Of a stretch of DNA of 64,000 bases, positions 1 through 64,000 are shown in pieces; position 1 is the first letter of the stretch; every line of letters begins with the position of its first letter. Where the stretch lies: contig JAOTWP010000006.1 of the NCBI GenBank assembly GCA_029862975.1, positions 1 through 64,000 on the forward strand, written 5' to 3'. This DNA comes from Acidobacteriota bacterium (GTDB lineage Bacteria; Acidobacteriota; Thermoanaerobaculia; Multivoradales; JAHEKO01). The notes under the pieces were generated by a model, which did no database searches, was not told the origin of the DNA, and saw nothing but the letters and a program-made list of their open reading frames with translations. Position numbers and translations under genes: made by a program.

Positions 1-1
1 C

Positions 2-216
2 TACGGCACGAGCGGCAACAGCTTCGTCGCGGTCGTCGAGCTGGGCGACCGCGTGCGGGCCCTCGCGGTGACCGCCGGCGGCGAGAGCGGCGATCCGAGC
101 TCCCCGCACTTCGACGACCAGGTGCAGCGCTACGCGGAGGGCAACCTGCGGCCCGTCTACTTCTACCCCGAGGACATCTCGGCCCACGCCGAACGGGTCT
201 ACCGGCCGGGCGGCTG
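2..216 (+). CDS. C-terminal fragment of penicillin acylase/amidase-family protein (truncated by window start)
   Basis: Frame 2 reads YGTSGNSFVAVVELGDRVRALAVTAGGESGDPSSPHFDDQVQRYAEGNLRPVYFYPEDISAHAERVYRPGG*; the G.S...HFDDQ...Y..G..RPV.F pattern is typical of the C-terminus of penicillin acylase family proteins. Confidence 0.6.
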
Positions 217-503
217 ACGCCCTGGAGCGGATGTCGGGCCGCGCGCCGCCGACGGTTCGAGGATCCGGAACGGGGCAGCGCCCGCTCGCAGGTCCGGAGC
301 CGCTTCTCTGTGACGACCTGTCGCTCGCGGAGTTCCTCGGGGTGATCTCGTAGGGCGGCGCCCTGAAGCGCGGCGCCGGCCGCCGGGAGCATCAGGCGCA
401 CGAAGCCGTCGACGATCTCCCAGGTCTCGTGCCGCGGTGGCGGGTCGAGCGCGGTTCAGGATTTGCACCGCATCACGCTCGCGCCACGTGCGTTGCAGCT
501 CTG

Positions 504-1139
504 CTAGCAACCTCGCAGCCACCAGCCGAGTACCACGCCCAGGAGCACCCAGCCGGCGATCGCCAGGCCCCGCCGGGCCGGCGCCGGCACCATCTCCTTC
601 CACAGCCCGCCCGCGAAGCGCGCCGCCAGCCGGGCCTGCGACGGGGGGGCGGGCGGCGCCGGCCGGGCCTCCTCGCCCTCGGCGGCCGGCGCGGCCGGGG
701 CGGCTTCTACCTGCGCCGCCAGGCCCTCGAGCCCCTGCTGGGCGATGACCTTGGCGGAGCTGTCCATCAGGCGCTGGCCGACGGCCGCCATGCGGCCGCC
801 GACCTGGGCGTCGAGGGCGTAGCGCAGGGTCGTGCCGCCGTCCGCGGCGGCCGTGAGGACGATCTCGCCCTCGCCCTTCATGAAGCCGGACGGGCCCTGG
901 CCGTTGAGGAGCATGTGGTAGCCATCCGGCGGCCTGACGTCGGTGAGCTCGAGGGTGCCCTGGAACTTGCCCTTCACCGGGCCGATGGCCACGTTGAGGA
1001 CGCCCTTGAACCTGTTGTCGTCCGTGCGCTCCAGCTTCTCGCAGCCGGGCATCGTGCGGGCCAGGATCGCGGGGTCGAGCAACGCCTCGAAGAGGCGCTC
1101 GCGGTCGACGTCGAAGTGGTGCTCGCCTTCGAGCTTCAT
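504..1139 (-). CDS. CoxG-like SRPBCC protein (carbon monoxide dehydrogenase subunit G family) with C-terminal TM
   Basis: MKLEGEHHFDVDRERLFEALLDPAILARTMPGCEKLERTDDNRFKGVLNVAIGPVKGKFQGTLEL...; C-terminal hydrophobic anchor GWVLLGVVLGWWLRGC. Start overlaps the upstream stop by 4 bp. Confidence 0.9.
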   Translation of the reverse strand: MKLEGEHHFDVDRERLFEALLDPAILARTMPGCEKLERTDDNRFKGVLNVAIGPVKGKFQGTLELTDVRPPDGYHMLLNGQGPSGFMKGEGEIVLTAAADGGTTLRYALDAQVGGRMAAVGQRLMDSSAKVIAQQGLEGLAAQVEAAPAAPAAEGEEARPAPPAPPSQARLAARFAGGLWKEMVPAPARRGLAIAGWVLLGVVLGWWLRGC

Positions 1140-3514
1140 GAATGCGTGCTCCTTGCGTCGCCCGCGGCGCCCTCCGCGGCCCGCGCCCGGCGGACGATCT
1201 CCCACAGGCGGCTCGGGTGGAGCGGGATCTGGAGGATCTCGAGGCCGGGGACCTGGAGGGCGTCCTCGAGCGCCTGGGCAAAGAGCGCGGCGACGGGGAT
1301 CGCCCCGGCCTCCCCCGCCCCCTTGGATCCGAGCTCGTTGAGCGGCGAGGGGGTCTCGAGGTGCCCGACCTTGATTCGCGGCACGTCGAGCGCGGTCGGC
1401 ACGAGGAAGTCCATGAACGAGGCGTTGAGCAGCTGCCCCGCGCCGTCGTAGACGAGCTCCTCGTAGAACGCGTTGCCGAGCCCCTGGGCGACGCCGCCGT
1501 GGACCTGGCCGTCGACGATCGTCGGGCTCAGGACCGTGCCGCAGTCGTGGACGACGACGTAGTCGAGCACCTCGACGAGCATCGTCTCCGGGTCGACGTC
1601 GAGGATCATCGCGTGGACGCCGCTGGCCGTGGCGCCGCGGTAGGGGCCGAAGTACTTCGTCGCCTCGAGGCCGGGCTCGGTGCCCGGCTCGACGGCGCCG
1701 CGCAGCGGGTTGGCGAGCCGCGCCAGCTCGGCGCGGCCGATGGCCCGCGCGGGGTCGGCCGCCACCCGCACCCCGTCGCCCGCCAGCTCGAGCTCCCCGA
1801 CCTCGGCCTCGAGGTGCCTGGCCGCCAGCGCCAGCATGCGGCCGCGCACCTCCTTGGCGGCCGCGTGCACCGCGTTGCCGGCCACGACCGCGCCGCGGCT
1901 GGCGAAGGTGCCGCTGCCCCAGTGGAACTGGTCCGTGTCGCCCGTCGTCACCTCGACGTCGGCGACCGCGACCCCGAGCTGATCCGCCGCGATCTGCGCG
2001 AGCACCGTGTAGTGCCCCTGGCCCTGAGTGCCGATCCCGGTGGCGACCGACACCTTGCCCGTCGGCTCGACCTGCACCCGCGCCCCCTCGTAGGGGCCGA
2101 TCCCCGTGCCCTCGACGTAGGCCACGATCCCGATGCCCGGGTGCCGCCCCGCGGCCCGCAGGCGGGGCTGGTCCTGCGCCAGGAACTCGTCCCAGCCGAT
2201 CATCGCGCGGGCCTTCTCGAGGATCGGCTCGTAGTTGCCGCTGTCGTAGACCAGCGGCGCGGCGTCCTGGTAGATCACCTCGTTCTCGTAGGGGAAGGCG
2301 TCCGGGGCGATGAAGTTGCGGCGCCGGATCTCGATCACGTCGATCCCCAGCTCGCGGGCCGCGGCGTCGAGCAGGCGCTCGATGACGAAGACCCCGTGCT
2401 GGCGGCCGGCCCCCCGGTAGGGCGTGACGATCGTCTTGTTCGTGAAGACGGCCTGGAACTCGCTCTCGTAGGCCGGGATGTCGTACGGCCCGAGCAGGGT
2501 GCACTGGCTGTTGAGGGGCACCGTCAGCCCGTAGGGGTCGTAGGCCCCGGTGTCGTGGAGAAAGGTGTCCTTGACGCCGAGGACGCGGCCGTCCCGCGTC
2601 AAAGCGATCTCGGCGTGGTGGATCTGGCCGCGCTCCTGGGTCGTCGCCACGAAGTTCTCGGCCCGGTCCTCGATCCACTTGAGCGGCTTTCCCAACCGCA
2701 TGGCGGCCCAGGGGATCAACACCTCCTCCGGGTAGAACATCATGATCTTCGGGCCGAAGCCGCCGCCGATGAAGGGCGCGACGACCCGCACCTGCGACTC
2801 CGAGAGGCCCAGCATCCCCGCCAGCCCGTTGCGGATGGGGATGGGCGCCTGGGTCGTGTCCCACACGGTCAGGCGCTCGCTCAAGCGGTCCCACTCGGCG
2901 ACGACGCCGCGGTTCTCGATCGCCGCCGAGGCGCCGCGGTCGTAGTCGAAGCGGCGCGCGAGCACGACGTCGGCCCGCGCCCGGGCGGCGGCGTAGTCGC
3001 CCTTGCGCTGCGGCACGTGGGCGGCGACGTTCGACTCGAGGTCGTCGTGGACGAGGGGCGCGCCCGGCGCCAGCGCCTCCTCGAGGTCGACCACCGCCGG
3101 CAGCGGCTCGCAATCGAGGAGGACGAGGTCGGCGGCGTCTTCGGCCAGGGCGCGGCTGTCGGCCACGATCATCGCCACGGGCTCGCCGAGGTGCCGGATC
3201 TTGTCCTTGACGAGCGGCACCTGCGTGCGCTGGTGGAAGGTCGCGCCCGCGACCGGCGGCGGCGGCACGAGCAGCGGGCCGGGCTGCCAGTAGTCGCCGA
3301 GGTCGGCGGCGGTGTAGACGGCGTGGACGCCCGGCGCCTCGCGCGCCGCGGCGACGTCGACGGCCTTCACCCGCGCGTGCGCGAAGGGGCTGCGCAGGAA
3401 GGCGACGTGCAGCATGCCGGGCCGCCGCACGTCGTCCACGAAGAGCGCCCGCCCGGTCAGGAGGCGCGGATCCTCGTTGCGCCGGACGCGGGCTCCCACG
3501 AGCTTGTCGGTCAT
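1136..3514 (-). CDS. Xanthine dehydrogenase family molybdopterin-binding subunit (CoxL-like, form II signature PYRGAGR)
   Basis: MTDKLVGARVRRNEDPRLLTGRALFVDDVRRPGMLHVAFLRSPFAHARV...; GGGFGPK, PYRGAGR, GSGTFASRG, GSKGAGEAG motifs. Start ATG overlaps DUF1116 stop by 4 bp. Confidence 0.92.
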   Translation of the reverse strand: MTDKLVGARVRRNEDPRLLTGRALFVDDVRRPGMLHVAFLRSPFAHARVKAVDVAAAREAPGVHAVYTAADLGDYWQPGPLLVPPPPVAGATFHQRTQVPLVKDKIRHLGEPVAMIVADSRALAEDAADLVLLDCEPLPAVVDLEEALAPGAPLVHDDLESNVAAHVPQRKGDYAAARARADVVLARRFDYDRGASAAIENRGVVAEWDRLSERLTVWDTTQAPIPIRNGLAGMLGLSESQVRVVAPFIGGGFGPKIMMFYPEEVLIPWAAMRLGKPLKWIEDRAENFVATTQERGQIHHAEIALTRDGRVLGVKDTFLHDTGAYDPYGLTVPLNSQCTLLGPYDIPAYESEFQAVFTNKTIVTPYRGAGRQHGVFVIERLLDAAARELGIDVIEIRRRNFIAPDAFPYENEVIYQDAAPLVYDSGNYEPILEKARAMIGWDEFLAQDQPRLRAAGRHPGIGIVAYVEGTGIGPYEGARVQVEPTGKVSVATGIGTQGQGHYTVLAQIAADQLGVAVADVEVTTGDTDQFHWGSGTFASRGAVVAGNAVHAAAKEVRGRMLALAARHLEAEVGELELAGDGVRVAADPARAIGRAELARLANPLRGAVEPGTEPGLEATKYFGPYRGATASGVHAMILDVDPETMLVEVLDYVVVHDCGTVLSPTIVDGQVHGGVAQGLGNAFYEELVYDGAGQLLNASFMDFLVPTALDVPRIKVGHLETPSPLNELGSKGAGEAGAIPVAALFAQALEDALQVPGLEILQIPLHPSRLWEIVRRARAAEGAAGDARSTHS

Positions 3515-4761
3515 GCCTCTTTCTCCAGGTACCGGTCGGCGAAGGCGACGAGGGCCTCCTCGAAGATCGCCATCGGCGGGCGCACGAGCCCGGCGCCGAC
3601 CTGCCCGACCCCCGCCTTGCGGTGCGCGATGCCGGTGTTGACCCGCGGCGTCATCCCGAGCTCGACGACCTTGCGAATGTCGATGCCGAGCGGCGAGCCG
3701 CGGAAGCCGAGGGCGGGGATGGTGAGCTGCCGGTGCTCGGCGACGGTGATCTCGTACATCTCGAGCGTCGCGGCGAGCGCGTCCTCCGGCGCCCCGCCCA
3801 CGAAGTTGACGATGGCCGGGGCGGCGGCCATCGCGAAGGCGCCGATGCCGGCAGTCTCGGTGATCGTGCTGTCGCCGATGTCCGGATTGGCGTCGGCGCT
3901 CGTGAAGCCTGGGAAGTAGAGCCCGTCCGGCACCTCCGCGGGAGCGGTGAACCAGCGCTCGCCCAGGCCGCTGACCCGGATGCCGAAGTCGGTGCCGTTG
4001 CGGGCCATGGTGGTCACCACCGTGCTGCCCTCGACGCCGGAGCCGGCCTCGGCCATCAGCTTGCAGGCGGCCATCACCGGGTTCAGCACCGACAGCGCGT
4101 TGTCGCCCAGGAACGCGAGCACGTTGGCGGCCGCGGCCGCGTCGGTCGCCGTCTTCTGGACGGCGGGCGCCAGCTGGCGCAGGTAGAGCAGGGAGCCGGC
4201 CTTGTTGCGGTTGTGCCCCTCGTCGCCCATGTGCAACGCCTCGGCGATGAGCGCCCGCAGGTCGATGCCGCCGGACTCGGCGAGCGCGATCTCGAGCATC
4301 GGGGCCATCACCTCGTTCATCCAGCGCAGCTTGTCCAGCACCTCGGGCGCGAAGGCGCCGTAGCGCAGGACCTTGCCGTAGCCCTCGTTCAAGGTCGAGA
4401 AGGCGCGGCGCTCGTGGACGGCGTCCTCCACGACGTAGACCTGCATCGAGGCCGACGTCACGCCGGCCATGGGTCCCACCGCCCCGTGGTGGTGGCAGGG
4501 CGAAAAGGCGATCTCGCCGCACTCGACGAGATGGATCGCGTCCTCCCGCGACTCGGCGAGGCCCTCGAAGAGCAGCGCTCCGATGACGGCGCCGCGCAGC
4601 GGCCCGGACATGCGCCCCCAGGCGATCGGCGGGCCGGCGTGGAGGATGCGCTTGGCGTCGAGCCCCGGCACGACGTCGCCGGCGCGCGCCACCGTCTTGA
4701 GCACCGGGTGCGCCGCCATCATCCGCTCGACCGCCGTCTGATTCGCCTGCTCCACGTTCAT
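3511..4761 (-). CDS. DUF1116 family protein (YlbE/AllG-like)
   Basis: MNVEQANQTAVERMMAAHPVLKTVARAGDVVPGLDAKRILHAGPPIAWGRMSGPLRGAVIGALLFEG...SPCHHHGAVGPMAGVTSASM...; characteristic DUF1116 core, immediately downstream of fdrA as in the allantoin-type clusters. Confidence 0.85.
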   Translation of the reverse strand: MNVEQANQTAVERMMAAHPVLKTVARAGDVVPGLDAKRILHAGPPIAWGRMSGPLRGAVIGALLFEGLAESREDAIHLVECGEIAFSPCHHHGAVGPMAGVTSASMQVYVVEDAVHERRAFSTLNEGYGKVLRYGAFAPEVLDKLRWMNEVMAPMLEIALAESGGIDLRALIAEALHMGDEGHNRNKAGSLLYLRQLAPAVQKTATDAAAAANVLAFLGDNALSVLNPVMAACKLMAEAGSGVEGSTVVTTMARNGTDFGIRVSGLGERWFTAPAEVPDGLYFPGFTSADANPDIGDSTITETAGIGAFAMAAAPAIVNFVGGAPEDALAATLEMYEITVAEHRQLTIPALGFRGSPLGIDIRKVVELGMTPRVNTGIAHRKAGVGQVGAGLVRPPMAIFEEALVAFADRYLEKEA

Positions 4762-6479
4762 CCGCCGCCCTCCACCGCCGCCGCCCGCGCCGCGCCGTCG
4801 AGCCGGGCGAGAATCGCGGCCAGCCTCTCGTTGCCCCCCGCGGGCGGCCGCCAGTCGACGTGCACCGACTCTACTCCCTGGTCGACCAGGCTCTTGTGGA
4901 AGAGCTCGAGGCCGACGTTGACCGCCACGAGCGGCGCCTCGAGGGCGGCGGCGGCGGGATCGGCGGCGGCGGCGGCGGGATCGGCGGCGGCGCCGACGCG
5001 CTCGAGGATCCGGTCGACCGCCGCGCCGAGCTCGGTGTAGACCCGGGCGCCGGCGGCTTCGAGCCGCGCCTTCTGCTCCGCGAGGTCCTGCGGATCCTCG
5101 TCGGTCCCCACGAGGGCAACCGCGATCTCGAGGTCGCGGGCGGCGCCCGCCAGGGCCCGCTCCACGGCCGGCGCCAGGACGGCGGCGGGGTCGGGGTGGG
5201 CGCCGTCGCCCAGCACGACGTCGAGCAGGATCGAGCCGACCCCGGGATCGCGCGCCGCGCGGGCGAGATGCTCGACGACGAGCTCGGGGTCGAGCATCGG
5301 GTGCGGCCGGCCGACGGTGAGCTCGTCGGCGCCGAGGTCGAGCACCGCGTGCGCTCCCGTGCTCTGCGCCGCGGCGAGCTTCTGCGCCCGATGGCCCGCC
5401 AGGTTGGAGGCCATCGCCGGCACCACGGCCTCGAGGCGCGAGAGCGCCTCGCTGGCGAGCGTGCCGCCCGAGAAGAGACCGCGCAGCAGGCCCCGGGCCG
5501 GCGGCCGGCGTGGCGCCGCACCCGCCGCTTCCGGCGCGGCCGCCAGGCCGGCGGCCAGGCGGGCGGCGTCCTCGAGGTCGGCGGCGAAGTGCAGGTTCGC
5601 CACCCGCCGGCCGGGCGGCGCCCAGCCCTGGAACTGCACGACGACGGGCTTGCCGAGCGCGTGCGTCCGCGCCAGGAGATCCGCGGCCACCCTCGGGTGC
5701 GGCGGCTTCGAGACGACGACGACGACCCGGGTGCCGGCGTCGACGCCCAGCAGTCCGAGCGCGCGGAGGGCCGTCGCCCCGCCGACCTCGGCCGAGAGGT
5801 CGCGGCCGCCCGTCCCGATCGCCTGCGAGATGCCGGAGCCGAGCGCGTGCAGGCGCGAGGCGATCGCCTGCAGCCCGGTGCCCGACGCCCCGACGAGGCC
5901 GACCGGACCGCTCCGCACCCGGTTGGCGAACCCCAGCCCGGCGCCCGCGACGATCGAGGTGCCGCAGTCCGGCCCGAGCACGAGCAGGCCGCGCGCGGCC
6001 GCCGTCCGCTTGAGCTCCACCTCGTCCTCGAGGGAGACGTTGTCGCTGTAGAGGAAGACGTTGCGGCCGGCCCCCAGGACCTGGCGCGCCACCTCGGCGG
6101 CGTAGCGCCCGGGCACGGAGACGAGGACCCAGCGGGCGGCGGGCAGCCGCGCCAGCCCGGCGCGCAAGCTGCGCGGGCGGTACGCGGCGCCGGCGCCGGT
6201 CGGGCGCGCGGCGACCAGCGCCTCGAAGCGCGCGAGAGCCGTCTCCGCGATCCGGGTGTTCGACGCGCTCACCGCGATCAGCAGGTCGTCGCCGCGGGCC
6301 CCCGCCAGCGGGCTCGCCAGCAGGCCGCCCGCGACGAGCAGCTCCTGGTTGGCGGGGGTCGCCATCACCACGCCCGCCTCGTGCACGCCGTCGATCGCCG
6401 CCAGCCCGCGCTGCAGCTGCATGAGCACGACCGAGTCGAAGTAGCGGCCGCGCTCGAGGCGGTGGCGCAGGACGCTCAC
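4758..6479 (-). CDS. FdrA family acyl-CoA synthetase-like protein (AllF-like)
   Basis: GTG start; VSVLRHRLERGRYFDSVVLMQLQRGLAAIDGVHEAGVVMATPANQELL...LVLGPDCGTSIVAGAGLGFANRVRSGPVGLVGASGTGLQAI...GTGGRDLSAEVGG; CoA-binding/ligase architecture of FdrA. GTGA overlap with amidase stop. Confidence 0.85.
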   Translation of the reverse strand: MSVLRHRLERGRYFDSVVLMQLQRGLAAIDGVHEAGVVMATPANQELLVAGGLLASPLAGARGDDLLIAVSASNTRIAETALARFEALVAARPTGAGAAYRPRSLRAGLARLPAARWVLVSVPGRYAAEVARQVLGAGRNVFLYSDNVSLEDEVELKRTAAARGLLVLGPDCGTSIVAGAGLGFANRVRSGPVGLVGASGTGLQAIASRLHALGSGISQAIGTGGRDLSAEVGGATALRALGLLGVDAGTRVVVVVSKPPHPRVAADLLARTHALGKPVVVQFQGWAPPGRRVANLHFAADLEDAARLAAGLAAAPEAAGAAPRRPPARGLLRGLFSGGTLASEALSRLEAVVPAMASNLAGHRAQKLAAAQSTGAHAVLDLGADELTVGRPHPMLDPELVVEHLARAARDPGVGSILLDVVLGDGAHPDPAAVLAPAVERALAGAARDLEIAVALVGTDEDPQDLAEQKARLEAAGARVYTELGAAVDRILERVGAAADPAAAAADPAAAALEAPLVAVNVGLELFHKSLVDQGVESVHVDWRPPAGGNERLAAILARLDGAARAAAVEGGG

Positions 6480-7774
6480 GCCGCCAGCACCCTCTCCAGG
6501 GTCCGCGCCCAGGCCAGGACCTCCTCGTCGGCGCCCCAGCGCCCGGCCAGCTGCAGGCCGAGCGGCAGCTCGCCCGGGCCGCACGGCAGGGGCAGGCTCG
6601 CGGCGGGCAGCCCGGCGTAGGTCCACGGGAGGTTCATCACCGGATCGCCGGTGGAGTCGAGCCCGAGCGGCGCCTCCCCGGGCGCGGCCGGCGAGAGCCA
6701 GAGGTCCACGCCGTGGGCGTCCATGGCCGCCGTCAGCTCCTGCCGCAGCCGCTCGCGGCCGGCCCGGGCGGCGGCGAGATCGGGCGCCGAGACGGCGCGC
6801 CCGGTCGCGATCAGCTGGCGGGTCGTCGCGTGATAGGTGTCGCCCCAGGCGGCGTACCAGCGCTCGTGGACGGCCGCCGCCTCGGCCGCCACGAGCAGCC
6901 GATGGCGCGCTTCGATGGCGTCGAAGTCCGCCATCACCGGGACGCCGAGCACCGCGATGCCGCGGCCGACGAGGTGCTCGCAGGCGCGGCGCAAGCGCTC
7001 GCGGGCGGGGCGCTCGGCGCGGCCGAGGTAGGGGCTCTCGGGTACCGCGAGGCGCGGCGCGGCGGCCGGCGAGACGGTCTTCCAGCCGGCGCAGAACGCG
7101 GCCGCCGCGAGCTCGGCGCTCGCCGCGTCGGCCGTGAAGCAGCCCACGTGGTCCACGGACGGCGCCAGCGGGACGACGCCGCGGCGCGAGCTGCGTCCGT
7201 AGGTCGGCTTGAAGCCGAAGACGCCGCAGTACGACGCCGGGCGGCAGATCGAGCCGATCGTCTGGGTGCCCAGGGCGAGCGGCGCGAGCCCCGCGGCCAC
7301 CGCCGCCGCCGAGCCGCTCGACGAGCCGCCGGGGGTGCGCTCGCGGTCGCGGGGATTGCGGGTGGCGCCGGGGGCGAAGTAGGCGAACTCGGTGGTGACC
7401 GTCTTGCCCAGCACCAGCGCGCCGGCCTGCCTGAGCGCCGTCACGACGGCCGCCTCGGGGCCGGCGAGCTCGGCCGGCGGCACGGCGCTGCCCGCGGTCG
7501 TCGCGAAGCCGTCGACGTGGAAGATGTCCTTCACGCCGACGGGCACGCCGAAGAGAGGCGGCCGCGCGGCCGGCTCCGGGAAGCGGGCGACGAGCGCCGC
7601 GGCCTCGCGCTCGAGGCGGCGGAAGCGGTCGGGCTCCGGGTAGAACGCCGCGAGCGCGGGCTCGGTGGCCGCGAAGCGTTCTTCGAGCCGGGCGAGGAGC
7701 TCGCCCGGTGCCAGCGCCCCGCCGCGCAGCGCCTCGGCGAGCTCGGTCAGCGATCGCGGCGCGGGCTCGATCGC
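6476..7774 (-). CDS. Amidase signature family hydrolase; start codon unresolved
   Basis: AIEPAPRSLTELAEALRGGALAPGELLARLEERF...LFGVPVGVKDIFHVDGFATTAGS...GALVLGKTVTTEFAYFAPGATRNPRDRERTPGGSSSGSAAAVAAGLAPLALGTQTIGSICRPASYCGVFGFKPTYGR; Ser-rich amidase signature. The ORF track starts it inside the domain (7546); the N-terminal homologous region continues in frame up to the TAG at 7775-7777. Confidence 0.85.
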   Translation of the reverse strand, partial: AIEPAPRSLTELAEALRGGALAPGELLARLEERFAATEPALAAFYPEPDRFRRLEREAAALVARFPEPAARPPLFGVPVGVKDIFHVDGFATTAGSAVPPAELAGPEAAVVTALRQAGALVLGKTVTTEFAYFAPGATRNPRDRERTPGGSSSGSAAAVAAGLAPLALGTQTIGSICRPASYCGVFGFKPTYGRSSRRGVVPLAPSVDHVGCFTADAASAELAAAAFCAGWKTVSPAAAPRLAVPESPYLGRAERPARERLRRACEHLVGRGIAVLGVPVMADFDAIEARHRLLVAAEAAAVHERWYAAWGDTYHATTRQLIATGRAVSAPDLAAARAGRERLRQELTAAMDAHGVDLWLSPAAPGEAPLGLDSTGDPVMNLPWTYAGLPAASLPLPCGPGELPLGLQLAGRWGADEEVLAWARTLERVLAA

Positions 7775-8260
7775 CTAGCCCTCGCGCGACAGCTTCGCCG
7801 CGGCCAGCCGCACGGCGTCGACGATGTGCTGATACCCCGTGCAGCGGCACAGGTTGCCGGAGATCGCCGCCCGGATCTCGTGCTCGGAGGGATCGGGATG
7901 GCGCTCCAGGAACGGCACGAGGGTCATGAGGAAGCCCGGCGTGCAGAAGCCGCACTGCAGGCCGTGCGCCTCCCAGAAGGCCTCCTGCAGGGGATGGAGC
8001 GCGCCGTCCTCGGCGGCCAATCCCTCGACCGTCTCGATCTCGTGGCCGTCGGCCTGCACCGCGAGCAGCAGGCAGGAGCGCACGGCCTCGCCGTCGAGCA
8101 GGATGGTGCAGGCGCCGCAGACCCCGTGCTCGCAGCCCACGTGCGTCCCCGTCAGCTCGAGGTCGTGGCGCAGGAAGTCGGAGAGCAGCGTGCGAGCCTC
8201 GGTCGCCGCCCGGCGCTCGCTGCCGTTGACCTTGACCCGCACCTCGTGCAGGACGCTCAT
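7775..8260 (-). CDS. (2Fe-2S)-binding subunit of molybdenum hydroxylase (CoxS-like)
   Basis: MSVLHEVRVKVNGSERRAATEARTLLSDFLRHDLELTGTHVGCEHGVCGACTILLDG...CGFCTPGFLMTL...GNLCRCTGYQHIVDAV; both [2Fe-2S] motifs present. Confidence 0.94.
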   Translation of the reverse strand: MSVLHEVRVKVNGSERRAATEARTLLSDFLRHDLELTGTHVGCEHGVCGACTILLDGEAVRSCLLLAVQADGHEIETVEGLAAEDGALHPLQEAFWEAHGLQCGFCTPGFLMTLVPFLERHPDPSEHEIRAAISGNLCRCTGYQHIVDAVRLAAAKLSREG

Positions 8261-9144
8261 CGGGATCCCTCCGCCGCCGCCCGCTCGACCGCCTTCGCCA
8301 GCGCCCGCCGCGTCAGCACGCGCACGAGGTGGCGGGTGAACTCGGGGGTGGCATGAATGGTCCCGGCGGGCTCGATCTCGTGCGCGGCGACGTGCTCGGC
8401 CACCGCCGCGAAGAGCGCCGCGGAGGGGCGCTCGCCGGCCAGCATGGCCGCCGCCGCCGCCGCGTCCACCGGCTTGTCGCCCACGCTCAGGTAGACGAGC
8501 CGGCCGCTCGCGATGGCGCCGCCCGCGGCGAGCCGCACCGAGGCCGCCACCCCGGCCAGGGCGTAATCGCCGTGCCGGCGGGCGATCTCCTGGAACGAGG
8601 TCCCCCTCCCCGCGCCGACCGCCGGCAGCTCGACCTCGACGAGGATCTCGTCGGGCTCGAGCGCCGTCTCGAAGAGGCCGCGGAAGAACTCCCCGGCCGC
8701 CACCCAGCGCTCGCCGCCGCGCTTGGCCAGCTTGAAGCGCGCCCCGTCCGCCAGGCAGACGGCGGGCGCCTCGGCCGCCGGATCGGCGTGCGCAAGCGTC
8801 CCCCCGAAGGTGCTGCGGTTGCGGATCTGGGGATGCGCCACCCACGGGATCGCCTCGGCCAGGAGCGGCGAGTAGTCGGGGAGCTCGGCGTAGCGCTCGA
8901 GCCGGCTCATCCGCGTGAGCGCTCCGACCCGCAGGGTCCCGTCCTCGCCCGGGCGCACGAAGTCGAGCTCGGCGACGCCGTTCAGGTCGATCAGCATCGC
9001 CGGCTGCGCCAGCCGGAAGTTCATCACCGGGATGAGGCTCTGGCCGCCGGCCAGGAGCTTGGCGTCGTCGCCGTGCTCGCCCGCCAGCTCGAGGGCCGCC
9101 GCGAGCGAGTCCGGAGCTCGGTATTCGAACGGTGCCGGCTTCAA
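8257..9144 (-). CDS. FAD-binding subunit of molybdenum hydroxylase (CoxM-like)
   Basis: TTG start; MKPAPFEYRAPDSLAAALELAGEHGDDAKLLAGGQSLIPVMNFRLAQPAMLIDLNGV...TFGGTLAHADPAAEAPA. Confidence 0.92.
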   Translation of the reverse strand: MKPAPFEYRAPDSLAAALELAGEHGDDAKLLAGGQSLIPVMNFRLAQPAMLIDLNGVAELDFVRPGEDGTLRVGALTRMSRLERYAELPDYSPLLAEAIPWVAHPQIRNRSTFGGTLAHADPAAEAPAVCLADGARFKLAKRGGERWVAAGEFFRGLFETALEPDEILVEVELPAVGAGRGTSFQEIARRHGDYALAGVAASVRLAAGGAIASGRLVYLSVGDKPVDAAAAAAMLAGERPSAALFAAVAEHVAAHEIEPAGTIHATPEFTRHLVRVLTRRALAKAVERAAAEGSR

Positions 9145-9276
9145 GGCGGAAATACTACTACGGCTCTCCCGGGCTCGTCAGCGGCGCGGCCGGCGCCCAC
9201 CGCGGCGGCCGGCGCGTCCATTCCGAGCCCGACCGGAGCCGCCGTCGCCAGCCTCGCTCTCGGCTGAATCCATAAG

Positions 9277-9295
9277 GCACACATTGTGCTAGAAT
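9277..9295 (+). promoter_or_regulatory. Candidate BrnA operator (GCACA-CAT-TGTGC) abutting a TAGAAT -10 just upstream of brnT
   Basis: Perfect 5-bp inverted repeat 9277-9289 followed by TAGAAT 9290-9295; GTG start at 9302. No convincing -35 found. Confidence 0.45.
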
Positions 9296-9301
9296 CGGTC
9301 C

Positions 9302-9574
9302 GTGAAGCACTTCTCCTGGAGCCCGGAAAAGAACGAACAGCTCCTCCGGGAGCGCGGCATCACGTTCGAGGAGATCGTGTTTCACATCGAGCGGGGCGAC
9401 GTTCTCGACCTTCTCGAACACCCGGACCGGAAACGGTATCCGGGGCAGCGCGTCTTCATCGTCGAGGTAGAAGCGTACGCGTACGTCGTTCCGTTCGTCG
9501 AAGCGGAGTCCGAAGTGTTCTTGAAGACCATCATCCCGAGCCGCAAGATGACGAGGAAGTACCTGGGGGACTAG
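9302..9574 (+). CDS. brnT: BrnT family type II toxin
   Basis: MKHFSWSPEKNEQLLRERGITFEEIVFHIERGDVLDLLEHPDRKRYPGQRVFIVEVEAYAYVVPFVEAESEVFLKTIIPSRKMTRKYLGD; BrnT core and C-terminal IPSRK.T+.Y. Confidence 0.85.
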   Translation: MKHFSWSPEKNEQLLRERGITFEEIVFHIERGDVLDLLEHPDRKRYPGQRVFIVEVEAYAYVVPFVEAESEVFLKTIIPSRKMTRKYLGD

Positions 9575-9576
9575 TC

Positions 9577-9852
9577 ATGGCCGAGCTGGACAAGGAAGAG
9601 CGCGAAGTGCTGGCAGCGGTCGAGGCCGCAGAGTGGAGGTCCGTTCGCGACAAGGAGAGGGAGATGGCTCGCTACGGCGAGTATGCGAAGGCCACGTTTC
9701 GCAAAGACCGGCGCATCAACATCCGGATCTCGACCAAGGATCTCGAGGCGTTGCAGAAGAGGGCCCTGCAGGAGGGCATTCCGTACCAGACTCTCGTTGC
9801 CAGCGTGCTGCACAAGTACGTGTCGGGACGTCTCGCAGAGCGCGAAGCCTGA
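9577..9852 (+). CDS. brnA: BrnA-like antitoxin (CopG/RHH type)
   Basis: MAELDKEEREVLAAVEAAEWRSVRDKEREMARYGEYAKATFRKDRRINIRISTKDLEALQKRALQEGIPYQTLVASVLHKYVSGRL; directly follows brnT. Confidence 0.8.
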   Translation: MAELDKEEREVLAAVEAAEWRSVRDKEREMARYGEYAKATFRKDRRINIRISTKDLEALQKRALQEGIPYQTLVASVLHKYVSGRLAEREA

Positions 9853-9878
9853 TCGATCCGTCCCCCTCGATCTCCTCG

Positions 9879-10109
9879 CTATCTCGCCGCGCAGCAGGCC
9901 TCCGCCATCCTGCGCATTGCCGCGGCGCGGGAAGTGGCGGTCTTCGATTCGCCGGTCTCGGAGACAGAACCGGATGACGAGTCCTGCCCGGTGTCGCAGA
10001 AGGCCTCTTTCATCCGTTCGAAGATGGGGCCGCAGCATTCGGGCATGATCTTGCCGACGCGATCGCTGCGGGCCTCGTCCGGCGCCGCATTTCGGTTCTT
10101 GTCACCCAT
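9879..10109 (-). CDS. Small Cys-rich protein of unknown function (76 aa)
   Basis: MGDKNRNAAPDEARSDRVGKIMPECCGPIFERMKEAFCDTGQDSSSGSVSETGESKTATSRAAAMRRMAEACCAAR; PECCGPIFERM and terminal CC motifs; divergent from the ECF sigma gene. Confidence 0.55.
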   Translation of the reverse strand: MGDKNRNAAPDEARSDRVGKIMPECCGPIFERMKEAFCDTGQDSSSGSVSETGESKTATSRAAAMRRMAEACCAAR

Positions 10110-10352
10110 GGTTCGTCTCCTTTCGCTTCCCGTCGTTTCAGCCGATGGGTCTGCTGCTGAGACGAAACGGACAGGCGAAGGGATACACAGCTCGAGCTCG
10201 GGTCGGTGGCGGGTTCGAGTCGCGCTACTCGAATGGGCGGGGCGTTGCCCTCCGAGGAGGCGTTGCGGAACGAGCCGCCGGGGAGTAGAGGTGAGATCTG
10301 TTGCCGCGCACCACCCGCCGGCCTGCGGCGTCAATGCGACCCGAAGGATGAA

Positions 10353-10946
10353 TTGACGATCACTGCCCCGGAGTTGGCGAACCAGCTCGCGCCCCAGCGG
10401 GCGAGGATCTACCGCTACATTCTCGGCATCGTTCGCGATGTGGCGGAAGCCGAGGATCTGACGCAGGAGACCTTGCTCCGGGCCTACGCCAAACGGTCGA
10501 CGTTGGACGATCCGGCAAGAGTGGCGTCATGGCTCTACCGCATCGCCACGAACGTTGCCTATGACCGGTTTCGGCAGGCCGCCTACCGCCACCGGCCGCG
10601 ATCGCTCGCGCAAGAGGGCGGCGCAAGCGGCCCGGACAATGCCGAGATTGCCGTCGATCCCGGACCGCGGCTCGACAAGATGATGGAGCAAAGGGAGATG
10701 AGCGCCTGCGTTCAGGACTACATCGCGGCTCTCCCGGAGTCTCATCGAGCCGTGATCCTGCTGCACGACGTGCAGGGCCTGACGAATCCGGAGATCGCCG
10801 AGATGCTGGATCTTTCGCTGGCAACGGTGAAGATCCGCTTGCATCGGGCGCGCAACAAGCTGCGAGCCGCCCTCGAATCGGGTTGTTCGTTCGAGAGCGA
10901 CGAGCGTGGGGTGAGGACCTGCGAGCCCAGGGGTACAGCGACCTAG
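10353..10946 (+). CDS. ECF-type RNA polymerase sigma factor with Cys-containing C-terminal tail
   Basis: LTITAPELANQLAPQRARIYRYILGIVRDVAEAEDLTQETLLRAYAKRSTL...ASWLYRIATNVAYDRFRQ...LPESHRAVILLHDVQGLTNPEIAEMLDLSLATVKIRLHRARNKLRAALESGCSFESDERGVRTCEPRG; sigma2 and sigma4 regions. Probable TTG start. Confidence 0.88.
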   Translation: MTITAPELANQLAPQRARIYRYILGIVRDVAEAEDLTQETLLRAYAKRSTLDDPARVASWLYRIATNVAYDRFRQAAYRHRPRSLAQEGGASGPDNAEIAVDPGPRLDKMMEQREMSACVQDYIAALPESHRAVILLHDVQGLTNPEIAEMLDLSLATVKIRLHRARNKLRAALESGCSFESDERGVRTCEPRGTAT

Positions 10947-11009
10947 CGCATCGAGGTGTATCCCCGAGGCCGGCGATTTCGTCTCCACTTGCGGGAGGAA
11001 ACGAGCGGT

Positions 11010-11213
11010 GTGATTCAAGAGAGCCTGACGAACGCGACACTACACTACTGGTCTGGAGGAGCCGACGATGGGCTGATCTTCCTCCTGGGGGGCGCTTGGG
11101 AACTGTACGAGATCACGGTGCCGCTGCTGCCCTTGCTGCTGATTGGTGCCGGGCTGGTCCTGCTGATCGGCGTGCTTGGCGGCAGACATCTGGCAAGGCG
11201 ATCACACGGATGA
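11010..11213 (+). CDS. Small single-pass membrane protein, unknown function (67 aa)
   Basis: GGGAGGAA ribosome-binding site 9 nt before GTG; VIQESLTNATLHYWSGGADDGLIFLLGGAWELYEITVPLLPLLLIGAGLVLLIGVLGGRHLARRSHG. Confidence 0.5.
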   Translation: MIQESLTNATLHYWSGGADDGLIFLLGGAWELYEITVPLLPLLLIGAGLVLLIGVLGGRHLARRSHG

Positions 11214-11243
11214 CCTTCAAGGGAGACAAAGGAGACTTGAAAG

Positions 11244-11402
11244 ATGGCGGCATTCGCAAACTCGATCGAACGACATCACAGACTCATCATCGCGGTGCTT
11301 TCATTGATCATCGTGGTGTTCGTGGTCTCGTGCACGTTTCACGAGGTCATCCCGATCTGCCACTGGCTCTTCAAGTGCGATCACTCGATGCACGCTGGCT
11401 GA
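11244..11402 (+). CDS. Tiny membrane-anchored Cys/His-rich peptide (52 aa), not in the supplied ORF track
   Basis: ATG at 11244 with GGAGACTTGAAAG upstream: MAAFANSIERHHRLIIAVLSLIIVVFVVSCTFHEVIPICHWLFKCDHSMHAG*. Confidence 0.5.
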   Translation: MAAFANSIERHHRLIIAVLSLIIVVFVVSCTFHEVIPICHWLFKCDHSMHAG

Positions 11403-11545
11403 GCCCCTGGCCGCTGCGTGACATCCAGCAGCGAAGAGGCCAGTTGCCGCCGTAGCTGGTCGAGGTCCGGCAGCCAGGCCTGAATCCGGCTCCAGCCGGG
11501 GACGGCTCGAGCTGCCCGAGGCCCGCGCTCGACGCCGGGGCTGGC

Positions 11546-12526
11546 TCACACGGTGACGACGACCTTTCCGCGGGCGTGTCCCTGTTCGAGGTAGCGGATC
11601 GCCGCGGGCGTCTCGGAGAGCGGGTAGGTCCGGTCGATGACCGGCGTGACCCTGCCTTCTTCGATGAGCTCCTTCAGGAAGTCCAGGTCGCGGACGTTCA
11701 TCCTGGCGACGTAGAAGGCGATCCGCTGGCTCACGAAAGGCGACGACACGAGCGCCCGGGCGAGCCGTGCCATGGGCCCGAGCCAGCGGCCGCCTCCCGC
11801 TCCGCTGCTCGGCACGAGCGTTCCCTTGCGGGTCAGGGCGCGCCTGCAGTCCGACGCGGACTGTGTCCCCGCCAGCTGGAAGACGAGGTCGTAGCGCCGA
11901 CCCCCACGGGCGAAGTCCTCGCGGGTGTAGTCGATGACCCGGTCGGCGCCGAGCGAGCGGACCAGCTCCACGTTCGGCGTGCTGCACACGCCCGTCACGT
12001 GGGCTCCGAACGACTTGGCGATCTGCACCGCGAACGTCCCCACCCCGCCCGAGGCGCCGATGATCAGGACCCGCTGGCCGTCCTGGATCCGCCCGTGGTC
12101 GCGCAGACCCTGGAGGGCCGTGAGGCCGGCGACGGGCACCGACGCCGCCTGCTCGAACGTCAGGTTGGCCGGCATCGGACACAGCCGGTCCTCGGGCGCG
12201 CATACGGAGTCGGCAAGGCTGCCCCCCCGGCATCCGGCGACGTCTCCGAACACCGCGTCGCCGGGGCGAAACCGGGTCACGCTCGCGCCGACCCTCGCGA
12301 CCCGCCCCGCGAGGTCGGCGCCCAGGCCGTGGGTCTTGGGCCGGCGCAGGCCGCTTTGCAGGCGCATCAGGTACGGCTCGCCCCGCAGGAAATGCCAGTC
12401 GAGGGGATTGACGCTCGCGGCGCGGACCCGGACCAGCACCCCGTCATCGCCCACCTCCGGCTCGTCGATCTCCGCGAGCTCGAGAGCCTCGGGCGGGCCG
12501 TACTCGCCGCAGACGATCGCCTTCAC
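11546..12526 (-). CDS. NAD(P)-dependent zinc-type alcohol dehydrogenase / quinone oxidoreductase family (MDR)
   Basis: GTG start; VKAIVCGEYGPPEALELAEIDEPEVGDDGVLVRVRAASVNPLDWHFLRG...VLIIGASGGVGTFAVQIAKSFGAHVTGVCST; MDR fold motifs. Confidence 0.9.
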   Translation of the reverse strand: MKAIVCGEYGPPEALELAEIDEPEVGDDGVLVRVRAASVNPLDWHFLRGEPYLMRLQSGLRRPKTHGLGADLAGRVARVGASVTRFRPGDAVFGDVAGCRGGSLADSVCAPEDRLCPMPANLTFEQAASVPVAGLTALQGLRDHGRIQDGQRVLIIGASGGVGTFAVQIAKSFGAHVTGVCSTPNVELVRSLGADRVIDYTREDFARGGRRYDLVFQLAGTQSASDCRRALTRKGTLVPSSGAGGGRWLGPMARLARALVSSPFVSQRIAFYVARMNVRDLDFLKELIEEGRVTPVIDRTYPLSETPAAIRYLEQGHARGKVVVTV

Positions 12527-12798
12527 CGCTTTCTCCCCGGCGCTGGCCTCGGGGCGGTGCGCACTCGGCCGTTCGACGCGAGAGTGACCGTCTCTACCCG
12601 GCCAGCGATCCTCGGACACCCTAGCACCTCCGGGTGGCGGGCGAGCCGCGCGAGGGGATGGCGCCAGCCGTTCCCGCTTGACGGCGAGAGTGCTACTGTG
12701 CTGCCCGTTGCGGGGCTCTCGCCGACCGGAGCGCCGCTCTGCCCGGGCCGACCGACCGTGAAACGCGCCATCCCCTCTCCAGGTCTCTCCCCCGCGCC

Positions 12799-15042
12799 GT
12801 GAGCTCCCCGGCAAACGAGACCGCGGCCGGCTCGGCGCGGCGCTTCGGGGCCTTCGGCGGCGTCTTCACGCCGAGCATCCTGACGATCCTCGGGGTCGTC
12901 ATGTACCTGCGGCTCGGCTGGGTGGTGGGCCAGGCCGGGCTCGCCGGGGCGCTCGCCATCGTGCTGCTCTCGCACGTCATCTCGATCGCCACCGGGCTTT
13001 CGGTGTCGAGCATCGCGACCAACCGCACCGTGGGGGCGGGCGGCGCCTACTTCATGATCAGCCGCTCGCTCGGCGGACCCGCCGGAGCGGCGGTCGGCAT
13101 CCCTCTCTTCTTCGCCCAGGCCCTGAGCATCGCCTTCTACGTCGTCGGCTTCGCCGAGAGCCTGTCCATGCTGCCGATCCCGGCGGACCCGCGGCTCGTC
13201 GGCACCGTCGTCTGCGTGGCGCTGACCCTCATCTCCCTCAAGGGGACGGACCTGGCGATCAAGACCCAGTACGTCGTCATGGGCGCGATCGGCCTCTCGC
13301 TCGTCTCCTTCTTCCTCGGCCGCGCCGATTCGCCGCCCGCGGCGGTCGCCTGGCACAACCCCGCGGGCCTGCCGTTCGCCACCGTCTTCGCCGTGTTCTT
13401 CCCGGCGGTCACCGGGATCATGGCCGGGGTCAGCATGTCGGGCGACCTGCGCGACTCGCGGCGCGACCTGCCGCGCGGCACGCTGTCCGCCATCGGCGCC
13501 GGGCTCGTGATCTACCTCGCGGTTCCCATCTGGCTGGCCGTCAATGCCGACAGCGCCACGCTGGCCGGCGACTTCCGGGTCATGTGGAGCATCGCCTACG
13601 TGCCGGCGCTGATCTTCGTCGGCGTCTGGGCCGCCACGCTCTCGAGCGCGCTGGGCAGCATCCTCGCCGCGCCGCGCACGCTGCAGGCCCTGGCGCTCGA
13701 CGGCTTCATGCCGAAGCTCTTCGCCCGCGGCTCCGGCCCCGCCAACGAGCCGCGCTACGGTCTCGTCTTCAGCTTCGTCCTGGCGGAGATCGCCGTCCTC
13801 CTGGGCGGTCTCGACGTGATCGCCCAGGTGCTGACGATGTTCTTCCTCGCCACCTACGGGGTCACGAACCTGGCCTGCGGGCTCGAGAAGTGGGCCGCCA
13901 GCCCCAGCTTCCGGCCCACCTTCTCGGTGCCCTGGTGGATCAGCCTCTTCGGCGCCGGGGCCTGCTTCTACGTCATGAGCATCATCGACCTGCCGGCGAT
14001 GCTCGCCGCCCTCGTGATCTGCGGGCTCATCTACTCGCTGGCCCAGCGCAAGTCGCTGGGCAACACCTTCGGCGACGCCCGGCACGGGATCTGGGCCGCC
14101 CTGGTGCGCTCCTCGCTGCACCGCTATCGCCGCGCCCAGTTCCATCCGGTCAACTGGCGGCCGAATCTCATCATCTTCGGCGGCAGCCTGGCGCGGCGGA
14201 CCTATCTCGCCGACCTCGGCTGCGCCCTGGTGCAGGACCGGGGCATCGTCTCGTTCTCCCAGCTGATCGAGGGCAACGTCCGGGACAAGGCGGCGGAGCG
14301 GCAGTCCGCGCTCGCGCTGCTCGAGGAGCAGGTCAAGCAGGAGTATCCGCTGCTCTTCTGCCGCGTCGACGTCGTCGAGGACGTGCACCGCGGCATCGTC
14401 TCCGTCGCGCAGTCCTACGGCGCCGGCAACTTCGAGGCCAACGCCGTGATGTTCGGGTGGTCGGACAAGCCCGAGCGCCAGGAGGCGCTGCTGCTCAGCA
14501 TGATCGACCTGATGGCGCTCGACCGCTCGGTGCTCGCCGTGCGCTTCGACAACCAGCGCGGCTTCGGGGTCGGCCGCCGCATCGACATCTGGTGGGGCGG
14601 GCTCGAGCGCAACGGCGCCCTCATGCTGCTCCTGGCCTACCTGCTCAACTCGGACGACCACTGGCGCGAGGCCGAGGTGCGGATCCTCACCGTCGTCGGC
14701 TCGGAGAGCCAGCAGGAGACCGCCGAGCGCGAGCTCGAGCGGGTGATGGCCCAGACCCGGCTGTCGGCGAACCGCCGCGTCCTCTGCGAGCCCGACACGG
14801 TGATCACCGAGATCATGCGCCGCGAGAGCAGGGACAGCGACCTCGTGCTGCTGGGTCTGCGCCAGCCCCGGCCGCGGGAGACGGCGACCGAGTTCTTCGG
14901 GCACTACGACCGGCTCCTCGACGTGCTGCCGACCACCATGCTGGTGGCCAGCGCCCCGAGCTTCGAAGGCGCGCCGGTGCTCTTCGACTTCCCGAGCCCG
15001 CCGGAGCCCGGCGCCGAGGATCCCGCGCGCGAAGAGGAGTGA
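12799..15042 (+). CDS. APC superfamily transporter, SLC12 (Na-K-Cl cotransporter)-like with cytoplasmic C-terminal domain
   Basis: ARRFGAFGGVFTPSILTILGVVMYLRLGWVVGQAGLAGALAIVLLSHVISIATGLSVSSIATNRTVGAGGAYFMISRSLGG...; C-terminal domain ending EIMRRESRDSDLVLLGLRQP. Confidence 0.88.
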   Translation: MSSPANETAAGSARRFGAFGGVFTPSILTILGVVMYLRLGWVVGQAGLAGALAIVLLSHVISIATGLSVSSIATNRTVGAGGAYFMISRSLGGPAGAAVGIPLFFAQALSIAFYVVGFAESLSMLPIPADPRLVGTVVCVALTLISLKGTDLAIKTQYVVMGAIGLSLVSFFLGRADSPPAAVAWHNPAGLPFATVFAVFFPAVTGIMAGVSMSGDLRDSRRDLPRGTLSAIGAGLVIYLAVPIWLAVNADSATLAGDFRVMWSIAYVPALIFVGVWAATLSSALGSILAAPRTLQALALDGFMPKLFARGSGPANEPRYGLVFSFVLAEIAVLLGGLDVIAQVLTMFFLATYGVTNLACGLEKWAASPSFRPTFSVPWWISLFGAGACFYVMSIIDLPAMLAALVICGLIYSLAQRKSLGNTFGDARHGIWAALVRSSLHRYRRAQFHPVNWRPNLIIFGGSLARRTYLADLGCALVQDRGIVSFSQLIEGNVRDKAAERQSALALLEEQVKQEYPLLFCRVDVVEDVHRGIVSVAQSYGAGNFEANAVMFGWSDKPERQEALLLSMIDLMALDRSVLAVRFDNQRGFGVGRRIDIWWGGLERNGALMLLLAYLLNSDDHWREAEVRILTVVGSESQQETAERELERVMAQTRLSANRRVLCEPDTVITEIMRRESRDSDLVLLGLRQPRPRETATEFFGHYDRLLDVLPTTMLVASAPSFEGAPVLFDFPSPPEPGAEDPAREEE

Positions 15043-15049
15043 GCTCCCG

Positions 15050-16726
15050 CTAGGCGCGGCTCTCGAGGAGGGCCACGACCTCGTCGCGGTGGGAGTGGAC
15101 GATGAGCAGCACCAGGTCCCCCGGTTCCGCCCAGGCGAGGGCGGCGCGGGTGGTGTCGAGCTCGTCGCCGGTATGGGCGAGGTGCTCGTCGCCGGCGCCG
15201 AGGCGGCGCAGCTCGGCTTCGAGAATGGCCGCGACCTCGCCTTCTTCGCGGCCCCGCAGGTAGTCGCTCATCGACTTGATCAGGATGCGGTCGGGGCGGG
15301 CGCGCCAGGTCGCGGCCGCGAGGTCGCGAATGGCATCGTCGTCGCGGTCGCCGGCCTGGCCGATCGTCACGAGGCGCCTTCTCGCCGGCAGCGCCGCGGC
15401 CATCTCGAGCAACGCTTCCACCCCGTGCGGGTTGTGGGCGAAGTCGAGGAAGATCCGCGCCCCGCCGACGTCGAACTCGTTGAGGCGGCCCGGGTTGCTC
15501 TCCGTGCTGCTCTCGAACCGGCGCAGCCCCTCGCCGATGGCCCGGGCGCCCAGCCCGAGCCGGCTCGCGACGCCGACGGCGGCCAGCGCGTTGGCGACGT
15601 TGTGCCGCGCCGCGCCGCCGAGCGCGACGGGAACGTCGGCGACCTCCGCCAGCGCCACCTTGCGGCCCTCCTCCACGAGCACGAGGCGGCCGCGCTCGAA
15701 GAGGCACCCGGAGCCGCCGGCCGCGACGTGGGCGGCCACGAAGGGATTCGCGCCCTCGAGCGTGAACCAGGTGATCGGGAGCGCCTGCCGCTCGCCGTGG
15801 CGCCGTACGACGGGATCGTCGGCGTTGAGGACGAGGTGGCGCGCCGCCCGGGCGACGACGAACTTGCACTCCGCGAGAGCGTCCAGATCGTGCACCCCGA
15901 ACTCGCCGAGGTGGTCGGCAGCGACGTTCGTCACCGCCGCGACGTCCGTGCGCGCCAGGGCCAGGCCGCGGCGCAGCATGCCGCCGCGAGCGGTCTCCAG
16001 GACCGCGCACTCCACGCGGCGATCGCGCAGCACCCGGCGGGCGCCCCCCGGTCCCGAGTAGTCGCCGCGATCGAGGACGGCGTCGCCCGCCGCGATCCAG
16101 TCGGTCGAGGTGACGCCGGGGACGAGGCCGGCGGAGCGGATCATCGCCGCCACCAGCCGCACCGTCGTCGTCTTGCCGTTGGTGCCCGTCACCTGGGCCA
16201 CCGGGACGTCGCGGACCGCCTCCCAGGCGACGTCGTCCGGGTCCGGCAGCTGCCCCGCCGGCCAGGCGCGCGAGCCGGCGCCGAGGCCGATCGAGACCCG
16301 ATCGTCGTCCCACAGAAAGGCCACCCCGCGCCGCGCCGCCGCGGCCTCGAGTGCCGGCAGCGCCGGATCGGCCTCGGCGGCGATGGCGGCCCGCAGGCGC
16401 GCCGCCGCCGGGGCGAGGTCGGGCGGCGCCCCGCCCGCGAGCTCGAGCGCGGCGGCCTCCCACGCCCACTCGTTGACCTCCGTGGCGGCATAGAGCGCGT
16501 CGATGGGCGCCAGGAAGGCGAGGCTCAGGCCGCCGGGAAAGACCCGGTGGGAGAGCGCCGCGCCGCCCCAGCCCACGGCCTCCAGGATCCGCCCGGCCTG
16601 GCGCTCCCAGGCCGCCACGGCCGCCGCGGCGTCCTCGCCGGCGCCGACGACGAGATCGAGCAGCGCCGCCGGCCCCGCGGTGACGAGGTTGGGGCCGGTG
16701 AGGCGCCGCGAGTCTCGGACCTCCAT
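15050..16726 (-). CDS. Stand-alone Mur ligase-family protein of cyanophycin cluster (no ATP-grasp domain)
   Basis: VTGTNGKTTTVRLVAAMIRSAG...LETARGGMLRRGLALARTDVAAVTNVAADHLGEFGVHDLDALA...FLDFAHNPHGVEALL; resembles the C-terminal half of CphA with a different ~190-aa N-terminal region; 11 bp downstream of cphA. Confidence 0.82.
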   Translation of the reverse strand: MEVRDSRRLTGPNLVTAGPAALLDLVVGAGEDAAAAVAAWERQAGRILEAVGWGGAALSHRVFPGGLSLAFLAPIDALYAATEVNEWAWEAAALELAGGAPPDLAPAAARLRAAIAAEADPALPALEAAAARRGVAFLWDDDRVSIGLGAGSRAWPAGQLPDPDDVAWEAVRDVPVAQVTGTNGKTTTVRLVAAMIRSAGLVPGVTSTDWIAAGDAVLDRGDYSGPGGARRVLRDRRVECAVLETARGGMLRRGLALARTDVAAVTNVAADHLGEFGVHDLDALAECKFVVARAARHLVLNADDPVVRRHGERQALPITWFTLEGANPFVAAHVAAGGSGCLFERGRLVLVEEGRKVALAEVADVPVALGGAARHNVANALAAVGVASRLGLGARAIGEGLRRFESSTESNPGRLNEFDVGGARIFLDFAHNPHGVEALLEMAAALPARRRLVTIGQAGDRDDDAIRDLAAATWRARPDRILIKSMSDYLRGREEGEVAAILEAELRRLGAGDEHLAHTGDELDTTRAALAWAEPGDLVLLIVHSHRDEVVALLESRA

Positions 16727-16737
16727 CCCCGGGCGGC

Positions 16738-19530
16738 CTAGTCGCCCTCTTCGTCGCGAGCCAGCCGCACGCCGCGCTCGTCGCGCACCAGCCGCTCCGG
16801 CGGCAGGCTCTCGAGCTCCGGCAGCTCGACCGCCGGAAGGACGGCGCGAGCCTCGCGGACCGGCTCGACGGCCGGGCTCTCGAGCTCCGGGGAGAACGTC
16901 GTGATCTGCCTCCACGAGCGGTTGATGTCGTCGCCCATGACGAGCAGCAGATCGCCGGCCCGGGCGGCCGAGAGCGCGGTGAAGATCGCCTCCTGCTCGT
17001 CGGGGACGACGGCGATCGCATCGGCGGCGACCCCGGCGCCCAGGAGCCCGTCGCGCAGCAGCGCCGGCACCTCGCCGGGCGCGCGGCCGCGCAGGTTGTC
17101 GTCGCGCCGGCAGACGTAGCGGTCGAAGTGGCCGGCGCAGAGCTCGGCGATCGCCCGGATGTCCTCGTCCCGCCGATCGCCCGGCGCGGCCAGCACGCAG
17201 ATCCGGCGGCCGGCGGCGTCGAGGCTGTCGATGAGCCGCACGATCGCCGCGACGGCGTGCGGGTTGTGGGCGTAGTCGAGCACCACCTTGAAGGGGTGCT
17301 CGTCGTAGACGTTGAGCCGGCCCGGCGCCTGGAAGAAGGTGTTGTCGAAGGTCCTGAGCCCCTGGCGGATGTCGTCGAGGCCGACGCCCATGCTGTAGGC
17401 GATCGCCGCCGCGGCCATGGCGTTCTGTACGTTGTGCAGCGCCTTGCCCTCGAGCGTCGCCGGGATGAGGTGCGTCCAGAGCAGGGGGATGTGCTTGCCC
17501 TGGTCGTAGATCGTGATCATGTGGCCGTTGATGCCCTCTTCGAGCACCACGGCGCGGCCGTCGGCCGCGATGTGCTCGCGCACCAGCGGGTGGCGGGTGT
17601 TCATCGTCAGATAGCAGACGCGCTCGGCCTCGGAGTAGTCCGCCATCTTCAGGCAGTGCGGGTCGTCCGCGTTGAGGACGGCCGTGTCCCTGGCCACCTC
17701 GACCACGACCCGCTTGACCCGCGCCAGATCCTCGACGGTGTCGATCCCGCGCAGGCCCAGGTGATCGGCCGCCACGTTGAGCACCGCCCCGACGTTGCAG
17801 CGCCGGTAGCCCATGCCGGCCCGCAGCAGCCCGCCGCGCGCCGTCTCGAGCACCGCCACCTCCACCGCCCGGTCGCGCAGGACCATCCGCGCCGCCGTCG
17901 GGCCCGTCATGTCTCCCGGCACGGTGAGATGGCCGTCGATGTAGACGCCGTCCGAGGTCGTCAGCCCCACCGTGCGGCCGGCCAGCTTCTGGATGTGCGC
18001 CACCATCCGGCTGGTCGTGGTCTTGCCGTTGGTGCCGGTGATCGCGGCGATGGGGATCCGGCTCGGCGCCCCCGGGGGGAACAGCATGTCCATGACCGGC
18101 CCGGCCACGTCTCGCGGCCGGCCCTCGCTCGGCGCGACGTGCATGCGGAACCCCGGGGCCGCGTTGACCTCGCAGATCGCCCCGCCCGTGGCGTGGAACG
18201 AGCGCGCGATGTCCGTCGTCAGGAAGTCGATGCCGGCTACGTCCAGCCCGATGGCCCGGGCGGCGCGGGTCGCCATCTCCCGGTTGTCGGGGTGCACCTC
18301 GTCCGTGACGTCGACCGCCGTGCCCCCCGTCGAGAGGTTCGCCGTCGACCGCAGGTAGACCACCTCGCCGGCCGGGGGCACGCTCTCTCGGGTGTAGCCC
18401 CGCAGCGAGAGCAGGCGCTCCGCCTGGCGGTCGAACTCGAGGCGGGTCAGCACCTTCGCGTGTCCGATGCCGCGCCGCGGATCGGAGTTGACGATCTCCA
18501 CCAGCTGCTCGACGGTGCGCTCGCCGTCACCGACGACGTGGCCCGGCACCCGCTTGGACGCCGCGACGAGCTGGCCGTCGATCACCAGCAGGCGATGGTC
18601 GAAGCCCTCGATGTAGCTCTCGACGAGCACCGTCTCGGAGTGCTGGCGGGCGCTCCCGTAGGCGGTGGCGATCGCCTCGGGGTCCGACAGGTCGATCGAC
18701 ACGCCGCGGCCGTGGTTGGCGTCGAGCGGCTTGACGACCACCGGGTAGCCGATCCGCTCGGCCTCGGCGACGGCCTCCGCGGCACTGTAGACGAGGTGCT
18801 GGCGGGGCACCGGCAGGCCGAGGTCGCCGAGAATCTTGTTCGTCTCTTCCTTGTCGGAGGCCAGCTCCACGGCGATGTGCCGGGTCTCGTCGGTCACGGT
18901 CGCCTGGATCCGCTTGCCGTACCTGCCGTGGCCGAACTGCACGAGGCTGTAGCGGTTGAGCCGCAGCCACGGGATGTCGCGCTCCTCGGCGGCGGCCACG
19001 AGCGACGCGGTGCTGGGACCGAGCGCCCGGCGCTGGGCGGCGCGGATGAAGGCGTCGCGCTCCTCCTCCCACTCGAAGCGGCGCTCGCGCACGGCGCGCG
19101 GCTGGAGCTCCTCAGGCAGCAGCCGCTCGAGGAGCTCGATCGCCAGGTCGCCGGCCTCCAGCCCCACGCGCTCCTGGACGTACTGATAGACGACGTCGTA
19201 CTGCCGCGGCTCGCCGTTGCTGCGCGTCTTGCCGAACGTGACCCGCGAGCCGGCCAGGTTCTGGACCTCGATCGCCGCGTGCTCCAGGATGTGGCCCATC
19301 CAGGTCCCGTCGTCCTCCGTGAGCCGGCGCACGAAGCCGCCGGGCTCGCGATAGGAGCAGCCGTGCTCGCGCAGCCCCGGCAGGGCCGCCAGCAGGCCGT
19401 CGAGGAACGCCGGGCCGAGCCGGGTGCTGGGCCAGTCCTCGAGCTCTTCGAGATCGAGGGTCAGGCGGATGACCGGGAAATGCGCGTACAGGCTGGGGCC
19501 GAGGTAGACCGCTCGCTCGAGCACCTTCAC
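16738..19530 (-). CDS. cphA: Cyanophycin synthetase
   Basis: MKVLERAVYLGPSLYAHFPVIRLTLDLEELEDWPSTRLG...HILEHAAIEVQNLAG...VVKPLDANHGRGVSIDL (ATP-grasp)...ITGTNGKTTTSRMVAHI...LDYAHNPHAV (Mur ligase). Confidence 0.95.
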   Translation of the reverse strand: MKVLERAVYLGPSLYAHFPVIRLTLDLEELEDWPSTRLGPAFLDGLLAALPGLREHGCSYREPGGFVRRLTEDDGTWMGHILEHAAIEVQNLAGSRVTFGKTRSNGEPRQYDVVYQYVQERVGLEAGDLAIELLERLLPEELQPRAVRERRFEWEEERDAFIRAAQRRALGPSTASLVAAAEERDIPWLRLNRYSLVQFGHGRYGKRIQATVTDETRHIAVELASDKEETNKILGDLGLPVPRQHLVYSAAEAVAEAERIGYPVVVKPLDANHGRGVSIDLSDPEAIATAYGSARQHSETVLVESYIEGFDHRLLVIDGQLVAASKRVPGHVVGDGERTVEQLVEIVNSDPRRGIGHAKVLTRLEFDRQAERLLSLRGYTRESVPPAGEVVYLRSTANLSTGGTAVDVTDEVHPDNREMATRAARAIGLDVAGIDFLTTDIARSFHATGGAICEVNAAPGFRMHVAPSEGRPRDVAGPVMDMLFPPGAPSRIPIAAITGTNGKTTTSRMVAHIQKLAGRTVGLTTSDGVYIDGHLTVPGDMTGPTAARMVLRDRAVEVAVLETARGGLLRAGMGYRRCNVGAVLNVAADHLGLRGIDTVEDLARVKRVVVEVARDTAVLNADDPHCLKMADYSEAERVCYLTMNTRHPLVREHIAADGRAVVLEEGINGHMITIYDQGKHIPLLWTHLIPATLEGKALHNVQNAMAAAAIAYSMGVGLDDIRQGLRTFDNTFFQAPGRLNVYDEHPFKVVLDYAHNPHAVAAIVRLIDSLDAAGRRICVLAAPGDRRDEDIRAIAELCAGHFDRYVCRRDDNLRGRAPGEVPALLRDGLLGAGVAADAIAVVPDEQEAIFTALSAARAGDLLLVMGDDINRSWRQITTFSPELESPAVEPVREARAVLPAVELPELESLPPERLVRDERGVRLARDEEGD

Positions 19531-20351
19531 GACGCGGCCGTCTCCCGGGCCTGCGCCGGCGGCGTCGCCCGGCGGGCGCCGATGTCGTAGGCCGCGCCCT
19601 CGGTCAGGATGTGCAGCCGGACGTCGAGCACGCAGACCGCGTCGTCCTGCCGGGCCGAGTCCATGGACGAGAACGCGAGCTCCGAGGGGTCGACGATCGT
19701 GATCGCGCCGCTGCCGTGGACGACCAGCCGGTCGTGCGGGTCGATGAAGGCCGCCGTGTCCTCGTCGAGCCCGATCCCGATGGGCCGCGGGTTGTAGGCC
19801 AGCGCCGTCAGCAGCCGTCCCAGGCGGTCGCGCTGCCGGAAGTGCTGGTCGATGATCGCCGTGTGGGTCAGGCCGAGCCCCGGCGCCAGCGTCACCATGT
19901 GGGCGCGGGGGGTCGAGCCCTCCTCGCCGAAGGCGATCATGTGCTCGGAGAGAAACGCCGCGCCGGCCGAGGTGCCGGCGACGTGCAGGCCGTCCTCGGC
20001 GTTGCGCCGCCGGAGCATGTCGGCCACCTGCGTGCCGCCGATCGTCGTCGACAGCTTGAGCTGGTTGCCGCCCGTCAGGAACACGCCGTCGGCGCGCTCG
20101 AGCCGGCGCAGGAACCGCCGATCGCCGCAGTCACGGCGATCGTAGATGGGCAGCGAGCGCGCCGCCCCGGCCCCGAGGCCGCGAAAGACGCGCTCGTAGC
20201 CGTTCCCCGTCCGGCGCTCGCTCGACGCCGTGGGGATGATCGCGATCCGCGCCTCGGGCCCGCCGCACACCGCGACGAACCGCTCGAGGATCGCCGGATC
20301 GCGCAGCCGCTCCTCGGCGCCGCCGATCGGAATGATGTAGCCACGACCCAT
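19527..20351 (-). CDS. cphB: Cyanophycinase (S51 family)
   Basis: MGRGYIIPIGGAEERLRDPAILERFVAVCGGPEARIAIIPTASS...GVFLTGGNQLKL...VAGTSAGAAFLSEHMI (nucleophile Ser)...; overlaps cphA by 4 bp. Confidence 0.94.
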   Translation of the reverse strand: MGRGYIIPIGGAEERLRDPAILERFVAVCGGPEARIAIIPTASSERRTGNGYERVFRGLGAGAARSLPIYDRRDCGDRRFLRRLERADGVFLTGGNQLKLSTTIGGTQVADMLRRRNAEDGLHVAGTSAGAAFLSEHMIAFGEEGSTPRAHMVTLAPGLGLTHTAIIDQHFRQRDRLGRLLTALAYNPRPIGIGLDEDTAAFIDPHDRLVVHGSGAITIVDPSELAFSSMDSARQDDAVCVLDVRLHILTEGAAYDIGARRATPPAQARETAAS

Positions 20352-20628
20352 CCTCGAGCCCCTCTCCTTGCCCCCAACCACCGCGCCGCACCGCCCGCCA
20401 GATTTCCATTCTAGCCTGCACGAATCGTGACGCCGCGAGCCGCTGGTCAAGAGTCTTCCGGCCGCCGTCTCAACGGCCCCCTGCGCCTGGGCGCGGATCG
20501 GCGAAGCGGGGGTCGGCAACGAAGCCGGCGTGCAGCGCGTCGCTGCTCTTCGCCCCCGCCGCGCCGAGCGCCAGTTCCCGGCGGCGCTCTCCGGTAGACT
20601 CGGCCACAGTCCCTTCGTCGAGAGCCCG

Positions 20629-23133
20629 ATGCGCGCGCCCCACCTCGTAGCTCCGTGTCTCGTCGCCTGCTGTCTGGCGGCGTGCGGGCCGCGGGCCGGC
20701 TCGGGACCGGAGGCGCTCGCCGCGCCGGTCGTGCACCTGACCGAGCATCTGGCGCGGGCGACCGCCGTGAGCGGCGGCGCGCCGATGGCGGCGCGCCAGC
20801 AGCGCCGCTGGAGCTTCCACGAGCCGCAGCCCGCCTGGCGGCCGCTGTCGGCCGACCGGGTCCCGTGGCTGGCCGAGGTCCGCGCCGAGCCGGTGGACCG
20901 CGGCCTCCGGCTGGACCTCTCCCCGCCGCCGGCGCAGCGCACGATGCTGCTGATCGGCGGGCTCGAGATCGCCTTCGAGGAAGGGCTGCGGCTCGCCGAC
21001 TGGGACGCGCTGCTCGTGCGCGCCCGGTCGCGCCACGAGTTCGCCGGGATCACGGCCGCGCACAACCTCGAGGCCGAGGGCGCCCTGCCGACGGATCTCT
21101 TCTTCTTCTTCTCGACCGACGAAGCGCCGCCGGTGTTCAGCGACGGCTCCGAGCAGACTTACGCCATCCCGCTGCGGCCCAGCGAGAGCGAGGACCCGGA
21201 GGCCGTGCTCTCGAGCCTCGGCGTGGTGCTCGCCACCGTGAATCCAGGCGCGATCGAGATCCTGTCGATCGAGCTCGTGCCGCGGGGCGCGGCGTTTCTC
21301 GACGACCTCGGAAGCCGCCACGTCGCCCGCGGGGGCGAGTCGCGCGAGACGCTCTTCGTCCACGCGCCGGCGTCCGTCTCCTACCCGCTGCGGGTGCCGG
21401 CCGCGGGCCGGCTCGACGTCGGGCTGGCCGTCGAGCCCGGGCAGGCCGTTACCTACCAGGTGACGGTCGCGACCGCCGGCGGCGCGCCCGAGACGGTCTT
21501 CGAGGAGCGGCTCGACGAAGCGGCCTCCTGGAACCAGCGCTCGATCGACCTGGCGGCGTTCGCCGGCCGCGACGTGGAGCTGACGCTCGGCGCCGTGAGC
21601 CGCGAGCCCGGGGCCGTCGGGCTGTGGGGTGCCCCGGTCGTCTCCGGCGGCGGCGCCGGCGAGCGCCCCAACGTCGTCTTCTACGTCATCGACGGCGGCG
21701 GCGCCGACCAGATGAGCCTCTACGGCTACGACCGCCCGACGACGCCGCTGCTCGAGGAGCTGGGCCGGCGGGGCGCGAATTTCGAGCGCGCCTTCTCCAA
21801 CGCCACGTGGACGCAGCCCTCGACCGTCTCCTTCATGACCTCGCTCCACCACAGCGTCCTCGGCGGGCTGCGCCGCGGCATCCACTCGACCCCCATCCCC
21901 GTGGCAGCCACGCCGATGGCCGAGCACATGCGCCGCGGCGGCTACCAGACGGCCTCCTTCTCGGCGAACCCGAACTCGGGCCGGATCATCGGCCTGGAGC
22001 GCGGCGTCGACGTCCTGCGCGACAGCGTCGCCGCGGACCACTCCTCCTCGTCGGTCGAGCTGCACGACCGCTTCCGAGACTGGCGGCGGAGCTATCCCGG
22101 AGCGCCGTTCTGGGTCCACTTCCAGACGACGGACGTCCACGAGCCCAACCATCCGCCGCCGCCGTTCGCGGGCCGCTTCGCGACGGCCGCCGCGGGCGAG
22201 CAGCTGGTGGCATGGGACCGGCAGGTGTTCAACGCCGCCGGAACGCTCTTCGGCCGCACGAGCATCATGAACTTCTACGACGTCGCCCTGGAGCGCACCG
22301 GGATCCCCCGGCAGGAGTACTTCGGCGCCCGCCGCGACCTCTACGACGAGACGATGACCCACCAGGACCATCAGCTGGCGCGGCTCGTCGAGCAGCTCGA
22401 GGCGGCCGGCGAATGGGAGAACACGCTGCTCGTCATCGGGTCCGACCACGGCCACCCGGCGGGGTCCTTCGCCCGCTGGGGGCGCGGCCTCTTCGACCCC
22501 CAGCCCGAGCCCTGGCAGGGGGCGCTCTTCGACGCCTATTCCTCGCGGGTGCCGCTCGTCTTCATCTGGCCGGGGCACATCGCCCCCGGCCAGCGCTTCG
22601 ACCAGGCCGTGTCGATGATCGACGTGCTGCCCACGATCCTCGACCTCGTGGGGCTGCCCCCGCCCGAGACGCTGCAGGGGCGGTCGCTCGCGCCGCTGCT
22701 CACCACCGGTACCCAGGAGGAGAGGCCGGTGATCTTCGACGAGTTCCGGATCGACGAGGCGACCGGCGAGCGGATCGGCAACCTCGAGATCGTCGACGGC
22801 CGCTGGGGCGCGTCGCTCGAGATCGGCCCCCAGCCCGCGGGGTCGGAGCCCGATCGCGGCCGCCACGCCGTGCCGGCGGGCGGTCGCTGGGGCTCCGTCC
22901 ACCCCTATTTCGAGGGCGCTCCGCGGCTGCTTCTCTACGATCTCGCGGCCGACCCCTTCGCGCGGCGCGCCGTCAACGACGAGCACCCCGACCTCGTCGC
23001 GAAGTACCGCGCGGCCCTTCTCGAGCAGTGGGCGGCGCACCAGGCTCTGGCCTCGCGGTTCACCGAAGCGAACGAGGTGGCGCTCACCCCCGAGCAGCTC
23101 CGGCAGCTCCGCGCGCTGGGCTACATCCAATAG
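20629..23133 (+). CDS. Sulfatase/alkaline phosphatase-superfamily lipoprotein
   Basis: MRAPHLVAPCLVACCLAACGPRAG lipobox; PNVVFYVIDGGGADQMSLYGYDRPTTPLLEELGRRGANFERAFSNATWTQPSTVSFMTSL...VPLVFIWPGHI...DVLPTILDLVGLPPPETLQGRSLAPLL. Confidence 0.85.
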   Translation: MRAPHLVAPCLVACCLAACGPRAGSGPEALAAPVVHLTEHLARATAVSGGAPMAARQQRRWSFHEPQPAWRPLSADRVPWLAEVRAEPVDRGLRLDLSPPPAQRTMLLIGGLEIAFEEGLRLADWDALLVRARSRHEFAGITAAHNLEAEGALPTDLFFFFSTDEAPPVFSDGSEQTYAIPLRPSESEDPEAVLSSLGVVLATVNPGAIEILSIELVPRGAAFLDDLGSRHVARGGESRETLFVHAPASVSYPLRVPAAGRLDVGLAVEPGQAVTYQVTVATAGGAPETVFEERLDEAASWNQRSIDLAAFAGRDVELTLGAVSREPGAVGLWGAPVVSGGGAGERPNVVFYVIDGGGADQMSLYGYDRPTTPLLEELGRRGANFERAFSNATWTQPSTVSFMTSLHHSVLGGLRRGIHSTPIPVAATPMAEHMRRGGYQTASFSANPNSGRIIGLERGVDVLRDSVAADHSSSSVELHDRFRDWRRSYPGAPFWVHFQTTDVHEPNHPPPPFAGRFATAAAGEQLVAWDRQVFNAAGTLFGRTSIMNFYDVALERTGIPRQEYFGARRDLYDETMTHQDHQLARLVEQLEAAGEWENTLLVIGSDHGHPAGSFARWGRGLFDPQPEPWQGALFDAYSSRVPLVFIWPGHIAPGQRFDQAVSMIDVLPTILDLVGLPPPETLQGRSLAPLLTTGTQEERPVIFDEFRIDEATGERIGNLEIVDGRWGASLEIGPQPAGSEPDRGRHAVPAGGRWGSVHPYFEGAPRLLLYDLAADPFARRAVNDEHPDLVAKYRAALLEQWAAHQALASRFTEANEVALTPEQLRQLRALGYIQ

Positions 23134-23300
23134 CGGCGGCCGTCCCGCGTCGCGCCCGGGAGAGCGCCGGAGCCCGCCGGTCGATCCTCGAGAGCCCGCC
23201 GAAGCCGGACGGCGAGGTCCTTTCTGCTACTCTGTGCGGCCCGATCGAACTGCGAAACGAGACGCCGCCCGCCGGGGCGGCCCGGCCGGAGGAGCCCCCC

Positions 23301-26300
23301 ATGAAGACCCCGAGAACGCTGGCGCTGTGTCTGCTGGCCGCCGCGATGACGCCGCTGGCGGCCACCGCGAAGAAGGCGACCGAGCCCGAGGCGAAGGACG
23401 AGGACCTGCGGCTCGCAGCCGCCACCTTCGCCGGGCTCGAGCTGCGCAACATCGGGCCGGCCATGATGTCGGGCCGCATCGCCGACCTCGCCGTCCATCC
23501 CGAGGACGCGTCCACGTGGTACGTGGCCGTCGGCAGCGGCAACGTCTGGAAGACGACCAACGCGGGCACCACCTGGACCCCGATCTTCGACGACCAGGGG
23601 TCGTACTCGATCGGCTGCATCACCCTCGACCCGGGGGACCCCGACGTCGTCTGGGTGGGCACCGGCGAGAACGTCGGCGGCCGCCACGTCGGCTTCGGCG
23701 ACGGCGTCTACAAGTCGACCGACGGCGGCGGCAGCTGGACGAACATGGGCCTTGCCGCCTCCGAGCACATCGGCACGATCGTCGTCGACCCCAGGGACTC
23801 GGACACGGTCTTCGTCGCGGCGCAGGGCCCGCTGTGGGCGGCCGGCGGCGAGCGCGGGCTCTACAAGACGACCGACGGCGGCGCCACCTGGGAGCGCGTC
23901 CTCGGCGGCGGCGAGTACACCGGCGTCAACGAGGTGATCCAGCACCCCGGGGATCCGGACACCCTGATCGCGGCGACCCACCAGCGCCACCGCACGGTCG
24001 CGGCCCTCATCGACGGCGGCCCCGAGTCGGGAATCCACAAGTCGACCGACGGCGGCGCGACCTGGCGCGAGCTCGAGCGGGGCCTGCCGGAGGAGGACAT
24101 GGGCAAGATCGGGCTCGCCTACTCGCCGCAGAACCCGGACGTCGTCTACGCGACGATCGAGCTCGCCCACGGCGCGGGGGGCTTCTACCGCTCCACCGAC
24201 GGCGGCGAGAGCTGGGAGAAGCGCAGCGACTTCGTCTCCGGCGGCACGGGCCCGCACTACTACCAGGAGCTCATCGCGAGCCCGCACGCCTTCGACCGCG
24301 TCTACCAGATGAACAACCGGCAGAGCGTCACCGAGGACGGCGGCAAGACCTTTTTCGACCTGCCCCAGGAGCACAAGCACGGCGACAACCACGCGCTGGC
24401 CTTCAGCGCCGCGGATCCGGAGTACCTCCTCGCCGGCACCGACGGCGGGATCTACGAGAGCTGGGATCTCGGCCAGACCTGGAAGTTCGTCGCCAACCTG
24501 CCCCTGACCCAGTTCTACAAGGTGGCCGTCGACTACGACGAGCCCTTCTACCACGTCGTCGGCGGCACCCAGGACAACAGCACCCAGTACGGCCCCTCGC
24601 GCACCGACAACGACACGGGAATCCGCAATTCGGACTGGGAGATCACCGTCTTCGCCGACGGCCACCAGCCGGCGATCGATCCCACCGACCCCGACATCGT
24701 CTACTCCGAGTGGCAGGAGGGCAACCTCGTCCGCTGGGACCGCCGGACCGGCGAGATCGTCTACATCCAGCCGCAGCCGGAGAAGGGCGAGGAGCAGGAG
24801 CGCTTCAACTGGGACTCGCCGATCCTCGTGAGCCCGCACGATCCGCGGACGATCTTCTTCGCCAGCCAGCGGGTCTGGAAGAGCGACGACCGGGGCGACA
24901 GCTGGACGCCGATCTCGGGCGACCTGACCCACGGCCGCGACCGGCTCGAGCTGCCGCTCATGGACCGGGTCTGGAGCTTCGACGCGATCTGGGACCTCTC
25001 CGCGATGTCCAAGTACGGCACCATCACCTCGCTGGCCCAGTCGCCGCTCGACGCCGCCCTGATCTATGCCGGCACCGACGACGGCCTCATCCGGGCGACG
25101 GACGACGGCGGCGCCACCTGGCGCACGGTGGCGGACCTGCCCGGCGTCCAGGAGGGGTTCTTCGTCAACGATCTCAAGGCCGACCTCCACGACGCGGACA
25201 CGGTCTACGCCGCCGTCGACAACCACAAGGTCGGCGACTTCGAGCCGTACCTGCTCAAGAGCACCGACCGCGGCGCCACCTGGAGCTCGATCCGCGGCGA
25301 CCTGCCCGACCGCCACCTCGTGTGGCGGGTGGTCCAGGATCACGAGAAGCCGGAGCTGCTCTTCGCCGGCACGGAGTTCGGGGTCTTCTTCACGGTCGAC
25401 GGCGGCGCCCGGTGGATCGAGCTGACGGGCGGCGTCCCCACCATCCCGTTCCGCGACCTCGCGATCCAGCGCCGCGAGAACGATCTCGTCGGCGCCACCT
25501 TCGGGCGCAGCTTCTTCGTGCTCGACGACTACACGCCGCTGCGAACCGTCAGCGAGGAGCTCCTGGAGCGCGAGGCGGCGCTCTTCCCGGTCCGCACCGC
25601 CAAGTGGTACGTCCCCCGGCGCCCCTTCGGCCGCGGCGAGAAGGGCAGCCAGGGCGACGCGTTCTTCAACGCCCCCAATCCGCCCTTCGGCGCCGTCTTC
25701 ACCTACTATCTCCGCGACTCCGCCAAGACCGAAAAGCAGCAGCGCCAGGAGCGCGAGAAGGAGATCGCGGCCGAGGGCGGCGACACCCCCTACCCCGGCT
25801 GGGAGGCCCTGCGCGAGGAGGAGCTCGAGGAGGAGCCCGCCGTCGTGCTGACGGTCCGCGACGCCGCCGGCGAGGTGGTGCGGCGGGTCACCGGGCCGGC
25901 CGCGGCGGGCTTCCACCGCGTGGCGTGGGACCTGCGCTATCCGAGCCCGGCGCCCGAAGGCGAGGAGGGGGGCTTCTTCCGCCGCGAGGGCGGCTACCTG
26001 GCCCCTCCCGGCAGCTACTCCGTCGCTCTCGCCCTGCGCAGCGGCGGCGCCGAGACGCCGCTTTCCGCGAGCGAGACGTTCGAGGTCGTGCCGCTGCGCA
26101 GCCGCGGGCTGGCCGGCGCCGCGCCGGCCGAGATGGCGGCGTTCCTGCGCGAGCTGGAGGCGGCGGAGCGCCGCGCCGGCGGCACCCGCGGCGTCATGGA
26201 GGAGCTCGCCGCGCGCCTCGAGTCGATGCGCGCCGCCCTCACGCGCTCGCGGGCCGCCGACGCGAGCCTCGACGAGCGGGCCGCCGCCCTGCTGGGCCGG

Positions 26301-26591
26301 GTGCGGGAGCTGCACGAGACCTTCGACGGCAACGAGCGCCGCGCCGATTTCGGCGACCCGGGACCGGCCACCATCGCCGGCCGCCTCGGCTCGGTCGGCC
26401 TCGGCAACATGTTCTCGACCTACGGGCCGACGCCCATGCAGCGGCGCCAGCTGGCGATCGCCAGCGAGGAGCTCGCGGAGCTCGCGGCCGCGGTCGACGA
26501 GATCGCCGCCGTGGAGCTGCCGGCCCTCGAGGCCGACCTCGACGCCGCCGGCGTGCCCTGGAGCCCGGGGCGGGGGGTGCCGAAGCCCTGA
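23301..26591 (+). CDS. Secreted BNR/Asp-box (sortilin/VPS10-like) beta-propeller protein, ~1096 aa
   Basis: Signal peptide MKTPRTLALCLLAAAMTPLAATAKK; repeated Asp boxes KSTDGGGSW, KTTDGGATW, KSTDGGATW, RSTDGGESW, KSDDRGDSW, KSTDRGATW. Confidence 0.9.
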   Translation: MKTPRTLALCLLAAAMTPLAATAKKATEPEAKDEDLRLAAATFAGLELRNIGPAMMSGRIADLAVHPEDASTWYVAVGSGNVWKTTNAGTTWTPIFDDQGSYSIGCITLDPGDPDVVWVGTGENVGGRHVGFGDGVYKSTDGGGSWTNMGLAASEHIGTIVVDPRDSDTVFVAAQGPLWAAGGERGLYKTTDGGATWERVLGGGEYTGVNEVIQHPGDPDTLIAATHQRHRTVAALIDGGPESGIHKSTDGGATWRELERGLPEEDMGKIGLAYSPQNPDVVYATIELAHGAGGFYRSTDGGESWEKRSDFVSGGTGPHYYQELIASPHAFDRVYQMNNRQSVTEDGGKTFFDLPQEHKHGDNHALAFSAADPEYLLAGTDGGIYESWDLGQTWKFVANLPLTQFYKVAVDYDEPFYHVVGGTQDNSTQYGPSRTDNDTGIRNSDWEITVFADGHQPAIDPTDPDIVYSEWQEGNLVRWDRRTGEIVYIQPQPEKGEEQERFNWDSPILVSPHDPRTIFFASQRVWKSDDRGDSWTPISGDLTHGRDRLELPLMDRVWSFDAIWDLSAMSKYGTITSLAQSPLDAALIYAGTDDGLIRATDDGGATWRTVADLPGVQEGFFVNDLKADLHDADTVYAAVDNHKVGDFEPYLLKSTDRGATWSSIRGDLPDRHLVWRVVQDHEKPELLFAGTEFGVFFTVDGGARWIELTGGVPTIPFRDLAIQRRENDLVGATFGRSFFVLDDYTPLRTVSEELLEREAALFPVRTAKWYVPRRPFGRGEKGSQGDAFFNAPNPPFGAVFTYYLRDSAKTEKQQRQEREKEIAAEGGDTPYPGWEALREEELEEEPAVVLTVRDAAGEVVRRVTGPAAAGFHRVAWDLRYPSPAPEGEEGGFFRREGGYLAPPGSYSVALALRSGGAETPLSASETFEVVPLRSRGLAGAAPAEMAAFLRELEAAERRAGGTRGVMEELAARLESMRAALTRSRAADASLDERAAALLGRVRELHETFDGNERRADFGDPGPATIAGRLGSVGLGNMFSTYGPTPMQRRQLAIASEELAELAAAVDEIAAVELPALEADLDAAGVPWSPGRGVPKP

Positions 26592-26601
26592 CCGGCAGCG
26601 C

Positions 26602-27912
26602 TCAGAAGGGCTCGGTCGTGGCGAGCAGATAGGCGAGAAGAGCGAGCGGCGAGACGGCCGGCACTCCCGCCCCGAAGAGCTGGAGCACCAGGTGCTGGTC
26701 GCCGATGCTCCCGGCGCCGGCCGAGAGCTGGATGGCGGCGACCGCCAGGACCACGAGGACGGGCTCGAGCCAGGGGGGAAGGAGCGCGGACTCCGGCGGG
26801 CGGCGCCTGAGCCCGGCCCAGCGGTCGGCGGCCACCGCCAGGGCCAGCACCTCGAGGGGCAGCAGCACGACGAGGGTGTGGCTCCACACGAGCGGGGTCA
26901 CGACGATGCTCGCCGTGATCGCGAAGCAGGCGAGCCGGGCGCGGCCGAAACGGCGGCCCGCGACGAGCGCCAGGGCGGCGAGCGCCAGCGGCGCCGAGAT
27001 CCACAGCGCGTCGATCTCGAAGCCGAAGAGCTTCGGGAAGCGGTGCAGCGAGATCGAGGCGGCGACGCGCTCGGTCGCGGTGAGCGCCAGGAGCGCGTCG
27101 AGGTGGGGAAACGGCAGGACGAGCCCGGCGGCGACCAGCGCGGCCGCGGCGGCGGCCACCACCCGCTGCCGCGCGTGTCCCTCGCGGCGCGCGCACGGCA
27201 GGCAGGCGACCGCCATCGGCGCCACCGGTTTGAGCGCGACGCTCGCCCCCAGCAGGAGCCCGGCGGCGAGCGGGCGCCGCGGCACGAGGAGCAGCCCGGC
27301 GATCACCATCCCGGCCACGGCCAGCGAGAAGTTGTTGAACTCGACGGAGTAGCGCACCTGGGGAGCGAGCAGGATGAAGGCCACCCCGGCCGCCAGCCGC
27401 CGCCCGGCGCCCCACGGCAGCCAGGCCGAGGAGCACCAGATGGCGACCGCCAGGCCGAGCAGGTTGGCCCCCGCGAGCAGCCCGTCCGTGGCCTGCCGGC
27501 CCAGGTGCGCCACCGACCAGGCGCCGGCGTAGGCGAAGACGGACGGATAGAGGTAGTCGGGCTCCAGGAAGGGCGACTCGCCGGCGGCCACGAGGTCGAA
27601 GGCGTTGAAGTACGCAACCTCGTCGCCCAGCGGCACCTCGTTCTCCGTCACCATCGGCCACCAGCGCACGAGCGGCACGAGCATCAGCACGAGGAGGCAG
27701 CCCGCGTGCACCCGCAACGGCAGGCCGGCCCAGCCGGCGAATGCCGCGGCGAAGGCCCGCGCCCGCGCGGCGGCCGGCGTGGCGGGCGCGGGATCGGGGA
27801 CGGCTGGCGCTGGAGCTTCCACGGTGGCGGCCGGCCCCGGCCGCCGCAGCCCGCCGGCGACCCGGCCCCGAATCAAGAGCTCGACTGCTCGCCGGAAGCC
27901 GGCGTGGCGCAC
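26602..27912 (-). CDS. Polytopic membrane protein, GT87/DUF2029-like glycosyltransferase (paralogue of 28566-29804)
   Basis: VPLGDEVAYFNAFDLVAAGESPFLEPDYLYPSVFAYAGAW...LLVPRRPLAAGLLLGASVALKPVAPMAV; the GxSVALKPVAP motif and D.. near TM1 are typical of GT87-like proteins. Confidence 0.75.
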   Translation of the reverse strand: MRHAGFRRAVELLIRGRVAGGLRRPGPAATVEAPAPAVPDPAPATPAAARARAFAAAFAGWAGLPLRVHAGCLLVLMLVPLVRWWPMVTENEVPLGDEVAYFNAFDLVAAGESPFLEPDYLYPSVFAYAGAWSVAHLGRQATDGLLAGANLLGLAVAIWCSSAWLPWGAGRRLAAGVAFILLAPQVRYSVEFNNFSLAVAGMVIAGLLLVPRRPLAAGLLLGASVALKPVAPMAVACLPCARREGHARQRVVAAAAAALVAAGLVLPFPHLDALLALTATERVAASISLHRFPKLFGFEIDALWISAPLALAALALVAGRRFGRARLACFAITASIVVTPLVWSHTLVVLLPLEVLALAVAADRWAGLRRRPPESALLPPWLEPVLVVLAVAAIQLSAGAGSIGDQHLVLQLFGAGVPAVSPLALLAYLLATTEPF

Positions 27913-27965
27913 ATTACCGCAACCGCGGCCCGCGGCCGCGCGCCGGTGCCGCCTCCGCGCCGCCC

Positions 27966-28508
27966 CTAGATCGCGCCGTCCGCCTGGCGCTCCAGGCTCT
28001 CGAAGCTACGCTCGAGGGTCTCGTCGAGCGCCTCGAAGCTGCGCTCCATCTCGCGGCTCATCGCTTCGAGGGAGCGCTCGATCTCGGCGCTTAGCCGCTC
28101 CCAGTCGATCTCCTCGAGGGCGCGCGCCGACTCCTCCATGGCGACGTCCATCTCGTCCCAGTCGACGTCGGAGAACGCCTCGGCCATCCGGGCGCCGAGC
28201 TCGGCGCCGAAGCGGGCCCAGTGCTCGCCCCACTCCTCGCCGAAGGCGCCCCACCGCTCGCCCATCTCCTCGCCGAAGGCGCCCCACTGCTCCCCCATCT
28301 CCTCGCCGAACGAGCCCCAGTGCTCCCCGAGCTCCTCGCCCCAGGCGCCCCAGCACTCGCCCCACTCGTCCCAGCTCTCGGACTGCGAACAGTCGGGCGC
28401 CGGCGGCGCCTGGCGCTCTCTTTCGACCTCCCGCCCGCCGACCCGGCCGGCGACGGCGGCGAGCGCGACGGCCGCCAGCACGAGCGCCGGAATCTTCCTT
28501 CTCTGCAT
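27966..28508 (-). CDS. Secreted protein with tandem 11-residue WGxFGEExGEx repeats and C-terminal coiled-coil; function unknown (alternative start 28523)
   Basis: MQRRKIPALVLAAVALAAVAG signal-like N-terminus; WGAWGEELGEH WGSFGEEMGEQ WGAFGEEMGER WGAFGEEWGEH WARFGAELGAR. Confidence 0.65.
   Translation of the reverse strand: MQRRKIPALVLAAVALAAVAGRVGGREVERERQAPPAPDCSQSESWDEWGECWGAWGEELGEHWGSFGEEMGEQWGAFGEEMGERWGAFGEEWGEHWARFGAELGARMAEAFSDVDWDEMDVAMEESARALEEIDWERLSAEIERSLEAMSREMERSFEALDETLERSFESLERQADGAI
28188..28352 (-). repeat. Five tandem 33-bp units encoding 11-aa repeats
   Basis: Unit close to CTCGCCGAAGGCGCCCCACCGCTCGCCCATCTC on + strand, repeated with small variations. Confidence 0.8.
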
Positions 28509-28565
28509 TCGCGGATCCTCCATGCCTTATCTTCTCTACGCTCGCGGGCCGCGTAAGTTCCAGCC

Positions 28566-29804
28566 CTAGAACCGATCGGTCGTGGCGAGCAGGTAGGCGA
28601 GAAGCGCCAGCGGCGCGAGGGCGGGCACGCCGCCGCCCACGAGCTCGAGAAGGAAGCCCTGGCCGTGGATCGTGCCGGCGCCGACCGAGAACTGGAGGCT
28701 GGCGACCGCCAGGAGCACGAGGACGGGCTCGACCCAGGACCCGACCCGCCGGCCCGCCGGCAGCGCGGCGCTCGCCGCCGTCCAGCGCCTGGCCGCCACG
28801 GTCACGGCGAGCACCTCGAGCGGCAGCAGGAGCACCAGGGTGTGGCTGCGAACGAGCGGGGTGGCGGCGACCGTCGCGGCGGTGGCGAGGCAGAGGAAGC
28901 GCCCGCGGCCCAGCGGCCCGCGCAGCACGAGGACGGCGACGGCGGCGACGGCCACCAGCACGGAGACCCAGATGAGATTGACGCCGAGGCCGAAGAGACC
29001 GGGGAGCCGGTGCAGCGAGACCGTGTCGAGAACGGCCCGGCCGCCGACGCGGCCCAGCAGCTCCGCGGAGTGCGGCAGCAGCAGGACGAGCGCCGCCGCG
29101 ACGGCGATGCCGACCCCGGCGGCCACCACGTTGCGGCGCCCGCCGAGCTCCCCGCGGGCGAACAGGAGGCAGCCCAGCGCGGCCGGCGCCACCGGCTTGA
29201 GCGCCACGCTGCCGCCCAGGAGCAGGCCCGCCGCCAGCGGTCGCCGCGGCACCAGCAGGAGGCCCGCGACGATCATCCCCGCGACCGCCAGGGAGACGTT
29301 GTTCGACCCCACCGAGTAGCGCGCCTGCGGCGCCAGCAGGATGAACGCCGTCCCGCCGAGCAGGCGCTGCGCGGCGCTCCACGGCAGCCAGGCCGCCGCG
29401 CACCACAGCGTGAGCGCGAGGCCCAGGAGATTCGCGGCCTGCAGCAGGTTGTCCGTCCGGGCGCGGCCGAGGTGCTCCACGGACCAGGCCCCGGCGTAGG
29501 CGAACGCCGCGGGATAGAGATAGCCCGGCTCGTCGAAGGGCGACCGGCCGGCGGCGACCCGCTCGAACGCCGCGAAGTACTGCATCTCGTCGGCGATCGC
29601 CACCTCCGTCTCCGACACGGTGGGCCACCACCGCACCGCCGGCACGAGCGCCAGCAGAATCACGCAGCCCGCGTGCACGGCCGCCGGCCAGCCGGCCCAG
29701 CGCCCAAAGCCCGCGGCCAGCGCCGCCGCCTGCGACGAGCCCGCCTGCGACGAGACAGACGAGGGCGAGGGGCCGCGGAGCTTCGAGCCTTCCACCGTCG
29801 ACAA
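28566..29804 (-). CDS. Polytopic membrane protein, GT87/DUF2029-like glycosyltransferase (paralogue of 26602-27912)
   Basis: VAIADEMQYFAAFERVAAGRSPFDEPGYLYPAAFAYAGAWSVEHLGRARTDNLLQAANLLGLALTLWCAAAWLPW...LLVPRRPLAAGLLLGGSVALKPVAP; long collinear identity with 26602-27912. Confidence 0.75.
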   Translation of the reverse strand: MSTVEGSKLRGPSPSSVSSQAGSSQAAALAAGFGRWAGWPAAVHAGCVILLALVPAVRWWPTVSETEVAIADEMQYFAAFERVAAGRSPFDEPGYLYPAAFAYAGAWSVEHLGRARTDNLLQAANLLGLALTLWCAAAWLPWSAAQRLLGGTAFILLAPQARYSVGSNNVSLAVAGMIVAGLLLVPRRPLAAGLLLGGSVALKPVAPAALGCLLFARGELGGRRNVVAAGVGIAVAAALVLLLPHSAELLGRVGGRAVLDTVSLHRLPGLFGLGVNLIWVSVLVAVAAVAVLVLRGPLGRGRFLCLATAATVAATPLVRSHTLVLLLPLEVLAVTVAARRWTAASAALPAGRRVGSWVEPVLVLLAVASLQFSVGAGTIHGQGFLLELVGGGVPALAPLALLAYLLATTDRF

Positions 29805-30037
29805 CGCGCGCGCTCTCCTTTCGATCCCCGAAGCCTAGCCGATCCGCGGCCGCCGGCGCGCGGCCCCGGCGGTAGCTCCGCCCGCAATGCTCGGTCCGGC
29901 ACCGAGAGCCGCCTTTCCTGGCAGATGCTTCGCGACGGCGATACTCTGCGCTTGGGCTCGCGGCAGCCCACCCCATCGCTTCGCGGAGCGCGCCGGGCCG
30001 CCGGTTCTCGTCGGCGGCCGCCGGCCTTGCCACCGCC

Positions 30038-30931
30038 GTGCCGACTCGTGATCAGGACTGCGTCCGCTTCCTCCGGTGGGCGCTGCCGCGCCTGGGCTAT
30101 CGCTGGCCCGGGTACCGCAAGGTCCGGCGGCAGGTCTGCCGCCGCGTTCGCCGGCGCCTCGAGGCACTCGGCCTGGCGGATCTCGACGCCTACGCGCGAC
30201 TCCTCGCGAAGGACCCGGACGAGTGGCCGCGTCTCGACGAATGCTGCCGCGTCACCATCTCTCGCTTCTACCGCGACCGCCGGCTCTGGGAGGTGCTGGG
30301 ACGCGACGTCCTGCCCGCGCTCTACGCGCAGGCGGCCGCGAGCGATCCGCCCCGGATTCGCGTGTGGAGCGCCGGCTGCGGCGCCGGCGAAGAGCCCTAC
30401 ACGATGGCGCTGCTGCTCCGCCTCGGCCCGAAGCCGTTGCCGGCCGGCGTCGACTCGGAGATCGTCGGCACCGATCTCGACCGCCATCAGCTCGAGCGCG
30501 CGCGCCGCGCCGCGTACCCGGAGTCGAGCCTCCGGGATCTCCCCGCCGCCTGGCGACGGCGGGCCTTCGCCGCGGACGCCGGCGGGGCCCAGCGCCTGCT
30601 CGAGCCGCACGCCGAAGCCACCCGCTTCCTGCTCCAGGACCTGCGCGGCGAGGCCCCCGCCGGACCCTTCGACCTCGTCCTCTGCCGCAACCTGGCCTTC
30701 ACCTACTTCGACTCCGATACCCAGGCGCGCTGCCTTGCGAGGCTCCTCGCCAACCTCGGCCCCTCCGGCTGGCTGGCCATCGGATGCCACGAGACCCTTC
30801 CCGCGGGTGGCCCCACCCTCCTCCGCCACCCGAGCGGGCTCCCCCTGTTTGCCCGACCCCTCGAAGGCCCGTTCTTGGCCCGGATCCAGGGGGAGGCGAA
30901 GGTCTCGGGGGTGAGGATCGGCAGGAAGTAG
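30038..30931 (+). CDS. CheR-type methyltransferase (orphan)
   Basis: VRFLRWALPRLGYRWPGYRKVRRQVCRRVRRRLEALGL...ISRFYRDRRLWEVLGRDVLPAL...RIRVWSAGCGAGEEPYTMALLL...FDLVLCRNLAFTYFD; CheR N-terminal and SAM motifs. Confidence 0.85.
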   Translation: MPTRDQDCVRFLRWALPRLGYRWPGYRKVRRQVCRRVRRRLEALGLADLDAYARLLAKDPDEWPRLDECCRVTISRFYRDRRLWEVLGRDVLPALYAQAAASDPPRIRVWSAGCGAGEEPYTMALLLRLGPKPLPAGVDSEIVGTDLDRHQLERARRAAYPESSLRDLPAAWRRRAFAADAGGAQRLLEPHAEATRFLLQDLRGEAPAGPFDLVLCRNLAFTYFDSDTQARCLARLLANLGPSGWLAIGCHETLPAGGPTLLRHPSGLPLFARPLEGPFLARIQGEAKVSGVRIGRK

Positions 30932-30991
30932 CTCGCGCCGGCGATTGCAGGCGCGTCATGGCCAGCTGGAACTGCGGGAGCGGCAGCCGGT

Positions 30992-33172
30992 CTACTCCCC
31001 CGGCACCGGGAACCCTCGATCGCGCATCAGCGCCTCCATCCTGGCGTCGCGGCCGCGGAAGGCGCGGTAGGCGTCGGCGGGGTCGACGGAGTTGCGGGGG
31101 GCGAAGAGGTGGTCGACGAGCTTGCCTGCCAGCGCCTCGTCGTAGTAGCCGCCCGGCGCCTCCTCGAAGGCTTCCGCGGCGTCGGCGGTGAGGACGTCGG
31201 CCCACATGTAGCCGTAGTAGCCGGCCGAGTAGCCCTCGCCCGAGAAGATGTGCCCGAAGTGCGGGCTGCGGTGGCGCATGGGGATCTCGTCGGGCATGCC
31301 GAGCTCGGCGAGCGTCGCGCGCTCGAAGGCCGCGACGTCGAGGCCCGCCGGGTCGATCGTGTGGTAGCGCATGTCCATGAGGGCGGAGGCCAGGTACTCG
31401 GTCGTCGCGAAGCCCTGGTTGAACTTCGAGGCCTTCTTGATCTTGGCGACGAGCTCCGCCGGGATCGGCTCGCCCGTCTCGTGGTGGACGAGGTAGCCGT
31501 TGATGACCTCGTCCGTCAGGAGCCAGCGCTCGAGCAGCTGGGACTGGAACTCCGTGTAGTCCCGGACGCCGCCGTTCAAGGTCGGATAGGCGACGTTCGA
31601 GGACAGGGAGTGCAGCGCGTGGCCGAACTCGTGGAAGAGGGTCGTCGCGTCGTCCCAGGAGATCAGCACCGGCTCGCCGGGGGCGCCCTCGATGAAGTTC
31701 GAGTTGTTGGCGGACAGCACGGTCTTCTCGCCGTCGAAGGTCTCGTGGGTGCGGTAGCTCGTGGCCCAGGCGCCCGAGCCCTTGCCGGGGCGGGCGTAGG
31801 GATCGAGATACCACAGGCCCACGTGCTCGCCGGTCGAGCCGCGGGTGACCTCCCAGACCTTGACGTCCTCGTGGAAGACCGGCACCGTCCCCGCCGCGAG
31901 CGGCGTGAACTCGAAGTCGAAGAGCCGGCCGGCGACGAAGAACATCGCCTCGCGCAGCTTGTCGAGCTGGAGGTACTGCTTGACCTCGTTGGAGTCGAGG
32001 TCGTAGCGGGCCTGCCGGACCTTTTCGGCGTAGTAGCGGTAGTCCCAGGGCGCGATCGCGATGCCCGCCCCCTCGGCGTCGGCGATGGCCTGCATGTCGG
32101 CCACCTCCTCCGCCACGCGGGCGAGCGCCGCCGGCCACACGGTCTCCATCAGCTCGAGCGCCCGCTCGGGGGTCTTGGCCATGCGGTTCTCGAGCCGCCA
32201 CCGGGCGTAGTTGTCGTAGCCCAGCAGGGCGACCCGCTCGTCCCGCAGCGCGAGGATCTCGGCGATGAGCGCCTTGTTGTCGTGCTCGTCGCCGTTGTCG
32301 CCGCGCGAGTAGTAGGTGCGCCAGACCTTCTCGCGCAGGTCGCGCTCGGTGGAGAACGTGAGGAACGGGTCCATCGACGAGCGGGTGTTGGTGATCGCGT
32401 ACTCCCCGTCGCGCCCGCGCTCCGCGGCGGCCGCGGCGGCGGCCTGCACGAAGGAGTCCGGCAGGCCGCCCAGCTGGTCGCCCGAGAGGTAGGTGACGTA
32501 GCCCTCCTCGTCGGCGAGGACGTTGTTGCCGAACCGGGTGTAGAGCTCGGCAAGGCGCTGATCGATGGCCGCGTAGCGCTCCTTGGCCTCGCCCTCGAGG
32601 GTGGCGCCGTCGCGCGCGAAGCCGTCGTAGACGAGCCACACGAGGCGCTGCTCGGCGGCGCCGAGCGACTTCGCCTCGTCGCCCTCGTAGACGGCCTTGA
32701 TGCGCGCGAAGAGGGCCGCGTTCTGGACGATCTCCGACTGGAACTCGGCGAGCTTCGGCGCCATCCTCTGCTGGATCTCGCGAAACTCCGGCGTCGACAG
32801 GTTGCCGCTCCAGATCCCCCAGTAGGTGAACGCCCGCCCCAGCGGGCGCCCGCTGCGCTCCAGCGCCAGGATGGTGTTCTCGAAGGTCGGGGGCTCGGGG
32901 CTCGCGGCGATGGCGTCGATCTCCGCGAGATTCGCCGCCATCCCGGCCTCGAGCGCCGGCTCGAGGGTGGCGAGGTCCATCCGGTCGAAGGCCGGAACGC
33001 CGCCGTAGGGGCCTTCCCACTCGGCGAGCAGGACGTTGCCCTCGGCCGCGGCGGCGGCCGGAGTCTGCATCGGGGTTTGCATCGGGCTGCGCATCGACTG
33101 TGGCGCGCACGCGGCGCAGATGAAGATCAAGGCCATGACGGCTGACTCCTCGAGCTCGGTTCGCATGTTCAT
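30992..33172 (-). CDS. M3 family metallopeptidase (peptidyl-dipeptidase Dcp-like) lipoprotein
   Basis: HEFGHALHSL zinc motif; MALIFICAACAPQ lipobox; M3 family length and C-terminal RHRSPHFGHIFSGEGYSAGYYGYMWADVL. Confidence 0.92.
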   Translation of the reverse strand: MNMRTELEESAVMALIFICAACAPQSMRSPMQTPMQTPAAAAAEGNVLLAEWEGPYGGVPAFDRMDLATLEPALEAGMAANLAEIDAIAASPEPPTFENTILALERSGRPLGRAFTYWGIWSGNLSTPEFREIQQRMAPKLAEFQSEIVQNAALFARIKAVYEGDEAKSLGAAEQRLVWLVYDGFARDGATLEGEAKERYAAIDQRLAELYTRFGNNVLADEEGYVTYLSGDQLGGLPDSFVQAAAAAAAERGRDGEYAITNTRSSMDPFLTFSTERDLREKVWRTYYSRGDNGDEHDNKALIAEILALRDERVALLGYDNYARWRLENRMAKTPERALELMETVWPAALARVAEEVADMQAIADAEGAGIAIAPWDYRYYAEKVRQARYDLDSNEVKQYLQLDKLREAMFFVAGRLFDFEFTPLAAGTVPVFHEDVKVWEVTRGSTGEHVGLWYLDPYARPGKGSGAWATSYRTHETFDGEKTVLSANNSNFIEGAPGEPVLISWDDATTLFHEFGHALHSLSSNVAYPTLNGGVRDYTEFQSQLLERWLLTDEVINGYLVHHETGEPIPAELVAKIKKASKFNQGFATTEYLASALMDMRYHTIDPAGLDVAAFERATLAELGMPDEIPMRHRSPHFGHIFSGEGYSAGYYGYMWADVLTADAAEAFEEAPGGYYDEALAGKLVDHLFAPRNSVDPADAYRAFRGRDARMEALMRDRGFPVPGE

Positions 33173-33198
33173 CGCTCCCTCTTTCGTCCTGAGCAGGG

Positions 33199-33277
33199 TC
33201 GTCCTGAGACTGGGGGTCACCCCGAGACTGGGGCCGTCCCGAGATTGGGGCCGTCCCGAGATCGGGGCCGTCCCGAG
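33199..33277. repeat. Intergenic ~17-bp tandem repeat (GTCCCGAGAYYGGGGCC)
   Basis: GTCCTGAGACTGGGGG / TCACCCCGAGACTGGGGCC / GTCCCGAGATTGGGGCC / GTCCCGAGATCGGGGCC / GTCCCGAG. Confidence 0.7.
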
Positions 33278-33514
33278 GCGACAGGCTACCAGCCTGCGAG
33301 CCGTCGCGGCCATCGGGTCGTGGGCTGACGGCGTGCCGGCCCCCGACCGGCGATCGGTTGCGGCACCCGTGCCGCGCCGCGGCGGCCCGCCCCTTGCCGG
33401 AGGCGGCGCTTCCACCCCTCCGGGTAGCGCGCCCGGCGCTCGTTCTCTCTAACATCCCGCTTGGAGCCGCTCTCCCGGCTCCGAGACGCGCAACCCGAGA
33501 AAGGACGGCGAGTG

Positions 33515-33877
33515 ATGAAGAGACACGCGTTGTGGCTCGGCGCGGCCGTCGTCGCCGGTCTGGTGCTGATCCTCGCATCGACCGGCTCGACCCGCGCCAC
33601 CGAGGGGCTGGACGGCAAGGAGCTGTTCCTGGCGGAAGGGTGCGACACCTGCCACTCCGTGGCCGCCGCCGAGATCGAGGCGAAGACGACGTCGGAGAAG
33701 ATGCTCGGACCCGACGTCAGCGGCTACGAGACCGACGACCTGAAAGCGCTCGCGGCGTACCTGCGCAAGGAGGCCGAGCTCGACGGCGAGACCCACAACA
33801 AGGGATTCAAGGGTAGCGACGAGGAGCTCCAGGCGCTCATCGACTGGCTGGGAAGCCTCGAGCCGCCCGCCAAGTGA
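33515..33877 (+). CDS. Monoheme c-type cytochrome, exported
   Basis: MKRHALWLGAAVVAGLVLILASTGSTRATEGLDGKELFLAEGCDTCHSV...MLGPDVSG; single CXXCH. Confidence 0.82.
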   Translation: MKRHALWLGAAVVAGLVLILASTGSTRATEGLDGKELFLAEGCDTCHSVAAAEIEAKTTSEKMLGPDVSGYETDDLKALAAYLRKEAELDGETHNKGFKGSDEELQALIDWLGSLEPPAK

Positions 33878-33923
33878 AGTGTCGTCGTTGCCGGATGAGC
33901 CCGAGCGAGCGCGCGAGCCAGGA

Positions 33924-35108
33924 ATGCCGACCCTCCGCCTGACGATTCGGGTGGCGGGCCTGGCCGCGCTCGCGGCCCTGGCGCTGCTGCCGCTCCCGGC
34001 CGGAGCCGTCGAGGACGAGGACTGCCTGGCCTGCCACGCGGATCTCGAGGACGCCGCCGGCGAGCGGATCGCGGCGGACCTCGACCAGCTCTCCGAGTCC
34101 ATGCACGGCGAGATGGGGCTGGCCTGCGTCGACTGCCACGCCGACGTCGCCGATTTCGACGGCGAGCACCCGGAGAAGCTGGCGCCCGCGGCCTGCGGCG
34201 ACTGCCACGACGACGTCCTGGGCGCGGTCTCCGAGAGCGCTCACATGGGGCAGTCCTGCGGCGACTGCCACGGCGGCCACGAGATTCGCGCGGCCGCGGA
34301 CGAGGCGGCGCCCACCAGCCTCTTCCGGACGCCGGCGCTGTGCGCGTCGTGCCACGAGGCGCTGGGCGAGCAGGCGAGCCAGTACCTCGACGGCATCCAC
34401 GGCCGCGCCCTCGTCAAGAGCGGCCTCAAGTTCGCGCCGAGCTGCGTGACCTGCCACGGCGCCCACGAGATCCTCCCGGCCGGCGATCCCCGCGGCCGCG
34501 TCTACCGCACCAAGGTTGCCGCCATGTGCGGCTCGTGCCACGAGGGGCTGATCTCGACCTACTCCGGCAGCGTCCACGCCCAGCTCGATGCCGCGACGGG
34601 GGAAGCGCGCGCGGTGTGCTCGGACTGCCACCCGACCCACGCCGTCGGCTCGCGCAACCTGCCGGCCTGGCGCCAGGCCGTCGTCGCCGAGTGCGGCGAG
34701 TGCCATGGCGCCATGCTCGAGAGCTTCAGCGACGGCTTCCACGGCCAGGCGACGCTGCTGGGCTTTGCGCGCGTCGCCAAGTGCAGCGACTGCCACGGCT
34801 CGCACGACGTCCTCGCCGTCGACGACCCCGCCTCGCGGGTCGCCGCGGCCAACGTCGTCGCGACCTGCAGCGGCTGCCACGAGGGGGCGACGGCGAATTG
34901 GGCCGACTACGATCCCCACGCCGATCTGTCGTCGCCGGCGCGCAATCCCCAGGCGTACTGGGCGCAAGGGGCGATGAAGGTCCTGCTGGCGTCGGTCTTC
35001 GGCTTCTTCTTCCTCCACACGGCGCTGTGGCTGCCGCGGTCGCTGGTGGCCATCCGCCGCGGCCGGGACGCCGGTGCGGCGCCCCCGGCCCGGGAGCTCG
35101 ACGCATGA
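33924..35108 (+). CDS. Multiheme c-type cytochrome with 11 CXXCH motifs and C-terminal TM anchor
   Basis: CLACH, CVDCH, CGDCH, CGDCH, CASCH, CVTCH, CGSCH, CSDCH, CGECH, CSDCH, CSGCH counted in order; C-terminal VLLASVFGFFFLHTALWLPRSLVAIRRG. Confidence 0.9.
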   Translation: MPTLRLTIRVAGLAALAALALLPLPAGAVEDEDCLACHADLEDAAGERIAADLDQLSESMHGEMGLACVDCHADVADFDGEHPEKLAPAACGDCHDDVLGAVSESAHMGQSCGDCHGGHEIRAAADEAAPTSLFRTPALCASCHEALGEQASQYLDGIHGRALVKSGLKFAPSCVTCHGAHEILPAGDPRGRVYRTKVAAMCGSCHEGLISTYSGSVHAQLDAATGEARAVCSDCHPTHAVGSRNLPAWRQAVVAECGECHGAMLESFSDGFHGQATLLGFARVAKCSDCHGSHDVLAVDDPASRVAAANVVATCSGCHEGATANWADYDPHADLSSPARNPQAYWAQGAMKVLLASVFGFFFLHTALWLPRSLVAIRRGRDAGAAPPARELDA

Positions 35109-35932
35109 GCGCCCCCGACGGCTCGCTCAGGATCCAGCGGTTCGACGCCTTCGACCGCACCCTCCACATCGCGCTCATGATCAGCTTCCTGGGGCTCGCC
35201 GCGAGCGGCCTGCCGCTGCTCTTCGCCGACCGCTCGTGGGCCCAGCTCATCGCCAGGGCCTTCGGCGGCTACGGCGTGACCGGCACCGTGCACCGGTTCT
35301 CGGCCGTCGTGCTGTTCGCGACCTTCTTCCTCCACGTCGGCAGGCTGATGCTGGGAACCAGGCGCAACGGCACCCGCTTCATGCTCTGGGGTCCCGACTC
35401 GCTCGTCCCGCAGCCCCGGGATCTCGCCCAGCTCGGGCAGCACGTGCGCTGGTTCCTGGGCCGCGGTCCCTACCCGCGCTTCGACCGCTACGCCTACTGG
35501 GAGAAGTTCGACTATTGGGCGGTGTTCTGGGGCATGGCCATCATCGGCTGCTCGGGCCTCGTGATGTGGTTCCCGGGGGTGTTCCTGAGGATCCTGCCCG
35601 GCTGGGCGCTCAACGTCGCCCTCGTCGTCCACAGCGAGGAGGCCCTGCTGGCGATGGTCTTCATCTTCACCGTCCACTTCTTCAACAGCCACCTGCGTCC
35701 CGGCAAGTTCCCTATGGACCCGGTGATCTTCACCGGCGAGGTGACGGTGGACGAGCTGCGCCACGAGCGGGCGGCGCAGTACGAGCGGCTCGAGCGCACC
35801 GGCCGCCTCGCCCCTGCCGACGGCCCGAGCCCCCGCTGGCTCGTGAAGGGCGGGCCGATCATCGGCACCGTGGCCGTCACCGTCGGCTGGATCATCGTCT
35901 TCCTGACCCTCTGGGGCTTCCTCCAGGACTGA
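35105..35932 (+). CDS. Membrane cytochrome b/b6-domain protein
   Basis: RFDAFDRTLHIALMISFLGLAASGLPLLF...GTVHRFSAVVLFATFFLHVGRLML...VHSEEALLAMVFIFTVHFFNSHLRPGKFPMDPVIFTG; paired TM histidines; ATGA overlap with preceding cytochrome gene. Confidence 0.88.
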   Translation: MSAPDGSLRIQRFDAFDRTLHIALMISFLGLAASGLPLLFADRSWAQLIARAFGGYGVTGTVHRFSAVVLFATFFLHVGRLMLGTRRNGTRFMLWGPDSLVPQPRDLAQLGQHVRWFLGRGPYPRFDRYAYWEKFDYWAVFWGMAIIGCSGLVMWFPGVFLRILPGWALNVALVVHSEEALLAMVFIFTVHFFNSHLRPGKFPMDPVIFTGEVTVDELRHERAAQYERLERTGRLAPADGPSPRWLVKGGPIIGTVAVTVGWIIVFLTLWGFLQD

Positions 35933-36086
35933 GCCGGCGGCCGGCGCCGGGTCGCCGGGAGGCCTGCGGAGGGCAGGCCCGGCGAAGGATTCTCCGCGGG
36001 CACGCGTCTACTCCCATGCACGTGCAACGGAGAAGCCCCGGCCGCATCCATCGAACCCGCTCAGACGAGGAACAGGAGTAGCGCGA

Positions 36087-36866
36087 ATGAAGACACCCCA
36101 CAACCCGACCGTTTCAACCCTGGCGATGACCGCCTTGATCCTGGGACTCGCCGGTCCCGCCGCCCAGGCCCGGGACGACGGCGAGATCCCCTTCAGCGTC
36201 TCGGAGATCTACTTCGAGCTCAACGACACGGACGGCGACCTCGGCATCCACTCGCTCATCGACGGCGAGCCCTGGAAGTTCCTGTCGATCGAGGGCCCGG
36301 ACGAGCGACAGAATCTCAACATCCGGGTCAAGTCCAACCTGCGCCGGCAAGGTCTGACCGAGCTCTTCTTCGAGAGCGCCGAGCCACCCTTCGACGAGCT
36401 GCCGCCCGAGGAGTTCTTCGGCCGTTTCCCCGAGGGCGTCTACGAGGTCGAGGGCCTGACGCTCGAGGGCGACGAGCTCGAGAGCGAGACGGTCGTCACC
36501 CACCTGATGCCGGCGCCGGTCGAGAACTTCACGGTCAACGGCGAGGAGCTGCCGGAGGACTGCGACGAGGACCCCGTGCCCGCCGTCAGCGAGCCCTTCG
36601 TGATCGACTGGGATCCCGTCACCCTCTCGCACCCGGAGATCGGCCGCACGGACGAGCCGATCGAGGTCGTGCGTTACGAAGTGATCGCCGAGCGGGAAGA
36701 GCCGACGCTCGTGAAGTTCACCATCCTGCTGCCGCCCGACGTCACCGAGGTCGAGCTGCCTGCCGGCCTGGCCAAAGAGGGCGAGGAGTGGAAGGTCGAG
36801 GTCCTCACCCGCGAGGAGAGTGGCAACCAGACGGCGACCGAGAGCTGCTTCGAGGTCGGGGACTGA
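36087..36866 (+). CDS. Secreted hypothetical protein (probable Fn3-like domain)
   Basis: MKTPHNPTVSTLAMTALILGLAGPAAQARDDGEIPFSVSEIYFELNDTDGDLGIHSLIDGEPWKFLSIEGPDERQNLNIRVKSNLRRQGLTELFFESAEP; signal peptide. Confidence 0.7.
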   Translation: MKTPHNPTVSTLAMTALILGLAGPAAQARDDGEIPFSVSEIYFELNDTDGDLGIHSLIDGEPWKFLSIEGPDERQNLNIRVKSNLRRQGLTELFFESAEPPFDELPPEEFFGRFPEGVYEVEGLTLEGDELESETVVTHLMPAPVENFTVNGEELPEDCDEDPVPAVSEPFVIDWDPVTLSHPEIGRTDEPIEVVRYEVIAEREEPTLVKFTILLPPDVTEVELPAGLAKEGEEWKVEVLTREESGNQTATESCFEVGD

Positions 36867-36895
36867 CCGGCGCGGCTCCTCCCTGCACTCGCCGG

Positions 36896-36946
36896 CCCAC
36901 CCACCCCCGCGCTCCGGCGCGGCGGGTGGGTGGGTCCCGGTCTTTT
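36896..36946 (+). terminator. Intrinsic-terminator-like hairpin after 36087-36866
   Basis: CCCACCCACCCCCGCGC-TCCG-GCGCGGCGGGTGGGTGGG stem-loop then TCCCGGTCTTTT. Confidence 0.65.
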
Positions 36947-37001
36947 CTCGCGCCGCCGCCGGAGGGCTCGGCGCGAGATCCCCGATGACGGCGGGCCGGC
37001 T

Positions 37002-39419
37002 TCAGAACTTCACGCGGGTCGTCACGCCGAACGTCCGGGGCTGGTTGGTCAGGAAGCCCACCCGGGCGCGGGTGCCGCGCTCCTGGTCGAGGGCGAGCAG
37101 CGCCCGCTCGTCGGTCACGTTGTTGACGAAGAAGGCCACGTCCCACTTCTCGTTGAGCATCCCGATCCGCAGGTTGGCCAGATCGTAGGCCGGCAGCTCG
37201 GGGTTGAACGTGAACGTGTCCGCCGTCAGCGGACCGCCGATCGTGTTGGGCTCGAACGACAGGAGGTCGACCGTGCCGAAGCCCGCCGCCTGGTCGCCGA
37301 TCTGGGTGAACCGCGAGCCGACGTGCTGGTACGTGCCCGAAGCGTAGCCGGCCCAACCGTTGCTCATCTCCCAGCGCCGGGTGGCCGCGGCCGCCATCTG
37401 GAGCTCGGGCACCGTGGGCAGGCGCTTGCCGTCCTCGATCCCCGCGACGATGTTCTCGTTGCCCTCTGCGTCGGGCGCCGTGAAGGTCGACTGCAGCTTG
37501 GCATCGTTGAGACTCGCCGAGATCGCAAAATCGAAGAGCGGCGTGGGCTGAGCCGCGAGCTCGAGCTCGAGGCCCGTGCTCTGGGCGTCGGGCACGTTGA
37601 TGATGAGGCGAGACGAGCACGAGCCGGCCGTCACGGTCGCCTGGAGATCGGTGATGTCGGCCCGGTAGGCGGCCACGTTGAACGTGCCGCGACCGCCGAG
37701 GATCGTCGACTTGGCGCCCACTTCGTAGTTCCACAGCTCCTCGTCCTGCCAGGCTGGCCGGCCGCTGAAGGTGGCAAGGTCCTCGTCGGTGCACAGCGGC
37801 ACGTTCAGCGGATCGTTGATGCCGCCGAGCCGGAAGCCCTTGGCGACCTGGGCGTTGAGCCGGGTGTTCTCGGTCGCCTTGTAGCTGGCGATGAGGCGCG
37901 GCGCGATGCCGTCGGCCGCGGTGTCGCCCACGGTCGTCCCCGGATCGGCGAAGATGCCGTCGAAGGTCTGCGTGCGGTCCTCGGTGAAGTCGTACCAGCG
38001 CAATCCCCCGGTCAGGTCCAACCGATCGTTGACGGAATAGGTCAGCTCTCCGAACACGGCCAGCTGATCGAAGGTGTAGCTCAAGTCGGAGAAGAACAGG
38101 ATGTCGGTGCCGGCGCCGAAGTTGCCCGCCGTGGGGATGCCGGTGCCCGCCTCGAAGCCGTCGACGAACAGGCTCTGGCCGTAGTCGCGGTCGATCGTGC
38201 TGTAGAAGACGCCCGCCACCCACTGCGTGTCGCTGCCGGCGCCCGAGAGGCGCAGCTCCTGGGTCAGCACCTGGGCCGTCGTCGCGTCGTCGAGCGGCCC
38301 GTCGATCGTGTAGATGTCCTCCGGCAGGCCGATCGAGCCGCCCGTGATGCTGGCCGTCAAAGCCGTGGCGTCGCGCACGACGAGCACGTCGCGGTCCGTG
38401 TAGGAGCTCACCGAGGTCAGGGTGACGTCCCCGAAGTCGTATTCGACGTTGAAGTCGAAGAGCAGGAACTCGTCGGTGAACGGCTCGCCAATCTGGGTAA
38501 ACAGCTGGCGCTCGCCGAGGTCGACCGGCGGCCGGGTGGTCGTGAACGGGTTGGCCAGGATGTTGTAGGCGTCGATGCGGTTCCAGCCGTCCGCGTTCAC
38601 CTCCTGGTAGAGCAGCCGCGGGGTCACCGTCAGCCGCTCGTTGGGCTCGAACCGGAAGGCCCAGCGCACCCCGCTGCGGTCGCCGCTGTTGACGTCCTCG
38701 CGGACGCTCAGGTCGGGCTGCACGGCGTCCATGAAGCCGCCCATCTCGGAGTGATAGGCCGCGATGCGCATCGCCGCGCGCTCGCCGAGCGGCGTGTTGA
38801 CCGCCACCTTGGCGCTGCCGCCCATGCCGCCCTCGTCGACGGCGCTCACGGTGAGCTCGCCGAACGACTCCGCGAGCCCGAGCTCGGGCTGGTTGGAGAT
38901 GTAGCGCACGGTGCCCGACAGCGAGCCCGAGCCGAAGAGCGTCCCCTGGGGGCCGCGCAGCACCTCGACCCGGGACATGTCGAAGAGGTCGAGGTCCGGG
39001 GTGAAGAGCGACAGCGAGATGACCGACTCGTCGAGATAGACGCCCACCTGCTCCTTGACCCCCGGCTGGTCGCGCACGATCTGGCCGGCCGAGACGCCGC
39101 GGATGGCGACCTGGCTCTGGCCCGGACCGAGGTTCTGCACGCTGAAGCCGCCGACGTTGGCCGAGATGTCCTCCAGCGTCTCGGCGCCGCGGTCGCGCAG
39201 CACCTCTTCGGTGGGCGCGACGACGGAGAACGGCACCTCCTGCAGCGACTCCTCGCGCTTGCGGGCGGTGACCGTCACCTCCTCGGAGAAGGGCTCGCGC
39301 TCTTCGGCGGCGGCCTCCGCCGCAGCTTCCTCGGCCTCCTGCGCGCCGGCCGGCGGGCTCAGGACGACCATGAGCGGGACGAAGCCGAACAGGATCAGGC
39401 TGGTCGGGGTCTTTCTCAT
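37002..39419 (-). CDS. TonB-dependent receptor
   Basis: Signal peptide; EEVTVTARKREESLQEVPFSVVAPTEEVL...VEVLRGPQGTLFGSGSLSGTVRYI...; C-terminal aromatic VTTRVKF. Confidence 0.93.
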   Translation of the reverse strand: MRKTPTSLILFGFVPLMVVLSPPAGAQEAEEAAAEAAAEEREPFSEEVTVTARKREESLQEVPFSVVAPTEEVLRDRGAETLEDISANVGGFSVQNLGPGQSQVAIRGVSAGQIVRDQPGVKEQVGVYLDESVISLSLFTPDLDLFDMSRVEVLRGPQGTLFGSGSLSGTVRYISNQPELGLAESFGELTVSAVDEGGMGGSAKVAVNTPLGERAAMRIAAYHSEMGGFMDAVQPDLSVREDVNSGDRSGVRWAFRFEPNERLTVTPRLLYQEVNADGWNRIDAYNILANPFTTTRPPVDLGERQLFTQIGEPFTDEFLLFDFNVEYDFGDVTLTSVSSYTDRDVLVVRDATALTASITGGSIGLPEDIYTIDGPLDDATTAQVLTQELRLSGAGSDTQWVAGVFYSTIDRDYGQSLFVDGFEAGTGIPTAGNFGAGTDILFFSDLSYTFDQLAVFGELTYSVNDRLDLTGGLRWYDFTEDRTQTFDGIFADPGTTVGDTAADGIAPRLIASYKATENTRLNAQVAKGFRLGGINDPLNVPLCTDEDLATFSGRPAWQDEELWNYEVGAKSTILGGRGTFNVAAYRADITDLQATVTAGSCSSRLIINVPDAQSTGLELELAAQPTPLFDFAISASLNDAKLQSTFTAPDAEGNENIVAGIEDGKRLPTVPELQMAAAATRRWEMSNGWAGYASGTYQHVGSRFTQIGDQAAGFGTVDLLSFEPNTIGGPLTADTFTFNPELPAYDLANLRIGMLNEKWDVAFFVNNVTDERALLALDQERGTRARVGFLTNQPRTFGVTTRVKF

Positions 39420-39509
39420 CGGGACCTCCGCAAGTTGTGGTTTGCGACATTGTCCCCGACCTCGACGCCGGCGTCAACGCGGCGTTCCCCAGCGCCCCCG
39501 GCCGCGGGC

Positions 39510-40289
39510 TCAGGACGGGCCGCGCACCACCTGGCGGATGTCGTCCATCCGCTCGCGGGCGGCGTCGTAGCCGACCTTCTGGATGGCCGCGAAATGCTTC
39601 GTGTCGAAGGTGCCGTAGCGGCTGAGCTCGGCCGGGCACAGCAGCAGGTCGCAGTAGTGGAACTTGCGCTTGGAGGCGTGGTACATGCCGATCTCGAAGG
39701 CGCGCTGCGAGACGGCCAGCGAGGAGCTCAGATCGCTCTGGCTCACGGGGCGCAGGGGACTCACGTAGACGCCGAGGATGGTCTGGCAGTGCCCCAGGAG
39801 CGGCTCGACGGGAAAGTTGTTGATGATCCCGCCGTCCGAGTACCAATGCCCGTCGATCTCGGTGGGCGCGAACACCAGGGGCGTCGAGGCCGACGCCAGG
39901 ATCGCGGGGATCAGAGGGCCCGAGGTGAAGATCTCCGGTCGCGCCTCGACGAGATCGGTGGCGGTCAGGAAGACGGGCTTGGCGAGCGACTCGAAGGAGT
40001 CCTCGGGGAAGTACTCGCGGAAGTCGGCGGCGGCTTTTTCCGTGTCGAAGATCCCCGGCTTGGCGAGCGCCAGCTTCGAGAGCCGGAACGGACTCTTGTG
40101 GACGAAGAACCCGAGCATCTCCGCGGGGGAGTAGCCGGCGGCGTAGAGCGCGGCGACGATGGCGCCGGCGCTCGACCCGGCGAGGACCTGCGGCTCGATG
40201 CCCTCCTCGCCCAGCGCCTGGAGAACCCCGACGTGGGCGAGCCCGCGGGCTCCGCCGCCGGAGAGCACCATCCCCAACTCGTAGTGCAC
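39510..40289 (-). CDS. Patatin-like phospholipase
   Basis: MVLSGGGARGLAHVGVLQAL, GSSAGAIVAALYAAG (GXSXG), DGGIINNFPVEPL (DGG). Confidence 0.92.
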   Translation of the reverse strand: MHYELGMVLSGGGARGLAHVGVLQALGEEGIEPQVLAGSSAGAIVAALYAAGYSPAEMLGFFVHKSPFRLSKLALAKPGIFDTEKAAADFREYFPEDSFESLAKPVFLTATDLVEARPEIFTSGPLIPAILASASTPLVFAPTEIDGHWYSDGGIINNFPVEPLLGHCQTILGVYVSPLRPVSQSDLSSSLAVSQRAFEIGMYHASKRKFHYCDLLLCPAELSRYGTFDTKHFAAIQKVGYDAARERMDDIRQVVRGPS

Positions 40290-40454
40290 GATTCGCCCCC
40301 TTTTCCGCCGGCAGGACCTTCGCCAGGACCCCCGGCAGGATCTACAGAGTCCCTCCGCGACCGGTGCCGCGTCAAGCCGCGAGCGCGATCGGTTATGCTC
40401 CGGCGACGACGGCCAGCAGCAGTGCATCGAGGTCCTTTCGATTCGAGGTGCGGA

Positions 40455-41003
40455 TTGTCCGACCGGAGCAGGCAGGGACGAGGACTCCTCGGGCGCCTGA
40501 AAGGCGCGCTGGGAGAGAGCCCGCCGGCGAGCGCCCCCGAGCGCCGTGCGAGCAAGCGGGTCAAGCTGCCCATTCCCGTGCAGCTCGAGATCGAGGGCGG
40601 CGAGCCAATGGAGCGGCGCCTCCGCGACATCAGCCAGCAGGGGCTGTGCATCGAGGCGATCGACGGCGGGCGGCCGGGGCAGACCGTCACCGTGCGCTTC
40701 CAGGGCTACCCGGACGTCTGCGACCCGTTCGTCCTCTCGGGAGCGATCGTCCGGATCGGCGACGAGCAGCCGCCGGCGCTCGTGATCAACATCGATCGCC
40801 AGCGCACGCCTCCCGAGGCGCTGAACCAGTACCGCGCCCTCGTCCTGCACTACATCCGCCACAAGCCGCTCCTCGACGAGCTCGGACGCGGCTACTTCGA
40901 AGGCCACTGCGTGTCGTGCGACTGGATCGGCCGGGTCGGAGCCAGGAAGCCCACCTGCGCGCGCTGCGGCGACACGGTCGTGCCGGTCGGCCTCGAGCGC
41001 TAG
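40455..41003 (+). CDS. PilZ-domain protein with C-terminal zinc-ribbon-like CxxC...CxxC
   Basis: RRASKRVKLPIPVQLEIEGGEPMERRLRDISQQGLCIEAIDGGRPGQTVTVRF...HCVSCDWIGRVGARKPTCARCGDTVVPVGLER*. TTG start. Confidence 0.7.
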   Translation: MSDRSRQGRGLLGRLKGALGESPPASAPERRASKRVKLPIPVQLEIEGGEPMERRLRDISQQGLCIEAIDGGRPGQTVTVRFQGYPDVCDPFVLSGAIVRIGDEQPPALVINIDRQRTPPEALNQYRALVLHYIRHKPLLDELGRGYFEGHCVSCDWIGRVGARKPTCARCGDTVVPVGLER

Positions 41004-41004
41004 C

Positions 41005-41163
41005 AGCGCCGTCGAGCGCGCGCTGCGTTTCGAGATCTCCTACTGGGACGGCGCCGTCGTGGCGGCGGCCGAATCGCTGGGCGCGACCGTGCTCACCACG
41101 GCAGACCTGAGTCACGGCCGGCGCTACGGCGCCGTCACGATCGAGAATCCGTTCCCCGGCTGA
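41005..41163 (+). pseudogene. C-terminal remnant of a PIN-domain (VapC-like) toxin
   Basis: SSAVERALRFEISYWDGAVVAAAESLGATVLTTADLSHGRRYGAVTIENPFPG*; S(Y/F)WD..VVAAA...L.T.DL.HG...G..I.NPF matches PIN C-termini; no N-terminal half. Confidence 0.65.
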
Positions 41164-41184
41164 CTCCGCGCCCGCCTTGGCGCG

Positions 41185-42348
41185 CTACGGGAACGGGACG
41201 AAGTCCTCCACGATGTCCACCCAGAACGGCCGCGGCACCAGGAAGTCTCCCGTCCACACGTCGAGCGGCACGCCGTCGGCGTCGCCGAGATAGAAGGTCG
41301 GCCGCTGGAGCGCCGTGTGCTCGTCGTCGCCGCTCCGGATGAACGTCTTGTAGCGGTCCGGGTAGAGGTCGTTGAGCGCTCCGTGTTCCGTCAGGAGGAG
41401 GTCCCGGTACTCGGCCTGGGTCGCGACGTTGAGAAAGAAACGGTTCGTCTCGTCGGCGTCGGTGCTGTAGAAGGACTCGAGGATCGTCGAGTCGTTGGCG
41501 AGGCGCCAGTGGATGATCTCCGTGGACTGGCCCAGGTCGCTGCAATCCGTGCAGCTGGCCGGAAAGAACTGCCCGAACTGCCAGTCGTCGGCGCGCGCCT
41601 GGATGGCGCCGACCTCGTCGAGGTTGATCGCCACCGGGCCGGCGTCGTTGAAGACCCTCAGCTTGGTGTTGTTGCCGTACAGGAACCGGGCCAGGAACGG
41701 CGCGAACGCGGCGGCGCCGACGCCGCCGGCGCTGGAGCCGGCGAGCAGGATCCGGCTCGGATGCGAGAACTTGGCTTGCGCCAGATCCATGGCGGCCGAG
41801 AGGTTGCGCAGACCGCGGTGGAAGCGGAAACCGCCCGGGAAGTCCGGATCGAAGACGACGTTGTCGCCCGTGAAGACCGAGCCGTCGCAGTAGGGCACGT
41901 ACACGATGGAATAGTCCCCTACCGGATTGGGAAGGACCTCGGTCCCGGTGTCGAAGGAGTCCACCCAGATTCCGGAGTGCGGCCCCGCCAGCGGCGGCGG
42001 CAGGACGTCGGCGAAGACGTTGCAGAAATAGAAGCCCTGCCAGCAGGCGCCGCCGCCCTGGAGGAGGATCATCAGCTTGGCGGGATTCTGGCTCTTGGTG
42101 AACACCCTGAACGGGGTGCCGGCGATGCACAGCGGGCCGTTGCCGCCGTCGGGGTCGTAGGTGTGCCGGACCCAGCCGTCACCGACGTCCTCCGACAGAG
42201 CCGGAGTGAACTGGCCGAGGTACTTGTCGACTCCGGCGTCGGCGAGCTCCTCGCGAGCCTGATTGTTGAGACCCTGCTTCGGACCCGCGCCGACGAACAG
42301 AACCGCCGCGACCAGCAGACTGAAGCACCGCAACCTACTCGACCTCAT
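41185..42348 (-). CDS. Pectinacetylesterase/Notum-family hydrolase, secreted
   Basis: LMILLQGGGACWQGFYFC, VYVPYCDGSVFTGDN, ILLAGSSAGGVGAAAF (catalytic Ser), signal peptide. Confidence 0.82.
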   Translation of the reverse strand: MRSSRLRCFSLLVAAVLFVGAGPKQGLNNQAREELADAGVDKYLGQFTPALSEDVGDGWVRHTYDPDGGNGPLCIAGTPFRVFTKSQNPAKLMILLQGGGACWQGFYFCNVFADVLPPPLAGPHSGIWVDSFDTGTEVLPNPVGDYSIVYVPYCDGSVFTGDNVVFDPDFPGGFRFHRGLRNLSAAMDLAQAKFSHPSRILLAGSSAGGVGAAAFAPFLARFLYGNNTKLRVFNDAGPVAINLDEVGAIQARADDWQFGQFFPASCTDCSDLGQSTEIIHWRLANDSTILESFYSTDADETNRFFLNVATQAEYRDLLLTEHGALNDLYPDRYKTFIRSGDDEHTALQRPTFYLGDADGVPLDVWTGDFLVPRPFWVDIVEDFVPFP

Positions 42349-42548
42349 GGCTTCCCCCCCTCTTGGATCGACCGGACGACCGGCGCCCCGTCCACGCCAT
42401 CGGAGTGCAGGGACGGCGACGCGTCGTGGTCTTCTTGTGCGCGCAGTCTAGCAGGCCGGCTCCCGTTGCCGGCGACACCTCGCTCCGGAGTCCGGAATCG
42501 TGCCGCTGGCGATCCGCTGACGCCGCGCCGGCCCCGGCGGCCGGCGGC

Positions 42549-43025
42549 TCAGGCGGTCTGCGGCGGCTCCGCGAAGGCGATCACCTTGGGCTGCGCCAGG
42601 CGCTCGAAGTCGCGGTAGGCCATGCGGATGAGCTCCGCGTGGGTGCCGGCGTTGAAGGCGATCTCCTCGTCTTCCGCCAGGGTGCGGTCGACGAACACCT
42701 CCATCCCGTAGAGGTTGCCGAACGGCGGCATGGCCCCCGTCTGGCACTCGGGGAAGAGCCGCTCGAAGTCCTCCTCCCCGGCGAGCGCGGCCTTGGCCGC
42801 GCCCGTTGCCTCGCGCAGGCGGTCGAACTCGACCATGAGGGTGGCCGGCAGGACCGCCATGGCCATCCGGCCGTCGAGCTTGACCATCACCGTCTTGGCG
42901 ATCTCCTTGCCCGTGATGTGGGCCGAGGCCGCGATCTCCTGCGCCGTATACGCCGTCGAGTGCGAGATCGACACGTACTTGACCTTCTCACGCTCCAGGA
43001 GCTCCTTGAGCTTGGCTACCGCCAT
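42549..43025 (-). CDS. YbaK/EbsC-family aminoacyl-tRNA deacylase
   Basis: YVSISHSTAYTAQEIAASAHITGKEIAKTVMVKLDGRMAMAVLPATLMVEF...TGAMPPFGNLYGMEVFVDRTLAEDEEIAFNAGTHAELIRM. Confidence 0.92.
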   Translation of the reverse strand: MAVAKLKELLEREKVKYVSISHSTAYTAQEIAASAHITGKEIAKTVMVKLDGRMAMAVLPATLMVEFDRLREATGAAKAALAGEEDFERLFPECQTGAMPPFGNLYGMEVFVDRTLAEDEEIAFNAGTHAELIRMAYRDFERLAQPKVIAFAEPPQTA

Positions 43026-43123
43026 GGGCACCTCCGTTTCGGCCTCACCCTAATCCGCTCGCCGCGCGGGCGCACCGCCCGACCGGGTGGCCCGGCGTCC
43101 CGGACCTCCCCCCGCGCGGACCT

Positions 43124-45955
43124 TCAGGCCAGGTCGGGCTCGCCGCAGTGGCGCAGGATCTCGGCGCGCACGGCGTCGCGCAGCCGGGCCGCGGCCGCCA
43201 GGTCGGCGCCGTCGGGGGCGATCGGCGGCCGGATGACGACGTTCACCGCGCCGCGGCGCGGGAACCACTTGTTCCCGCGCAGCAGCGAGCGGGTGCCGCG
43301 AATGGCGATCGGCGCCACGGGCGTGCCGGTGCGGGCCGCCAGCAGGAAGCCGCCGAGGCGGAAGGGGCGCAGCCCCGGCGCCCGGTCGAACGTCCCTTCG
43401 GGAAACAGCAGGACGGACTGCCCGGCGGCCAGGGTCTCCTGGGCGCGCCGGATGTCCGCGAGGCTCTTGCCGGGATCGAAGCGCTCCACGAAGACGGTGC
43501 CGAGCCGCGCGAGGAGGAGCCGCGCGACGAAGCTGCCCCGCAGCTCGCTCTTCGCCATGAAGGCGGCCTCGGGCGGCAGCGTGGCGGTGAGCGCGAACCC
43601 GTCGAGGTAGCTCGCGTGGTTGGCGGCGACGACGAACGGTCCGCCGGCGGCCAGGTGCTTCTCGCCGGTGACCCGGATGGGCACCGAGGCCAGGCGCGCG
43701 ACGCCGCGGGCGGCGCTGCGCGCCGCCCGGCGACGCCGCGCCAGCCTGGGCAGGAGAGCCACGCCGGCGACGACGGGCACCGCCGCCAGCCCGACGACGA
43801 CCCAGAACCGCCCCGCGTACGCCAGCTCGCGGGCCGCCCCCTTGGCCCGCACCCACTGCGGGCGGGCGCCGGCCCAGGCCAGCCGCGCCACCTGCAGCCA
43901 GACCGGGCCGTGGCGGCGCAGGCGCCCCCCCTCGTAGAGGTCGCGGCCCGCGGCCCGCCGGATCTTGCCGCTCGAGGTCTTCGGCACGGTGTGCGGCGGC
44001 ACCAGCACCACGTCGTCGGCCGGCGTGCCGACGAGATCGACGGCCCGCTCCTGGATCCGCTGGCGCAGCCGCGAGCGGGCCTCCTCGCCGGTCTCGCGGG
44101 TCTCCGCCAGGACGATCAGCCGCTCGGTGCCGGTGGCCTCGTCGGCGCTGCCGAACACCGCCACGCAGCCCTTGCGGACCCCCGCGAGGTCGCCCACCGC
44201 CTCTTCGAGCTCCTCGGGGTAGATGTTGCGGCCGGCGCGGATGATCAGGTCCTTGGCGCGGCCGGTGACGAACAGCTCGCCGCCCGCCAGGTAGCCGAGG
44301 TCCCCCGAGTCGAGCCACTCGCCGTGAAAGAGCCTGGCCGTGGCCGCGGCGTCGCGGTAGTAGCCGCTCGTCGCCGACGGGCCGCGGAACTCGATGCGCC
44401 CCTGCTGGCGCTCGCCGGCCTCGGCACCGGTGGCGTCGACGATGCGGATCTCGTGACCGGGCAGGGCGAAGCCGGCGCCGACGAAGCGCAGGGCGTCGGG
44501 ATCGCCCGCCGCGGCGGGCTCGGCGCGCCCGGCGCGGGCGAGCGCGTCACGCCGCACGGCGTCGACGACGGGGCCGCGGCCGACCGGCGGGAAGGCCAGC
44601 GCCAGCGAGCACTCGGCCAGGCCGTAGACCGGCATCATCGAGCCGGGGCGGTAGCCGTAGCGGGCGAAGCGCTCCGTGAAGCGGCGGACGGTCGCCGCGC
44701 TCACCGGCTCGGCGCCGTTGAGCGAGCCGCGCCAGGAGGACAGGTCGAGGCCCTCGATCTCCGCGTCCTCGACCTTCTCGAGGCACAGCTCGTAGGCGAA
44801 GTTGGGGGCCGCCGACAGCGTCGCGCGGTGGCGATCGACCGCCCACAGCCAGCGCGCCGGGCGGGTCAGGAAGGCGAGCGGCGACATCAGGGCCAGGGGC
44901 ATGGCGTAGTAGAGGCTCCCCATCCAGGCGCCGATGAGCCCCATGTCGTGGTAGAGCGGCAGCCAGCTCGCCACGACGTCCGCCGACGAGAGCTGTGCCG
45001 CCCGGCCGATCGCGCGCAGGTTGGCCAGCAGGTTGGCGTGGGTCAGCACGACCCCCTTCGGAGCCGCCGTGCTGCCGGAGGTGAACTGCAGGAAGGCGAC
45101 GTCGTGCTCGCCCACCGCGGGCACGGCGGGGCGGGCGCCGGCCACCGCGAGCTCGGTCACGGTCACCGTCCGGCGGAGGGTCGGCACGTGGGCCTTCAGC
45201 AGGCGGGCCAGCGGCTGCACCTCGGGGACCGCGATCAGGAAGCGGGCGAGCGCCGTCGACAGGATCCCCGCCTGGCGCCGCAGGTGGTCCTCGATCTGGC
45301 TCGACCGCGCCGGCGGGTAGAGGGGCACCGGCACTCCGCCCGCCAGCAGGACGCCGCAGAACGCCGTGAAGTAGTCGCGGCCGGTCGGCAGCATGAGGCC
45401 GACCGTCTGCGCCGGCTCGAGACCGAGCTCCTGCAGGCCGGCGGCGACCTCGAGGGCGCTGGACCGCAGGGCCCCGTAGGTGACCTCCTGGCTGCCGCCG
45501 TCGCTCCCCAGGAGCGTGATGTGACGCCGCCCGGCGTGGTGGGCGACGTGCCACTCCAGCACCTCGAGGAGGGTGCGCGAGCGCTCGGGAGCGGGCTCGG
45601 CGGCGCCGGGGGCCTCCTCCTCGGCGGCCCTCGAGGGGGCCGCCGGGGCCGCGGGACCCGCGGCCCCGAGCACCGCCCGCAGCAGATCGCGCGGCGTCTC
45701 CGCGGCCGCCACCACCCCCTCCGGCAGCCCGACGTCGAACGCCTTTTCGAGCCGGCCGACGAGCTCGATCCGCCCCAGGCTGTCGAGCGCCAGATCGCGA
45801 TCGAGCGAGCTGTCGAGCGTCGGCCGCTGGCCGGCGGCGCCGGGATGAAGCTCCGCGACGACCTCGCCAACGATCGCGAGGAGCTCCTCGCCGCCCACGA
45901 GGCGCTTTCCGGGATCCCCGCTCTCCCCCGGCGACACGGTCGGCCGCTCGGTCAT
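43124..45955 (-). CDS. Three-domain fusion: acyl carrier protein - fatty acyl-AMP ligase (FAAL) - PlsC-type 1-acylglycerol-3-phosphate acyltransferase
   Basis: ACP: DRDLALDSLGRIELVGRLEKAF; AMP-ligase: FLQFTSGSTAAPKGVVLTHANLLAN...YGLAECSLAL...LIIRAGRNIYPEELEEAV...KTSSGKIRRA; PlsC: VVAANHASYLDGFAL...VLLFPEGTFDRAPGLRPFRLGGFLLA. Confidence 0.9.
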   Translation of the reverse strand: MTERPTVSPGESGDPGKRLVGGEELLAIVGEVVAELHPGAAGQRPTLDSSLDRDLALDSLGRIELVGRLEKAFDVGLPEGVVAAAETPRDLLRAVLGAAGPAAPAAPSRAAEEEAPGAAEPAPERSRTLLEVLEWHVAHHAGRRHITLLGSDGGSQEVTYGALRSSALEVAAGLQELGLEPAQTVGLMLPTGRDYFTAFCGVLLAGGVPVPLYPPARSSQIEDHLRRQAGILSTALARFLIAVPEVQPLARLLKAHVPTLRRTVTVTELAVAGARPAVPAVGEHDVAFLQFTSGSTAAPKGVVLTHANLLANLRAIGRAAQLSSADVVASWLPLYHDMGLIGAWMGSLYYAMPLALMSPLAFLTRPARWLWAVDRHRATLSAAPNFAYELCLEKVEDAEIEGLDLSSWRGSLNGAEPVSAATVRRFTERFARYGYRPGSMMPVYGLAECSLALAFPPVGRGPVVDAVRRDALARAGRAEPAAAGDPDALRFVGAGFALPGHEIRIVDATGAEAGERQQGRIEFRGPSATSGYYRDAAATARLFHGEWLDSGDLGYLAGGELFVTGRAKDLIIRAGRNIYPEELEEAVGDLAGVRKGCVAVFGSADEATGTERLIVLAETRETGEEARSRLRQRIQERAVDLVGTPADDVVLVPPHTVPKTSSGKIRRAAGRDLYEGGRLRRHGPVWLQVARLAWAGARPQWVRAKGAARELAYAGRFWVVVGLAAVPVVAGVALLPRLARRRRAARSAARGVARLASVPIRVTGEKHLAAGGPFVVAANHASYLDGFALTATLPPEAAFMAKSELRGSFVARLLLARLGTVFVERFDPGKSLADIRRAQETLAAGQSVLLFPEGTFDRAPGLRPFRLGGFLLAARTGTPVAPIAIRGTRSLLRGNKWFPRRGAVNVVIRPPIAPDGADLAAAARLRDAVRAEILRHCGEPDLA

Positions 45956-46046
45956 CGCACCACCACCATAGCGCGCGCGGCGGCCCGCGGCGAGCGGTCC
46001 GCCCGCCCTCTCCTCTCCCGATCTGGATCGGCCCTGACGGGGTGAC

Positions 46047-46073
46047 GCCTCTTGCCAAGCGCGGGCAAGAGGC
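46047..46073. promoter_or_regulatory. Perfect inverted repeat between divergent genes
   Basis: GCCTCTTGCC-AAGCGCG-GGCAAGAGGC (10-bp arms). Confidence 0.6.
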
Positions 46074-46105
46074 TCAAGATCAAGGGTTGAGAGACTGCTC
46101 CCGTT

Positions 46106-46121
46106 CCCGTCCGCGGACGGG
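46106..46121. promoter_or_regulatory. 16-bp perfect palindrome upstream of di-heme gene
   Basis: CCCGTCCGCGGACGGG. Confidence 0.5.
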
Positions 46122-46160
46122 GCCTCTGGGAGAGCGCGCCGGCGGCGCCGAGGAGGAGAG

Positions 46161-48104
46161 ATGAAGTCTTCCGTGCTCATGGTCTTCGCAGCTTTCCTAG
46201 CGGGTGCGACGCTGCTCGCGGCGCCCGGTCTTGCCCAGCTCGGCGAGCGCCCCGGAACGTCCGTCGACACGTCCCTCGGGTTCAAGGACCTCACCGGACT
46301 GTCGATCAAGACGCCGCGCACGCGCATCGTCCACACCACCCAGCCGCTGCCGCCGGGCGGCTCGATGTACTTCCAGGTCTACGATCCGTTCCTCGCCTTC
46401 AAGATGGGCAAGGACCTGACGCAGCGCGAGTTCCGGCCGCGGGACGGCGTCTTCGCCGCCGGCATCTCCAACTTCAAGGGCCTGCTCAGCGACGGCGAGA
46501 CGCCCGCGATCATCGGTAACGACCAGGTCTCGTGCGGCGGCTGCCACGCGCTGCCGTATCGCGACGCGGGCGCCGGGACCAATTTCGCCAAGAAGTCCGG
46601 TCTGGGCCGCAACGCGACGCACTTCTTCGGCTCCGGCATCCAGGAGATGCTGGCCTGGCAGATCCGCCAGAAGATGATGCAGCAGATCGACACCAATCGG
46701 AACAACTTCGTCGACCTCTCCGAGCTCAGCTCCGAGCACGTCTACGTCTCGCCGGCGCCGAGACCGGCCGCCAAGGCGATCGACTTCGGCTCCTCGGGCG
46801 ACGCCGACGGCGACGGCCAGCCCGATCTCAACAACATCTTCCGGGTCTGGTACGTGGATGCCGGCGGCAGCGTGCTGCCCGGGGCGACGAGCCTCGACGA
46901 CCCCGGCGTCGGAGGCTACAACTTCATCCTCGAGGTCTTCGGCTGGGGCGAGCAGCGGTTCAATCTCAACACCACGAACCGGGTGTTCGCCTGGGATCCC
47001 CTCGTGGCCCACGGCGGGCTCGAGGCCCACGATCCGACGACGGCTTACGATCCCGACAACGACGGCTGGAGCCAGGTGTCCAACGCCGGCTGTCAGCAAT
47101 CCTGGATCGGCCACGTTCCGCCGGACCCGGGCACCGAGCTCAACTCCGTCGGGCTCTCGCTCGACGATCCCGACGGCGACGGCTCGATCCACGAGATCAG
47201 CGAGGGCGACCTCGACCTGATGGAGTGGTACATGATCAACAGCCCGCGCCCGGCCATGGGAGAGCAGACCGCGGCCACCGCCGAAGGCGCCCGCGTCTTC
47301 AACGCTCTCGGCTGCGCCGAATGCCACGTCCACACCTGGCTGATCGAAGCGGCCGACCCGGGCAACCCCGACATCCACAAGCGCTACAACGGCGACCTGC
47401 GCTTCTTCGACCTCGACGTGCGGTACAACGACGCGACGGCGCGTCTCGAAGGCTCCCTGACGCCTCTCTACACGGTCGACGGCGACGGCCGGCACTTCCC
47501 GAACCGGTCCTCGTTCCTCGTCCGGGGCATCGGCACCGACTTCCGGCACCACGAGATGGGGCCGGGCTTCACGGATCAGCAGTACGACGGCGGCCTGGTC
47601 ACGGCCTTCCGCACCGGCCTCCTATGGGGCAACGGCGCCACCGGCTTCCCCTGGGGCCACGACGGCAAGTCGATGACCCTCGACGACGTCATCCGGCGCC
47701 ATGGCGGCGAGGCGCAAGCGGCCCGCGACGCCTACGTAGCAGCTCCGGAGGGCCGGCGCGCGGCCCTGATCGCCTACCTGATGTCGCATCTGCTCTATCC
47801 GACAGACCAGGTGCCGACCGACGTCGACGGCGACGGCGCGATCTCGGACCACTTCGTGGTCGCCGGCGAGGACACGGGCGTCGAGCGCTTCAACCCGGAG
47901 TGGCTCTTCAAGGTGCCCGGCGAGATCGAAGGCCTGGTGGCCAATCCGCAGGGGGTCCTCGTGCGCTCCGACGCCCTGGTCAACGTCGGCGAGGCCTACG
48001 GGCTCGACCTGGAGTACCTGCTCGACTCCGACCTCGACGGCTTCGCCGACGTGCAGGACGAGTGCCCGCTCACGACGGGCTACAAGGACGGCTGCTCGAG
48101 CTGA
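46161..48104 (+). CDS. Di-heme oxidoreductase/peroxidase-like secreted protein with thrombospondin type 3-like C-terminus
   Basis: AGGAGGAG SD; signal peptide; CGGCH and CAECH heme motifs; NRSSFLVRGIGTDFRHHEMGPGF; C-terminal DSDLDGFADVQDECPLTTGYKDGCSS. Confidence 0.85.
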   Translation: MKSSVLMVFAAFLAGATLLAAPGLAQLGERPGTSVDTSLGFKDLTGLSIKTPRTRIVHTTQPLPPGGSMYFQVYDPFLAFKMGKDLTQREFRPRDGVFAAGISNFKGLLSDGETPAIIGNDQVSCGGCHALPYRDAGAGTNFAKKSGLGRNATHFFGSGIQEMLAWQIRQKMMQQIDTNRNNFVDLSELSSEHVYVSPAPRPAAKAIDFGSSGDADGDGQPDLNNIFRVWYVDAGGSVLPGATSLDDPGVGGYNFILEVFGWGEQRFNLNTTNRVFAWDPLVAHGGLEAHDPTTAYDPDNDGWSQVSNAGCQQSWIGHVPPDPGTELNSVGLSLDDPDGDGSIHEISEGDLDLMEWYMINSPRPAMGEQTAATAEGARVFNALGCAECHVHTWLIEAADPGNPDIHKRYNGDLRFFDLDVRYNDATARLEGSLTPLYTVDGDGRHFPNRSSFLVRGIGTDFRHHEMGPGFTDQQYDGGLVTAFRTGLLWGNGATGFPWGHDGKSMTLDDVIRRHGGEAQAARDAYVAAPEGRRAALIAYLMSHLLYPTDQVPTDVDGDGAISDHFVVAGEDTGVERFNPEWLFKVPGEIEGLVANPQGVLVRSDALVNVGEAYGLDLEYLLDSDLDGFADVQDECPLTTGYKDGCSS

Positions 48105-48149
48105 GGAACCGCCCTCCGGGAGGGTGACGGAAAGCGTCTCCCGACGCGG

Positions 48150-48284
48150 TTCTCGTCGTCGCCGGTCCTCCACCCCGATCCCGCGGATCGCATCCTCGTC
48201 GCCACCGCGCTCTCCCTCGGAGCCCGGCTGGTCACCCGGGATCGCGGGCTGCGGGCCTATCCCGGAATCGAGACCGTCTGGTAG
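48150..48284 (+). pseudogene. C-terminal remnant of a second PIN-domain toxin
   Basis: FSSSPVLHPDPADRILVATALSLGARLVTRDRGLRAYPGIETVW*; HPDPADR(I)..A.A...GA.LVTRD..L..YP..ET.W is the PIN C-terminal signature; N-terminus absent. Confidence 0.75.
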
Positions 48285-48294
48285 GAGCTCGGGC

Positions 48295-48708
48295 TCAGAT
48301 TCCGAGCGCCTCGGCGGCGGTCGCCACGTCCTGCTCCCGCAGGTAGATCACGTAGCCGTAGCCTCCGCGACCGTCCGCCACGCCGCCCGACGCCGAGACG
48401 TTGACGCCGGCCTCGAAGAGCAGCCGGTGGATCTCGGCCAGGGCGCCGAGCTCGTCGTCGCCCTGGATGAGGAGAGCGTGATGGGGCCCGTTGAGCACCA
48501 GGCCCTTCTCCGCCGTCACCTGAGCCAGGAGATCGGCGCTCTCCGGGAACAGGACGAGCTGGGTCTGCTCGACCCCCGCGGGGACCGCGTTGAAGGCCAG
48601 CAGGTTGACGCCCGCCGCTCCCAGGCGGGAGAGCATCCCGTACGCCTCTCCCGGCTGATCCCGCACCATCGTGTAGAAGTACTCGATCTGACGAATCGTC
48701 CGTCTCAC
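48295..48708 (-). CDS. ACT-domain protein
   Basis: YFYTMVRDQPGEAYGMLSRLGAAGVNLLAFNAVPAGVEQTQLVLFPE...HALLIQGDDELGALAEIHRLLFEAGVNVSASGGVADGRGGYGYVIYL; two ACT-like halves. Confidence 0.8.
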   Translation of the reverse strand: MRRTIRQIEYFYTMVRDQPGEAYGMLSRLGAAGVNLLAFNAVPAGVEQTQLVLFPESADLLAQVTAEKGLVLNGPHHALLIQGDDELGALAEIHRLLFEAGVNVSASGGVADGRGGYGYVIYLREQDVATAAEALGI

Positions 48709-49014
48709 GCCGCTCCTCCTCGATCGCGCTGGCGAGCCGCCGGATCACGGCGCAGCCTGCCCGCGTCACCGCCAGCGACCCCCGGCAACCCGATTCTCGC
48801 CTCGGAGAGAGTATACGCGTCCTCGCGCGGCGGTCCGAGCGGGCGAGGATGGGGCTGTTAGCATGGGCTCGCGCTTCTTCCTCCTCCTGCGCCGGCCCTC
48901 GCCGCAGCCCGCAAGATCGGGGCCGCCCGTGCTCGCCCGGGCGTCGCTCACCCGACGGGCCGACCGACCGCGGCGTCTCGATCCGCCGGCTCGACCTGGA
49001 CCGGGAGCCCCGTC

Positions 49015-50196
49015 ATGGACCAGCGCCAAGAGAGCATTCTCCGAGAGCTGAGGGAGCACTCGGCTACGCTGCCGGCGGAGGCGCGGCAGTACTGGCGAGA
49101 GCACGAGGGACGTTACGCCCGCCTGCTCGAGACCCTGGACGGCCTGTACTCCCACCCTTCGAGCCGGCGCCCGAAGCCCCGCCGGATCCTGGACGTAGGC
49201 CCGTCGTACCAGACTCTCCTCCTGGCCCGCCTCTTCCCCGACGCAGATCTCGTCACCATGGGATTCGAGGACGCGAGGTACAAGCCGAGCGCCGGCGCGC
49301 GGCACATCGACTACGACCTCAACGACGCCTACTTCAGGGACTCGTGGCCCTGCGACGAGGGGTACGACCTGATCCTCATGCTGGAGGTGATCGAGCACCT
49401 CTACACCGCGCCTCGGAGAGTGCTCGGGGTGCTCCGCAACCTCGCCGCGCAGAACGGGCTCATCGTCGTGTCGACCCCGAACGCGACCTTTCTCGGGAAT
49501 CGCGTCGCCCTGCTGTGCGGTCGCAACCCGTTCGAGATGCTCGAGGATCGCCGCCACCGGCTGGGGCTCGGGCACTACCGGGAGTACACGTTGGCGGAGC
49601 TGGCGGAGGCCGGCAGCAGCGCGTCCCTGCGGATGCTCCGCGTGGATTTCAGCAATGCGCTCCTGGATCGAACCCGCAGACGCCAGAGGTTCTACGATCG
49701 GATCACTCGATTCCTGCCGGGAGAGTTCCGGCAGATGACGACGATCGTGTTCGAGAAGAGCGGGGACGATGCGGAGCTGCCGGATCCCGATCGCGTCGCG
49801 CTCACCCTGGGCGACGGCTGGTTTCCGATGGAGTGCGAGCCGCACGATCCGTCGCGCCGCTGGCGATGGACGGGCGCAGAGGCGGTCGTTTCCTTCTCCA
49901 ACCCACGGCGCAACGTGCTCTTCTATCTCAAGGTCGCCGGCTGCGAGCATCCGTCCCACGTCCCACGGGAGATCGCGGTCGTCGCCGCAAAGGAGACCGT
50001 GCATCGGCTTCTGACGCCTCCCGACGGAGATACCACCCAGAGGATCCCGATCCGCTCGGCGTCTCTGGGCGCCGCGGAGCACGCCGTGCTGAGGATCAGG
50101 GTGTCTCCCACGTTCGTGCCCGCCGCGGTCGAGAAGAGCGCCGACGTCCGCGAGCTCGGCGTCCGGGTCCTGACCGTCGCGATGGTGGCCCAATAG
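49015..50196 (+). CDS. Class I SAM-dependent methyltransferase (sugar/glycan-type) with extra C-terminal domain
   Basis: RRILDVGPSYQTLLLARLFPDADLVTMGFED...YDLILMLEVIEHLYTAPRRVLGVLRNLAAQNGLIVVSTPNATFLGNRVALL. Confidence 0.88.
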   Translation: MDQRQESILRELREHSATLPAEARQYWREHEGRYARLLETLDGLYSHPSSRRPKPRRILDVGPSYQTLLLARLFPDADLVTMGFEDARYKPSAGARHIDYDLNDAYFRDSWPCDEGYDLILMLEVIEHLYTAPRRVLGVLRNLAAQNGLIVVSTPNATFLGNRVALLCGRNPFEMLEDRRHRLGLGHYREYTLAELAEAGSSASLRMLRVDFSNALLDRTRRRQRFYDRITRFLPGEFRQMTTIVFEKSGDDAELPDPDRVALTLGDGWFPMECEPHDPSRRWRWTGAEAVVSFSNPRRNVLFYLKVAGCEHPSHVPREIAVVAAKETVHRLLTPPDGDTTQRIPIRSASLGAAEHAVLRIRVSPTFVPAAVEKSADVRELGVRVLTVAMVAQ

Positions 50197-50287
50197 CCTC
50201 GGCCAGGGCGGTGGCTCGCCGAGCCGCGAGCCGGGCGCCGGTCCCGCCGATCCCGGAGACGTCCTCCCGCCGCCCCCCGGCCGGCGG

Positions 50288-51643
50288 CTAGAAGTACTCC
50301 GCCCGCAGGCGAGACACCGTTTCGAGGCAGTACCGGGATGCCTTCGTGTGGCGTGCGTAGAGAGAGATGCCGGAGGTGAGACAGATCTCGAGAAGAACCA
50401 GAACCACGACCGCCCGCCGGCGGATCCGCCCGGAAGGGTCCTCGCCTGCCCAGGCGAGCAGCCGCCGGAGCAGCAGGGCAAGGGCCAGCGCGACCCCCGG
50501 CAGCAGAGGGAATTGCCAGTAGTGATGCTGCCAGGCCCCCCAGTTGAAGACCAGCATGTACGAGAGGCCCGTCAGGGCCGAGATCAAGACGACGTCCGCG
50601 GGCTGAGCAGACCTCTCCCGCCGTCCCCGTGCCATCGAGCGCCCTAGCCGCCAGATCACCCAGCCGAGGGCGACCGTGCCGGTGGCGGTGAAGAGACGGC
50701 GGGCAAACGACAACATCTTGCCGAGCCATGCGACGGCTCCGTAATCCTTCCCGACGCCGATCCTCTCGAGGAAGATCCTCTGGAGCTCACCCCAGCCCCC
50801 ACCGCTCGCCCACAGCAGATGGCAGAGGACGAGAACGAACGCGAGCGACGCGCTGGCCCCGATCCACAGCGCCGCGGCACGCCACCGGTCGGGCGCGACC
50901 GACCGGCCGCGCAGGACCAGCCAGAGAAAGACCGCGAAGGCACCGAAGAAGCTCACCCAGCCCACCAGGGCGCCCCAGACGATCGAGACGACGAGGCCGG
51001 CGAGATTCCTGCCCCGTGCCGTGTCGAGGTATCGCAGCGTTTGATCGACGAGCAGAATCCACGCGGGCAGCGCGAGCGTTTCGTGGTTCACCATCCGGCC
51101 GTAGAACGCACCCATCGGCAGGACCGCGACGAGCAGCCCGGCCGCGAGGCTCACCCGGTCGCCGGACACCCGCCGAACCAGTCTCAGGAACAGCCCGATC
51201 GACACCAGCTGAAAGAAGATGGCCGTCGACCTGACGACCCGAGGCTCGTCGCTGCCGGCGAGAGACAGCGCGGCCGCCGTCGCCAGCCCGGGACCGGGCG
51301 GGTGATGCGCGTAGAACGTCACTGCTCCCGTCGACCGCAGCACGAAGGCGTCCTGTCCGCGCGTGGCGCCCAGCCCCAGCCGGAGATGACTGTGCGCGAA
51401 GAGCGTCCAGAGGGCGTTGTTGTCTTCGTGCTGCAGGCGATAGTCGTCGCCGATGCCTACGCTCAAGAGCAGCAGGGCCACGATCAACACCGCGCCGGCG
51501 CCCAGTAGAAACAAGCCGTTCGGCGGCAACCTCCCCCCGAGGCCACTGGTCGCCGGACCGGGGCGCCCGGGGCCGGCGATCGTCACGGCGGTCCGCTCTG
51601 GTCCATGGTCGCAAGGAGAGTATCGTGCCTTCCTCGTTCGCAA
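50288..51643 (-). CDS. Polytopic membrane protein, GT39/PMT-like glycosyltransferase
   Basis: LQHEDNNALWTLFAHSHLRLGLGATRGQDAFV...FYAHHPPGPGLATAAALSLAGSDEPRVVRSTAIFFQL; H.PPG...A G..E...R GT39-like motifs; multiple TMs. Confidence 0.75.
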   Translation of the reverse strand: MRTRKARYSPCDHGPERTAVTIAGPGRPGPATSGLGGRLPPNGLFLLGAGAVLIVALLLLSVGIGDDYRLQHEDNNALWTLFAHSHLRLGLGATRGQDAFVLRSTGAVTFYAHHPPGPGLATAAALSLAGSDEPRVVRSTAIFFQLVSIGLFLRLVRRVSGDRVSLAAGLLVAVLPMGAFYGRMVNHETLALPAWILLVDQTLRYLDTARGRNLAGLVVSIVWGALVGWVSFFGAFAVFLWLVLRGRSVAPDRWRAAALWIGASASLAFVLVLCHLLWASGGGWGELQRIFLERIGVGKDYGAVAWLGKMLSFARRLFTATGTVALGWVIWRLGRSMARGRRERSAQPADVVLISALTGLSYMLVFNWGAWQHHYWQFPLLPGVALALALLLRRLLAWAGEDPSGRIRRRAVVVLVLLEICLTSGISLYARHTKASRYCLETVSRLRAEYF

Positions 51644-51778
51644 CCGCTCGTCCCGACGCCGCGCCGGCCGAGCCTCGGCGAGGTCGTCGCGCGGCTCGCG
51701 TACCGCCCGTGGACCTCGGCCTCGATCCCCGGAGGGCGACCGTCGCCGACGGCCGGTCGTCCGTCGACGGGAGCGCCC

Positions 51779-53476
51779 CTAGCGGGCCATCAGGACCGTC
51801 AGGCGGTGGGGCTCGGTCGCGGACGGGTGATGCATGAGGAGGTCTTGCTTGCCGTCCCGGTCGAGGTCCACCAGCCAGCTGTTTCGCTCGTCGCCCGGCA
51901 CGGTGACCGCCAACGCTCGCGGCGCGGAGGCCAGCAGCTCCGGCCCGGGCACGCCGAGATAGACGTGCAGCTCCTCGCGGCTCTTCCCCACCAGCAGGTC
52001 CGACCGTCCGTCGCCGCTCACGTCGCCCACCAGCACCGCCGGGAAGAACCCGGCGTCCCGGCCGCCGCGCGGGTCGAAATCGGTCGTGATCCGGCGGCGG
52101 ACGGTGGCCCGGTCGGGGTAGAGGCCGTCTGCGCCGCGGTACAGCTCGAGATCCATCCCGAGGGAGCCGCCGAGCAGCGCGCGGATCATCCCGCCGATTC
52201 CCGTCCTGACCCTGCCGAACGCGAAGTCGACCTGGCCGTCGCCATCGAAGTCCTCGAACCACGCGGCCGAGTATCCCCATGGCTGCCCGCCCGGCGGCCG
52301 GATCGCCGTGCCGGCCTCCCGCGCGAACGAGGTCCCGCCGGGCGCCGGTGCGCCGAAGTGCACCTCGTACAGGCTGCGCTGTCGCAGCAGGCTCCGGCCC
52401 TCGAGCGAGAGCGTCACCAGGTCGGCTACGCGGTCGCCGTTCAGGTCGCGGAAGGAGTGCAGCACCGTCCGCCTGGAGCTCGCTCGGAGTCCGAGAATGA
52501 GCCGCATCGTGCCGGCGTCGCCGAGACCGAACAGGAGCGAGTAGGCCCCGTCGGAGTCGAACGCCACGCCGGTCGTGAAGGTCTCGGCCACCGGATCAAA
52601 CAGCCCGTCCGCGTCCTGGTAGTGAACGTCGAATTGATCCTCGTGCCAGAACACCAGGTCGCCACGGCCATCTCGGTCGTAGTCCACCTCGTGCATCCGG
52701 CCCAGGTACCAGGGGGCGGTCAGGGCGCTGATCCCCACCTCGCCGTAGCTGCGCCTGGCTCCGCGGGCGATCGCGTCGCGAAACGGCTCCGGAGGGCCGA
52801 GTCTCACCGGAGCGGCGAACCCGCCGTCGCGCTTCTGGACGAGCACGCGGAAGCCCTCGAGGTCCGGGAGGATCAGGTCGTCGCGGCCGTCGCCGTTCAC
52901 GTCCCGGGCCACGTCGAGGTGGGGGATCTCGCCCTCGTCGACCGGCCCCGCCGGCTCGCCGTCCCCGTAACGCAGCCCGGCGGGCGTCGGGTTGTAGCTC
53001 GTGGCGACTTCCACCAGCACGCGCTCCGTCGCCGAGTCCGGATCGAACCAGCTCAGCCGGCCAGGCTCGTGGGTGATCAGCCGCTCGCGTCCACCGATGC
53101 CGGCCACGTCCACGAAGGAGACGCCGGGGCGCAGCGCGGCGTCGACCTTCTCGGCCCACCCACCCTCGCCGAACGCGTAGATGCGCACCAGGCGCCCCTC
53201 ATCCTCGTCGACGCTCACCACGGCGACGTCCGCGACCGCGCCACCCAGAAAGAACCCGGTCAAGACGGTCTGGTACCGCTCGGCGCCGATGACGACCTCG
53301 AACCGCTCGAAGAGGTCGTCCGCGGGCGCCGCGACGTCAGCCGTGGCGGCTGCCGGCAGGAGGGCCCCCAGGGCAAGCGCGGCGCCAAGGCTGCGTCGCG
53401 CCCCGCCCCGGCCGCCGGGGCTCGAGCGGGGTTCGGCGGCAGGAGACGTCACTGCTCTCTTCTCGGGTGCGCTCAC
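51779..53476 (-). CDS. Secreted FG-GAP/VCBS-repeat protein
   Basis: DVNGDGRDDLILPDLEGF, DYDRDGRGDLVFWHED, DLNGDRVADLVTLSLEG, DFDGDGQVDFAFGRV, DVSGDGRSDLLVGK, DLDRDGKQDLLMHHP; signal peptide. GTG start. Confidence 0.88.
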   Translation of the reverse strand: MSAPEKRAVTSPAAEPRSSPGGRGGARRSLGAALALGALLPAAATADVAAPADDLFERFEVVIGAERYQTVLTGFFLGGAVADVAVVSVDEDEGRLVRIYAFGEGGWAEKVDAALRPGVSFVDVAGIGGRERLITHEPGRLSWFDPDSATERVLVEVATSYNPTPAGLRYGDGEPAGPVDEGEIPHLDVARDVNGDGRDDLILPDLEGFRVLVQKRDGGFAAPVRLGPPEPFRDAIARGARRSYGEVGISALTAPWYLGRMHEVDYDRDGRGDLVFWHEDQFDVHYQDADGLFDPVAETFTTGVAFDSDGAYSLLFGLGDAGTMRLILGLRASSRRTVLHSFRDLNGDRVADLVTLSLEGRSLLRQRSLYEVHFGAPAPGGTSFAREAGTAIRPPGGQPWGYSAAWFEDFDGDGQVDFAFGRVRTGIGGMIRALLGGSLGMDLELYRGADGLYPDRATVRRRITTDFDPRGGRDAGFFPAVLVGDVSGDGRSDLLVGKSREELHVYLGVPGPELLASAPRALAVTVPGDERNSWLVDLDRDGKQDLLMHHPSATEPHRLTVLMAR

Positions 53477-53548
53477 ATGTTCCTCCTCGGGGTCGGGACG
53501 GGAGCCGGTCGCGGCGACGGCTCCGACGACTCTGGAGCGATGGGCATG

Positions 53549-53564
53549 AGCAACGGACGTGCCA
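53549..53564 (-). promoter_or_regulatory. Sigma-54 (-24/-12) promoter for the FG-GAP gene
   Basis: Minus strand TGGCAC-GTCCG-TTGCT, preceded by C; matches consensus YTGGCACGrNNNTTGCW except at the degenerate R position; about 73 bp upstream of GTG start at 53476. Confidence 0.75.
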
Positions 53565-53626
53565 GCCGCCGGGACGGCGGATCCGGCCGGGTCTGGCTTC
53601 GCTCGACGGCCCGAATGGGAACCTGC

Positions 53627-53665
53627 TGTACATCTCATGCACACCATACGTGCTCGCGATGTACA
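53627..53665. promoter_or_regulatory. 39-bp imperfect inverted repeat, candidate enhancer/operator for the sigma-54 activator
   Basis: TGTACATCTCATGCAC-ACCATAC-GTGCTCGCGATGTACA; 13 of 16 arm positions complementary; begins 63 bp upstream of the -24 element. Confidence 0.65.
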
Positions 53666-55305
53666 CTCGGCGAATGTCGTTGCCGGGTCACCGCGACCTC
53701 CTCGAAGCGACCGCCGAGCTGACCTACTGCAACCCGTTCCTTCGCGAGCGCGTCGCTCTCGAGCGCCGCGCCCTGGGGCGGGCGTTCGAGCACCACGGCG
53801 AGGTCTGGCACCCCGACGAGCTGACCGCGCCCAACCCCAACGTCGTCCGCATCCAGGAGCGCCTCGAGACGGCGGTGCCGGCGTGGAGGAGCGAGCTGCT
53901 GGAGCACGGCGCGCCTTCGCGAGAGGAGCTGCGGCTCTATCGCGACGTCGTCTACTACACGATCTACAACCGCTGGCAGGCGGATCTCCTCGCGCTGGTG
54001 CTGCGCCCGGAAGGCCCGCGGAGGGTCGCGCTGTGGACGGATTTCGAGGCCGGGCACGCGTTCCTCCTGCCCCCGGAGCTCCAGCTCGAGGGCCAGGCGC
54101 CGGCCGATCTCGTCTTCGCCTGGTTCTTCCAGCTCCGGCGCGCCTTCCACCACGTCTTCCACAGCCTCCACGGCTCGTCGCGCCCCGTCGCGGAGCTCCG
54201 GGCCCAGGTCTGGCAGTCGATCTTCTCTCACGACATGCGGCGCTTCCGCCGTGGTCTCTATTCGCGCATCGGCGATTTCACGACCCTGATCACCGGCCCT
54301 TCGGGGACCGGCAAGGAGCTCGTGGCGCGCGCCATCGGCATGTCCCGCTTCATTCCCTTCGACCCTCGCCGGGCGGCGTTCGTCGAGGACTTCCGCTCCT
54401 CCTTCATCGCCCTCAACCTCGCCGCGCTGTCGCCGACGCTCGTGGAGTCGGAGCTCTTCGGGCATCGCAAGGGCTCGTTCACCGGAGCCATCGAGGACCG
54501 CAAGGGGTGGCTGGAGACCTGCTCGCCGCTGGGATCGGTGTTCCTCGACGAGATCGGCGAGATCTCGCTGGACCTTCAGGTCAAGCTCCTGCGGGTCCTG
54601 CAGACCCGCGCGTTCCAGCGGATCGGAGACACCACCGACCGCCGCTTCGAGGGCAAGCTGATCGCGTCGACCCATCGCGACCCCGAGGAGGAGATGCGGG
54701 CGGGACGAATGCGACCCGACTTCTACTACCGGATCTGCTCCGATCTGGTCGCCACACCTTCGCTGCGCCGACAGCTCGCCGCTGCGCCCGAAGACCTCGC
54801 GAGCCTCGTCCAGCTCATCGTCACCGGCCTCGTCGGCGACCGGGACGTGGCCAGCGTGACCGCCGAGATCCTGGACTGGATCGAGTCCCGGCTCGGCGTC
54901 GACTACGCCTGGCCCGGGAACTTCCGCGAGCTCGAGCAGTGCGTGCGCAACCTGCTGATTCGCGGCAGCTACGAGCCGGCGGCGAGCCCGGCGCCCGCCG
55001 CGTCCACGATGAGGGCGGATCTGGCCTCCGAGGTCGCCGCCATGAAGCTCGATGCCGAAGCCCTTCTCCGGCGCTACACCACCCTGGTGTACTTCCACGC
55101 CGGCAGCTTCGTCGGCGCGGCACGGCGGCTCGGTTTCGATCGCCGCACCGTCAAGGCGAGGATCGACCCGGAGTATCTCGCCCGGCTGCGCGCCGCCTCG
55201 GAAGCCCCATCCGCGCCGCCAGACGGAACCGCCAGACGGAACCGCCAGACGGAACCGCCCGGGCCCCGGCCGGCGGAAGAGGGTGGCGGCGGGCTTGCTG
55301 GTTGA
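53659..55305 (+). CDS. Sigma-54-dependent transcriptional activator (AAA+ with Fis-like HTH, non-receiver N-terminal domain); alternative start 53674
   Basis: FTTLITGPSGTGKELVARAIG (Walker A), ESELFGHRKGSFTGAIEDRKGWLE (GAFTGA loop variant GSFTGA), GSVFLDEIGEISLDLQVKLLRVLQ (Walker B), WPGNFRELEQCVRNLLI, C-terminal SFVGAARRLGFDRRTVKARI. Confidence 0.92.
   Translation: MYTRRMSLPGHRDLLEATAELTYCNPFLRERVALERRALGRAFEHHGEVWHPDELTAPNPNVVRIQERLETAVPAWRSELLEHGAPSREELRLYRDVVYYTIYNRWQADLLALVLRPEGPRRVALWTDFEAGHAFLLPPELQLEGQAPADLVFAWFFQLRRAFHHVFHSLHGSSRPVAELRAQVWQSIFSHDMRRFRRGLYSRIGDFTTLITGPSGTGKELVARAIGMSRFIPFDPRRAAFVEDFRSSFIALNLAALSPTLVESELFGHRKGSFTGAIEDRKGWLETCSPLGSVFLDEIGEISLDLQVKLLRVLQTRAFQRIGDTTDRRFEGKLIASTHRDPEEEMRAGRMRPDFYYRICSDLVATPSLRRQLAAAPEDLASLVQLIVTGLVGDRDVASVTAEILDWIESRLGVDYAWPGNFRELEQCVRNLLIRGSYEPAASPAPAASTMRADLASEVAAMKLDAEALLRRYTTLVYFHAGSFVGAARRLGFDRRTVKARIDPEYLARLRAASEAPSAPPDGTARRNRQTEPPGPRPAEEGGGGLAG
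55216..55254 (+). repeat. Three tandem copies of 13-bp CCGCCAGACGGAA within the 3' end of the sigma-54 activator gene
   Basis: CCGCCAGACGGAA x3 at 55216-55228, 55229-55241, 55242-55254. Confidence 0.85.
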
Positions 55306-55323
55306 AGCGGGTCGGACTAGACT
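55295..55323 (+). promoter_or_regulatory. Candidate sigma-70-type promoter of Phd/PIN operon
   Basis: TTGCTG - 17 nt - TAGACT, 7 nt before ATG at 55331. Confidence 0.45.
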
Positions 55324-55330
55324 TGGCTCA

Positions 55331-55579
55331 ATGTCGACTCCATCTCAAGTCAACGTGCACGACGCCAAGACCCATCTGTCGCGACTGCTCGACCGGGCAG
55401 CCGCCGGTGAGGAGATCGTGATCGCGCGATACGGCCGGCCGGTCGCCCGCCTGGTGCCCCTGGCGCCGGCGGCGGAGCCGCGCCGCCTGGGACTGTACGC
55501 GGGGCAGATCCGGCTCCGAAAGGACTTCGAGCGACTCCCCGCAGAGCTGCTCGCCGCCTTCGAAGGTGGTGACGTCTGA
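55331..55579 (+). CDS. Phd/YefM-family antitoxin
   Basis: MSTPSQVNVHDAKTHLSRLLDRAAAGEEIVIARYGRPVARLVPLAPAAEPRRLGLYAGQIRLRKDFERLPAELLAAFEG. Confidence 0.93.
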   Translation: MSTPSQVNVHDAKTHLSRLLDRAAAGEEIVIARYGRPVARLVPLAPAAEPRRLGLYAGQIRLRKDFERLPAELLAAFEGGDV

Positions 55580-55962
55580 GACTCCTGCTGGACACCCACG
55601 TCCTCCTCTGGGCCCTCGGGGATCCGGATCGACTGCGGCCGGAGGTCGCCGCGGCCCTGGTCGACCCGCGCAACGAAGTGATGGCGAGCGCGGTCAGCGC
55701 GATGGAGATCGCCATCAAGCAGTCCCTCGGCAAGATCGAGCTTCCCGGGCCCGCGGAGACCTGGCTCGAGCCCGCCGTTCGCGAAGCCGGCTTCGATCTT
55801 CGTCCCCTCGAGTTCGCAGATGCTCTGCGGCTCCGAGCTCTGCCCTGGCATCACCGAGATCCCTTCGATCGCCTGCTCGTGGCCCAGGCGATGGACGGAC
55901 TGACCCTGTGCACGCAGGACGAGCAGCTAGCGGCCTACGACTGCGCCGTCCTGGGAATCTGA
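55576..55962 (+). CDS. PIN-domain toxin (VapC-like), apparent CTG start overlapping antitoxin stop
   Basis: LRLLLDTHVLLWALGDPDRLRPEVAAALVDPRNEVMASAVSAMEIAIKQSLGKIELPG...LPWHHRDPFDRLLVAQAMDGLTLCTQDEQLAAY; catalytic LLLDTH lies upstream of the ORF-track start at 55678. Confidence 0.88.
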   Translation: MRLLLDTHVLLWALGDPDRLRPEVAAALVDPRNEVMASAVSAMEIAIKQSLGKIELPGPAETWLEPAVREAGFDLRPLEFADALRLRALPWHHRDPFDRLLVAQAMDGLTLCTQDEQLAAYDCAVLGI

Positions 55963-56091
55963 GCTCGGCACCCCGCCGCCGCGAGACGCGGCTGAGGGCG
56001 CGGCTGGGGCGGCGGCCAGGTCGGGAGCTCCCTTGACGGATGTACCAGCGTAGCGTTTCGGCGCCGCCGGCAACCTATCCTATGAGCGCAG

Positions 56092-56613
56092 ATGAGTCCC
56101 TCGAGACGCCAGGAGAGCTTTCTCGATGAGGTCCGGCCCCATCAGGGGATGCTGCGCCGCATCGCCGCGGCCTACGCCGACAGCTTCGAGGACCGACGAG
56201 ATCTCCTGCAGGAGATGCTTCTCCAACTGTGGCGGTCCTACCCCGGCTATCGCGGCGACGCGAAGTTCTCCACCTGGATGTACCGCGTCGCCCTCAACAC
56301 CGCTCTGCTGGGGTGGCGTCGCCGCTCACGGCGGCCGGAAGGCCGGCTGAGCGCCGACGATCGCGTCCTCGACAATCTGCCCGGAATCGACCCGGACGAC
56401 GAGGCGGTCCGCGCGCTGTACACGGCGATTCGGGCCCTGCCCGGCGTCGATCGGGCGATCGTCGCGCTGTGGCTCGAAGGTCACTCCTACCGGGAGATTG
56501 CCGCCATCACCGGACTACGCCGCTCGAACGTCAGCGTGCGGCTGGTCCGCCTCAAGGAGAAGCTGCGCGCTTCGGTCGAAGGCGAACCGGAGCCGCGAGC
56601 GGCGCAACAATGA
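56092..56613 (+). CDS. ECF-type RNA polymerase sigma factor
   Basis: SFEDRRDLLQEMLLQLWRSYPGYRGDAKFSTWMYRVALNTALLGWRRRSR...LPGVDRAIVALWLEGHSYREIAAITGLRRSNVSVRLVRLKEKL. Confidence 0.92.
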   Translation: MSPSRRQESFLDEVRPHQGMLRRIAAAYADSFEDRRDLLQEMLLQLWRSYPGYRGDAKFSTWMYRVALNTALLGWRRRSRRPEGRLSADDRVLDNLPGIDPDDEAVRALYTAIRALPGVDRAIVALWLEGHSYREIAAITGLRRSNVSVRLVRLKEKLRASVEGEPEPRAAQQ

Positions 56614-57311
56614 AAAACGACAGCCTTCAATCACTGTGGAAGAAGCACGGGGAGGGTACACCCATGAGTCATGCGGAGCTCGATCGAATCGTCCGTCGGG
56701 GCATGAAAGGGAGCGTTTCGGGCTGGAGGTTCTACGTCGCCACGAATCTGCTGGCCCTGCTCGCCGCCATCGTCCTCGGCCTCGTCAACGTCGCCATGTA
56801 CCGTGGCAACCCTCCGATGCTCGCCGCGGAGCTGGGCGCCACCCTGGCGGCCGGCGTTCTGCTCGTCTTCGGAGTCCACGTCTTCCGGGAGCTCCAGCGC
56901 ATCGCGAGGGTCGACGAGCCCCTCATGGACGCCCTCCGCCGGCGCCTGGCGTTCGTGCGCAGCAAGTACGAGCTCTGGCTGTGGGCCGCAGCGCTCACCT
57001 GCCTGCTCCTGGTCTTCACCCTCACGACGTTCATCGACAATCAGAACGGCGTCTACCGGATCAACCAGCCGTTGGTCTTCTGGGGAACGCTGGCCGCGAT
57101 GCTCCTCTTCATCTACGGTACGGGCAAGCTCGCCTCCTACGCGCCGGTGAGGGAGATGCGCGACGCGCTCGAAGATCTCCAGGAGGGCACCACGGAGCGG
57201 ATTCGAGCGACGCCCGCGAGACGCCGGGTGGTGTTCTGGCTGACGGTCGCCGCCGTCCTGCTCCTGACGGCGACGGCGATCCTCGGGATGCTGACGGCCC
57301 TGGGGCTGTAG
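56610..57311 (+). CDS. Membrane protein, probable partner (anti-sigma-like) of the ECF factor
   Basis: MKNDSLQSLWKKHGEGTPMSHAELDRIVRRGMKGSVSGWRFYVATNLLALLAAIVLGLV...; four hydrophobic segments; ATGA overlap with sigma gene. Confidence 0.7.
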   Translation: MKNDSLQSLWKKHGEGTPMSHAELDRIVRRGMKGSVSGWRFYVATNLLALLAAIVLGLVNVAMYRGNPPMLAAELGATLAAGVLLVFGVHVFRELQRIARVDEPLMDALRRRLAFVRSKYELWLWAAALTCLLLVFTLTTFIDNQNGVYRINQPLVFWGTLAAMLLFIYGTGKLASYAPVREMRDALEDLQEGTTERIRATPARRRVVFWLTVAAVLLLTATAILGMLTALGL

Positions 57312-57479
57312 AGCCTCCGCTCTCTCGCCCCGGCTCTCGGCCGCCGAATCCCGCCGCGGACGAAGGCCGCCGGACAGGCTATGCAAGGACCGAAAAAGGG
57401 CGTAGCGTCCCTCCCTGTTTTCTCCGCGGCCGGCGGATGGTCTGCCGGCACGCCTCCGGTGAAGACCGGAAAAGAGGAG

Positions 57480-60164
57480 ATGCACTTGTATCGACCGAGG
57501 TTTTCGAGTGGGGTTGTTTTCCTGGCTTCGTGCTGCGTCGCTGCGGCCGCGTCCGGTGCTCCCAGCCCGGGCCTGGGGGCCGCCGACGTCGCCTACCGAT
57601 ACGTGGCGGCGAACCAGCAGAGGCTGGGTCTCGATGGCTCCGACGTCGGCGAGATGGTCGTGTCCAGCCAGGTCGCCAGCGAGCACAACGGCGTGACCCA
57701 CGTCTACCTGCAGCAGCGCTATCGCGGGATCGACGTGTACAACGGAATCCTCAACGTCAACGTCCTCGCGGGCGAGGAGGTCCTCGGCGCGGGCAACCGC
57801 TTCGTCAGCCGCATCGCGGCAGCGGCCGGCCGGCAGAATGCTCGCCGGACGGCCCTCGAAGCGACGCTCGTGGCGGCCGGCCACCTCGAGCTCGCCGCCC
57901 GGCAGCCGTTCACGGTCCTCGACACCCTGGGCGGGGCGTCGCGCCGGACGACGATCTCCGACGGCGGCGTCGCCGCTCGGCCGATCGACGCGCGGCTGGT
58001 GTGGTACCCGGTCGACGGCGCCGTGCGCCTCGCGTGGAGCCTCGAGATCGAGGAGGCGGCGAGCCCGCACTGGTGGATCGCCTTCGTCGACGCGACGACC
58101 GGCGCGTTTCTGGGCGCGGAGGACCTGACGATCCAGGAGTCCGCCGCCGCCATCGCCGGCGCGATCGAGCGGGCTCCGGCGCGGCGGGTGGCGACTCCCG
58201 CGGCTCCGCCCGCCCCGCTGGCGGACGGCGCCAGCTACAACGTGTTTCCGCTGCCGCTGGAAAACCCCAACGACGGCGGCCGCCAGCTGGTGACCGACCC
58301 GGCGGAGCTCACGGCCTCGCCCTTCGGCTGGCATGACACCGACGGCGTCGATGGCGCCGAGTTCACGAGGACCCGCGGCAACAACGTGCACGCCTACGTC
58401 GACGCCGAGCTCCCCAACAACGTACCGGATCCGGACAGCGATCCCGACGGCGGGCCCGGGCTGGTCTTCGATTTCCCGCTCGACCTGACCCAGGATCCCG
58501 CGACCTACCGTCCGGCGGCGGTGACGAACCTCTTCTACTGGAACAACGTCATGCACGACGTGTCCTACGCCTACGGCTTCACCGAGGCGGCGGGCAACTT
58601 CCAGGAGAACAACTACGGCAACGGCGGCCTCGGCGGCGACTACGTGCGCGCCGAGGCGCAGGATCGCAGCGGCACGGACAACGCCAACTTCGCCACCCCC
58701 CCGGACGGGAACCGGCCGCGGATGCAGATGTACCGCTGGCTCAGCCCCTTCGCCCAGCTGGTGACCGTCAACTCGCCGCCGGCGATCGCCGGCGTCTACG
58801 TCGCCAACCCCTCCAACAACGGAGGCACGGCCAACGGTCTGACCGCCGATCTCGCCCTCGTGGACGACGGCGTCGCCCCCACGGACGACGCCTGCGAGCC
58901 CGTCGCGAACGATCTGACGGGCAAGATCGCGCTGATCCGGTGGAGCGGGGGGCTGTGCAACTCGAGCGCCTTCGTCGCCAACGCCGCCAACGCCGGGGCC
59001 GTCGCGGCGATCATCATCGACGTCACCGACATCCCGTACACGAACTTCGGGGGTAGCGGCCTGATTCCGTCGGTCGCGGTGGGGCAGACCCACGGCAACC
59101 TCTTCGCGAGCACGCTCGCCGGCGACACGGTCAACGCCACGATCGACGACAACCCCGATTCCGTCGACCGCGACAGCGACCTCGACGCCGGCGTCATCGC
59201 CCACGAGTACGGGCACGGCATCTCCATCCGGCTCACGGGCGGCCCCCTGGTCGTGAACTGCCTCAACAACGCCGAGCAGATGGGCGAGGGGTGGAGCGAC
59301 TGGTTCGCCCTGACCTTGACCGCCGATCCGTCGGACACCGGCTCGATGCCGCGCGGGATCGGGACCTACGTGATCTTCCAGGACCCCGACGGCAAAGGCA
59401 TTCGCAACACGCCGTACAGCACGGACACGAGCATCAATCCGTCGACCTACGCGTGGGTGGCCGATTCCCTGAACGTCAGCCAACCGCACGGCATCGGCTA
59501 CGTCTGGAACACGATGCTCTGGGAGGTCTACTGGAACCTGATCGACCGCCACGGCTTCAACCCCGACGTCTACGCCGACTGGTCGACGGGCGGCAACAAC
59601 CTGGCGATGCAGCTGGTGATGGACGGCTTCAAGCTGCAGGTGTGCCGGCCGGGCTTCGTCGACGGGCGCGACGCCATCCTCCTCGCCGACCTCGTCCTGA
59701 CGGGTGGGGTCAACGAGTGCGAGATCTGGCGAGGCTTCGCCAAGCGCGGCCTCGGCGCGAGCGCCGACCAGGGGCTGTCGACCAGCCGGTTCGACGGCGT
59801 GGAGGCCTTCGACCTGCCGGCCGCTTGCATGGCGGCCGACTTCGGCGGCTTCCAGGCGCCGGTCAGCGATCCGCCGGCGGTCAACCACGTCAACGCGGGC
59901 TCGACCATCCCGGTCAAGTTCCTGTTGAGCGGCGTCGAGGGGCTGCCGCCGGTCGACAACCAGCAGGTCGACTGCGAGACGCTCGAGCCGACCGGTGAGG
60001 TGCCCCAGGCTCCGGCGACGCCCGGCAACACGGGCTTGAAGCGCAAGGGAGACTCCTTCCACCTCAACTGGCAGACCGATCCCAGCTGGTTCGGCACCTG
60101 TCGCAAGCTCACGGTGCGGATTCCCGCGCCGAGCGACGGCGTCGCGTACTTCAGCTTCTTCTAG
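57480..60164 (+). CDS. M36 (fungalysin) family metallopeptidase with PA insert and C-terminal PxKF-like domain
   Basis: Signal peptide; DAGVIAHEYGHGISIRLTGGP...NNAEQMGEGWSDWFALTL; NLFYWNNVMHDVSYAYGFTEAAGNFQENNYG; C-terminal VNHVNAGSTIPVKFLLSG. Confidence 0.92.
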   Translation: MHLYRPRFSSGVVFLASCCVAAAASGAPSPGLGAADVAYRYVAANQQRLGLDGSDVGEMVVSSQVASEHNGVTHVYLQQRYRGIDVYNGILNVNVLAGEEVLGAGNRFVSRIAAAAGRQNARRTALEATLVAAGHLELAARQPFTVLDTLGGASRRTTISDGGVAARPIDARLVWYPVDGAVRLAWSLEIEEAASPHWWIAFVDATTGAFLGAEDLTIQESAAAIAGAIERAPARRVATPAAPPAPLADGASYNVFPLPLENPNDGGRQLVTDPAELTASPFGWHDTDGVDGAEFTRTRGNNVHAYVDAELPNNVPDPDSDPDGGPGLVFDFPLDLTQDPATYRPAAVTNLFYWNNVMHDVSYAYGFTEAAGNFQENNYGNGGLGGDYVRAEAQDRSGTDNANFATPPDGNRPRMQMYRWLSPFAQLVTVNSPPAIAGVYVANPSNNGGTANGLTADLALVDDGVAPTDDACEPVANDLTGKIALIRWSGGLCNSSAFVANAANAGAVAAIIIDVTDIPYTNFGGSGLIPSVAVGQTHGNLFASTLAGDTVNATIDDNPDSVDRDSDLDAGVIAHEYGHGISIRLTGGPLVVNCLNNAEQMGEGWSDWFALTLTADPSDTGSMPRGIGTYVIFQDPDGKGIRNTPYSTDTSINPSTYAWVADSLNVSQPHGIGYVWNTMLWEVYWNLIDRHGFNPDVYADWSTGGNNLAMQLVMDGFKLQVCRPGFVDGRDAILLADLVLTGGVNECEIWRGFAKRGLGASADQGLSTSRFDGVEAFDLPAACMAADFGGFQAPVSDPPAVNHVNAGSTIPVKFLLSGVEGLPPVDNQQVDCETLEPTGEVPQAPATPGNTGLKRKGDSFHLNWQTDPSWFGTCRKLTVRIPAPSDGVAYFSFF

Positions 60165-60175
60165 GCAGCTCATCT

Positions 60176-60212
60176 CCCCCCGGGGGCGCCGTGACCGCGG
60201 CGCCCCCGGGGG
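60176..60212 (+). terminator. Strong GC hairpin downstream of M36 gene, no T-tract
   Basis: CCCCCCGGGGGCGCC-GTGACCGC-GGCGCCCCCGGGGG. Confidence 0.5.
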
Positions 60213-60305
60213 ATTGCGGCCTGCGCCGCCGGCCGCGGTCTCGCCCCGGGGACGAGGCCGCGGCTGTTACCATGGGCTCCTACCGATCGCAGGAGGAATC
60301 GACTC

Positions 60306-61013
60306 ATGGTCAGGAGACGACTGGCAAGCTGCACTGCGTTCCTGGTGGTGGCCCTGTGCGCCGCGGCGCCGGGCTCGTCACAGCCCGGGCAAGGGGGAGA
60401 ACGAACCATCTTCTCGTCGGAGGGCGTGCCGCTCTCGACCACCCTCCCGACACCGCCGTCGCTGTACCCGGCGCCGCCGCTCGGACCGGTGGTGACGATC
60501 GACCTGTGGTGCTGCGGCGCCGACCCGCTGTTCTGGAGCGTGAACACGGACTTCTTCTGGGCGACCGCCTTCGACACCAACGACATCGTCGCGACCCACG
60601 TCGTGACCGAGGTGCTGTGGTTCGCCGACGGCGGCGAGGACGAGCAGTACTGGATCGCCCAGGACAACGGCGCCGGCCTTCCCGATCCCACGACCGCCGT
60701 CTTCCTGGGCTCCCAGAGCGTGCCGCCCTCGGGCGGGATGTGGCAGTCGTTCGACGCCAGCGCCGCCGGGGCGACCGTCGATCCGGGGCTGGTCTACTGG
60801 TTCATCCGCGCCGCGCCCGGCCAGGGATTCGACATGACCTGGCAGAGCACGGTCAATCCGGCCCCGCCGGTGGTGGACCCGGTGGCCATCACCATGGACT
60901 TCAACGGCGTGTGGTTCAAGTGGGTCACGGGACAGGGCTGGCACATGGAGTACGAGATCCGCGGCGTGCCCGAGATCATCCCGGTCGAGGTGATCGAGTT
61001 CGAGGTCGAGTAG
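60306..61013 (+). CDS. Secreted hypothetical protein
   Basis: Signal peptide MVRRRLASCTAFLVVALCAAAPGSSQ; GGAGG upstream; long ORF with Trp-rich body DLWCCGADPLFWSVNTDFFWATAFDTNDIVATHVVTEVLWFADGGEDEQYWIA. Confidence 0.7.
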   Translation: MVRRRLASCTAFLVVALCAAAPGSSQPGQGGERTIFSSEGVPLSTTLPTPPSLYPAPPLGPVVTIDLWCCGADPLFWSVNTDFFWATAFDTNDIVATHVVTEVLWFADGGEDEQYWIAQDNGAGLPDPTTAVFLGSQSVPPSGGMWQSFDASAAGATVDPGLVYWFIRAAPGQGFDMTWQSTVNPAPPVVDPVAITMDFNGVWFKWVTGQGWHMEYEIRGVPEIIPVEVIEFEVE

Positions 61014-61038
61014 CGGCCGCGGACCTCTCCGGGGGGCT

Positions 61039-62058
61039 CTACGGGATCACCTCCTTGACGGAGGGCACGCAGAGCCGCTTGATCTTCCACTTGACCCGCA
61101 GCTCCTGCTCGCCGAACTGGTTGCCGACCAGAACGTCGAGGTTGACCTTGCGGGTGGAGAACACGTCGTAGCAGACGAGGTGATCCGTGGGGTTGGCGAC
61201 GCCTTCGCCGTTTTTGTCGGCCGGCGTGCAGATCTCGCGGGCCTTGCCCACCACGACGCCGTCCTCGGCGGTGAACTGGTCGACCAGCGAGACGACCGTC
61301 GGGGGCATGGCCGTGTTCTCGTTGACCATGTAGCAGTCGAAGTGCTCGAGCCCCCCCGCGACCGGACACGGGAAGACCAGGATGTCGTGCCAGTAGTTCC
61401 ACTGGCCGACGAAGCCGGGGAGGTTGTTGGGCAGCGGGATGCCGCCCTGGGCGACGCCGCTCTCGTCGAACTCGAAGGAGACGACCTGGGTGAGGTCGAT
61501 GCCTCCGTCCCAGTAGCCCGTCGCTCCCGCCTGGCCGGGGCCTCCGGAGGCGGCGACGGTCAGCGTCGTGGCGACGTCGGGCGGCAGCCCGCCCGCTCCG
61601 ACCGGCGAGCGCCAGCCTTTCATCACGCCGTTCACGTCCCTGAGCGAGAACGAGATGCTCGTCATCCCCGATCGCGGCCAGGCGGTGAGGGTGATGCACA
61701 TGCCGGTGAAGTCGGGATCCTCGGGCAGCACCAGGTCCCAGGCGGCGATGATCTCGCCGGTGTCCCCCGGATCCCCCCAGCTCATCAGCAGGCCGGGGTG
61801 AGGATCGACGTCCCCCTCCGGCGTCACGAGCTCGTCCAGAAGGAAGAGCTGCGACGGCCGGAAGGCGTCCTCCTGCCCGGGATGGAGCCCCTCGAGCCCT
61901 TCGTTCCACTCGACGACCGGCAGGAACTGCGCCTGCTCCCAGTCGGCAAGCGAGGTCAGATGGATGTCGACCGGCTCGGCCAGAGCCGGGCCCGCCAGCG
62001 CCAGCACCAGCGCGGCCAGGAGCCCTGTCGGAAGCAGCCTGCGGTGGGTCTTGCTCAT
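61039..62058 (-). CDS. Secreted hypothetical protein with C-terminal DUF7450-like region
   Basis: MSKTHRRLLPTGLLAALVLALAGPALAEPVDIHLTS...VGKAREICTPADKNGEGVANPTDHLVCYDVFSTRKVNLDVLVGNQFGEQELRVKWKIKRLCVPSVKEVIP. Confidence 0.75.
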   Translation of the reverse strand: MSKTHRRLLPTGLLAALVLALAGPALAEPVDIHLTSLADWEQAQFLPVVEWNEGLEGLHPGQEDAFRPSQLFLLDELVTPEGDVDPHPGLLMSWGDPGDTGEIIAAWDLVLPEDPDFTGMCITLTAWPRSGMTSISFSLRDVNGVMKGWRSPVGAGGLPPDVATTLTVAASGGPGQAGATGYWDGGIDLTQVVSFEFDESGVAQGGIPLPNNLPGFVGQWNYWHDILVFPCPVAGGLEHFDCYMVNENTAMPPTVVSLVDQFTAEDGVVVGKAREICTPADKNGEGVANPTDHLVCYDVFSTRKVNLDVLVGNQFGEQELRVKWKIKRLCVPSVKEVIP

Positions 62059-62372
62059 CGTCTCGTCTCCTCGGTGGCGCCACCCCGGGATTGGGATGCG
62101 CTCGGCGGCCGGCAGCTCGGCGCTCCGGCCTTCACCCTTCGGCAGCTCGGCGATCTTGGATCTTCGTGGCGGGTCATCCGTCGCGCAGAAGCGAGGACCC
62201 GTGGCTTTGCGACACTGGCTTTGACCAGCTGTGCCGTTGTCGGAGCGTCTTGTAGCTATACACAATGCAGAGTCTGCCACCAGACCCGAAGGGGCAGGCG
62301 GACCCACCCACCCCTAGAGCTAGCCAGCGCCCGGGACCGACGCGCCCGGGGAGGCCTTGCCGCTCGAGGGCC

Positions 62373-62444
62373 GTCGAGGGCCAGGACCAGCACCTCGGCC
62401 CGGCCTCGGTCCTCGCTCGAATAGCTGAGGAAGATGTCGCTCAC
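62373..62444 (-). pseudogene. N-terminal fragment of a TIR-domain protein
   Basis: MSDIFLSYSSEDRGRAEVLVLALD then unrelated sequence (GPRAARPPRARRSRALASS...) and stop; canonical TIR N-terminus followed by abrupt loss of homology. Confidence 0.6.
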
Positions 62445-62670
62445 CGCGCTCCTGTCGCTCCGAGGCTTGATGGACGCTCGGGGAGGGGCCGCCGGCGCCC
62501 CCGCTCATGACTCCCAGGCCGATGGGCGCAGTCTACCGCGGTCTACTGCCGCATCTCCGGGGACCACGCCGGCACACGCAGCGCTCTCGGACCCTCCGGT
62601 GACTCCGGCGATGCCCGTCTCGCTCGACGTCTTCTACAGGGGGCCGCGTGACGCGTTCGAGCGTCGCATC

Positions 62671-63453
62671 CTAGCCCCCGCAGACATCCTCGTACCGGCT
62701 TCCGGGGTCGTGCAGAGCCGCCCCGAGACTCTTCAGGGCAGGCTCAGGGGCCAGCTCGGCGGGCAGGTCGGGCAGCGCCATCAGGCCGGTGACCTCAGCC
62801 TCTACGGTGGCCCGGTCGTCGCAGAAGCAGCGGGCCGCCCCCAGCTGCTCGATGGCTTTGCGGAGCGGCTCTCGCAGGGCCTCCTGGAGACAGGGTTCGG
62901 CGCTCGACCAGGCGGACCCGAGCGCTGCAAGGGACGCATGCGCGGCGCCGGGGCTGGCGCAGCCGCCCAGGTCCCAGGTCTGCACGATCCAGACGCGGTG
63001 AGGGTCTCCCAGGAGCTTGCCCGCCGCCTCGATTACACTGCGGGAGGCCGCCCCCGGCGGCATTCGCCCGGCCAGATCACCGAAGTCCGGCCAGGCGTAG
63101 AAGGTGGCGGCCCCACTCGCCAGCCCGATCGTGGGAAGGGCCTGGTCGAGTTGGTCCACGTCCTCTAGGAAGCGCGCGAACGCGGGGTCGCCGAAGTGCG
63201 CGTCCCGGACGTCCAGCAGGTGCAACCCCAGGTCGGCGGACAGGGGCAGCGCCTCGGCGAGGAGGGCGCACACCAGCTCCAGGTCGCCGCCCGCCGACAG
63301 GGACGAGGCTCGATGAACGGCGACCCGTTCCGCGAGAGTCGGGGGTAGCTCGAGCCCAGGGGGGGCTACCCAGGGCTCGACGTCCGGCGAGTCGAGAGCC
63401 TGGGCCCCGGGGTTCGCACAGCCCCAGGCCAGCACCAGGAGGGTCAGGAACAT
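62671..63453 (-). CDS. Hypothetical lipoprotein
   Basis: MFLTLLVLAWGCANPGAQALDSPDVEPWVAPPG... lipobox-like; 260-aa open frame 3 nt after the M15-like gene stop. Confidence 0.55.
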   Translation of the reverse strand: MFLTLLVLAWGCANPGAQALDSPDVEPWVAPPGLELPPTLAERVAVHRASSLSAGGDLELVCALLAEALPLSADLGLHLLDVRDAHFGDPAFARFLEDVDQLDQALPTIGLASGAATFYAWPDFGDLAGRMPPGAASRSVIEAAGKLLGDPHRVWIVQTWDLGGCASPGAAHASLAALGSAWSSAEPCLQEALREPLRKAIEQLGAARCFCDDRATVEAEVTGLMALPDLPAELAPEPALKSLGAALHDPGSRYEDVCGG

Positions 63454-63456
63454 GTC

Positions 63457-63984
63457 TTACGGCAGCACGAAGTGGGGGCGATCCGCGGCGTGCAAGTTAT
63501 GCACCATCCCCGCGCCGGTGGCGAGGCTGTCGATGCACGGCTCCTCGCCCGCGGCAGGTCCCGGCGCCTGCACGCCCTCCGGGAGCGGGAGCCCGCATTG
63601 CTGGAGGGTCACGCCGGCAGGGAGGGTCCAGGCGATGTCGACCGCATTGCCCAAGCGATGCCGGGAGACCTGGGCCACGGGCCGGTCGACCGCCAGTTGG
63701 TGATTCGTCATCTCCGCGGTTACAGCGGCTCGTATGACGTCACACTCAGGCCCCGGGTGGTTCTGAAGCTCGCGGGCCCGGTCCCAGACCTCCCGGAGGT
63801 GGTCCTGGTAGGCCTGTGGTCGGTATGCCGACGTCAGGGTGGCCGTCCCGCCGGCGCCCTGGATGGCCCCGATGAGAGCGTTGGATGCGTTCTGGAGCGT
63901 GCCGCCGTCGTTGGGCCAGACAATCCGCTGCCCGCCCTCCATGAGGAGTGCCTCGGCGTCCGTGATAGCGGTCAGTGGCTGCAC
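63457..63984 (-). CDS. M15/VanY-like D,D-peptidase domain protein (5' end uncertain, may continue past window)
   Basis: ALIGAIQGAGGTATLTSAYRPQAYQDHLREVWDRARELQ...VSRHRLGNAVDIAWTLP...ADRPHFVLP; S..RP..YQ, SRH..G.A.D, and C-terminal HF. Confidence 0.65.
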   Translation of the reverse strand: MQPLTAITDAEALLMEGGQRIVWPNDGGTLQNASNALIGAIQGAGGTATLTSAYRPQAYQDHLREVWDRARELQNHPGPECDVIRAAVTAEMTNHQLAVDRPVAQVSRHRLGNAVDIAWTLPAGVTLQQCGLPLPEGVQAPGPAAGEEPCIDSLATGAGMVHNLHAADRPHFVLP

Positions 63985-64000
63985 GGGGCATACGGCGGGC

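Follow-up and report, generated by a model that had tools for sequence, protein, structure and literature searches.

Here we describe a region of an Acidobacteriota genome that very probably works as a one-component sigma-54 switch, in which an activator seated at dyads shared by two divergent genes turns on its FG-GAP neighbour. The region occupies positions 51,779 to 55,305 of the window, by which we mean the whole stretch of 64,000 nucleotides analysed. In the mechanism that we propose, the C-terminal HTH of the activator would bind the two intergenic TGTACA-N5-TGTACA dyads, its N-terminal helical domain would sense a cue upon which the AAA+ domain assembles, and this domain would remodel the sigma-54 polymerase poised at CTGGCACGTCCGTTGCT and so switch on expression of the secreted FG-GAP protein; the dyad-bound activator would also limit its own transcription. 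The evidence visible in the sequences consists of the parts themselves, their conservation, strand specificity and helical phase, the co-occurrence of dyads and activator, and the single site in the genome, from which binding by the activator, rpoN dependence, sensing and autorepression are predicted.

The activator and the FG-GAP gene

The activator (543 aa) is encoded on the plus strand (53674..55305) and consists of an all-helical N-terminal domain (residues 1-195, 53674..54258), an AAA+ sigma-54 interaction domain recognised by profile and structure matches (about residues 201-430, 54274..54963) and a C-terminal HTH (about residues 461-496, 55054..55161, ...GAARRLGFDRRTVKARI). Its start is the ATG at 53674, and the sister protein at L031 (79% identical) begins at the corresponding residue. 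The earlier note had taken this gene for an AAA+ sigma-54 activator with GSFTGA, and here the open reading frame, the profile search (PF00158 at residues 201-355, E 7.6e-45, 153 bits against a cut-off of 20.2) and the loop at residues 267-272 of the translation (54472..54489, plus strand) agree; in the 13 closest homologues loop 1 reads GSFTGA, GAFTGA or GTFTGA. The AF2 model of the whole protein has a pLDDT of 91.6, and its AAA+ part resembles the structures of FleQ, LuxO, NtrC1 and NifA. A Pfam search of the C-terminus gave no HTH match, the HTH being assigned from the helices at 461-496 in the model and from residues strongly conserved across 78 homologues. The genome also carries rpoN (G000:C207, PF04552, 216 bits).

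The N-terminal domain, a putative sensor (pLDDT 90.5), has no Pfam or NCBIfam match over its 195 residues, and comparison with the PDB returned nothing significant by sequence or by fold (best Foldseek E 1.7); the Foldseek matches to TetR-type domains, 14-3-3 and armadillo repeats are helical and insignificant and were set aside. No receiver domain was matched in the activator and the N-terminal model is all-helical, so that the protein does not classify as a two-component NtrC-type regulator. The best curated match, RtcR (NF038308), is confined to the AAA+ core (residues 203-429), and identity with RtcR was rejected (182.3 bits against a cut-off of 650, no CARF match and no rtcAB target).

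At the 3' end of the gene (about 55217-55259) three tandem 13-bp units, GGCGGTTCCGTCT on the minus strand, encode a disordered tail (pLDDT <50) that most homologues lack. Directly after the activator, on the same strand, lies an ORF for a Phd/YefM-like candidate antitoxin (55331-55579), and further downstream lie an ECF-type sigma factor (56092-56613, plus strand) and a fungalysin M36 metallopeptidase with propeptide and PA domain (57381-60164, plus strand).

The presumed target gene, on the minus strand (51779..53476), encodes an FG-GAP-repeat protein (PF13517, E 2.5e-18) with a signal-peptide-like N-terminus. Its likely start is the GTG at 53476, preceded by the ribosome-binding site GAGGAGGA (53481..53488, minus strand). 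Upstream of this codon stands CTGGCACGTCCGTTGCT, a near-perfect -24/-12 sigma-54 promoter that matches TGGCACG-N4-TTGCW exactly, a mismatch-free form present in 3 copies in the 4.49-Mb genome. The site had previously been given as 53549-53564; it is real and on the minus strand, and its extent was one base short, the 17 nt being 53565-53549. The distance of about 73 bp to the FG-GAP start was correct, there being 73 bp from the -12 element to the GTG. A longer FG-GAP ORF was rejected as the sigma-54 product since it begins within the repeat described below, upstream of the promoter.

The intergenic dyads and their conservation

The intergenic repeat, TGTACATC...GATGTACA at 53627-53665 (0.03 expected in the window), begins 62 bp from the promoter. 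The earlier note had seen in it one 39-bp inverted repeat, the position of which is as claimed; it is better read as two imperfect dyads of the form TGTACA-N5-TGTACA, 17 bp each and 22 bp apart from centre to centre, because some relatives carry a single dyad. A single 39-bp operator was discarded on the same comparison, relatives showing 17-bp dyads on an 11-bp half-site register, and in them the family unit often consists of overlapping half-sites, one per 11 bp. The main dyad, TGTACATCTCATGCACA (53627..53643), matches 11/12 consensus positions, and the distal dyad, CGTGCTCGCGATGTACA (53649..53665), identified by the repeat search and from relatives, adjoins the activator start. With no more than one mismatch, TGTACA-N5-TGTACA occurs at one locus in the whole genome, between the activator and FG-GAP genes, and among 28 near-consensus sigma-54 sites only CTGGCACGTCCGTTGCT has dyads 30-220 bp upstream. 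The regulon thus looks local, and its description as self-contained is likely, short of certain because the draft genome is 93% complete.

A full-length homologue of the activator was found in 13/99 relatives, including the genome of the window (at least 470 bits, the next match reaching 152 bits). A search of GTDB genomes with the N-terminal domain yielded 141 confirmed stretches, from which 80 loci were retained, and placed the family in Acidobacteriota, Planctomycetota, Verrucomicrobiota, Methylomirabilota, Myxococcota, Hydrogenedentota and other phyla. Counting as dyads those matching at least 10/12 positions, and scoring promoters with a sigma-54 matrix written from the known consensus and not trained, we found a dyad in 53/83 upstream regions against 0.55 in dinucleotide shuffles, and a divergent-strand sigma-54 site in 40/83 against 2.4 expected, the activator strand having 3. 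With homologues clustered at 70% identity, 40/66 members kept the dyad against 0.1 in random genomic segments (it was missing in 26/66 clusters), and 31/66 kept the divergent sigma-54 site against 1.9, with 1 on the activator strand. Loss of the motif in orthologues had been named in the earlier note as grounds for giving up its reading; dyad and divergent promoter are instead kept, well beyond chance expectation, across several phyla, and the recurrence of this layout points to a real, as yet unnamed family of gene switches. Individual members depart from it: L039 has neither dyad nor divergent sigma-54 site, L034 has a perfect dyad and no such site, and the site of L042, an FG-GAP member, is weak (7.8).

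Judged by sequence, the dyad centres are helically phased with the -24 GG: spacings gather around 97, 108 and 119 bp (n=40; Rayleigh R about 0.65 for a period of 11-11.5 bp). The associated p-value is too optimistic, since there is a half-site every 11 bp and the best match was used to pick the register. FG-GAP promoters in the order to which the window belongs carry dyads at the nearer positions, with centres at 61.5 (9/12), 72.5 (main dyad) and 94.5 bp (distal dyad) from the -24 in the window and at 61.5 and 84.5 bp in L031.

Dyads at unlinked genes and rival readings

The dyad search was run over 24 genomes. In G048 the sole other perfect dyad adjoins a strong sigma-54 site, CTGGCACAGCAGTTGCT (62.5 bp, computed from positions), before a lipoprotein gene and an FG-GAP gene whose product is 50% identical to that of the window. 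In G005, where the activator stands beside a VIT gene, dyads lie 61.5 and 72.5 bp (likewise computed from positions) from CTGGCATGTCGGTTGCT, before an unlinked FG-GAP gene. By contrast, 26 FG-GAP genes from 23 genomes that lack the activator have no dyad above 8/12. The earlier suggestion that the activator switches on the FG-GAP gene draws its strength from these copies in trans with the activator and from their absence without it, together with the conservation and phase of dyad and promoter. Extra dyads in other genomes (L191-L196), which have no matching sigma-54 promoter or plausible target, were treated as chance. In two genomes the FG-GAP gene has a small lipoprotein gene beside it, the two genes standing in opposite order and the lipoproteins sharing 44% identity (L190:3188-3620; L031, divergent strand, some 1.8-2.2 kb upstream of its activator); no homologue of it was found in the window. 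In genomes of genus g11 that lack the activator (L203-L222), the FG-GAP gene clusters are preceded by paired TGTTGAC-N3-GTCAACA palindromes with some 27 bp between the two, a conserved and different operator that suggests a regulator swap.

Autorepression was proposed because the dyads lie 9-47 bp before the activator ATG. The activator upstream region of the window has no convincing -35, and in 9/53 dyad-bearing relatives a TACANT within the dyad is separated from TTGACA by exactly 17 bp, so that some family members would, on binding, mask the promoter of their own gene. On this evidence we lean slightly towards autorepression in the window. The same exact overlap, with the usual closeness of the dyad to the activator start across the family, could be taken to mean that the dyad is just an autoregulatory operator or part of a sigma-70 promoter of the activator, the FG-GAP promoter being driven by another enhancer-binding protein; the helically phased spacing to the divergent -24 and the dyads with sigma-54 promoters at FG-GAP homologues that have no adjoining activator gene make this very unlikely. 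Somewhat less probable still is that a different transcription factor occupies the TGTACA dyads and the neighbouring activator uses other sites, for which G001 might speak: in this 97%-complete draft no family activator was found, and yet a dyad, TGTACAGAAACTGTATA, and CTGGCACGTCAGTTGCT precede an outer-membrane-barrel-like gene (L232:1273-1500, G001:C167). The dyad nevertheless tracks the activator family across phyla, its counts elsewhere resembling a reversed-pattern control, and is missing from FG-GAP genes where the activator is absent. A chance origin of the promoter and repeat matches, given GC-rich DNA, is scarcely credible, since although one-mismatch TGGCAC-N5-TTGC sites occur at chance frequency within the window, the conservation far above shuffled and random-genomic controls already refutes it, and strand bias, phase and a second site found blind at an FG-GAP homologue also speak against it.

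Presumed targets of the family and known systems

Returning to the activator as predicted regulator of its divergent neighbour, we scanned 76 divergent proteins and found 22 VIT/VWA proteins, 3 FG-GAP proteins and a diverse remainder. Most of the VIT/VWA proteins have a C-terminal GGG(A)xDP-hydrophobic-basic tail, and the gene that follows is often rhombosortase-like (TIGR03902, 107.9 bits against a cut-off of 84 where tested). G002, of the genus to which the window belongs, shows the VIT arrangement as well, and in G140, from another family of the class, a VIT gene again lies opposite an activator of the family, here truncated. The three FG-GAP members, that of the window included, group as one clade (98/79) in the activator tree, nested in a supported clade that also contains a VIT member, and the simplest reading of these sequences is that the target was exchanged during the history of the family. 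In G021, whose activator has no divergent sigma-54 site, an 11/12 dyad precedes a rhombosortase-like rhomboid gene by about 1 kb (L193:1495-3200, G021:C143), with no VIT gene found near it.

A divergent one-component enhancer-binding protein with a shared site is a known kind of arrangement. In the PspF/pspA system an enhancer in the activator's own promoter region serves both to activate the divergent sigma-54 operon and to let the activator control its own gene, and PspF has no N-terminal regulatory domain. The activator of the window differs in its N-terminal region of about 195 residues, its binding site, target and signal, and identity with PspF was rejected (129 bits against an equivalog cut-off of 443.55, N-terminal region present). 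Six one-component sigma-54 enhancer-binding proteins of Desulfovibrio vulgaris are divergent from their targets (PMC4641369), and as here the activator stands opposite a sigma-54 promoter with a conserved motif between them; activators, motifs and targets are others, and the activator of the window has an unclassified N-terminal domain and a motif common to several phyla. GlyGly-CTERM and rhombosortase form a surface-protein sorting system (PMC3237569), which the divergent operon of the relatives resembles in placing rhombosortase after a VIT/VWA protein whose C-terminal tail is glycine-rich; unlike GlyGly-CTERM targets, the FG-GAP protein of the window lacks that C-terminus. An association of sigma-54 with the control of a cell's exterior has been described (PMC3162934). 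Neither von Willebrand nor FG-GAP targets are mentioned in a sigma-54 regulon survey of 2025 (PMC12316311), and our literature search for sigma-54 with VIT/VWA or with rhombosortase found no link.

The activator family, its sensor domain, the cross-phylum enhancer code and the link to the VIT/rhombosortase operon thus appear to be undescribed. We consider it possible, if short of probable, that the N-terminal helical domain represents a novel type of sensor and that the family, widespread as it is, regulates cell-surface proteins (VIT/VWA with rhombosortase, or FG-GAP), having kept its enhancer code across phyla and exchanged its target. These results provide a predicted DNA-binding code, an enhancer spacing and a target list for an uncharacterised family of sigma-54 activators in poorly cultured phyla. 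They would also tie to sigma-54 a surface-sorting operon with rhombosortase, one for which the literature searched gave no regulator, and may offer a natural case of a regulator that keeps its site and swaps its target.
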